From assembly GCA_001769535.1 (NCBI GenBank), contig MEOH01000027.1, forward strand, positions 1-32,552: DNA of 32,552 bases, read 5' to 3'. Below the pieces are notes generated by a model that did no database searches, was not told the DNA's origin, and saw only the letters and a program-made list of their open reading frames with translations. This DNA comes from Bacteroidetes bacterium GWF2_38_335. Lineage in GTDB: Bacteria > Bacteroidota > Bacteroidia > Bacteroidales > GWF2-38-335. The stretch's first letter is position 1, and each line of letters begins with the position of its first letter. Shown in pieces: positions 1 through 32,552 of the stretch. Both the position numbers and the translations under genes were made by a program.

Positions 1-1
1 T

Positions 2-361
2 GTTAACCCCATAAAGGTTTCTAAAATAAAAAAAGCAGGGAATTATTTATACGCCGTTACCGACCATGGTTTATGGAAAAGGCCGTGGAGCGATGTGGCA
101 GGGATAGACGGGCCGGCAATTAAGCCCCAAATAGCTGTTTACCCGGTGCCTGCAAAGGAAACCATAAACATTGTACTTAACGGAAACACAGCATTGACAA
201 CCAAAATAACCCTGTACGATTGCCTTGGCAGGCCAATACAAAGCATGTCGGAAAAAGGCAGTGAGTTTATGATGGATGTTTCGGGATTGCCATCGGGGGT
301 TTATTTTGTAAAAATTTGTACTAATGAATTCGAGGTAACGGAAAAGGTACTGGTGGAGTGA
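2..361 (+). CDS. C-terminal part of a T9SS-secreted protein (5' end outside window)
   Basis: The frame is open from the left edge and stops with TGA at 359-361; an in-frame ATG at 95 is internal, so the gene starts outside the window. The visible 119 residues begin with a segment of the form LYAVTDHGLWKRPWSD, which resembles the last blade of BNR/photosystem-stability-factor-type beta-propellers in Bacteroidota secreted proteins. A roughly 75-residue T9SS type A sorting domain follows: a YPVPAKETINI start, a central LYDCLGRPIQS strand, then LPSGVYFVKI and a basic/hydrophobic end. Family knowledge: this domain directs export through the type IX system and is removed or anchored at the cell surface. 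The substrate or function of the missing N-terminal part cannot be read. A strong hairpin follows 17 bp downstream. Confidence 0.85.
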   Translation, partial: VNPIKVSKIKKAGNYLYAVTDHGLWKRPWSDVAGIDGPAIKPQIAVYPVPAKETINIVLNGNTALTTKITLYDCLGRPIQSMSEKGSEFMMDVSGLPSGVYFVKICTNEFEVTEKVLVE

Positions 362-377
362 AAAAAATAATGAGGTT

Positions 378-425
378 GATAAAAAGAACAAGGTAACCCT
401 TCCGGGTTACCTTGTTCTTTTTATC
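378..425 (+). terminator. Intrinsic terminator, 22-bp perfect stem
   Basis: Positions 378-399 and 404-425 are perfect reverse complements around a 4-nt loop (TTCC). The stem core is GGTAACCC/GGGTTACC and the right arm ends in a T-rich run. It lies between the T9SS cargo gene and gltX. Its right arm overlaps the probable -33 element of gltX. Confidence 0.9.
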
Positions 426-442
426 ATTTAATCCTATCTTTG
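411..442 (+). promoter_or_regulatory. gltX promoter, Bacteroidota type
   Basis: TATCTTTG at 435-442 matches the Bacteroidota -7 element TAnnTTTG exactly. CTTG at 411-414, with a 20-bp spacer, is a one-mismatch -33 element. Transcription would start around 448-450, leaving a leader of only about 10 nt before the ATG at 459. Confidence 0.65.
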
Positions 443-458
443 CAAAAAACAATAAAAA

Positions 459-1988
459 ATGTCTGAAAGAAAAGTAAGGGTGCGCTTTGCCCCAAGTCCA
501 ACTGGTCCGCTGCACATGGGCGGAGTAAGAACTGCTTTGTTTAATTACCTGTTTGCCAAAAAATACAATGGTGATTTTATTTTGCGTATCGAAGATACCG
601 ACCAGACACGCTACGTGCCGGGTGCCGAAGAATATATCATAGAATCACTTCAGTGGTGCAAACTGCAGTTTGATGAAGGTGTTTCTGAAGGGGGAAAATA
701 TGGTCCGTACCGCCAGAGTGAAAGAAAAGCCATCTATAAACAATATGCCGACCAGCTTATTGCTTCAGACAATGCTTATTTTGCTTTTGATACGCCTCAG
801 GAACTTGATGACCTGAGGGCAAAGTATGAGGCCGAAAAGAAAACTTTCACCTACGATTCTTCCATCAGAAAATCTCTGAAAAACTCTCTGGCTTTTTCAA
901 AGGATGAAACCGAAAAGCGCCTGGCTTCGGGTGAGCATTATGTGATCCGTTTTAAAATGCCAGAAAATTCGGTAATTATCATGCAGGATATCATCCGCGG
1001 CGAAGTTAAAGTCACCTCCTCAACGGTTGATGATAAGGTGCTTTTTAAATCGGATGGCATGCCCACTTACCATCTGGCCAACATTGTGGATGATCATCTC
1101 ATGGAAATTTCTCATGTGATCAGGGGCGAAGAATGGCTCCCTTCTCTCCCACTCCATGTTTCGCTTTACAGAGCTTTTGGCTGGGAAAATACCATGCCGC
1201 AGTTTGCCCACCTTCCTTTGCTCTTAAAACCAACAGGAAACGGCAAACTGAGCAAGCGCGATGGCGATAAACTCGGATTTCCCGTTTTTCCAATATACTG
1301 GCCATACGGTGAAACTGCCCGCGGATACCGCGAAGATGGTTATTTTAACGACGCATTTATTAATATGCTTGCTCTGCTTGGCTGGAACCCCGGAACAGAA
1401 CAGGAAATATTTACCCTCGAGGAAATGATAAAACTTTTCTCACTCGAGAGAGTCAATAAATCAGGCGCCCGTTTCGATCCCGAAAAAGCAAAATGGTTCA
1501 ACAACCAATATCTGCAGAAAAAAACAAATGAGGAGCTTGCTGATCTTTATCTCCCTTATCTTCAGGGCAAAGGAATAAATGCGGGAAAGATGATGGTTGC
1601 CGAGGTAGTGGCTCTGGTTAAAGAACGTGTCAACTTTGTTCATGAACTTTGGGAACAGTCCTTCTTCTTTTTCCAGGCTCCCGAAAGCTATGATGAAAAT
1701 GTGGTTAAGAAAAAATGGAAAGAAGAAACCCCTGAAATACTGAAAAATATTCTGAAATTCCTGAGCGGTATCAGTTTTGAAAACCGCAATGAAATGGAAG
1801 AAGAACTGAAAAAATATCTTGAAACCAACCAAATCGGATTCGGACAGGTAATGAATGCGCTGCGCCTCACTATCGTGGGCAGCGGAATGGGACCTGACCT
1901 TCTTACCATCATGTCGATGATTGGCAGGGACGAAACAATCAAAAGGGTTGAAAAGGGACTTGAGACAATAAAACTCCATCAGGTTTAA
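459..1988 (+). CDS. gltX: Glutamyl-tRNA synthetase
   Basis: A class I aminoacyl-tRNA synthetase that charges tRNA-Glu with glutamate in the cytoplasm. The 509 residues match the usual family length. The HIGH-type motif is PSPTGPLHMGG at about residues 13-22, and the KMSKS-type motif is KLSKR at 263-267. The catalytic Rossmann core runs to about residue 330 and an anticodon-binding helical domain follows. Directly after KLSKR there is an insertion of about 25 residues (GFPVFPIYWPYG through GYREDGYF) that I know from Bacteroidota GluRS; it is not a sign of damage. The ATG at 459 is supported by the promoter just upstream and by the conserved N-terminus. The gene stands alone between two terminators. 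Whether the enzyme discriminates against tRNA-Gln cannot be judged here. Confidence 0.98.
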   Translation: MSERKVRVRFAPSPTGPLHMGGVRTALFNYLFAKKYNGDFILRIEDTDQTRYVPGAEEYIIESLQWCKLQFDEGVSEGGKYGPYRQSERKAIYKQYADQLIASDNAYFAFDTPQELDDLRAKYEAEKKTFTYDSSIRKSLKNSLAFSKDETEKRLASGEHYVIRFKMPENSVIIMQDIIRGEVKVTSSTVDDKVLFKSDGMPTYHLANIVDDHLMEISHVIRGEEWLPSLPLHVSLYRAFGWENTMPQFAHLPLLLKPTGNGKLSKRDGDKLGFPVFPIYWPYGETARGYREDGYFNDAFINMLALLGWNPGTEQEIFTLEEMIKLFSLERVNKSGARFDPEKAKWFNNQYLQKKTNEELADLYLPYLQGKGINAGKMMVAEVVALVKERVNFVHELWEQSFFFFQAPESYDENVVKKKWKEETPEILKNILKFLSGISFENRNEMEEELKKYLETNQIGFGQVMNALRLTIVGSGMGPDLLTIMSMIGRDETIKRVEKGLETIKLHQV

Positions 1989-2017
1989 TAACCCCGGTTT
2001 TTAAAGCCGAGGTTATT
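1987..2017. terminator. Bidirectional terminator between gltX and the convergent gene
   Basis: The left arm AATAACCCCGG (1987-1997) pairs with the right arm CCGAGGTTATT (2007-2017), with one internal C/A mismatch. It begins inside the gltX stop codon and its right arm covers the minus-strand stop codon at 2013-2015. The sequence closely resembles the palindrome at 19593-19622. Confidence 0.75.
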
Positions 2018-4358
2018 TTACAACCATGTTTTTGGTATAAATGAATTTGCATTTCTTTGCAAAATCTGTATTCCTGAGTTTTATTTCAGTTTTATTTTCC
2101 GGAATAGCTTTACCCGAAAACTTCCATACGCCAATGATCTGGTCTTTCCCGTTATTGTCAAGACCATGAAGCAGGAATAAAATATCATCATCGGGGTGGT
2201 GTACGATGCTGGCCGGATGGTAATCAATCCATGTCTGCTTTTTATAAGGATCCATTGTGTGTGAAAACCTGATAACATTTTTCCCGTGCAATATTTGCAG
2301 ATAAACTCCCTGATAATCTTTCTTCATTTTTCGGGGCTTGCATTCAAAACTGCTTATTTGTATTGAATTAAGAGCCGGAATTTCCATTGTATAACCCGTT
2401 GTTTGTTCCCCAACGGTTAACCCGTTAAATGGGAAAAAAGCTTTGTCATAAACATTGATGCTGATCTCATTTATACCGGACATCTGATACCATGGTTTAA
2501 AAAACGCGAGGGTATCATCCGGAATATCATATTTTTGATTTAAAATCAAACTGTCGGTTCCCTGTTCTCTGATTTGGCAACTTATATCCATACCGGCTTT
2601 TGCAATCTGGTTATCATATCCTTCAGGGACAATGGGAACAGAGATCAGTTCAAAACCCGCAAGCCCGTCCTTCTTTGTTAACTTTCTGAGTGTATCGTTA
2701 AACTTAATATCGTCAACTTTTTGCGGCAGGACGAACTGTTGATCTGCAAATGTTTCAAGCACCATTCCACCTGTTTTGCTTATGATGTTCACGGCAGGTT
2801 TTAAACCCCGGGGAACACAATAATACGGAATATGAAATTCCCCTTCAGATTTTTCAAAATTTTTAAGTGCTTTAAATTCAGGCCTGTAATGAAACAATGA
2901 ATAATATTCAGAGTTGATTGTTTTGCCGGTGCTGTCAACCAGAGTAAAACTCAGGTTTAGTCCCTTGGTCCCGTTTTCAGCAACAAACTCAAATTTCTCA
3001 GAAAATCCTGATGTTCCTGATTTTTTGATTTGTTCCGTTTTGTAGTTTCTTTGAGAAATGGCCGGAATAACTGTCTTAATATATTTCATATCAAGATTTA
3101 TCATATTCTCATTGGAATAAGCGGTAAGGAGCTTTTCAAATTCGCCTTTTTTGGTTTGGATATCATAGCGTCCGAGTTCATCGTCATTGCCCACTGCATC
3201 AAAATCAATGGCAACAAAAGACAATGGATCGGAGTCAAAACCTTTCACAAAGCAGGTATCATCGTATCCGACGAAGGAATTTCGGCTGAGTGCTGATTTA
3301 TAAACGCTCTCGCGGCCCTGAACAATTTTCCACATGACATCCGGGTAACCTTTGCCCCTGTTTTTCTTTCCACCGGCAAAAATATTTATTATGGGAATAT
3401 TTTTTGCTGCAATATCATATTCACCACTGGCAATTTTCACGTTTCTGACCTGGAATTCAGATATAAAAATTTCAGGAATTTCAACTTTCAGAGAGGTTTT
3501 ACCAAGATCAGGAAAGTGGTATACACAGTCAAAATCTGTGGCAGCCAGGTTAATTTCCAGATTATAAGATCCCTGCAACAGGTTGAGTTTGCTAAGCGGA
3601 ATAAAAATACTGCAGGCCTGTTTGAATCCGGGTTCAATTGCGGGCTGTGATAAATATGGGCTCCATCCTGTGTTATAATAATCTGATGGCTTTTTATTTA
3701 CAATAAGAGCAAAAGGATATTTTTCATTCTTTATGGTTGCATAAAAGAAATAATTGAACCGCTCGGCTCCTTTTTCGGATCCGTCAATTTTTTCGGAAGG
3801 AAAAGTATAACAGGCTGTAAAACTTACATCAATACCTTTGATTCCGTCTTGCTCAAGAACTTTTGCATTTAAGCCCGATATGGTTATTTCCTGATCTTCG
3901 TACCGGTAAAATTCCGGTACAGTTATTCCAATTTCCTTCTCATAAAAAACGGGCATTGTTGTACCTTCATATTCTGAAAAAAGCTGTAAAACAATTTTCT
4001 GGTTTCCTTTTTCGAGTCGCAGCAATTTGAAAGGTAAAAATAAATTTACCTCATCGGCATTGTCAGATCGGTCATCGGTATGGATGAATCCGGCCAAATC
4101 ATCATTTTGGAGTAATATATTGCCTTCAGTGTCTTTTACAACCGGAACAATTTTATAGGTATTGTGAAAAAAATCATCAAAAGCCAGTTTGAATTCTATT
4201 TTACAGTCGATATTTACACCCAGTCCGCGCGTTATACTTTTCTCAGGCGATTTGATGTCAATTTTCTTCAGGGTAAAAACCTGGTCTTTCACTCTGTCTT
4301 GTGCACCAGCCGATGAAACAATAGCCACCAGAACAGCAACAAAAAATAATTTTCTCAT
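2013..4358 (-). CDS. Large exported protein of unknown function
   Basis: I do not recognise this 781-residue protein. The chosen ATG at 4358 gives a clean type I signal peptide (MRKLFFVAVLVAIVSSAGAQ, cut after about residue 19-20); the frame reads 13 codons further upstream, but that extension would bury the signal. The mature part is rich in alternating polar/hydrophobic strands and aromatic residues, with short segments suggestive of repeated beta-sandwich modules (for example KDTEGNILLQ and DSTGKTINSE). There is no sorting domain, lipobox or clear transmembrane helix, so a periplasmic location is the simplest reading. It starts 54 bp after tsaE on the same strand and is probably the last gene of a three-gene operon. 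The end of its reading frame lies inside the shared terminator. The signal peptide call is firm; the function is open. Confidence 0.8.
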   Translation of the reverse strand: MRKLFFVAVLVAIVSSAGAQDRVKDQVFTLKKIDIKSPEKSITRGLGVNIDCKIEFKLAFDDFFHNTYKIVPVVKDTEGNILLQNDDLAGFIHTDDRSDNADEVNLFLPFKLLRLEKGNQKIVLQLFSEYEGTTMPVFYEKEIGITVPEFYRYEDQEITISGLNAKVLEQDGIKGIDVSFTACYTFPSEKIDGSEKGAERFNYFFYATIKNEKYPFALIVNKKPSDYYNTGWSPYLSQPAIEPGFKQACSIFIPLSKLNLLQGSYNLEINLAATDFDCVYHFPDLGKTSLKVEIPEIFISEFQVRNVKIASGEYDIAAKNIPIINIFAGGKKNRGKGYPDVMWKIVQGRESVYKSALSRNSFVGYDDTCFVKGFDSDPLSFVAIDFDAVGNDDELGRYDIQTKKGEFEKLLTAYSNENMINLDMKYIKTVIPAISQRNYKTEQIKKSGTSGFSEKFEFVAENGTKGLNLSFTLVDSTGKTINSEYYSLFHYRPEFKALKNFEKSEGEFHIPYYCVPRGLKPAVNIISKTGGMVLETFADQQFVLPQKVDDIKFNDTLRKLTKKDGLAGFELISVPIVPEGYDNQIAKAGMDISCQIREQGTDSLILNQKYDIPDDTLAFFKPWYQMSGINEISINVYDKAFFPFNGLTVGEQTTGYTMEIPALNSIQISSFECKPRKMKKDYQGVYLQILHGKNVIRFSHTMDPYKKQTWIDYHPASIVHHPDDDILFLLHGLDNNGKDQIIGVWKFSGKAIPENKTEIKLRNTDFAKKCKFIYTKNMVVK

Positions 4359-4412
4359 AAATTCAGGTATAAAAAAGCAGGAGTAAAAATACAACAAATA
4401 ATTTGCTGTTTT

Positions 4413-4817
4413 TCAGAAAACGATATCCCTTTTGTTGCCGTCGGGGATAATTTTCACACGCAAGCAATCAGCGGGCAGCAGTTGCTCGGCTTTTTCGGGC
4501 CATTCGATGAAGCATTTGTTTCCGCTGTAAAAATACTCTTCATATCCCAGATCAAAAGCTTCGGTCAGGTTTTTAATGCGGTAAAAATCAAAATGGTAGA
4601 AAATTTCACCCTGAGCGGTATGGTATTCATTGACAATGGAGAAAGTCGGACTGTTCACCTCATCCACAACTCCGTATTGCCGGCAAATTTCCCTGATGAA
4701 AGTGGTTTTTCCGGCACCCATTTCACCGTAAAAGGCAATGACTTTTGCTGAATCTGTCAATTCAATAAAACGAGCGGCAGCCCTTTCGATTTCACTTATA
4801 TGATTGTAGGTTACCAT
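4413..4817 (-). CDS. tsaE: tRNA threonylcarbamoyladenosine biosynthesis ATPase TsaE
   Basis: The ATPase of the TsaBDE complex that installs N6-threonylcarbamoyl on A37 of ANN-decoding tRNAs. The Walker A motif is GEMGAGKTT at residues 31-39, with the key Lys37 and Thr38. SPTFSIVNEY (56-65) and HFDFYRI (75-81) are the conserved TsaE switch and Walker-B-like segments, and IEWPEKA (104-110) is the signature near the C-terminus. The 134-residue length is normal. Its ATG overlaps the stop codon of the upstream secreted-protein gene by one base (TAATG), so translation is probably coupled. TsaB and TsaD are not in the window. Confidence 0.95.
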   Translation of the reverse strand: MVTYNHISEIERAAARFIELTDSAKVIAFYGEMGAGKTTFIREICRQYGVVDEVNSPTFSIVNEYHTAQGEIFYHFDFYRIKNLTEAFDLGYEEYFYSGNKCFIEWPEKAEQLLPADCLRVKIIPDGNKRDIVF

Positions 4818-6373
4818 TATCTTTGAATGATCATTTTTCTGATAAGTGTTTTTTCATCTGAAACCAGACTAAAATAATACACGCCCGAAGGCAGGTTGTA
4901 ATCACGGAAATTAAATCCGAACTTGTATTTTCCATAATCCAGCTCACTGTTGTCAACAATTGTGGCAATTAATTTACCATAAAGATCAAATACTTTCAGA
5001 CTAACATTCATCCTTTTATGCAATTTGAAGGAAAAAAAAGTCTGGTCATCAAACGGGTTTGGGTAATTCTGGTCCAGATTGAACCCGTAGGTTTCGGGCT
5101 GAGCACTTTCAACAGCGTTCACATCAATGATGGCAGTGAGGACGCTCAGACTGGATCCTGAAAGGCGTGTCCAGATTGGTCTGACGATATCATTATAGGC
5201 AAAAATATTGGTGTAATCGCCGAAAAAAACAGCCGGGTTTGGAGAAAACGGGGAGTCAGAAATCACAAAATTGGTAAACGTTTCGCCGCCATCTGTTGAT
5301 CTGGCCATATAGACATCAGTTTTAGTATCAGAATAGTTTCTGCGGTCGTAAAACACCACATAAATATATCCGTTTGCCTGATCGATGGCCGTCCAGGTAA
5401 AAAACTGGTGTTTACCCGGCTCATCGTCATTTACCCTGATTGGAGCCGACCATGTATTTCCGCCATCGGATGATTTCGCCATCCAGATATCGGTATCATC
5501 GGTTCCGTTTCGTTGATCGGCCCAGTTAATGTAGATATTTCCCCTATATGCACTGTTGCTTGTATCGCAGACAGTTACAGGTAATCCGTTGCATCTGTAG
5601 ATTCCCGGAACGTTAAAAGTCCATCCCCCGGGAAAATCCGAAACCAGAATATCCGATTCGAGCCATGTTTCGCCCTGGTCAAAAGACCGATCGAACATAA
5701 TTCCCTCGGGTCCGACCCATCCAACATAAATTTGGCCATCCGGACCAACAGCGGGAACAGCGCCTTCGACGGTAAAGTCATCGTCAATACAATCGCCGTT
5801 TAGTTTATTAATTCTTTTGGCCGGCGACCAGGTTGTTCCGGCATCAAGTGATTTTGAGAACATTATTGAACTTGAGTCGGAATAATCGGCCGAGCCATAT
5901 TCGTCGAATTGAGTCCAGGTAACGTACATATTATTATTTGAGCGGTCAATTGAAATCCATTGTTTATCCTGAGCTTTTGTTCCATTCAAACCCATGTAAG
6001 ATCCATTATTCCAGGTAATTCCCTTATCTGTAGATTTTTGACAAACGATGCGATCGATCCATGAGCCGGTAACCGGATTTGACAGGTGGAGGAAATAAAA
6101 GTCACCGGCAGTATCCACAGCAATCACCGGATCGCCCCAAACGCCAAAGGAGTCGGATTCAAGAATATTTGGCAGCCATGAATACCCGTAATCATTGGAA
6201 TAATAGACATTATTCAGATTTGCTCCGGCCACCATAAACTGAGGGTTTTCGGGATCAAACATGATTGAAGGTTCCTCGGGGTCATTGATATTGCTAATAA
6301 GGATATTTAGATGCTGGGAAGAAGAAACAAGAGCGATCAGGCTCAGCAAAAAAGTGAAAAACAGAATTCTCAT
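4817..6373 (-). CDS. Secreted six-Asp-box beta-propeller protein with T9SS sorting domain
   Basis: 518 residues. A signal peptide (MRILFFTFLLSLIALVSSS) is followed by a sialidase-fold propeller and, from about residue 440, a T9SS type A sorting domain (NYPNPFDDQTFFSF start, LPSGVYYFSL core, KMIIQR end). Six Asp-box motifs of the S-x-D-x-G-x-T-W type lie at about residues 59-66, 114-121, 175-182, 230-237, 301-308 and 359-366, one per blade of a six-bladed propeller. The arginine triad and FRIP motif of true sialidases are not evident, so I do not call an enzyme activity; binding or adhesion at the surface is as likely. It is the first gene of the operon with tsaE and has a good promoter 14 bp upstream. 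Similar cargo is abundant in Bacteroidota. Confidence 0.88.
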   Translation of the reverse strand: MRILFFTFLLSLIALVSSSQHLNILISNINDPEEPSIMFDPENPQFMVAGANLNNVYYSNDYGYSWLPNILESDSFGVWGDPVIAVDTAGDFYFLHLSNPVTGSWIDRIVCQKSTDKGITWNNGSYMGLNGTKAQDKQWISIDRSNNNMYVTWTQFDEYGSADYSDSSSIMFSKSLDAGTTWSPAKRINKLNGDCIDDDFTVEGAVPAVGPDGQIYVGWVGPEGIMFDRSFDQGETWLESDILVSDFPGGWTFNVPGIYRCNGLPVTVCDTSNSAYRGNIYINWADQRNGTDDTDIWMAKSSDGGNTWSAPIRVNDDEPGKHQFFTWTAIDQANGYIYVVFYDRRNYSDTKTDVYMARSTDGGETFTNFVISDSPFSPNPAVFFGDYTNIFAYNDIVRPIWTRLSGSSLSVLTAIIDVNAVESAQPETYGFNLDQNYPNPFDDQTFFSFKLHKRMNVSLKVFDLYGKLIATIVDNSELDYGKYKFGFNFRDYNLPSGVYYFSLVSDEKTLIRKMIIQR

Positions 6374-6386
6374 GTTATTTTTTCTT

Positions 6387-6417
6387 CAAAAATAAGCATA
6401 AGTCTTAATTAATCAAT
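6387..6417 (-). promoter_or_regulatory. Promoter of the minus-strand 6373-2013 operon
   Basis: On the minus strand, TATTTTTG (plus 6387-6394) fits TAnnTTTG exactly. ATTG (plus 6414-6417) with a 19-bp spacer is a one-mismatch -33 element. The start site would be near 6381, giving a leader of under 10 nt before the ATG at 6373. Confidence 0.6.
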
Positions 6418-6550
6418 CGCGATAATTGACAATCATGGGAACAAAAGCAACAATTTGTCAAAAACAGGTTTGACGAAAGTGTTAATTTTATTGACTAATA
6501 AGAGCATTAACAATTATTTTTTGACGTTTGATAAAAATTTGATGATTAAT

Positions 6551-6581
6551 TTTGATATTTTTAACAAATTTTTTACATTTG
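6551..6581 (+). promoter_or_regulatory. Promoter of the 6614 lipoprotein gene
   Basis: TTTG at 6551-6554, a 19-bp spacer and TACATTTG at 6574-6581 give a full match to TTTG-N19-21-TAnnTTTG. The ATG lies 33 bp downstream of the -7 element. The rest of the divergent region 6374-6613 is AT-rich with no further element I can name. Confidence 0.75.
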
Positions 6582-6613
6582 ACTGACTGATACTTAACCA
6601 AAAATTGAAAAAG

Positions 6614-6973
6614 ATGAAGAAACTAGTATTACTTTTAGCTTTACCTTTTATTTTCTTTTCCTGTTCCGAGGAAAAAAAATCCGATGAAAAAAAGGATGAA
6701 AAGAAGACTGAGAATGCTCAGGTGATCAACAAGGAGCAAAAAGGCAATCTTTATTCCGGGAAGGTTGTAATTCTGTATAAAAACGGCAACATCAAGTATG
6801 TAGAGAATTACAAAAACGGAATCAAGGAAGGTGATTATATGAATTATTACAAAACGGGTACAAAAAAGGCTGTTGGGGAATACCGTGACGGGATCAGAAT
6901 TGGAACCTGGGTATGGTATGATGAAAGAGGGGATATTAATTATGCGATAAACTACGATGAATTAACTGCATAA
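6614..6973 (+). CDS. Small lipoprotein with MORN-like (YwqK-type) repeats
   Basis: 119 residues from the ATG at 6614; a TTG nine bases upstream is a less likely start. The N-terminus is a lipoprotein signal with lipobox FFSC and the lipidated cysteine at residue 17. A Lys/Glu/Asp-rich spacer (about 18-45) follows. Then come about three repeats of the G-x-x-x-x-Y-x-x-G-x-x-K type (LYKNGNIKYVENYKNG, NYYKTGTKKAVGEYRDG, VWYDERGDINYAINY), the pattern annotated as MORN_2 or 'YwqK antitoxin'. No toxin gene lies nearby, so the antitoxin label should not be taken literally. The protein probably sits in the envelope facing the periplasm. It has its own promoter and a strong terminator starting at its stop codon. 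Confidence 0.85.
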   Translation: MKKLVLLLALPFIFFSCSEEKKSDEKKDEKKTENAQVINKEQKGNLYSGKVVILYKNGNIKYVENYKNGIKEGDYMNYYKTGTKKAVGEYRDGIRIGTWVWYDERGDINYAINYDELTA

Positions 6974-7010
6974 AAAAAAAGGCTGTCTTAAAAAGACAGC
7001 CTTTTTTTTT
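6972..7010. terminator. Bidirectional intrinsic terminator
   Basis: GGCTGTCTT (6981-6989) pairs with AAGACAGCC (6993-7001) around AAA, flanked by a long A run on the left and a T run on the right. It serves both the 6614 gene and the convergent gene ending at 7012. Confidence 0.93.
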
Positions 7011-7011
7011 A

Positions 7012-7380
7012 TTATTTAAGGCAATCCAATGCCCAATCCTGCATTTCCTGATTGTCCATATTATTCTGAACTTCAATTGCACTGCCGTACTTGCTTTCCA
7101 GTTTTTCGAGCATGCAGCTGCAGTATTTTTCACCATCAAGGCCACCGCTTGACTGGTTAAAACTTTCAACACAAGATTTCAGAAACTGAGTGCGTTCAAA
7201 TTCGCTCCATGCGCCACCTGTTGATGCTTCTTCATCTTTTGTTACTTCATCTTCATTTGTTGTTTCTTCTGTTTTTTTACCGTCATCAGATTTTTTTTCG
7301 TCCTTTTTATCATTACAAGCAACGAAAGCAAGTCCGGCTACCAGTATAACAGACAATGCCAGAAATTTCAATTTTTTCAT
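7012..7380 (-). CDS. Cys-patterned small lipoprotein (paralogue A)
   Basis: 122 residues of unknown function. A lipoprotein signal ends in AFVAC with the lipidated cysteine at about residue 22. A highly charged Lys/Glu/Asp linker (about 23-55) follows, then a compact C-terminal domain with the pattern C-x16-C-x-C-x30-C-L-K at the very end. The same domain occurs in the neighbouring gene at 7567-7830, where FLKSC, DGEKYC-x-C and EMQDWA are identical. Four conserved cysteines in about 60 residues suggest two disulfides in the periplasm or a metal site; the sequence does not decide between them. The two genes are tandem, but a terminator separates them, so each is probably transcribed alone. Confidence 0.85.
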   Translation of the reverse strand: MKKLKFLALSVILVAGLAFVACNDKKDEKKSDDGKKTEETTNEDEVTKDEEASTGGAWSEFERTQFLKSCVESFNQSSGGLDGEKYCSCMLEKLESKYGSAIEVQNNMDNQEMQDWALDCLK

Positions 7381-7412
7381 TTTAGTTAATTAATTTACAA
7401 AACCCGGATGGG

Positions 7413-7462
7413 GCCCGCTTAATGTCATCCGTTTTTTGCTGTTAAACAATAGTTTAGCGGGC
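7413..7462 (-). promoter_or_regulatory. Possible structured leader upstream of paralogue A
   Basis: GCCCGCT (7413-7419) pairs with AGCGGGC (7456-7462). A small inner hairpin TAAAC/GTTTA lies at 7443-7456. A TATTTTTG -7-like element on the minus strand (plus 7472-7479) lies just upstream, so the stem would fall in the transcribed leader. Function unknown. Confidence 0.3.
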
Positions 7463-7531
7463 AGTATCTTGCAAAAATACCGCAAATAAATTATTAAAAT
7501 ATATTTTTTGGGAATTATTTATTAAAAAGAT

Positions 7532-7566
7532 AAAAAAAGACCCGCTTAACAACGGGTCTTTTTTTT
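7532..7566 (-). terminator. Terminator of paralogue B
   Basis: GACCCG (7539-7544) and CGGGTC (7553-7558) form a stem with A and T runs on either side, immediately after the minus-strand stop codon at 7567. Confidence 0.85.
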
Positions 7567-7830
7567 TTATTTTAAGCATTCAACTGCCCAATCCTGCATT
7601 TCCTTGGCGTCCATATTTTTCTGGGCGTCTTCGGGATTGCTGTATTTGCCTTCGAGTTTGCCGAGCATACATTCGCAATATTTTTCACCATCCATTCCGG
7701 CTGCTTCACCGAATCCTGATTTACATGATTTCAAGAATTCTTCTTTATCGCTTGAAGACCATCCTGAACCGCATGATGAAAGAATAAATGCAGTAACTGC
7801 AGTAATTGCTAAAATACGTAAATGTTTCAT
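7567..7830 (-). CDS. Cys-patterned small lipoprotein (paralogue B)
   Basis: 87 residues from the ATG at 7830; the frame is open ten codons further upstream, but that would displace the signal peptide. The lipobox is LSSC with the lipidated cysteine near residue 20. The mature part is almost only the C-x15-C-x-C-x30-C domain seen in paralogue A, without its long charged linker. The last residues, EMQDWAVECLK, nearly match EMQDWALDCLK of paralogue A. This is a local tandem duplication in which the linker was gained or lost. Function unknown. Confidence 0.85.
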   Translation of the reverse strand: MKHLRILAITAVTAFILSSCGSGWSSSDKEEFLKSCKSGFGEAAGMDGEKYCECMLGKLEGKYSNPEDAQKNMDAKEMQDWAVECLK

Positions 7831-8269
7831 AGTAAATTCCTTAAAAACGTTCGCGCCCACTTTCGCAACCGTTTATTTTAATTAAACATCTCAGTGGGTT
7901 TTGAGTATACTAATTTACAAAAAAATGGTTACAAAATTATTTTAAGATTGTATTTCTTTTCTATTTTCCTCAGTTCTTCATATACAATCGGCATAATTTC
8001 AACGCCTGACAATTCAGCTTTTTTCAGCAGAAACAAGATTGTCAGCAAAAATAATTCGGCAATAAAAATCGTGTATTTTTTTAATTATCATTGCAACCTT
8101 TTTTTTCAAAATTACTTATTTGAATTTTCATGATTGAAAAAATATAATTAAAATTCGGAATTCATTAACAAAATCTGCACTTTTACGTAATCATTAAAAG
8201 TTTATTTGTTTTCGGATGATGAAAAGGATAATACTGAATCAATTTTAATGTAAGATCTGCTGTTGTTTT
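7831..8269. other. Gene-poor spacer, 439 bp
   Basis: AT-rich DNA without a convincing gene. It holds a possible structured leader for paralogue B: CCCAC (7856-7860) with GTGGG (7894-7898) enclosing GTTTA/TAAAC arms at 7871-7887. A TAATTTTG -7-like element lies on the minus strand (plus 7932-7939). On the minus strand an open stretch of 51 codons (8084-7929) lacks a good start; it encodes a hydrophobic segment followed by a charged tail and may be a gene remnant. The plus-strand ORF at 7894-8133 looks like its antisense shadow. No clear promoter was found for the antiporter gene. Confidence 0.5.
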
Positions 8270-10426
8270 ATGAATGATTTTTTTGAACTCATAAAGGAAA
8301 AGTTTACCACACCGCTACAAGAACCGGTTTTGGTTTTTTCCCTTATCTTTTTTATCATTCTGCTTGCACCCATTGTTCTAAAAAGATTTAACATACCTGG
8401 AATAATCGGACTCATTTTATCCGGAGTTATATTTGGTCCGCATGGATTAAATTTTCTTGAAAATAATTCATTTGTACAGCTTTTTTCATTTTTCGGAATG
8501 ATATATATAATTTTCATTGCCGGTTTGGATCTTAATTTAAATGAATTTAAAGCAACACGAAACAGAAGTATCCTTTTCGGATTTTTGACTTTCATATTTC
8601 CAATCTTTACAGGCTTTCCTGTTTGTTACTATTTGCTCGATTTTGACTTTAATGCCAGTTTTATTATTTCGATAATGTTTGCAACGCGAACGCTTGTTGC
8701 TTACCCTATTGTTAGTAAATTAGGCCTTACAAAAAATCAAGCAGTTCCAATAACTGTTGGAGGAACCATTATTGCAGATACAGCAGTCCTTGTGATTTTT
8801 GCAATTATTATGCAGAACAATCAGGGAACTTTGAATCAGGAGTATTGGATTAGAATGGCTGTTTCCTTAGCATTTTTTTTGGTAATAATGTTCTACATTG
8901 TTCCAAGGATATCTAAGTGGTTTTTCAAAAAACTCGAAAGTGAAAAACACTCACATTATATTTATGTGCTTTCAGTAGTTTTTTTAGCTGCATTTTTAGC
9001 TGAAATCGCAGGCTTTGAAGCTATTATCGGAGCTTTTGTTGCCGGTTTGGCCCTAAACTCACTTATTCCTCAGTCCTCAGCATTAATGAACAGAATCGAA
9101 TTTATTGGGAATGCACTATTCATCCCATTTTTCCTGATTTCTGTAGGAATGATTGTTGATTTGAGTTTTCTCTTAAACGGGCCGATGGAATGGATTATTG
9201 CCGGTGCCTTTACAATAGCTGCCCTCACAGGCAAATGGCTTGCTGCATTTCTTACACAATTGCTTTTTAAATATTCAGTAAATCAAAGAAACCTGATTTT
9301 CGGATTAAGTAGTTCTCATGCTGCTGCATCACTGGCAATAATTCTGCTGGCACACGAAAGAGGTATTTTGGATAAAAGTGTACTTAATGGGACTATTATT
9401 CTTATCCTGATAACCTGTATTATTGCATCCTTCATTACCGAAAGATCTGCAAAAAAAATAGTTCTTTCCTCAGACCGTAAAGGAGGTATATATGAAATAA
9501 GCCCTATTTCAAAGTCTGAAAACATTATGTTGCCCATAGCAAACTTTCATAATTTTGAGAAATTATTGGACTGGGCTATTCTGATAAAAGAAAAAAAATC
9601 TGTCAATCCGGTTTCAATTCTATCTGTTGTCCCAAATAACGAACAGGCAGAGATAAATATGGCTGCGGCACGTGATGAATTGGAAAAGTTTGTTAATCAA
9701 GCTTCTGCATCAGAAACCAAAGTAAAAATCATTACTACTATTGACCATAATCCATCTTCCGGAATATTAAGAACATCACGTGAAATAATGGCCGATATAA
9801 TTATTATGGGTTGGCCTCAAAAAGCAGGAATGATTGAAAAACTGATCGGAGAAAAAGTTGATAATATTATTAATGGAACTGATAAAACTATTTTTATTTG
9901 CTCATTTGAAAAACCAATAATTTCAATAAAAAAGATCGTTGTTATCATACCTCCTTATGGTGAAAAGGAAAACGGATTCGATATCTGGTTTAATAAAATC
10001 ATTGATTTTGGCCAGGAACTTAGTAAAACTATTTATTTTCATTGCAACGCCCTTACTGAAGAAACAATTAAAAATAAGAATAAAGTAAATAAAAACACTA
10101 CTTCAGTAAATTTTGTCCATTTTAATGAATGGGATGACTTTTTTATCATCTCCAGACATATTCGCCCCGATGACTTGATAATTCTTTCTTCGGCCAGAAA
10201 AGGGGCTGCTTCTTATATCTCAATTTTGGAGAACCTGCCATCCAAAATTGAGAAGTATTTCCCTGATAACAGCCGAATTGCAATTTATCCACAGCAGCAT
10301 ACCTCCCATCATATAAGAGAACAGTATGAAAATATTTCTTCTGAATCTTTTAGCAAGGGTATTCAGACTGTTCAGAAGTTCGGAAAAGGCATAAGCAATA
10401 TCTTTAAAAAGGAAGAATTAGATTAA
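8270..10426 (+). CDS. CPA2-family cation:proton antiporter with two C-terminal UspA-like domains
   Basis: 718 residues. Residues about 20-400 form an Na+/H+ (or K+/H+) exchanger domain with around 12 hydrophobic segments. Family features include GIIGLILSGVIFGPHG near residue 45, an IFIAGLDLNLNEF loop near 80 and an acidic GGTIIADTAVLV segment near 165. The inner-membrane transporter would exchange a monovalent cation for protons. After residue about 415 there is no RCK/TrkA-N nucleotide-binding domain as in KefB/KefC. Instead two universal-stress-like alpha/beta domains follow, at roughly 415-550 (with DIIIMGWPQKAG) and 555-690 (with DLIILSSARKG). Such C-terminal domains are thought to regulate transport, perhaps through nucleotides. 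Ion specificity cannot be read from sequence. It is transcribed alone; kdnA, 80 bp further on, has its own promoter. Confidence 0.9.
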   Translation: MNDFFELIKEKFTTPLQEPVLVFSLIFFIILLAPIVLKRFNIPGIIGLILSGVIFGPHGLNFLENNSFVQLFSFFGMIYIIFIAGLDLNLNEFKATRNRSILFGFLTFIFPIFTGFPVCYYLLDFDFNASFIISIMFATRTLVAYPIVSKLGLTKNQAVPITVGGTIIADTAVLVIFAIIMQNNQGTLNQEYWIRMAVSLAFFLVIMFYIVPRISKWFFKKLESEKHSHYIYVLSVVFLAAFLAEIAGFEAIIGAFVAGLALNSLIPQSSALMNRIEFIGNALFIPFFLISVGMIVDLSFLLNGPMEWIIAGAFTIAALTGKWLAAFLTQLLFKYSVNQRNLIFGLSSSHAAASLAIILLAHERGILDKSVLNGTIILILITCIIASFITERSAKKIVLSSDRKGGIYEISPISKSENIMLPIANFHNFEKLLDWAILIKEKKSVNPVSILSVVPNNEQAEINMAAARDELEKFVNQASASETKVKIITTIDHNPSSGILRTSREIMADIIIMGWPQKAGMIEKLIGEKVDNIINGTDKTIFICSFEKPIISIKKIVVIIPPYGEKENGFDIWFNKIIDFGQELSKTIYFHCNALTEETIKNKNKVNKNTTSVNFVHFNEWDDFFIISRHIRPDDLIILSSARKGAASYISILENLPSKIEKYFPDNSRIAIYPQQHTSHHIREQYENISSESFSKGIQTVQKFGKGISNIFKKEELD

Positions 10427-10446
10427 AAAGTCTTTGTCTACTTAAA

Positions 10447-10478
10447 TTTGCCGTTTCACATTATTGTGTGTAATTTCG
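10447..10478 (+). promoter_or_regulatory. Promoter of the kdnA-kdnB pair
   Basis: TTTG at 10447-10450, a 20-bp spacer, then TAATTTCG at 10471-10478, one mismatch from TAnnTTTG. The ATG of kdnA is 28 bp further on. Confidence 0.55.
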
Positions 10479-10506
10479 CCATATATTTCATTTAAAATTT
10501 GCTGAT

Positions 10507-11694
10507 ATGCCCGGATTTGAATTGTTTGGAAATGAAGAACGCAAAGAAGTTCAGGATGTTATGGAAACCGGAATCCTGTTCCGTTACAACCACGATGCTG
10601 AAAGAAAAGGTATCTGGAAAGCCCGTGAATTTGAAAAGGAACTTGCTGCCTATCACGGCGTAAAACATGCCCTTTTATGCTCAAGCGGCAGTGCCGGTGT
10701 TGCTATTTCCCTTGCTGCATGCGGCATTGGAGTTGGCGATGAGGTGATTGTTCCGCCTTTTACTTTTCTTGCAACCATCGAGGCCGTTTTAATGGCAGGC
10801 GCCGTGCCTGTTTTTGCTGATATTGACGAAACCATGTGTCTGTCGGTTAACGGAATCCAAAAAGTATTAACTCCAAACACAAAGGCTGTTCTTTTAGTCC
10901 ATATGTGTGGTGCCATGGCCGATATCATTGGCATTAAAGAACTTTGTGACAGCAAAAACATCATACTGATTGAAGACACAGCCCAGGCAATGACTTCAAG
11001 TTATAAAGGCAAATACGCCGGAACTTTTGGTGCCGTTGGCAGTTTTTCCTTTGATTTCTTTAAAATCATTACCTGCGGTGAAGGCGGCGCTGTAATTACC
11101 AATGACGATAAGAAGTTTGAAATTATCCATACCTGGGCCGATCACGGACACAATCACGTGGGCGATAACCGTGGCATGGAAGACCATCCGAACCTTGGGT
11201 TCAACTATCGCATTTCAGAACTCCATGCAGCAGTCGGTCTGGCTCAATTCAGAAAAATAGATCACATTCTTGAAACCCAGAGAAAAAATAAAAAATATCT
11301 GAAAGATATTTTGAAGCAGTTTCCCCAAATTACCTTCAGAAAACATTTTGACGAAGCAGGCGACTCTGCCACTTTCCTTTCATTTTTCCTGCCTGATGCC
11401 GAAACTGCTTTTAAAATAAGCAACGTCATGGCCAAAGAAGGTGTGGGCGGAGCCTACTGGTACAACAACAATTACCATTTTATTAAAAACTGGGGACATC
11501 TTAAAGACCTGAAATCACCGGGCAAATTACCGGTAACCATGTTTAAACACCAGGACTACCACAACCTCGATCTAAAAACTTCTTATGATGTGGTTAGCAG
11601 ACTGATTTCATTTCAGGTAAAAGTGGGCTGGACGGAACAACAGTTTAAGGAAATTGGTGACAAACTTTATAATGTATTTAAGAATAATCTCTAA
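10507..11694 (+). CDS. kdnA: PLP-dependent aminotransferase, probable 8-amino-3,8-dideoxy-Kdo transaminase
   Basis: A DegT/DnrJ/EryC1/StrS (fold type I) sugar aminotransferase of 395 residues. The PLP-binding lysine is Lys186 in SFDFFKIITCGEGG; other hallmarks are SSGSAGVAI (59-67), PPFTFLATIEA (83-93) and LIEDTAQAM (154-162). The precise call rests on context and length. In Shewanella oneidensis, KdnB oxidises Kdo at C8 and KdnA transaminates the product to 8-amino-3,8-dideoxy-Kdo, which replaces Kdo in lipopolysaccharide. KdnA there is about the same length, and here the next gene, 3 bp away, is an iron-type dehydrogenase as KdnB is. The PLP chemistry is certain, the substrate inferred. The alternative is an aminotransferase for another nucleotide or keto sugar, but no other sugar-nucleotide genes lie nearby. 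Confidence 0.8.
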   Translation: MPGFELFGNEERKEVQDVMETGILFRYNHDAERKGIWKAREFEKELAAYHGVKHALLCSSGSAGVAISLAACGIGVGDEVIVPPFTFLATIEAVLMAGAVPVFADIDETMCLSVNGIQKVLTPNTKAVLLVHMCGAMADIIGIKELCDSKNIILIEDTAQAMTSSYKGKYAGTFGAVGSFSFDFFKIITCGEGGAVITNDDKKFEIIHTWADHGHNHVGDNRGMEDHPNLGFNYRISELHAAVGLAQFRKIDHILETQRKNKKYLKDILKQFPQITFRKHFDEAGDSATFLSFFLPDAETAFKISNVMAKEGVGGAYWYNNNYHFIKNWGHLKDLKSPGKLPVTMFKHQDYHNLDLKTSYDVVSRLISFQVKVGWTEQQFKEIGDKLYNVFKNNL

Positions 11695-11697
11695 GAT

Positions 11698-12780
11698 ATG
11701 ATTTACGACTTCCGGAATTTTAAAAGCGTTGACAATTTTGCTTTTGGCAAAGGTTGCTTTAACCATCTCGAAGAAATTCTTGATAAAAAAAGAAAATCGT
11801 CTGACGATTATATGGTATATCTGATAGATAAGGTCTTTGAAAACAATCCTTTGGCAAAACGTATTTCTTTAAAAAGTTCAGATTACATTATCTGGATTGA
11901 TACCACCGATGAGCCCAAAACAAAGGAAGTTGACCGCATCAGGGATGAAATCATTGCGAAAAACAGAAAACTTCCTGCAGGAATTATCGGAATCGGCGGC
12001 GGCAGTGTTATTGATTATTCAAAAGCCATTTCAATGATGGTTACCAATGAAGGATCATCGGCACAATATCAGGGACTTGATCTGATAAAAAATCCCGGGA
12101 TTTACAATGTTTGCATTCCTACACTGGCAGGAACCGGGGCAGAAGTTTCTATGACTGCGGTGTTGACCGGACCGGAGAAAAAGCTTGGCATCAAATGCGA
12201 TTATACTGTTCCGAATCAAATATTGCTCGATCCTGAACTCACACAGGGTGCCCCACTTGATCAACGGTTTTACACCGGAATGGATTGCTACATCCATGCC
12301 GTTGAATCGGTAAGCGGAACATGGAAAAACCATTTCAGTGATGCCTTTGCTGAAAAATCACTTGAAATGTGCAGAAAAGTTTTTCTTGAAATGGAACCCG
12401 GACTTGAGGCAGATGAATTATTAATGGTTGCAAGTTATATGGGCGGATTGAGTCTGACCTACAGTCAGGTTGGCGTATGCCATGCCCTGGGTTACGGATT
12501 ATCTTACGTGCTGGGAACCCATCATGGAATTGCCGGCTGTATTGCCTTTAACCAACTTGAGGATTATTACGGTGAGCATGTTGCCGACTTCCGAAAAATG
12601 ATGGAGAAAAATCAAATTCATCTTCCAACAGACATTTGTAAAAATCTTCCGGAAGAAAAACTTGATAAAATGGCACAAACAGCCATCAACCTCGAGCACA
12701 TGTGGGATCACGCACTCGGAAAGCAGTGGAAACAAAAAATAACCAAAGAGCAGATTAAGGATTTGTTTAGGAGGATGTAG
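11698..12780 (+). CDS. kdnB: Iron-containing alcohol dehydrogenase family protein, probable Kdo 8-oxidase
   Basis: 360 residues of the group III (Fe-type) alcohol dehydrogenase family. The dinucleotide-binding loop is GIGGGSVIDYSKA (98-110). Metal ligands are visible as Asp196 and His200 (GMDCYIHAVES), His262 (VCHALGYGLSY) and His275/276 (LGTHHGIA). PTLAGTGAEVS (141-151) is the conserved substrate/cofactor strand. The gene starts 3 bp after kdnA, so the two are co-transcribed and probably translationally coupled. In the known pair, KdnB oxidises the C8 hydroxyl of Kdo to an aldehyde, the substrate of KdnA. The family call is certain and the substrate follows from the pairing. Downstream lies only a short 7-bp tandem repeat. 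Confidence 0.8.
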   Translation: MIYDFRNFKSVDNFAFGKGCFNHLEEILDKKRKSSDDYMVYLIDKVFENNPLAKRISLKSSDYIIWIDTTDEPKTKEVDRIRDEIIAKNRKLPAGIIGIGGGSVIDYSKAISMMVTNEGSSAQYQGLDLIKNPGIYNVCIPTLAGTGAEVSMTAVLTGPEKKLGIKCDYTVPNQILLDPELTQGAPLDQRFYTGMDCYIHAVESVSGTWKNHFSDAFAEKSLEMCRKVFLEMEPGLEADELLMVASYMGGLSLTYSQVGVCHALGYGLSYVLGTHHGIAGCIAFNQLEDYYGEHVADFRKMMEKNQIHLPTDICKNLPEEKLDKMAQTAINLEHMWDHALGKQWKQKITKEQIKDLFRRM

Positions 12781-12782
12781 AT

Positions 12783-12803
12783 GGTTATAGGTTATAGGTT
12801 ATG
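12783..12803. repeat. Three-copy 7-bp tandem repeat
   Basis: GGTTATA, GGTTATA and GGTTATG in direct succession between the convergent kdnB and M19 dipeptidase genes. No hairpin terminator is visible in this 54-bp gap. Confidence 0.7.
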
Positions 12804-12834
12804 GGTTTGGGGTTTGTTTTGCCATTTCAGCTTT

Positions 12835-14046
12835 TCAAGGACCTGTTCCATACAAAACCTCATTAAACACCCGCATGAAATTGCCTGACCAGATTTTCTG
12901 AATATCTTTTTCTGAGTAGCCTCGTCTGAGCAGTTCGATGGTAATATTCTTCATCATGCTGGCATCATTGCAATCTTCAACACCGCCGCCCCCGTCAAAA
13001 TCGGTTCCTATTCCCACATGGTCAATTCCGGCCACCTTTACAATATGATCAATGTGGTCAACTACGTCTTTTACAGTAGCAAGCACCTGTGGATAAAGCT
13101 CATCCAGAGCATACCATTCCTTAATTACCTGTTTGTATTGTTCTTCGGACAAGTTTTTAAATCCTTTGTATTTCTCGCGCAGTGCCATTTCTGCCGAATC
13201 CCGTGCCGGGTCTTGCGGGATGGCTTTCACATAATCGCTGAGGATGCACATCTGAATTACACCGCCATTTTCTTTCAATTTGATGAGCATGTCATCTGAC
13301 ATATTACGTTTATTATCACAAATGGCACGCGAACATGAATGTGAAGCAATGATGGGTTTTGTTGAAAGTTTTATCACATCATAAAATGATGAGTCAGAAG
13401 CATGGGAAATGTCAATGATCATTCCCAGTTTATTCATTTCCTTAACCACAACCGCACCGAATTTGCTTAAACCACCATGCTCAATTGTATCATTGGCCGA
13501 ATCGCAGATGTCGTTGTTTTTAGAGTGACACAAGGTCATGTAACGGGCTCCCGTGTCAAAATATTTTTTTAAAAGCGAGGTATCATGGCCAATGGCATAG
13601 CCGTTTTCAATTCCAATATACACTGCACTTTTTCCTTCTTTTTTCAGACGATATGCATCACGGGGGGTAAAAGCAATTTCACCCATATCGGGATATTTCT
13701 GAATTTCACGGTAAATGGCATCAAAAATAGTTCCGGCTTTTTCAATGGCTTTTTTATTTTCCTCATCGGTACGGGCTTTCTGACTTAAAAATACGGCAAA
13801 AAATGCAGCATCCAAACCACCTTCTTTCATTCGGGGAAAATCAATTTTACCGTTTTTCCCATTGTTTTTGCTGATATTAAATTCCTGATCGAGAAACCTA
13901 AGAGGTGTGTCGGTATGCGAGTCGAGGGTAAGAATTTTATTGTGGATTTTATCGGCCTTTTTCTCCAGAGCAGATTTCTTTGCAGGTTTTTGTGCAATAC
14001 AGTATGTAAAGGAGAGAGCAAATATTATTACAAAAAATCTAATCAT
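12835..14046 (-). CDS. Membrane dipeptidase family protein (peptidase M19), exported
   Basis: 403 residues from the ATG at 14046; a TTG start five codons upstream is less likely. A signal peptide (MIRFFVIIFALSFTYCIAQ) is followed by a renal-dipeptidase TIM barrel. The zinc ligands of the family are present: His44 and Asp46 in LDSHTDTP, Glu147 in IGIENGYA, His215 in IDISHAS and His236 in IIASHSCSR. The GIDHVGIGTDFDGGGG segment near the C-terminus is also typical. Family members hydrolyse dipeptides, including ones with a D-residue at the second position, so a role in peptide scavenging in the periplasm is likely. Exact specificity is not readable. No partner gene is attached to it. Confidence 0.93.
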   Translation of the reverse strand: MIRFFVIIFALSFTYCIAQKPAKKSALEKKADKIHNKILTLDSHTDTPLRFLDQEFNISKNNGKNGKIDFPRMKEGGLDAAFFAVFLSQKARTDEENKKAIEKAGTIFDAIYREIQKYPDMGEIAFTPRDAYRLKKEGKSAVYIGIENGYAIGHDTSLLKKYFDTGARYMTLCHSKNNDICDSANDTIEHGGLSKFGAVVVKEMNKLGMIIDISHASDSSFYDVIKLSTKPIIASHSCSRAICDNKRNMSDDMLIKLKENGGVIQMCILSDYVKAIPQDPARDSAEMALREKYKGFKNLSEEQYKQVIKEWYALDELYPQVLATVKDVVDHIDHIVKVAGIDHVGIGTDFDGGGGVEDCNDASMMKNITIELLRRGYSEKDIQKIWSGNFMRVFNEVLYGTGP

Positions 14047-14108
14047 TGTTTTTTTTCTCAATATTACGAAAAAGATAAATTGTGTTTGTTAAAATAATAC
14101 CAAAACAA

Positions 14109-14136
14109 AAAAACCCGCAGTTTCCCGCGGGTTTTT
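14109..14136 (-). terminator. Terminator of the PFOR gene
   Basis: AAAAACCCGC (14109-14118) pairs with GCGGGTTTTT (14127-14136) around an 8-nt loop, 19 bp after the PFOR stop codon. Confidence 0.9.
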
Positions 14137-14154
14137 AATATACTCAGTAAAATA

Positions 14155-17100
14155 TTAATACTGTCTGTTAGCCAGACTAACATAGTTGTTGTATCTCCAT
14201 TTTGCATCTTTTTCTGCAATGGTGAAGAGTTTTTCAGCTTCGGCAGGGAATGCTTTTTTCAATGATGAATAACGCACTTCGCTTGCAAGGAATGCCTGGA
14301 ATTTTGTCCAATCGGGTTCTTTTGAGTCAAGAACGAATGGATTTTTTCCTTCGTTTTCCAATAGTGGATTGTAACGATAATTGTGCCAATATCCTGCTTC
14401 AACTGCCCTGACTTCTTCCTGCTGGGTAGCGCCCATTCCGGCTTTCAGACCGTGAGCAATACAAGGAGCATAAGCAATAACAAGAGATGGTCCCGGATAA
14501 GCTTCAGCTTCTTTAATGGCTTTGAAGAACTGATTCTGGCTTGAACCCATGGCAACCTGAGCAACATAAACATAACCATAAGTCATGGCCATGGCACCAA
14601 GGTCTTTTTTACGGGTTTTCATACCTGAAGCAGCGAATTTGGCAACTGCACCAACCGGAGTTGATTTGGATGCCTGACCACCGGTATTGGAGTACACTTC
14701 GGTATCAAGAACAAGAATGTTTACATCTTCGCCGGAAGCAATAACATGGTCAAGTCCGCCATATCCGATGTCATAAGCCCATCCGTCACCACCAACAATC
14801 CAGATTGATTTTTTAACCAGATACTGTTCAAGAGAAAGTATTTCCTTTGCAATCGGATCATTTTCTTTTTTCAATAACGGAATCAGTTTATTGGAAATTT
14901 CAATGGTTTTTTCTGCATTCAGTTTATTGTCGATCCATTCTTTGAAAAGAGTTTTCACTTCGGCAGAAATTCCGGATTCCATTCCTTTAACCATACGATC
15001 CTGAATCCTGTTTCTCATGGCAGAAACTCCCAATCCGATACCAAAGCCGTATTCGGCATTGTCTTCGAAAAGTGAATTGGCCCATGCGGGTCCATGACCG
15101 TTTTTCCTGCTGGGGCAGTAAGGAGTTGCAGGAGCAGAACCACCATAAATTGAAGAACAACCTGTAGCGTTGGCAACAATCATTCTTTCACCAAATAGCT
15201 GAGTTACAGCCTTGATGTATGGAGTTTCACCACAACCTGCGCAGGCACCTGAAAATTCAAATAATGGCTGAGCAAACTGTGAGTTTTTAACAGATTGATA
15301 TTTGTCAACAATGGTATCTTTGTAACCAACCTGATGGTGCATGAATTCCCATCTTTCGATTTCGGCTTCCTGTGATCCGAGGGGTTTCATAACCAGGGCT
15401 TTTGTTTTTGACGGACAAACATCCACACAGTTTCCACAACCGGTGCAGTCGAGAACGCTAACCTGCATCCTGAATTTGAATGGTTTTGTTCCGCCGATAC
15501 CCTGAATAAGTTCAGTGCCTTTTGGTGCTTTTGCAGCTTCTTCGTCGGTTAAAAGGAACGGACGGATGGCAGCGTGAGGACAAACATAAGAACACTGGTT
15601 ACACTGAATACAGTTTGCAGGAACCCATTCGGGTACGTTAACAGCAATACCGCGTTTTTCGTAGGCTGTTGTTCCGGCCGGCAATGTACCATCTTCTCTT
15701 CCATTAAATGCACTAACAGGCAAAGTATCACCTTTCATTGCATTGATAGGCATCATCACGTTTTTGATGAATTCGGGAAGATCTTTTTTACCTTCTATAG
15801 GTTTAACAGTAATTTTTGCCCATTCTGCAGGAACAGCAACTTCTGTAACGGCACCACCTGCATCAACAGCAGAGTGGTTCATTTTCAGAATATGTTCACC
15901 TTTAGCACCATATGATTTATCAATGGCTTTCTTCATTTCCTTAACAGCAAGATCGTAAGGAATTACATTTGAAACTTTAAAGAAAGCAGCCTGCATGATG
16001 GTGTTGGTGCGGTTGCCCAGACCAATTTCCTCAGCAATTTTTGTAGCATTGATAATATACAACCTGATTTTTTTCTCGGCCAGGGTTTTCTTCATGTGGT
16101 CGGGGAAACGGTTTTTAGTTTCTTCTTCATCCCAGATGCTGTTGAAAAGGAATGAACCACCTTCTTTAATACCCTTTAGCATATCATATTTATCGAGATA
16201 TGAAGGAACGTGACAAGCAACAAAATCGGGAGTTCCAACAAGATATGGAGCCCTGATCGGATGGTCGCCGAATCTCAGGTGAGAAGCAGTGATACCGCCT
16301 GATTTCTTTGAGTCATAAGCAAAATATGCCTGACAGTATTTATCGGTTTCTTCACCAATGATTTTGATGGAGTTTTTATTTGCACCAACTGTACCATCTG
16401 CACCCAATCCGTAAAATTTAGCTTCGAATGTGCCTTTTGGTAACACGTTGATATCTGGTAAATATGGAAGAGATGAATGTTTTACATCATCAACGATACC
16501 GACTGTAAACTGGTTTTTAGGTTCTTTCAGTTTCAGGTTTTCAAAAACTGACTGCATCATGGATGGAGTGGTGTCTTTTGAACTCAAACCATATCTTCCA
16601 CCAATGATCATTGGCGCATTTTCCTTACCGTAGAACATTTCCTTAATATCAAGATATAAAGGTTCTCCGTTTGCACCAAGTTCTTTGGTCCTGTCTAAAA
16701 CACAAATTCTTTTTACAGATTTCGGGAATACTTTAAAGAAGTATTTGCTTGAGAACGGACGGTATAAATGAACGGTAATCAAACCAACTTTTTCGCCTTT
16801 TGCATTCAGGTAATCTATAACATCTTTAATTGTGCTGGTGATTGAGCCCATGGCAACAATAATATTTTCTGCATTGGGATCGCCATAATAATTAAACGGA
16901 TGGTATTCTCTGCCGGTGATTTTTGCAACCTCGTTCATGTAATGTTCAACGGTGTCAGGAACGGGATCATAAAATCTGTCGGATGCTTCTTTTGCCTGGA
17001 AGAAAATATCAGGATTTTGTGCAGATCCCCTTGTAACAGGATGCTCAGGGTTAAGTGCATTATGTCTGAATTTCAGAAGAGCTTCCTGATCAACAAGATG

Positions 17101-17682
17101 CGCAATATCTTCATTTTGGAAATATTCCACTTTCTGAACTTCATGGGAAGTTCTGAATCCGTCAAAGAAATGTACAAACGGAATTCTTGTTTTGATGGCA
17201 GTGAGGTGGGCAACACAGGCAATATCCATGATTTCCTGGGCACTTCCGGTAGCAAGAAATGCAAAACCGGTTTGGCGGCAAGACATCACATCACTGTGGT
17301 CACCGAAAATTGAAAGTGCATGGGCAGCAAGTGTTCTGGCACTAACATGAAATACTGCGGGAAGCAATTCACCGGCAATTTTATACATGTTTGGAATCAT
17401 CAGGAGTAAACCCTGAGATGCAGTATAGGTACTGGTTAAGGCACCACCCTGCAACGATCCGTGAACTGCACCGGCGGCACCGGCTTCTGATTGCATCTCG
17501 GAAACTCTAACTGTTTCACCGAAAATGTTCTTTTTTCCATTTGCTGACCATGTATCAACATACTCAGCCATGTCGGATGAAGGGGTGATCGGATAGATCG
17601 CAGCTACTTCACTGAACATGTAAGCCACATGTGCTGCTGCATAGTTTCCTTCACAGGTAATGAATTTTTTTGTTTTTGTCAT
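14155..17682 (-). CDS. nifJ: Pyruvate:ferredoxin (flavodoxin) oxidoreductase
   Basis: A single-chain PFOR of 1175 residues that oxidatively decarboxylates pyruvate to acetyl-CoA with ferredoxin or flavodoxin as acceptor. The start at 17682 is chosen because AAGGAT sits 7 nt upstream (a rare Shine-Dalgarno here) and the protein then begins MTKTKKFITCEGNYAAAHVA, as in the family. Domain order: pyrimidine-binding domain (YPITPSSDMAEY near 35), CoA/transketolase-C-like domain, EKR linker, a 2x[4Fe-4S] ferredoxin domain (CIQCNQCSYVCP near 690 and CTGCGNCVDVCP near 747), then the TPP domain (GDGWAYDIGYGGLDH near 962). Ligands of the proximal cluster are visible as CAGCGE (about 815), ATGCSS (about 840) and APCIAHG (about 1069). 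The gene is intact and monocistronic. It supports an anaerobic or fermentative life style. Confidence 0.98.
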   Translation of the reverse strand: MTKTKKFITCEGNYAAAHVAYMFSEVAAIYPITPSSDMAEYVDTWSANGKKNIFGETVRVSEMQSEAGAAGAVHGSLQGGALTSTYTASQGLLLMIPNMYKIAGELLPAVFHVSARTLAAHALSIFGDHSDVMSCRQTGFAFLATGSAQEIMDIACVAHLTAIKTRIPFVHFFDGFRTSHEVQKVEYFQNEDIAHLVDQEALLKFRHNALNPEHPVTRGSAQNPDIFFQAKEASDRFYDPVPDTVEHYMNEVAKITGREYHPFNYYGDPNAENIIVAMGSITSTIKDVIDYLNAKGEKVGLITVHLYRPFSSKYFFKVFPKSVKRICVLDRTKELGANGEPLYLDIKEMFYGKENAPMIIGGRYGLSSKDTTPSMMQSVFENLKLKEPKNQFTVGIVDDVKHSSLPYLPDINVLPKGTFEAKFYGLGADGTVGANKNSIKIIGEETDKYCQAYFAYDSKKSGGITASHLRFGDHPIRAPYLVGTPDFVACHVPSYLDKYDMLKGIKEGGSFLFNSIWDEEETKNRFPDHMKKTLAEKKIRLYIINATKIAEEIGLGNRTNTIMQAAFFKVSNVIPYDLAVKEMKKAIDKSYGAKGEHILKMNHSAVDAGGAVTEVAVPAEWAKITVKPIEGKKDLPEFIKNVMMPINAMKGDTLPVSAFNGREDGTLPAGTTAYEKRGIAVNVPEWVPANCIQCNQCSYVCPHAAIRPFLLTDEEAAKAPKGTELIQGIGGTKPFKFRMQVSVLDCTGCGNCVDVCPSKTKALVMKPLGSQEAEIERWEFMHHQVGYKDTIVDKYQSVKNSQFAQPLFEFSGACAGCGETPYIKAVTQLFGERMIVANATGCSSIYGGSAPATPYCPSRKNGHGPAWANSLFEDNAEYGFGIGLGVSAMRNRIQDRMVKGMESGISAEVKTLFKEWIDNKLNAEKTIEISNKLIPLLKKENDPIAKEILSLEQYLVKKSIWIVGGDGWAYDIGYGGLDHVIASGEDVNILVLDTEVYSNTGGQASKSTPVGAVAKFAASGMKTRKKDLGAMAMTYGYVYVAQVAMGSSQNQFFKAIKEAEAYPGPSLVIAYAPCIAHGLKAGMGATQQEEVRAVEAGYWHNYRYNPLLENEGKNPFVLDSKEPDWTKFQAFLASEVRYSSLKKAFPAEAEKLFTIAEKDAKWRYNNYVSLANRQY

Positions 17683-17909
17683 TTTTAAATCCTTTGTATT
17701 AATATTGTTCAACTTGAGTCCAAAAAATTTTAGGGCATGCTAATTTATAATAAAAATCAGATTTCCTTTATGATTTACAACCTGTTTTGGGAAAGTATTA
17801 TTTAGACTTGATAAAAATTGATTCGTAATAATTATAATAGGCTAACAATAAATAAGTTAAAAATTGTGTTAAAAATATCAGATGCTAAGAATTATTAAGT
17901 TTTTTCGGA

Positions 17910-17917
17910 TATTTTTG
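17910..17917 (+). promoter_or_regulatory. -7 element of the lipoprotein/rSAM operon
   Basis: TATTTTTG matches TAnnTTTG exactly, 17 bp before the ATG at 17935. No good -33 TTTG is seen. The remaining divergent spacer to nifJ (17683-17909) is AT-rich and shows nothing else. Confidence 0.5.
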
Positions 17918-17934
17918 TAATAAATACTGTGAAT

Positions 17935-18147
17935 ATGATTAAGCTATTTAAAAAATCACTGGTTTTTATCGTTACGGGATCATTTACCGTTATTCTGGCT
18001 GCCTGTTATGGCAGTCCGCAAAAAGCTTCAGCTTTCAACAAAACACCGGGATTGAACAACAGTAAAAAAGCCATTGAAGGTTTGGTGCTTAAGAATGTTG
18101 AATATCTCACTGGCGTTGATGAAGAGAAAGCAAATTGTTTTATTTAA
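17935..18147 (+). CDS. Short lipoprotein, truncated-looking paralogue in the rSAM/lipoprotein cassette
   Basis: 70 residues. The first 27 align with the next gene's product at about 18 identical positions, including MI-x-LFKKS, the LAACY lipobox and the following Ser, so the two are tandem duplicates. After the lipidated cysteine (about residue 24) it keeps a CYGSP-type start and one segment (KKAIEGLVLKNVE) that can be laid over GQPIPGLKVTNTQ of the paralogue. It then ends at EEKANCFI, whereas the neighbour continues for another 70 residues. It could be a decaying copy or a genuinely short peptide substrate with its own C-terminus. The 10-bp gap to the next gene puts it in the same operon. 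Function unknown. Confidence 0.65.
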   Translation: MIKLFKKSLVFIVTGSFTVILAACYGSPQKASAFNKTPGLNNSKKAIEGLVLKNVEYLTGVDEEKANCFI

Positions 18148-18157
18148 ACATCTTTTT

Positions 18158-18520
18158 ATGATCAGGCTATTTAAAAAATCAATTTTATTTTTGGTCTCCG
18201 GAACATTTTCAATAATACTTGCTGCATGTTATGCATCCCAGGAACCATATACCTATTATAAAAAGGTTCATGCACGCACTCCGGACGGGCAACCGATACC
18301 CGGACTGAAAGTCACCAACACACAAAACGGGGTTGTAGTTCAGACAGAATTTACCGATGATGCAGGCATTGCCAACATGCAAAGAAATACCGAGGCACCA
18401 AGCACCATCTTTAAATTTGAAGATGTTGACAGTACCCAAAATCTGGGACATTTCGAGTCATTCGAATATTCGCTCGACACACTTGATGTTGATACAATTT
18501 ATTTTTACGAGGTAGAATAA
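18158..18520 (+). CDS. Putative lipoprotein of the rSAM/lipoprotein system
   Basis: 120 residues from the ATG at 18158; the frame is open further upstream, but only this start gives a signal peptide. The lipobox is LAAC (Cys24). The mature part carries a Tyr-rich start (YTYYKKVHA), a carboxypeptidase-regulatory-like strand (DGQPIPGLKVTNTQNG), a TDDAGIANM turn, then a FEDVDSTQNLGHFES segment typical of the lipoproteins found beside SPASM radical SAM enzymes in Bacteroides relatives (I recall this pair as TIGR04134/TIGR04133). It ends IYFYEVE. The mature protein has no cysteine beyond the lipidated one. The stop codon directly abuts the GTG start of the radical SAM gene, implying coupled translation and a functional partnership. 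Its role is unknown; it may be the enzyme's substrate. Confidence 0.85.
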   Translation: MIRLFKKSILFLVSGTFSIILAACYASQEPYTYYKKVHARTPDGQPIPGLKVTNTQNGVVVQTEFTDDAGIANMQRNTEAPSTIFKFEDVDSTQNLGHFESFEYSLDTLDVDTIYFYEVE

Positions 18521-19597
18521 GTGAACCCGGCAGATTCTTTAAGGTCATCCCTTCACAATTATTATAAGAAACTTGAAGAGAAATCGCATCTTCTCAATTA
18601 TTTGTTTCTTGAGATTACCCGCAAATGCAATCTGAATTGTCTGCATTGTGGTTCGGACTGCAAAAATGATGCACAGGCACCCGAACTGACTACCGAAAGC
18701 TGGTTTAAAATCATTGATTACATAAAAGAGGCATTTTCGGAAAAAGTCTCCTTCATCATTACCGGGGGCGAACCGCTTATGCACCCCGACCTGTACAAAA
18801 TCGGAAGTCATATCTCAAAAAACAACATGAAATGGGGCATGGTCACCAATGGCATGACACTTGATCAAAACGCAATGGAAAGCCTCATTAAATCAGGCAT
18901 CAACAGCATCACTATTTCAGTGGATGGCAATGAAACCGCCCACAATAAGTTGAGAAATTCGCCTGCAGCTTTTAAGAAAATGAGTCTGGCACTGGACTAT
19001 ATTGCTGATTCCGGACTAGAATACAGAGATGCGGTAACCTGTGTATATCCCGGCAATCTTAACCAACTCGATGAAATTGCCGAATTTTTGATCGTAAAAA
19101 AAATGCCCGCATGGCGTCTTTTTAGAATATTTCCTTCGGGAAGGGCACATGAAAATGATGAGATTTTACTCAGTTTTGAGCAGACACAGGAACTTGTTGA
19201 CTGGATAAAAACCAACAAAAAGAAATACGCTAAAAAAGGACTGAAAATCAATCTCAGTTGCGAGGGGTGGATGCCTTTTAATATTGATAAACAAGTGCGC
19301 GACAATCCTTTTTTCTGCAGGGCCGGAATCAATTTCGCCTCCATTTTATGCGATGGCACCATTACCGGTTGCTCCAACAACCACCACACATTTTATCAGG
19401 GAAATATTTTGACAGATAATATGAATTCAGTCTGGGAACACAAATTTGAAGATTTCAGAAAACGGGAATGGCTGAAGAATACTGTTTGCAATGATTGTAA
19501 GGAAGTTAAAAACTGCAAGGGAGGGTCAATCCATCTTTGGGATTTGGAGAGGGACAGGCCGAATTTTTGTTATTATCGGGATTTGGGGGATGAATAA
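18521..19597 (+). CDS. Radical SAM/SPASM enzyme of the rSAM/lipoprotein system
   Basis: 358 residues starting with GTG directly after the upstream TAA. The S-adenosylmethionine-binding [4Fe-4S] motif is C-x3-C-x2-C at Cys36, Cys40 and Cys43; GGEP at 82-85 is the second radical SAM motif. The C-terminal half is a SPASM domain with cysteines at 266, 277, 284, 323, 326, 332 and 350, enough for two auxiliary clusters, and the signature NCKGGSIHLW (331-340). SPASM enzymes usually modify peptides or proteins (anaerobic sulfatase maturases, PqqE, thioether-forming enzymes). Together with the adjoining lipoproteins this matches the Bacteroidota rSAM/lipoprotein pair of unknown function. The enzyme has no signal peptide and should be cytosolic, so any modification of the lipoproteins would precede export. 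A strong hairpin closes the operon. Confidence 0.92.
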   Translation: MNPADSLRSSLHNYYKKLEEKSHLLNYLFLEITRKCNLNCLHCGSDCKNDAQAPELTTESWFKIIDYIKEAFSEKVSFIITGGEPLMHPDLYKIGSHISKNNMKWGMVTNGMTLDQNAMESLIKSGINSITISVDGNETAHNKLRNSPAAFKKMSLALDYIADSGLEYRDAVTCVYPGNLNQLDEIAEFLIVKKMPAWRLFRIFPSGRAHENDEILLSFEQTQELVDWIKTNKKKYAKKGLKINLSCEGWMPFNIDKQVRDNPFFCRAGINFASILCDGTITGCSNNHHTFYQGNILTDNMNSVWEHKFEDFRKREWLKNTVCNDCKEVKNCKGGSIHLWDLERDRPNFCYYRDLGDE

Positions 19598-19622
19598 CCC
19601 CGGCCTTAAGGCCGGGGTTATT
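19593..19622. terminator. 30-bp perfect palindrome, bidirectional terminator
   Basis: AATAACCCCGGCCTT (19593-19607) is followed by its exact reverse complement (19608-19622). It includes the rSAM stop codon (19595-19597) and touches the first base of the convergent stop codon (19622-19624). It is near-identical in layout to the element at 1987-2017. Confidence 0.9.
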
Positions 19623-22468
19623 TACCTCTTCACAAACTTCACAACCATTTCTTGTCCCTTTTCATCACATATCCGCAACATATAAATGCCTTCATTCAAA
19701 AAAGACACATCCACTTTTGTTCCGGTTCCCTGGGAAAGCACTTCACCCAGTAAATTGAAAATCGTGAAGGAATAATTTTCCTCAGGTAAAATGTTCAGGT
19801 AATTTTCGGTGGGGTTTGGATAAACGATCATCTTCGGCAATTCACCTTCCCCAATGGTTACAAGCGAATCAACGATGGTGTTCACTGTGGTGTTGGTCAC
19901 CACCGGTTCGTTAAAATCGAAGTAGATGTGAGCGGTGTTTTCAATCACATCGCCAATAGTAGCTTCGTCCTTCAATCTGATGGAATAACTGACCAGTCCA
20001 TGGCTCTCCGGCTCGTTGGTAACGCTGTCGGGGAGCATGATATCGGCAAAGGTGAACTTTAACAGTCCTGTGCCCGATATATCCCATGTGTAATTATGGC
20101 TGGCGCCGAGCGGCTGGAAGGTTGAGATATCAAGGAATTCCGAAATGGTATCGAGGATAACTACGTTATAAGCCACATCGGTGCCAGTGTTTTGGAATTG
20201 GATGGTGTAAGTAAACAGACTGTCGGTTTCGAGGATGTTGCCGGATTCGCCCTGGCCCATGGGGGTTACCATTTTGTGGTTGGGGTCTGCGGATGCCATT
20301 ATCAATCTTTGAATCTCATCGTAATTGTTTTCCATATTCTCTTCCAATACCCCCATGCTTACATCTGCGTTGCTGAATAACAATTCATCAACAGAACCTT
20401 CACTAATCAAAAATGTTACATTAACAATTTTAATTTCACCCGGTTCAATATTCTCTAGGTCCCATTTAAGAGAAGTGTCAGAAAGTTCTGAAGGTGGCAG
20501 GGAACTGTAAAAATAATTCTGCCATTCTTCAAAATAAAGATGAACCGAATAATTTGGAATATTGACATCGCTATTGTTTTTAACTATAAAACCCATGTGA
20601 AAAGGTTGGGAATGAATAGCACTTGAGGCAAAAAGGTCTATTTCAAGGTCATTAATAATTGGTGCCTGATTGCCAAAATCAAGATTTTCCAAGCTATCAG
20701 ACAAAGAAAGGTTGATATTATATAGATTTCCCGATGGGCATTCAATTTCATCAGTTGGGTAATCAACTAAAGAAACTGAATAATTTCCATCGTTCATGTA
20801 AGCAATGTAATTTCCCTCTATATCAGTGACAGCATAATAAGGCCCGGGCAGTATTTCAATAAGCCTTCCGTCCAAAGCATAATCCCCGGCATCAAAAACA
20901 CAATTAGTGTTTAAATCCTGATATACCTTTCCTGATATCACCGAAGGTCTATCAACCACGTGATAGGTGTGGTAATACTCGCTAACACAACCGGTTCCAT
21001 CCAGCAAACTGTACAAATAGGTATAAGTGCCTTCCTGAGTGGGCAGTGATTGGGCAAATGTTTCTTGTGAATTGACGATATTTTCGCCTGTCCAGTTTGA
21101 TGAAACATAGTGTGTTACCAATGAGGATGGAATTTCATATAAGTCATATGAAAATTCAACATTCCAACAAAATATGTAACCATTATCTATGGCCCAATTA
21201 TCAGCCACTGTCAATACCCAATCTCCGTTTAATTCACATCCAACAAGAGGATCCAATGGTTCGGATGAAATATACGAACCAGAGGGCAGAGTTGCCCAAC
21301 TGCCTGCTGCATCACCCATATCCATTAAATAGTCGGCATCAGCGGGATTGGTCCAACAATAATCCCAGCCAATCCCGGGAGTTGGGTTTGATTCGTCACC
21401 TTCAACGGGTTCTCCAAGATATGTTCCGCCTCCATGTTGGTATTCAAGAATAACAGATACAGGCCCTTCAGTAATGACATTGTAAGGACAAGTAATCATT
21501 ATCGGAGATAAATCCCCAATAAAAGAATGTTCCATATTTGCACAAATCCTAATGTCTTCAATATCTTCTAATATTTGCCCCGGAGAAAAACAATTATAAG
21601 TTAGCGTGTCACTATATATGTCCGTGCCATCCGGAATCAATTCGCCGTTTTCACAATCGGTCAAACCGGGATAATGCACATACGCATTCAAATCAATGGT
21701 ATCGCCTAGTTGGTACGTTGTAAAATCGGGTGGGGAAAAGCTGACTTCTCCTGCAAAGCCGTGAATGACGTAGGTATTTATAGAATTAGTGCTGGAGCAG
21801 CCCTGTGCATCGGTTACCACCAGATTAACTGAGAAAGTCCCGTTTTCGTTGAAAAGATGCGAAAACTCTTGTCCGGTAGCTGTTTCCTCCCCATTGACAA
21901 ACCAGGTATAGGTGGATGTGGCATCATCCTGAAGATAAGTCGTGTTTTGATAAACGGCTTGCCCGGTAAGGTTTACCATAACATCCTCACAACTGTTCAA
22001 CTGCCATTCCCCTGAAATGAATTCAAAAACGGGTTCGTAAATGCTTAACTGGGCAAGCACCGACTGACACTCAAAACCACAACCAATTTCAGCAGAAATC
22101 ACAGATCCTGCTGCCGGTGATGCAAACATTAAAGTGAGGCAACCTGAAGTGTTTGAAGCATATGCGCTTACAGTCTCGCCCATTCCCCATCCATTGCAAT
22201 TAATGAGGGCCGCCGATGTTGTATTCCCGTCATAAATGCAAAAATTTCCACTGGCATATGTTGCCGAAGTAAAAGTCAAAGATATATGCGAACAAAGAGG
22301 GTCTTCGCTGCAAATTGTTACGGTATAAACCATTCCGGGCGTATATGAACCCAGTTCGATGGTTCCTGTTGAGGTAAAAATGTTTTGTCCTGTGTTATCA
22401 GTTAATGTATACTGCGAAATTCCCTGAAGAAAAGAGAAGACAAGAAACAGAAGGGTAATTTTTTTCAT
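19622..22468 (-). CDS. Multidomain surface protein with P-domain, PKD, DUF11-like and T9SS sorting domains
   Basis: 948 residues. Signal peptide (MKKITLLFLVFSFLQGISQ). Then in order: a CUB-like cysteine-containing beta module (about 20-130, with FCIYDGN); a PKD/Ig-like domain (about 150-235, TYTWFVNGEE through VTDAQGCSS); a proprotein-convertase P-like domain (about 310-450, HSFIGDLSPI through GDWVLTVADNWAIDNG); an SdrD-B-like/CNA-like module (about 510-600, SGKVYQDLNTNCVFD); a DUF11-like DUF7619 domain (about 725-860, ADPNHKMVTPMGQG through ENTAHIYFDFNEPV); and a T9SS type A sorting domain (about 870-948, VYPNPTENYLNILP through MVVKFVKR). No catalytic domain is present, so it is probably a surface binding or structural protein. 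A 6-bp inverted repeat AGACAA/TTGTCT lies about 30-45 bp upstream. Confidence 0.9.
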   Translation of the reverse strand: MKKITLLFLVFSFLQGISQYTLTDNTGQNIFTSTGTIELGSYTPGMVYTVTICSEDPLCSHISLTFTSATYASGNFCIYDGNTTSAALINCNGWGMGETVSAYASNTSGCLTLMFASPAAGSVISAEIGCGFECQSVLAQLSIYEPVFEFISGEWQLNSCEDVMVNLTGQAVYQNTTYLQDDATSTYTWFVNGEETATGQEFSHLFNENGTFSVNLVVTDAQGCSSTNSINTYVIHGFAGEVSFSPPDFTTYQLGDTIDLNAYVHYPGLTDCENGELIPDGTDIYSDTLTYNCFSPGQILEDIEDIRICANMEHSFIGDLSPIMITCPYNVITEGPVSVILEYQHGGGTYLGEPVEGDESNPTPGIGWDYCWTNPADADYLMDMGDAAGSWATLPSGSYISSEPLDPLVGCELNGDWVLTVADNWAIDNGYIFCWNVEFSYDLYEIPSSLVTHYVSSNWTGENIVNSQETFAQSLPTQEGTYTYLYSLLDGTGCVSEYYHTYHVVDRPSVISGKVYQDLNTNCVFDAGDYALDGRLIEILPGPYYAVTDIEGNYIAYMNDGNYSVSLVDYPTDEIECPSGNLYNINLSLSDSLENLDFGNQAPIINDLEIDLFASSAIHSQPFHMGFIVKNNSDVNIPNYSVHLYFEEWQNYFYSSLPPSELSDTSLKWDLENIEPGEIKIVNVTFLISEGSVDELLFSNADVSMGVLEENMENNYDEIQRLIMASADPNHKMVTPMGQGESGNILETDSLFTYTIQFQNTGTDVAYNVVILDTISEFLDISTFQPLGASHNYTWDISGTGLLKFTFADIMLPDSVTNEPESHGLVSYSIRLKDEATIGDVIENTAHIYFDFNEPVVTNTTVNTIVDSLVTIGEGELPKMIVYPNPTENYLNILPEENYSFTIFNLLGEVLSQGTGTKVDVSFLNEGIYMLRICDEKGQEMVVKFVKR

Positions 22469-22562
22469 AGTAATTCATTTATTATAAGACAAATCAGACA
22501 ACTCATTCGTTGTCTAAAGGTATGAAAAAATTATGAGACAAGTAAAAAGAAGCTGGATGGTA

Positions 22563-22710
22563 ACTGCGGGAAGTGATTGAGATGCCCACCTTCGGCCCCT
22601 CCGATTAGAATTTACGGGAAGCGATAGAGAGATCCCACCCCCTACCCCTCCTGATTGGAATTGCAGAAAGTGACAGTGATATCCCACCCCCAACCCCTCC
22701 CAAGGAGGGG
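22563..22710. repeat. Three degenerate ~50-bp tandem repeats ending in a C-rich hairpin
   Basis: Units begin near 22563, 22613 and 22663. Each has a GGGAAG/AGAAAG-like start, then GATNNCCCACC and a CCCCTCC core, then GATTAGAATT or GATTGGAATT in the first two. The third unit ends in the perfect hairpin CCCCTCC-CAA-GGAGGGG (22694-22710). Base composition is far more C-rich than the surroundings. Short C/G-rich elements of this look are scattered in many Bacteroidota genomes. Confidence 0.6.
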
Positions 22711-22778
22711 AGTGGTTTACGTTTTTGGATTGGCTTTATCGTGGTAATGGGGATGTTCTTTTAACTGACATAAAAGCC

Positions 22779-22810
22779 GTGAGGGGAAAATGCGTGCATT
22801 TTCCCCTCAC
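22779..22810 (-). terminator. Hairpin downstream of rho
   Basis: GTGAGGGGAAAATGC (22779-22793) and GCATTTTCCCCTCAC (22796-22810) are perfect reverse complements separated by GT. The T-tract on the minus-strand side is weak (CGGCTTTTA), so termination efficiency is uncertain. Confidence 0.65.
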
Positions 22811-22854
22811 TTATTTCATCTTCAAATTTGCTAATTAACAAATCTGCTAATCAA

Positions 22855-24666
22855 CTACTGGCTGTTCATAGAAATCAAAAACTCCTCATTGGTTTTTGTT
22901 TTGTTCATGCGGTCTTTGATGAATTCCATTGCTTCGACGGAGTTCATGTCTGACAGATAGTTCCTGAGAATCCAGATTCTGTTGATGAATTCCTTATCTA
23001 ACAATAGATCTTCGCGACGTGTGCTTGATGCGTTAATATCCACAGCAGGATAAACCCTTTTGTTGGATAATTTACGGTCGAGCTGCAATTCCATGTTACC
23101 GGTTCCTTTGAATTCTTCAAAAATAACATCATCCATTTTTGAACCGGTGTCGGTAAGGGCAGTTGCTATAATTGACAGTGAACCGCCGTTTTCAATATTA
23201 CGGGCAGCACCGAAAAATCTCTTTGGTTTGTGCAATGCGTTGGCATCAACACCACCAGACAATACTTTACCTGAAGCAGGAGAAACGGTGTTGTAGGCGC
23301 GGGCCAGACGGGTAATTGAGTCGAGCAGCACCACCACATCATGACCGCTTTCAACCAAACGTTTTGCTTTTTCAAGCACGATGTTGGCAATACGAACATG
23401 TCTGTCGGCCGGTTCATCAAAAGTTGAAGCAATAACCTCGGCACGTACGTTACGGGCCATTTCGGTAACCTCTTCAGGTCTTTCGTCGATGAGCAGGATA
23501 ATCAGATAAACTTCGGGATGGTTTGCAGCAATAGCATTGGCAATTTCCTGAAGCAATATGGTTTTACCTGTTTTAGGCTGGGCAACGATCAAACCTCTTT
23601 GACCTTTTCCCAGTGGTGAAAACATGTCAATAACCCTGGTAGACAAAGTGCTTTTGCCTTTTCCGGTAATATTGAATTTTTCATTTGGGAAAAGCGGAGT
23701 AAGATGGTCGAATGGAATTCTGTCGCGGATCATATCAGGAGTACATCCATTGATGTGTTCGATTTTAATCAGCGGAAAATATTTTTCGCCTTCTTTTGGA
23801 GGACGAATGGTTCCGGTTACTGTATCTCCGGTTTTTAAGCCAAACAGTTTAATCTGTGATTGAGACACATAAATATCATCGGGTGAGTTCAGATAGTTAT
23901 AGTCGGCAGACCTTAGGAAGCCATAGCCATCGGCCATGATTTCGAGTACACCTGAACTTGATATGATGCCGTCGAATTCAAATTTTTCAGTAATTTTTTT
24001 AATTATCCTGTTAGGATCTGTGGCCTGTCCCTGCTCATCAACCTGAGGTTGTGAAGGCACATTGTTTTCAAAATGCTCAGATGCTGAAACCTGAATGTTT
24101 TCACGAACAGGCTGATCAAAAACAGCGGGCTCGGTTATAGCCGGCTCGCTCATAATGGGATCGTGAATAACCGGTTCAGGAATGAGTCCTTCACGGGGAA
24201 TTTGCTGCTCATTGCCTTTTTCAGCCCATGGGTTCTGCCTGAATTTTTTATAGTTGAAAGGCAAACGGCCTTCGTCAATATTAGACCTTTGATTTTGCTG
24301 GGGTTCCTTTTGGTCGAATTTATTTTCGGACATGGAATCCTTTTTCATTTCAGGCCTGATTTTTTCTGGTCTTGAAAGCACCTGAACAGGATTCCTCTCC
24401 TCAGCTTTTTGAGCATTTGATTGTTCCAGTGGCTCAATCACAACTTTTTCAACCTTTTCAATGCCGCCCTTTTTACTAATCCTTGGTCTGCGCGATCCTT
24501 TTTTGTCGTCATCTTTCTGTGTTGATGCTGCAATTGCCTGCTGATCAAGAATCTTGTAAATAAGTTCCTGTTTTTTATAAGACTCTGGCCTTTTAATGTT
24601 AAGTTCCTTGGCAATGTCTTTTAATTCCGGTAATAATTTCTGATTTAATTCGAGAATGTCGTACAT
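22855..24666 (-). CDS. rho: Transcription termination factor Rho with a long polar linker
   Basis: 603 residues, much longer than the about 420 of E. coli Rho. Residues 1-43 are the Rho_N helical domain ([14 protein letters not shown]). Residues about 44-232 are a Gln/Glu/Lys/Pro-rich segment of low complexity, expected to be disordered. The cold-shock-like RNA-binding domain follows (233-305, [15 protein letters not shown]). The RecA-like motor has Walker A QPKTGKT with Lys368, Walker [17 protein letters not shown], the Q-loop region [21 protein letters not shown], and an arginine-finger region ending [10 protein letters not shown]. Rho is a hexameric RNA translocase that ends transcription. 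The linker is a known feature of Bacteroidota Rho. A candidate promoter at 24775-24806 gives a leader of roughly 100 nt, which could allow autoregulation. Confidence 0.97.
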
Positions 24667-24980
24667 AATGATATGTTAATAAATTATGAAGTTCTATAGT
24701 TGATTGATTTTTTTTAATCAAAAAATTGATTCAACATGAAAATTACCCGTCGTCCAATAATGGGAAATCCGGTGCAATATTAATACTATATGTTTTAACT
24801 ACCAAAATTTATATCAAAAAAACTTAGTCTGTTGTAAAAAATATTGTTTCGGTTTTCAATTCCAATCTTTTAATCTTCAATCAATAATCATTAATGTTAA
24901 TGATATTCAAAATTTGACCAACGGTTTTTGTGGCCATGCATTATTATCTATTTTGCCGGCCTTTTGTAATTAAATTGAAA
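24667..24980. other. Divergent regulatory region between rho and the L,D-transpeptidase gene
   Basis: 314 bp, AT-rich, with no gene. In the rho leader (24701-24731) alternative short hairpins share one arm: TGATT/AATCA and AATCAA/TTGATT. The rho promoter candidate is at 24775-24806. Toward the plus-strand gene only imperfect elements are visible (TTTG at 24927-24930, TATTTTG at 24949-24955). Confidence 0.5.
24775..24806 (-). promoter_or_regulatory. Candidate rho promoter
   Basis: On the minus strand, TTTG (plus 24803-24806), a 20-bp spacer and TAATATTG (plus 24775-24782), one mismatch from TAnnTTTG. Confidence 0.45.
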
Positions 24981-25730
24981 ATGAAATATTTATTGGTGCT
25001 TTTCCTTTCTGTTTCAATATTGGCGTTCTCTTCAATAAGAACTGAAAAAAATCCTTTTGAAGGAGAGCCCGATGGTGCACTTTTACCGGTAATATACCAA
25101 TTTGAAAGCCACATAAAGGGTTTATATCTGATTAATCACTATGATGACAAAATAAATTACGATGCTTTCAGATTTGCCATGATGGGCTATTATAATATGC
25201 GTGCACAAAATCTTCTGGAAAAAGACAGTCTGGTTACAATTATTGATTTTACCCTTCCTTCTAACCAAAAAAGAATGCACATAATAAACCTGAACACAGG
25301 CAAAATAGTTGTCAGTACTTTGGTTGCTCACGGAATGAATACCGGTGAAGAAATGCCAAATCGGTTTTCGAACAAGGACAAATCAAAACAGAGTTGTATG
25401 GGATTTTTCTACACTTCGGAGACTTATGACGGCCGGCATGAGTATTCGCTGAAAATTGATGGAATTGACACATTATATAATAATAATGCGCGAAACAGGG
25501 GAATCGTTTTTCATGGTGCCGATTATGTGAGTGAAGACTATATCAAATATAATGGCCGGTTGGGAAGAAGTTTCGGGTGCCCTGCCCTGCCCCAAAAAAC
25601 AAACCAATATATTGTTGACCTGATCAAGGGAGGATCAATGGTTTTTATTTACTCAGGCAATCCCAAATACCTTGCGTCCTCAAAATATCTTGATCTGGAA
25701 AGAGCTGCAGAATATTTTTGCGAAAATTAA
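24981..25730 (+). CDS. Exported murein L,D-transpeptidase catalytic-domain protein (YkuD_2 type)
   Basis: 249 residues from the ATG at 24981, which gives a signal peptide (MKYLLVLFLSVSILAFSS); an ATG at 24930 in the same frame would bury it. The catalytic region has His178 in IVFHGADYVS and the nucleophile Cys200 in GRSFGCPALP, with Ser197 before it: the H-x(n)-S-x-G-C-P pattern of the YkuD_2 (PF13645) family. YkuD relatives form 3-3 or lipoprotein cross-links in peptidoglycan through the active-site cysteine. YkuD_2 proteins are common in Bacteroidota, and few, if any, have been tested biochemically as far as I know. The convergent neighbour is murI, also a wall gene, but they are not co-transcribed. 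Confidence 0.9.
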   Translation: MKYLLVLFLSVSILAFSSIRTEKNPFEGEPDGALLPVIYQFESHIKGLYLINHYDDKINYDAFRFAMMGYYNMRAQNLLEKDSLVTIIDFTLPSNQKRMHIINLNTGKIVVSTLVAHGMNTGEEMPNRFSNKDKSKQSCMGFFYTSETYDGRHEYSLKIDGIDTLYNNNARNRGIVFHGADYVSEDYIKYNGRLGRSFGCPALPQKTNQYIVDLIKGGSMVFIYSGNPKYLASSKYLDLERAAEYFCEN

Positions 25731-25756
25731 TTGGATAATTTGCCTTCGGCGGTATT

Positions 25757-25807
25757 GGATATTCGCTGCGATGATGCCGGATATTTGCTGTGCTGATACC
25801 AGATATC
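25757..25807. repeat. 22-bp tandem repeat, about 2.3 copies
   Basis: Units at 25757-25778 and 25779-25800 share GGATATT-x-GCTG and GATRCC, and a third starts at 25801 (AGATATC). GATATTTGC at 25780-25788 is also inverted as GCAAATATC at 25820-25828, at the murI stop codon, and could serve as a weak convergent terminator. Confidence 0.55.
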
Positions 25808-25827
25808 AAATTGTTAAAGGCAAATAT

Positions 25828-26613
25828 CTATCTGGCTCTAACCTCAACATTAAAATCACAAATATCATTCAGCAAGTTTTGCAAAGGGATTAAGTCACCA
25901 GTGGAATAGAAAGTATATTTTGCCTTATGGGTTTTGACAGCATTAAGTTCAAATGTTTTTAACTGGTCGGCTGTACGTCGCGCAACTGCAGGAGAAGGAT
26001 CAATGATTACTGCCTTTTTACCAATAATTTTTTTGATGGCGGGAATAAGAAACGGGTAATGGGTGCAACCCAAAACAATATGATCTGCTTTTTCCCTTAA
26101 CATCGGGTTCAGGTATTTTTCAAGCATTGTATAGGTTTCGGGCGACTCGTAATTTCCCTTTTCAACCAATTCAACCAATCCATGGCCTATCTGGGTATGA
26201 ACATGAACTCCTGACGCGAATTTTTTACTGGTTTCTTTATACAACCTGCCGTCAAATGTTCCGGCTGTAGCTAAAACTCCAATATGTCCGGTTTCAGAGT
26301 TAAGTGCTGCCGGTTTTACTGCCGGTTCCATGCCAATAAACGGAATGTCGTATTTTTCTCTTAAAAAATCAATGGCTGCAGCTGTTGCAGTATTGCAGGC
26401 CACTACAATCATTTTTGCTTCCAGCTCAAGCAGAAAATCAACATTTATTGAAGAAAGTTGCTTTATTTCATCATGTGACCGGGGGCCATAAGGGCAATTT
26501 GCCGAGTCGGCCAGATAAATCATTGATTCTCCGGGAAGTACTTTAACAAGTTCGCGCCAAACTGACAGTCCGCCTACCCCTGAGTCAAAAATTCCAATGG
26601 GATGATTATTCAT
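25828..26613 (-). CDS. murI: Glutamate racemase
   Basis: 261 residues, normal family length. It interconverts L- and D-glutamate for peptidoglycan precursors in the cytoplasm. The two catalytic cysteines are Cys73 in VACNTATAAA and Cys183 in LGCTHYPFLIP. FDSGVGGLSV (9-18) and CPYGPRS (40-46) are the substrate-binding motifs, with Asp10 and Ser11 conserved. The start at 26613 is fixed by the conserved IGIFDSG motif close to the N-terminus. It is probably transcribed from its own promoter; a 78-bp gap separates it from the small lipoprotein gene upstream on the same strand. Confidence 0.97.
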   Translation of the reverse strand: MNNHPIGIFDSGVGGLSVWRELVKVLPGESMIYLADSANCPYGPRSHDEIKQLSSINVDFLLELEAKMIVVACNTATAAAIDFLREKYDIPFIGMEPAVKPAALNSETGHIGVLATAGTFDGRLYKETSKKFASGVHVHTQIGHGLVELVEKGNYESPETYTMLEKYLNPMLREKADHIVLGCTHYPFLIPAIKKIIGKKAVIIDPSPAVARRTADQLKTFELNAVKTHKAKYTFYSTGDLIPLQNLLNDICDFNVEVRAR

Positions 26614-26661
26614 GATTTAAATTTTTAGATTGTCAAAGATTGCAAAAACAAATAGTGCCTG

Positions 26662-26669
26662 CAAAAATA
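26662..26669 (-). promoter_or_regulatory. Possible murI -7 element
   Basis: TATTTTTG on the minus strand fits TAnnTTTG, 49 bp upstream of the murI start. No -33 TTTG is visible at the right distance, so the call is weak. Confidence 0.3.
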
Positions 26670-26691
26670 ATTTTATTTTTTTCCACACCTA

Positions 26692-26907
26692 TTAGTTACA
26701 TACCACATAATAGCCAAGGGTATCGGGGTACTCCACCTCAAAGGTATCTTTGATTGCATCCACCTCATCCTCCTCGCAGGTTTTGTCAAAATCAATCATT
26801 CCTTCAACCATTTCCTTGTAAACTTTGCAAACATAGCATTTTTTACAACTGTTCACCATCACAGCAACAACAAACAACATCAACAGCAATATTCCGGTTT
26901 TTTTCAT
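26692..26907 (-). CDS. Small Cys-rich lipoprotein
   Basis: 71 residues, not recognised. The lipoprotein signal ends in VNSC with the lipidated Cys21. The mature peptide starts CKKCYVC (Cys21, 24 and 27), then has Cys44 in an acidic stretch (KTCEEDEVD) and Cys70 just before the final Asn. Small envelope proteins of this build are frequent in Bacteroidota. The closely spaced cysteines could hold a metal or form disulfides. The ATG at 26905-26907 is the only sensible start. It is divergent from padR across 164 bp. Confidence 0.75.
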   Translation of the reverse strand: MKKTGILLLMLFVVAVMVNSCKKCYVCKVYKEMVEGMIDFDKTCEEDEVDAIKDTFEVEYPDTLGYYVVCN

Positions 26908-27004
26908 TCTTTAAACGATCTTGTACAGGACAAATATACAGATTTCCTTTTACCTTTTTAAAACCCAAATATGAATCCGTTTGTCAAAAAATAAAAAAAA
27001 TATG

Positions 27005-27025
27005 GTACTATGTATTGCATAGTAC
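27005..27025. promoter_or_regulatory. Probable PadR operator
   Basis: A perfect 8-bp inverted repeat: GTACTATG, a 5-nt spacer TATTG, then CATAGTAC. It covers the -33 region of the padR promoter, as expected for autorepression. ATACT/AGTAT-like half-sites are known for PadR-family regulators; the arms here contain the related GTACTAT/ATAGTAC. Confidence 0.75.
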
Positions 27026-27046
27026 TAAATTTTATATATATCTTTG
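27014..27046 (+). promoter_or_regulatory. Promoter of the padR-PspC operon
   Basis: ATTG (27014-27017), a 21-bp spacer, then TATCTTTG (27039-27046), an exact TAnnTTTG. The start codon is 25 bp downstream. Confidence 0.7.
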
Positions 27047-27071
27047 CATAATATATTAGTAAAACTATTTT

Positions 27072-27401
27072 ATGAAAACAGAAAACGCAAAAGCGCAGAT
27101 GAGGAAAGGGGTGTTGGAGTACTGCATCCTTTCGGTGCTTTCGGGCGGTGACTGCTATGCTTCTGACATAATACGAAAGTTGAAAGATGCTGAGCTCATC
27201 GTGGTTGAAGGCACTCTGTATCCCCTGCTGACACGTCTTAAAAATGACGGATTGCTTGGATATCGCTGGGAAGAATCATCGCAGGGGCCACCAAGGAAAT
27301 ATTACCGTTTGACAAGCGAGGGAGAAGATTTTTTAAAAGACCTTGACGGAGCATGGAATGAGTTGGTGGAGGCTGTGAGGCAAATCAGGATTAAATACTA
27401 A
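27072..27401 (+). CDS. PadR-family transcriptional regulator
   Basis: 109 residues, a minimal PadR with winged helix-turn-helix and a short C-terminal dimer helix. Family signatures: GVLEYCILSVLSGGDCYASDI (13-33, first helices), VVEGTLYPLLTRLKNDGLL (recognition helix) and SQGPPRKYYRLTSEGEDFL (wing). PadR repressors bind palindromes and often respond to small molecules or membrane stress. The palindrome at 27005-27025 overlaps its promoter. It lies 49 bp before a PspC-domain gene; the pair recurs in Bacteroidota, where PadR is presumed to control the membrane protein. The gap between them is an A-rich run of AGATAAAA units. Confidence 0.95.
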   Translation: MKTENAKAQMRKGVLEYCILSVLSGGDCYASDIIRKLKDAELIVVEGTLYPLLTRLKNDGLLGYRWEESSQGPPRKYYRLTSEGEDFLKDLDGAWNELVEAVRQIRIKY

Positions 27402-27450
27402 GTGGAAAGATAAAAGATAAAAAGATAAAAAGAGTAAAAAATATAAAACA

Positions 27451-29028
27451 ATGAAAAAAACATTCACAATAAATATCAGCGGGCAGATTTTTCATATAGA
27501 TGATGATGCCTACGACCGTTTGCAGGGATATCTGAATTCGGTACACCGAAAATTTTCGAATGAAGAGGAAGGCAATGAAATTATTTCAGATATTGAATCA
27601 AGGATTGCCGAACTTTTCAGTGAAAAAATCACCGGCAGTAAACAGGTCATCACCATTGAAGATGTAATAGCTGTAATAAAAATAATGGGTGAGCCCGAAG
27701 AGTTTGAAGACAGTAATAAGGAAGATAAAAAACCGGATGAACCACTTGAGTCAGGAAAGGGAAAACGAGTTTACCGCGATCCGGAAGATATGATTATTGG
27801 CGGTGTTTGCGGTGGTTTCGGAGCCTATTTCGGTCTTGACCCGTTAATTTTCAGAATTACCTTCATTGTGTTGACATTACTGTTTGGGGCAGGTTTCTGG
27901 ATTTACCTGATATTATGGGCTGTTGTTCCCAAAGCCCGCACCACGGCAGAAAAACTTGAGATGAAAGGCGAAAGGGTAAATGTTTCAAACATTGAAAAAA
28001 CCATCAGGGAAGAATTCAGTAACGTAAAGTCAAATATTAAAAATCTTAAAAAAAACAGGAAGTATGGCGAGACGCGCAACTTTTTTGAAAACATTTTCGA
28101 AAATCTTGGTGACGGGTTTCGCACTTTTGCAAAAACGATGGTAATATTTATAGGTACAGGCTTTGTTATATTTGGACTTTTCATGCTGCTGACCTTCATC
28201 TCGTCCTACTTTTTTGAAGACAGTTTCTTTTCCTACACATCCTGGTCGTCGCATTCCCACTCCATTTACACAATGTTTGAAACAGTGGTTAGTCCGGCCA
28301 ACGTAACCATGATATTTCTCGGATTGTTTTTCGTAATCGGAATTCCCCTGATTGCAATGGTTTATGGGGGTATAAAAATGATTTTTAATTTGCGCACCAA
28401 CAACAGAATGGTTGGCATATCCTTCCTTGCTTTCTGGATTTTGGGAATTATTATTCTGGTAGTTGTGGGAATCAGTGAAGGAAGAAATTTCAGGACAAAA
28501 GGAAAAGACATAACCGTCCATTCTTTAACCGGCATGTCTTCGGACACTTTGTATGTTACCATGAACAACGATGGCATGGAAGATGATCTTTTAAGCATTC
28601 ATGAAAACACCCTAAATCTTCTGCAAATTGATGATGAATATGTTATGATGGGCCGGCCGCAATTATCAGTTGTATTGAGTGAGTCGAAAAGCTATGAATT
28701 GATCATTAAAAAGCGGTCACGCGGAAGAAACAAAGCCGACGCCAACGAAAACTCCGAAGAAATCATTTACAACTGGAATTTTGAGGGTTCAACCCTTGTT
28801 CTTGATAATTATTTCAAACTGGCAGCAGATGAAAAATGGCGCCGTCAGTCAATGGAGCTTATCCTGAAAGTTCCCTATGGGAAAACCGTCTATTTTAACA
28901 AAAACGTTGATGATATTATGAATGAGGTGAGCAATACCGACAATATAATTGACGAAGATATGACAGGCAAAATGTGGCGTATGGGAAAAGAAGGATTGTC
29001 ATTGGTTCCTGATACATCTAGGTATTGA
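27451..29028 (+). CDS. PspC-domain membrane protein
   Basis: 525 residues. Residues 1-100 form a soluble cytosolic region (ISDIESRIAELF and VIKIMGEPEEFE are conserved in this family). The PspC domain spans about 105-163 (RVYRDPEDMIIGGVCGGFGAYFGLDP) and contains the first transmembrane segment(s), about 133-159. Further hydrophobic helices lie at about 229-251, 285-309 and 320-341. From about 345 a soluble beta-rich C-terminal domain follows, with an auto-transporter-adhesin-like look (SDTLYVTMNND, NWNFEGSTLVLDNYF). PspC proteins sense or respond to envelope stress in the phage-shock response; no pspA is present here. It follows padR closely and is probably in its operon. The topology is inferred from hydropathy by eye. 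Confidence 0.9.
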   Translation: MKKTFTINISGQIFHIDDDAYDRLQGYLNSVHRKFSNEEEGNEIISDIESRIAELFSEKITGSKQVITIEDVIAVIKIMGEPEEFEDSNKEDKKPDEPLESGKGKRVYRDPEDMIIGGVCGGFGAYFGLDPLIFRITFIVLTLLFGAGFWIYLILWAVVPKARTTAEKLEMKGERVNVSNIEKTIREEFSNVKSNIKNLKKNRKYGETRNFFENIFENLGDGFRTFAKTMVIFIGTGFVIFGLFMLLTFISSYFFEDSFFSYTSWSSHSHSIYTMFETVVSPANVTMIFLGLFFVIGIPLIAMVYGGIKMIFNLRTNNRMVGISFLAFWILGIIILVVVGISEGRNFRTKGKDITVHSLTGMSSDTLYVTMNNDGMEDDLLSIHENTLNLLQIDDEYVMMGRPQLSVVLSESKSYELIIKKRSRGRNKADANENSEEIIYNWNFEGSTLVLDNYFKLAADEKWRRQSMELILKVPYGKTVYFNKNVDDIMNEVSNTDNIIDEDMTGKMWRMGKEGLSLVPDTSRY

Positions 29029-29032
29029 AATT

Positions 29033-29216
29033 TTGCAGAGACGCAAAATTTGCGGAAATGGAATATTTGCAGAGACGGAATATTTGCAGAGACGGAATAT
29101 TTGTAGACGCAAAATTTGTAGAGACGTAAAATTTTGCAGAGACGCAATGATTTGCAGAGACGCAAAATGTTGTAGAGACCAAAATTTTACAGAGACGCAA
29201 AATATTGCGTCTCTAC
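29033..29216. repeat. Array of ten 17-bp repeats with a terminal inverted copy
   Basis: Units close to TTGCAGAGACGCAAAAT start at 29033, 29050, 29067, 29084, 29101, 29116, 29134, 29152, 29170 and 29187. The unit at 29101 is two bases short, and the unit at 29050 is the most diverged. The last unit forms a hairpin: AGAGACGCAA (29191-29200), loop AATA, TTGCGTCTCT (29205-29214). There are no unique spacers, so this is not a CRISPR. Confidence 0.9.
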
Positions 29217-29230
29217 GAAATAAATTAATG

Positions 29231-29263
29231 ATCCCCAAAATTATAACGGGGATTTCGTTTTTT
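29231..29263 (+). terminator. Terminator of the padR-PspC operon
   Basis: ATCCCC (29231-29236) pairs with GGGGAT (29248-29253), followed by TTCGTTTTTTATA. Confidence 0.65.
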
Positions 29264-29310
29264 ATAAAAATCTCTTTATTAATGCATTGTGAGAACATGT
29301 TTTTTGACAC

Positions 29311-29324
29311 TTGATATATATCAA
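29311..29324. promoter_or_regulatory. FNR/CRP-type palindrome upstream of gdhA
   Basis: TTGATATATATCAA is a perfect palindrome and an exact match to the FNR consensus TTGAT-N4-ATCAA. It lies 56 bp before the gdhA -7 element. The remainder of the 397-bp gap 29029-29425 holds the repeat array, the terminator and the gdhA promoter. Confidence 0.5.
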
Positions 29325-29380
29325 TCCTTTTCATGTTTTTTTCGGAGCATTTTTCTATTAATGGAACAAAACATACCGTT

Positions 29381-29388
29381 TACCTTTG
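29381..29388 (+). promoter_or_regulatory. gdhA -7 element
   Basis: TACCTTTG is an exact TAnnTTTG. No TTTG -33 element is found at the right spacing, which would suit an activator-dependent promoter. Confidence 0.55.
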
Positions 29389-29425
29389 CATCGTTCATTT
29401 TGATCATTAATTAAAAAACTTATAT

Positions 29426-30760
29426 ATGAACGTAGAAAAAATAATGAATGACCTCCAGAAAAAACACCCAGGTGAGGTTGAATATTTACAGGCAGTTAGA
29501 GAAGTGCTTGAATCTATTGAAGAAGTGTACAATGAAAATCCACAATTTGAAAGCGCAGGTATCATTGAAAGGCTTGTTGAGCCCGACAGAATTTTAACTT
29601 TTAAAGTTCCCTGGACTGACGACAATGGAAAAGTTCATGTTAACTTAGGTTACAGAGTACAATATAATAATGCTATTGGCCCATACAAAGGCGGTCTGCG
29701 TTTCCACCCTTCAGTAAATTTAAGTATTCTTAAATTCTTAGGATTCGAACAGATTTTCAAAAACAGCTTAACCACACTTCCTATGGGTGGTGGTAAAGGT
29801 GGTTCTGATTTCGATCCTAAAGGAAAATCAAATGCCGAAGTAATGCGTTTCTGCCAGTCATTTATGCTGGAATTATGGAAACTGATTGGCCCGGAAACTG
29901 ATGTTCCTGCTGGTGATATCGGAGTTGGCGGACGTGAAATCGGATTCCTTTATGGAATGTACCGTAAATTAGCCCGTGAAAATACCGGTGTTTTAACAGG
30001 AAAAGGTCTTAACTGGGGTGGTTCATTAATCCGTCCTGAAGCTACAGGTTTTGGAAACGTTTATTTTGCTCAGGAAATGCTGAAAACCAAAGGCGAAAGC
30101 TTTAAAGGAAAAACAGTTTGTATTTCAGGTTTCGGTAACGTAGCATGGGGAGCAGCAATAAAAGTCAACGAACTTGGCGGTAAAGTTGTTACCATTTCAG
30201 GTCCCGACGGTTATATATATGATCCGGAAGGAATTTCAGGCGAAAAAATTGATTACATGCTTGAACTTCGCGCATCCAACCAGGATATCGTAAAACCATA
30301 CTCATTCGAATTTGGTGTTGAATTCCATGCAGGAAAAACTCCATGGGAAGTAAAATGTGACATTGCATTGCCTTGCGCCACCCAGAATGAGCTGAGAAAA
30401 GAAGATGCTGAAAAACTTATTAAAAACGGATGTATCTGCGTAAGTGAAGGCGCCAACATGCCTAGTACTCCTGAAGCAGTAGAAATCTTCCTGAAAAATA
30501 AAATTTTATTCGGCCCGGGAAAAGCTGCCAATGCTGGTGGTGTTGGAACATCCGGACTGGAGATGACTCAGAATTCAATGAAATTGAATTGGACAAGTGA
30601 AGAAGTTGATGCAAAACTGCACCACATTATGGTCTCAATCCACGAAGCCTGTGTTAAACATGGCAAAGACGAAACCGGATTTGTTGACTATGTAAAAGGC
30701 GCAAACATTGCAGGCTTCCTGAAAGTTGCCAATTCAATGGTTGACCAAGGTATTATTTAA
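29426..30760 (+). CDS. gdhA: Glutamate dehydrogenase (hexameric, probably NADP-type)
   Basis: 444 residues, the length of the bacterial hexameric class I enzymes. It reversibly aminates 2-oxoglutarate to glutamate, joining carbon and nitrogen metabolism in the cytoplasm. The catalytic lysine is Lys124 in PMGGGKGGSDFDPKGKS. Substrate-binding lysines lie in GPYKGGLRFHP (Lys88) and FKNSLTTLP (Lys112), and PAGDIGVGGREIG carries the conserved Asp. The Rossmann fold for the cofactor shows ISGFGNVAWGAA (about 234-245). Whether NADP or NAD is used cannot be settled by eye; this subfamily is mostly NADP-dependent. It is monocistronic, with its own promoter, an upstream FNR-like palindrome and a terminator. 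Confidence 0.97.
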   Translation: MNVEKIMNDLQKKHPGEVEYLQAVREVLESIEEVYNENPQFESAGIIERLVEPDRILTFKVPWTDDNGKVHVNLGYRVQYNNAIGPYKGGLRFHPSVNLSILKFLGFEQIFKNSLTTLPMGGGKGGSDFDPKGKSNAEVMRFCQSFMLELWKLIGPETDVPAGDIGVGGREIGFLYGMYRKLARENTGVLTGKGLNWGGSLIRPEATGFGNVYFAQEMLKTKGESFKGKTVCISGFGNVAWGAAIKVNELGGKVVTISGPDGYIYDPEGISGEKIDYMLELRASNQDIVKPYSFEFGVEFHAGKTPWEVKCDIALPCATQNELRKEDAEKLIKNGCICVSEGANMPSTPEAVEIFLKNKILFGPGKAANAGGVGTSGLEMTQNSMKLNWTSEEVDAKLHHIMVSIHEACVKHGKDETGFVDYVKGANIAGFLKVANSMVDQGII

Positions 30761-30887
30761 TTATTCATATTCGTTTGTTTGCTGCCGCTCGGCAGGGTTG
30801 TTAGTTAATTCAGGGCTTGATCGGATCTTTTGCACTCATTTGGTTAGGCCCTGTTTTTTTTCGAATTTTTTCAATTATTTATATAGG

Positions 30888-30918
30888 CGTCCGGGGAAAA
30901 AACCCGGACGTTTTTTTT
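30888..30918 (+). terminator. Intrinsic terminator of gdhA
   Basis: CGTCCGGG (30888-30895), a 7-nt A-rich loop, CCCGGACG (30903-30910), then eight T residues. It lies 127 bp after the gdhA stop codon, so the message has an unusually long 3' end. Confidence 0.92.
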
Positions 30919-30984
30919 ATCCAGACAATCTGTGGATTAATAAGAAATAATTTTTGGATAATTTTCTGGTCAAGTCAATACAAT

Positions 30985-32214
30985 CTATTGGCTATTCCCG
31001 GCAACGAAACCTGTTGAAAAGGCAATTTGTAAGTTGTATCCTCCGGTGGGTCCATCCAGGTCAATAACTTCTCCTGTAAAAAATAATCCCCTGATTAACC
31101 TTGATTCCATTGTTTTCGGGTTAATTTCCCTGGTTGAAACACCGCCCGAGGTAATAATTGCTTCGGCAAAAGGGCGGTAACCCTTGATTTCCATTCTGAA
31201 AGTTTTAAGCCAGTTAATTAAGCGGCCTTTTTCCAGGGAATTGATTTGCCCTGCTCTTTTCTCTGCAGGAATTTTAATCTGTGAAATGCAAACCGGGATC
31301 AGTTTCATGGGGAGCAGACCATTCAAAACGGACCTGAAAGTGTCATTCTTTCGCGCTTCAAAATCTCTTTCAATTCTTCGTTCAAGTTTTTCCTGACTCA
31401 GTGCCGGTTTTAAATCCAATAAAATTCTTACCGGCACTTTTCTATCAATCAGTTTAACTATTTCCCTGCTTTGGGTGAGAATTATCGGTCCGGACAGGCC
31501 TGTTTCCAGAAAAGTCATATCGCCAAATTCTTCAGCATATGTTTTTCCTTCAACAATAACTTTCAGATTGATGTTTTTAAGTTCCAGTCCGGCAAGTCTT
31601 TTCGTATCAAAACTCGTTTCAAGCGGAACAAGAGCGGGAAGAATTTTAGAAACAGTATGTCCTGCTTTTTCAGCAAATTTATAACCATCTCCGGTTGATC
31701 CTGTTGCAGGATAAGATGATCCGCCTGTTGCAATTATCACCGAATTGGAAAAATACGCTCCATCCGGACCCAAAACGCCTCTGATAATTTTATTCTCAAT
31801 TACAAGTTTATCAACCCTGAAGCCGGTAATAAATTCGGCTCCTTGTTTTTTGCACCATGCAACAAGTTTTTCAACAACTTCGGGAGCACTGTCATTCTGA
31901 GGAAAAACACGGTTACCCCTTTCGAGTTTGGTTTTTATTCCAATTCTGTCGAAAAATTCAACAAGATCACGATTACCAAATGAAGTTAACGCATGTCTTA
32001 AAAACTCATTCTCCGGTTTTATTTCAGCCAGAAACTCTTCGATACCGGACATATTGGTGAGATTGCACCTTCCTTTGCCTGTAATGGCCAGTTTGCGGCC
32101 GGGACGGCTCATTTTCTCCAACACCAGCACTTTTTTTCCTTTTCCGGCGGCAACACCGGCAGCCAGAAGACCTGAGGCTCCTCCTCCAATAATAATTGTA
32201 TCAAATTTGTTCAT
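30985..32214 (-). CDS. FAD-dependent oxidoreductase, BaiN/HI0933/YhiN family
   Basis: 409 residues. The N-terminal dinucleotide-binding motif is IIIGGGASGLLAAGVAA (7-23), followed by the family signature GRKLAITGKGRCNLTN (39-54). ATGGSSYPATGSTGDG near 165 and GLSGPIILTQSR near 240 are also conserved, as is the C-terminal FAD motif FFTGEVIDLDGPTGGYNLQIAFSTG. The family includes BaiN, a bile-acid-pathway flavoprotein, and many members of unknown substrate annotated as 'aminoacetone oxidase'. I would not assign a substrate. It starts 16 bp after the DUF5916 gene on the same strand, so the two are likely co-transcribed. Confidence 0.93.
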   Translation of the reverse strand: MNKFDTIIIGGGASGLLAAGVAAGKGKKVLVLEKMSRPGRKLAITGKGRCNLTNMSGIEEFLAEIKPENEFLRHALTSFGNRDLVEFFDRIGIKTKLERGNRVFPQNDSAPEVVEKLVAWCKKQGAEFITGFRVDKLVIENKIIRGVLGPDGAYFSNSVIIATGGSSYPATGSTGDGYKFAEKAGHTVSKILPALVPLETSFDTKRLAGLELKNINLKVIVEGKTYAEEFGDMTFLETGLSGPIILTQSREIVKLIDRKVPVRILLDLKPALSQEKLERRIERDFEARKNDTFRSVLNGLLPMKLIPVCISQIKIPAEKRAGQINSLEKGRLINWLKTFRMEIKGYRPFAEAIITSGGVSTREINPKTMESRLIRGLFFTGEVIDLDGPTGGYNLQIAFSTGFVAGNSQ

Positions 32215-32230
32215 TAAACCGTTTTAGATG

Positions 32231-32552
32231 CTATGATTTTTTTCTGAGATACTGGTAATCCAGATAATACAATACCTTTATGGAAAAGCTGTTTAACTGA
32301 GGAGAATCAAAAGTACTGTTCAGATTATCAAAGTATGAATTGCTCAGCTTCATTCCGAAAAGCTCAATATTGTTTTTCCACACCACAGACATTTCGCTGC
32401 CCGGGGCAAATTGCCATCTGAACAAAAGATCGATGGTGAAAAAACTGTAATCTATGTCATAAATTTCATTTGCCTCGTAGGGGTCCATGTTTCCTTCTTC
32501 ATTGAGAACAAGTACTTCTTTAAAATCGGCAGCCGACCAATAATGACGAAGT
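32231..32552 (-). CDS. C-terminal part of a DUF5916-domain protein (5' end outside window)
   Basis: The frame is open to the right edge; 106 residues before the TAG stop are visible. An internal ATG at 32488 is not the start. LRHYWSAADFKEVLVLNEEG, the IDLLFRWQFAPGSEMSVVWK segment and the ending SFSIKVLYYLDYQYLRKKS are the characteristic end of DUF5916 proteins. In Bacteroidota these usually combine an N-terminal carbohydrate-binding-family-9-like domain with a large, probably outer-membrane beta-barrel region. Alternating aromatic strands here agree with a barrel. The function of the family is not known to me. Confidence 0.85.
   Translation of the reverse strand, partial: LRHYWSAADFKEVLVLNEEGNMDPYEANEIYDIDYSFFTIDLLFRWQFAPGSEMSVVWKNNIELFGMKLSNSYFDNLNSTFDSPQLNSFSIKVLYYLDYQYLRKKS

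Follow-up and report, generated by a model that had tools for sequence, protein, structure and literature searches.

A 32,552-nucleotide stretch of DNA from Bacteroidetes bacterium GWF2_38_335 (hereafter "the window") carries two tandem lipoprotein genes followed by a gene for a radical SAM (rSAM)/SPASM enzyme. This cassette is real and not a product of chance, because a lipoprotein-rSAM cassette is also present in a congener (L011/L052) and because a lipoprotein gene lies beside most of the related rSAM genes that we examined. Judging from the partner proteins, the enzyme very probably acts at an X-Tyr-Gly (XYG) motif. Overall, we give about an even chance to the more specific reading that it is a maturase that excises tyramine at the XYG motif of exported lipoproteins. 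Both proposals were made because X-Y-G-x-P recurs in this system and because some rSAM enzymes nearer to the family TIGR04103 also adjoin XYG proteins. The observations on which they stand are the cassette itself, the conservation of the motif, the co-occurrence of enzyme and lipoprotein families, and the existence of unlinked motif-bearing proteins.

Gene layout and family assignment

The first lipoprotein gene (lipoprotein 1; 17935-18147, + strand) encodes 70 amino acids that comprise a signal peptide with the lipobox LAAC, the sequence CYGSP, and a short tail. The codons for A-C-Y-G-S-P, which hold its XYG motif, occupy positions 18001-18018 (+). After a gap of 10 bp, the second gene (lipoprotein 2; 18158-18520, +) encodes 120 amino acids, again with the lipobox LAAC, in which the signal peptide is followed by CYASQEP and a transthyretin/CnaB-like beta-sandwich. 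The GTG start codon of the rSAM/SPASM gene (18521-19597, +; 358 amino acids, with the sequence CNLNCLHC) directly abuts the TAA stop codon of lipoprotein 2. A preliminary description of this DNA had reported the same tandem layout and coordinates, and reading the sequence bore them out. A 30-bp palindrome (19593-19622) spans and trails the rSAM stop codon between convergent genes, and is likely their shared terminator.

The two lipoproteins share signal-peptide coding stretches that are near-copies in a DNA alignment. Lipoprotein 1 ends early within the region that forms the beta-sandwich in its relatives and retains CYGSP, and lipoprotein 2 has the domain and lacks an XYG motif. Therefore, the two are not equivalent, because one has the motif with little of the domain and the other has the reverse. 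The earlier statement that there is no Cys beyond the lipidated one is correct for lipoprotein 2 but not for lipoprotein 1, which carries another Cys close to the C-terminal end (...ANCFI).

The window rSAM matches nearly the full TIGR04133 profile (rSAM_w_lipo) with 347.2 bits, which does not reach the cut-off of 425, and this is its best family by far (the next family scores 126 bits). Its Pfam matches are Radical_SAM (78.5 bits) and SPASM (30.4 bits), and it has both the CxxxCxxC motif and the C-terminal SPASM cysteines of this superfamily. Lipoprotein 2 scores 23.3 bits against TIGR04134 (lipo_with_rSAM), also below the cut-off (39.8 bits). A profile search with lipoprotein 1 gave no match in NCBIfam or Pfam, TIGR04134 included, and the idea that it is an NVEALA-type peptide was dropped on this basis. 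Lipoproteins of the same clade reach 39.5 bits (the congener's orthologue), 43.0 bits (G084), and 47.0 bits (G287) against TIGR04134, and thus the clade, with members at 23.3 to 47.0 bits, straddles the cut-off. The preliminary assignment to TIGR04133 and TIGR04134 was therefore near the mark without being exact: since both scores are under the curated cut-offs, the window pair is close to these families but outside them. We regard the cassette as a diverged sister of the NCBIfam pair. It has the same gene pair, fold families, and rSAM group, as well as XYG in partner proteins, but it belongs to a separate clade with ACYG lipoproteins that includes members from metagenome-assembled genomes (MAGs) labelled as other phyla.

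Both NCBIfam entries are uncharacterised hypothetical equivalogs. Searches of the open-licence literature for TIGR04133, TIGR04134, TIGR04103, TIGR03913, and IPR026404, and for rSAM-lipoprotein phrases, found none of these terms, and the accessible part of PMC8939145 does not mention the pair.

Phylogeny, residues, and predicted structures

In a quick tree of 75 rows, the window rSAM falls in a clade with ACYG-type enzymes (29 rows; SH-aLRT 98), which adjoins the canonical group and a second Bacteroidota group. All 57 lipoprotein rSAMs group together at an SH-aLRT of 86, which is below the 95 mark, and they are separate from TIGR04103/TIGR03913-like and AhbD-like rows. The tree has long outgroup branches, and the outgroup does not fall on one side of a branch; under these circumstances a sister relation between the lipoprotein rSAMs and TIGR04103/TIGR03913 was not recovered. 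The enzyme thus groups with lipoprotein-associated rSAMs rather than in a clade known for some unrelated function, which agrees with the preliminary description in tying it to lipoproteins.

An alignment with 100 lipoprotein rSAM rows revealed that C36/40/43 and C266/284/323/326/332/350 (window numbering) are present in 100/100 rows, and that additional cysteines at positions 47, 174, and 247 are near-invariant. C-G-S likewise follows the third cluster Cys in 100/100 rows. The equivalent C-[GA]-S occurs in 9/9 TIGR04103/TIGR03913-like rows and in 0/5 AhbD-like rows, and the lipoprotein rSAMs resemble the TIGR04103-like rows in this respect. At position 336, where 9/9 TIGR04103/TIGR03913-like rows have a SPASM Cys, 100/100 lipoprotein rSAMs have G, S, or A, and the absence of this Cys weakens the case for a close tie to TIGR04103/TIGR03913.

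The predicted structure of the rSAM (pLDDT 92.8) has only a short N-terminal helix in front and resembles SPASM/twitch enzymes including SkfB, SuiB, BlsE, and PqqE. No chain named PlpX appears among the structure matches listed (best 50 of 137 at E<=0.001) or among the 26 listed matches to solved structures. The model of lipoprotein 2 (pLDDT 78.7) consists of a signal helix and a beta-sandwich. The closest structural match, to the N-terminal extension domain of the SusC transporter BT3090, has E 5e-4; CnaB and transthyretin-like domains rank lower. By sequence, matches of the lipoprotein to solved structures are weak (best E 0.009).

The XYG motif in partner proteins

For the survey, 295 genomes of the order were sampled evenly from a larger group. 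TIGR04133 matches at E<=1e-70 were found at 82 places in 67/295 genomes, and after two outgroup-like matches (L050 and L051; 241-247 bits) were set aside, 80 places in 65 genomes remained. A script identified a nearby lipoprotein with YG in its mature part at 69/80 loci and with YGxP at 65/80. The loci with YG only are L054 (CYGVD), L066 (MYGVI), L075 (MYGVR and AYGTF), and L053, where the match is a chance YG in another protein; the real XYG lipoprotein at this last locus (KYGAP and KYGSP) lies about 2.4 kb upstream and was catalogued as L252. Reading by hand added two loci that the script filter had missed (L056, CYGTP; L088, CYGMP), and the downstream partners at L062 and L068 have a signal that ends in ...IIAQYGAP without a lipid Cys. 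Three loci (L048, L061, and L116) are at contig ends. After the hand check, a secreted XYG protein is present at 73 of the other 77 loci, which have enough flank, and no adjacent XYG protein was found at L063 (assembly gap), L076, L082, or L119.

The enrichment is far above what composition predicts. We assembled a set of 89 lipoproteins in direct operon chains with the enzyme at 66 loci, and YG is present in 84/89 and YGxP in 74/89 of them. Shuffling the same mature sequences 2000 times gave YG in a mean of 25.2 (max 40) and YGxP in a mean of 1.25 (max 6), and YG is the most enriched dipeptide in the mature portions of these 89 proteins. For background, we took the 59 lipoprotein-like frames that are at least 120 aa long and located away from rSAM genes in the retrieved stretches; YG lies within the first 90 mature residues in 16/59 and YGxP in 7/59, and all 7 of the latter come from loci that had been retrieved for a TIGR04133 or TIGR04134 match. 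YG is missing from five operon-adjacent lipoproteins: the window's lipoprotein 2, two proteins at L053 (one of which reads CYAPAP), an unrelated-looking protein at L063, and one encoded by a short frame at L108. Since L053 also combines motif-bearing and motif-less proteins, this mixture is not unique to the window. L053 and L252 (genome G244) constitute a second cassette in which motif-less lipoproteins are close to an XYG one.

The survey collected 119 motif sites, of which 111 have full context (8 were left out). The residue before Tyr is C (24), E (23), K (16), V (13), M (9), or others; Pro is present at Y+3 in 81/111 sites; and a second aromatic residue is often present at Y+7 (Y 26, F 19). 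With Cys before Tyr in only 24/111 sites, sactipeptide- or ranthipeptide-type chemistry at Cys was rejected as the common reaction. The distance between motif and lipid Cys reaches 80 residues in some members, and the motif is repeated up to three times within one protein. It occurs both with and without the beta-sandwich domain, including in short partners that lack the domain. These findings bear on the two target sites suggested in the preliminary description. The survey points to the XYG motif behind the signal peptide instead of the Tyr-rich N-terminal stretch, and the Asp/Asn segment, which is the DxD..N.G of the conserved beta-sandwich, was rejected as the modification site.

Occurrence across genomes supports the same association. 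TIGR04134 matches at E<=1e-8 are present in 39/295 genomes, and 38/39 of these genomes also have a TIGR04133 match at E<=1e-70, compared to 8.9 expected (hypergeometric 2e-28). In G226, the sole exception, the partner is a long secreted protein that contains QYGAI. This co-occurrence, together with the gene-neighbourhood survey, establishes that the enzyme-lipoprotein link proposed earlier is real and specific. Furthermore, 11/12 TIGR04134-like proteins encoded off the rSAM contigs (in G226, without any rSAM) keep XYG, with L260 as the one that does not, and several of them have a non-lipid signal (...AQYG).

The genome that contains the window also has unlinked motif-bearing proteins. Contig C11 carries a canonical TIGR04133 enzyme (537 bits) preceded by four small frames that, by eye, have signal peptides, and their motifs are AYGTG; KYGIP, KYGVQ, and KYGIP; KYGGP; and KYGVD. 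Three further TIGR04134 matches above the cut-off are located on contigs C26 (two in tandem) and C2, and these proteins carry EKYGV, TEYGC, and CKYGT. No rSAM gene was found in the stretches of approximately 3.4 kb read around them. In total, at least 7 XYG proteins besides lipoprotein 1 are encoded in this genome. Because lipoprotein 1 keeps XYG and lipoprotein 2 has lost it, the likely substrates would be lipoprotein 1 and these unlinked proteins, not the Tyr-rich or Asp/Asn segments of lipoprotein 2.

To look beyond the phylum, we scanned contigs. The single window protein as the query found nothing, and an alignment of the window clade as the query provided the best 80 loci. Many of these are in MAGs labelled Spirochaetes, Deltaproteobacteria/Myxococcota, Nitrospirae, Fibrobacteres, Holophagaceae, and Sumerlaeota, labels that can be wrong. 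Of 47 loci examined from this set, 40 have a neighbouring lipoprotein in which CYG starts at the lipid Cys. Two of the others (L149 and L160) are at contig ends, and no adjacent XYG protein was found at L165, L180, L183, L188, or L202. A strict pattern over the best 80 loci and the window yielded 50 ACYG-type frames (lipoprotein 2 included, and one row shifted by a CC pair). A basic residue ([RK]) is present at -18 in 47/50 and at -17 in 43/50, and across these 50 frames the ACYG signal peptide is uniform in length and pattern.

Proposed tyramine excision and competing readings

TIGR04103, which we take to be the PlpX splicease family, gives the window rSAM 103 bits, far below its cut-off of 725. 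The NirJ2 or heme b synthase profile outscores it in 4/4 lipoprotein rSAMs scanned. When TIGR04103/TIGR03913-like proteins are ranked by profile, TIGR04133 comes third for L122 and L124 and fourth for L127.

According to the accessible parts of two reports, PlpXY cuts out a tyramine unit at X-Y-G, which leaves an alpha-ketoamide and lowers the mass by 135.0757 Da; MYG and LYG are its natural sites, and the tags used with it contain PIRPLYGLPI (which includes YGLP) or its GYG form (PMC10533398, PMC11002830). The accessible text of one of them assigns the PlpXY splicease of spliceotides to IPR026482 (PMC11002830). The other describes tagged FtsZ in which 2 insertions were spliced and only some positions were accepted, which indicates that XYG alone is insufficient for PlpXY and that context matters (PMC10533398). 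Like PlpXY, the window SPASM rSAM adjoins a protein with X-Y-G(-x-P), namely lipoprotein 1. In contrast to PlpXY, its TIGR04103 score is low, it lacks one SPASM Cys, and it is predicted to act on a secreted, signal-peptide-bearing lipoprotein and not on a peptide with a Nif11 or nitrile-hydratase leader. Gene content and the structural model revealed neither a candidate PlpY/RRE gene in the window cassette nor a large N-terminal domain in the rSAM. No link between spliceases and lipoproteins was found in the open-licence literature.

In Bacteroidota, TIGR04103/TIGR03913-like rSAM genes adjoin XYG proteins at 4/11 distinct loci (L122, L123, L125, and L127). The small partners at L122 and L123 are DUF1843 peptides (Pfam DUF1843 at L122) with PYG, AYG, or LYG near the N-terminus, a likeness between the TIGR03913 "GDL motif peptide" rSAM system and the window cassette, and the L125 partner carries ...LYGTP. 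By eye, the DUF1843 partners have no signal peptide, unlike those of the window. No convincing XYG partner was seen at the other 7/11 loci (L124, L126, L128, and L144-L147), and the words "radical SAM" are absent from the text of the DUF1843 structure paper (PMC10994174). At L127, in the same order as the window, a frame at 2955-3599 (+) downstream of the TIGR03913/TIGR04103-like rSAM has six KYGYP repeats and no Pfam match.

If the enzyme acts at XYG, the reaction might still differ. It could form a Tyr-centred C-C, C-O, or C-N crosslink (a cyclophane or a PqqE/mycofactocin-like product), oxidize Tyr, or act at the Gly alpha-carbon, with -x-P serving as a turn, and we consider this group of chemistries possible although not the favoured outcome. 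SPASM enzymes are chemically diverse, and profiles for the mycofactocin maturase, NirJ2, and AhbD give scores similar to that of TIGR04103. The mycofactocin enzyme MftC and PqqE are themselves SPASM rSAMs that act on peptide Tyr, and the window enzyme would resemble them in this respect, but theirs are RRE-assisted peptide systems with motifs other than XYG. The frequent aromatic residue at Y+7 would suit a crosslink. Against this, Y+2 is widely variable, with Gly in some sites (KYGGP), and Y-1 is also variable, so that no constant residue stands out as the other half of a crosslink. Gly strictly follows Tyr, in keeping with the splicease rule.

A second alternative concerns the window alone. 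The cassette could be decaying after a tandem duplication, with one lipoprotein truncated, the other motif-less, and the C11 paralogue doing the work. The state of the two lipoproteins and the presence of the canonical C11 cassette with its four XYG proteins in the same genome favour this view, which we nevertheless judge improbable. The three frames are all open and tightly packed, and the rSAM retains its catalytic and clade-invariant residues. Moreover, short XYG lipoproteins without the domain recur elsewhere (L072, L168, L194, and C11), and lipoprotein 1 therefore need not be debris.

The least probable reading, by a small step, is that the lipoprotein is no substrate but a partner, located in the periplasm or outer membrane, within a shared pathway, with CYGxP as an export, sorting, or membrane-surface signal: lipoprotein sorting signals do act at +2/+3 of the lipid Cys, where the ACYG-class motif is located, and motif-less lipoproteins persist in cassettes (the window and L053), but a sorting signal would not explain motifs distant from the Cys, repeated copies, or placement after non-lipid signal peptides (L062 and L068).

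Under the proposal of tyramine excision, the cytosolic rSAM/SPASM enzyme would act at X-Tyr-Gly(-x-Pro) behind the signal peptide, presumably before Sec export and lipidation. Lipoprotein 1 (CYGSP) would be its substrate in cis, and the seven or more further XYG proteins would be processed in trans or by the paralogous C11 enzyme. The signal peptide of the ACYG class may double as a RiPP-type leader, and lipoprotein 2, with its site gone, probably has a structural or presenting role via its beta-sandwich. More tentatively, and with somewhat less confidence than in excision as such, we suggest that a widespread group of lipoprotein spliceases removes tyramine at X-Tyr-Gly to leave surface alpha-ketoamides, in the ACYG class on the lipidated Cys itself with the signal peptide as the leader. 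On this joint reading, the group would span Bacteroidota as well as MAGs labelled Spirochaetota, Myxococcota, Nitrospirota, and others. More speculatively still, such surface alpha-ketoamides could inhibit proteases or bind amines.

The survey provides a concrete predicted target for an orphan family pair present in 65/295 genomes of the order (two outgroup-like matches excluded). If tyramine excision is correct, backbone splicing would reach membrane-anchored proteins, beyond secreted natural products; gut and environmental bacteria would display reactive alpha-ketoamides at their surface; and spliceases that may function without a separate RRE protein would become available.

Several other features of the window were recorded. 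A gene that by eye resembles pyruvate:ferredoxin oxidoreductase (14155-17712, -) is divergent from the cassette and could be a chance neighbour or an electron source. Two nearby paralogous frames resembling small lipoproteins (7012-7380 and 7567-7860, both -) have in common GEKYCxCML and a C-terminal DWAxxCLK pattern. A large gene for a secreted-like protein occupies 19622-22468 (-), and between it and a rho-like gene is a 49-bp unit in about 2 copies (22596-22700). Finally, a 17-bp unit is repeated in tandem about 10.5 times at 29028-29208, immediately after the frame at 27451-29028.
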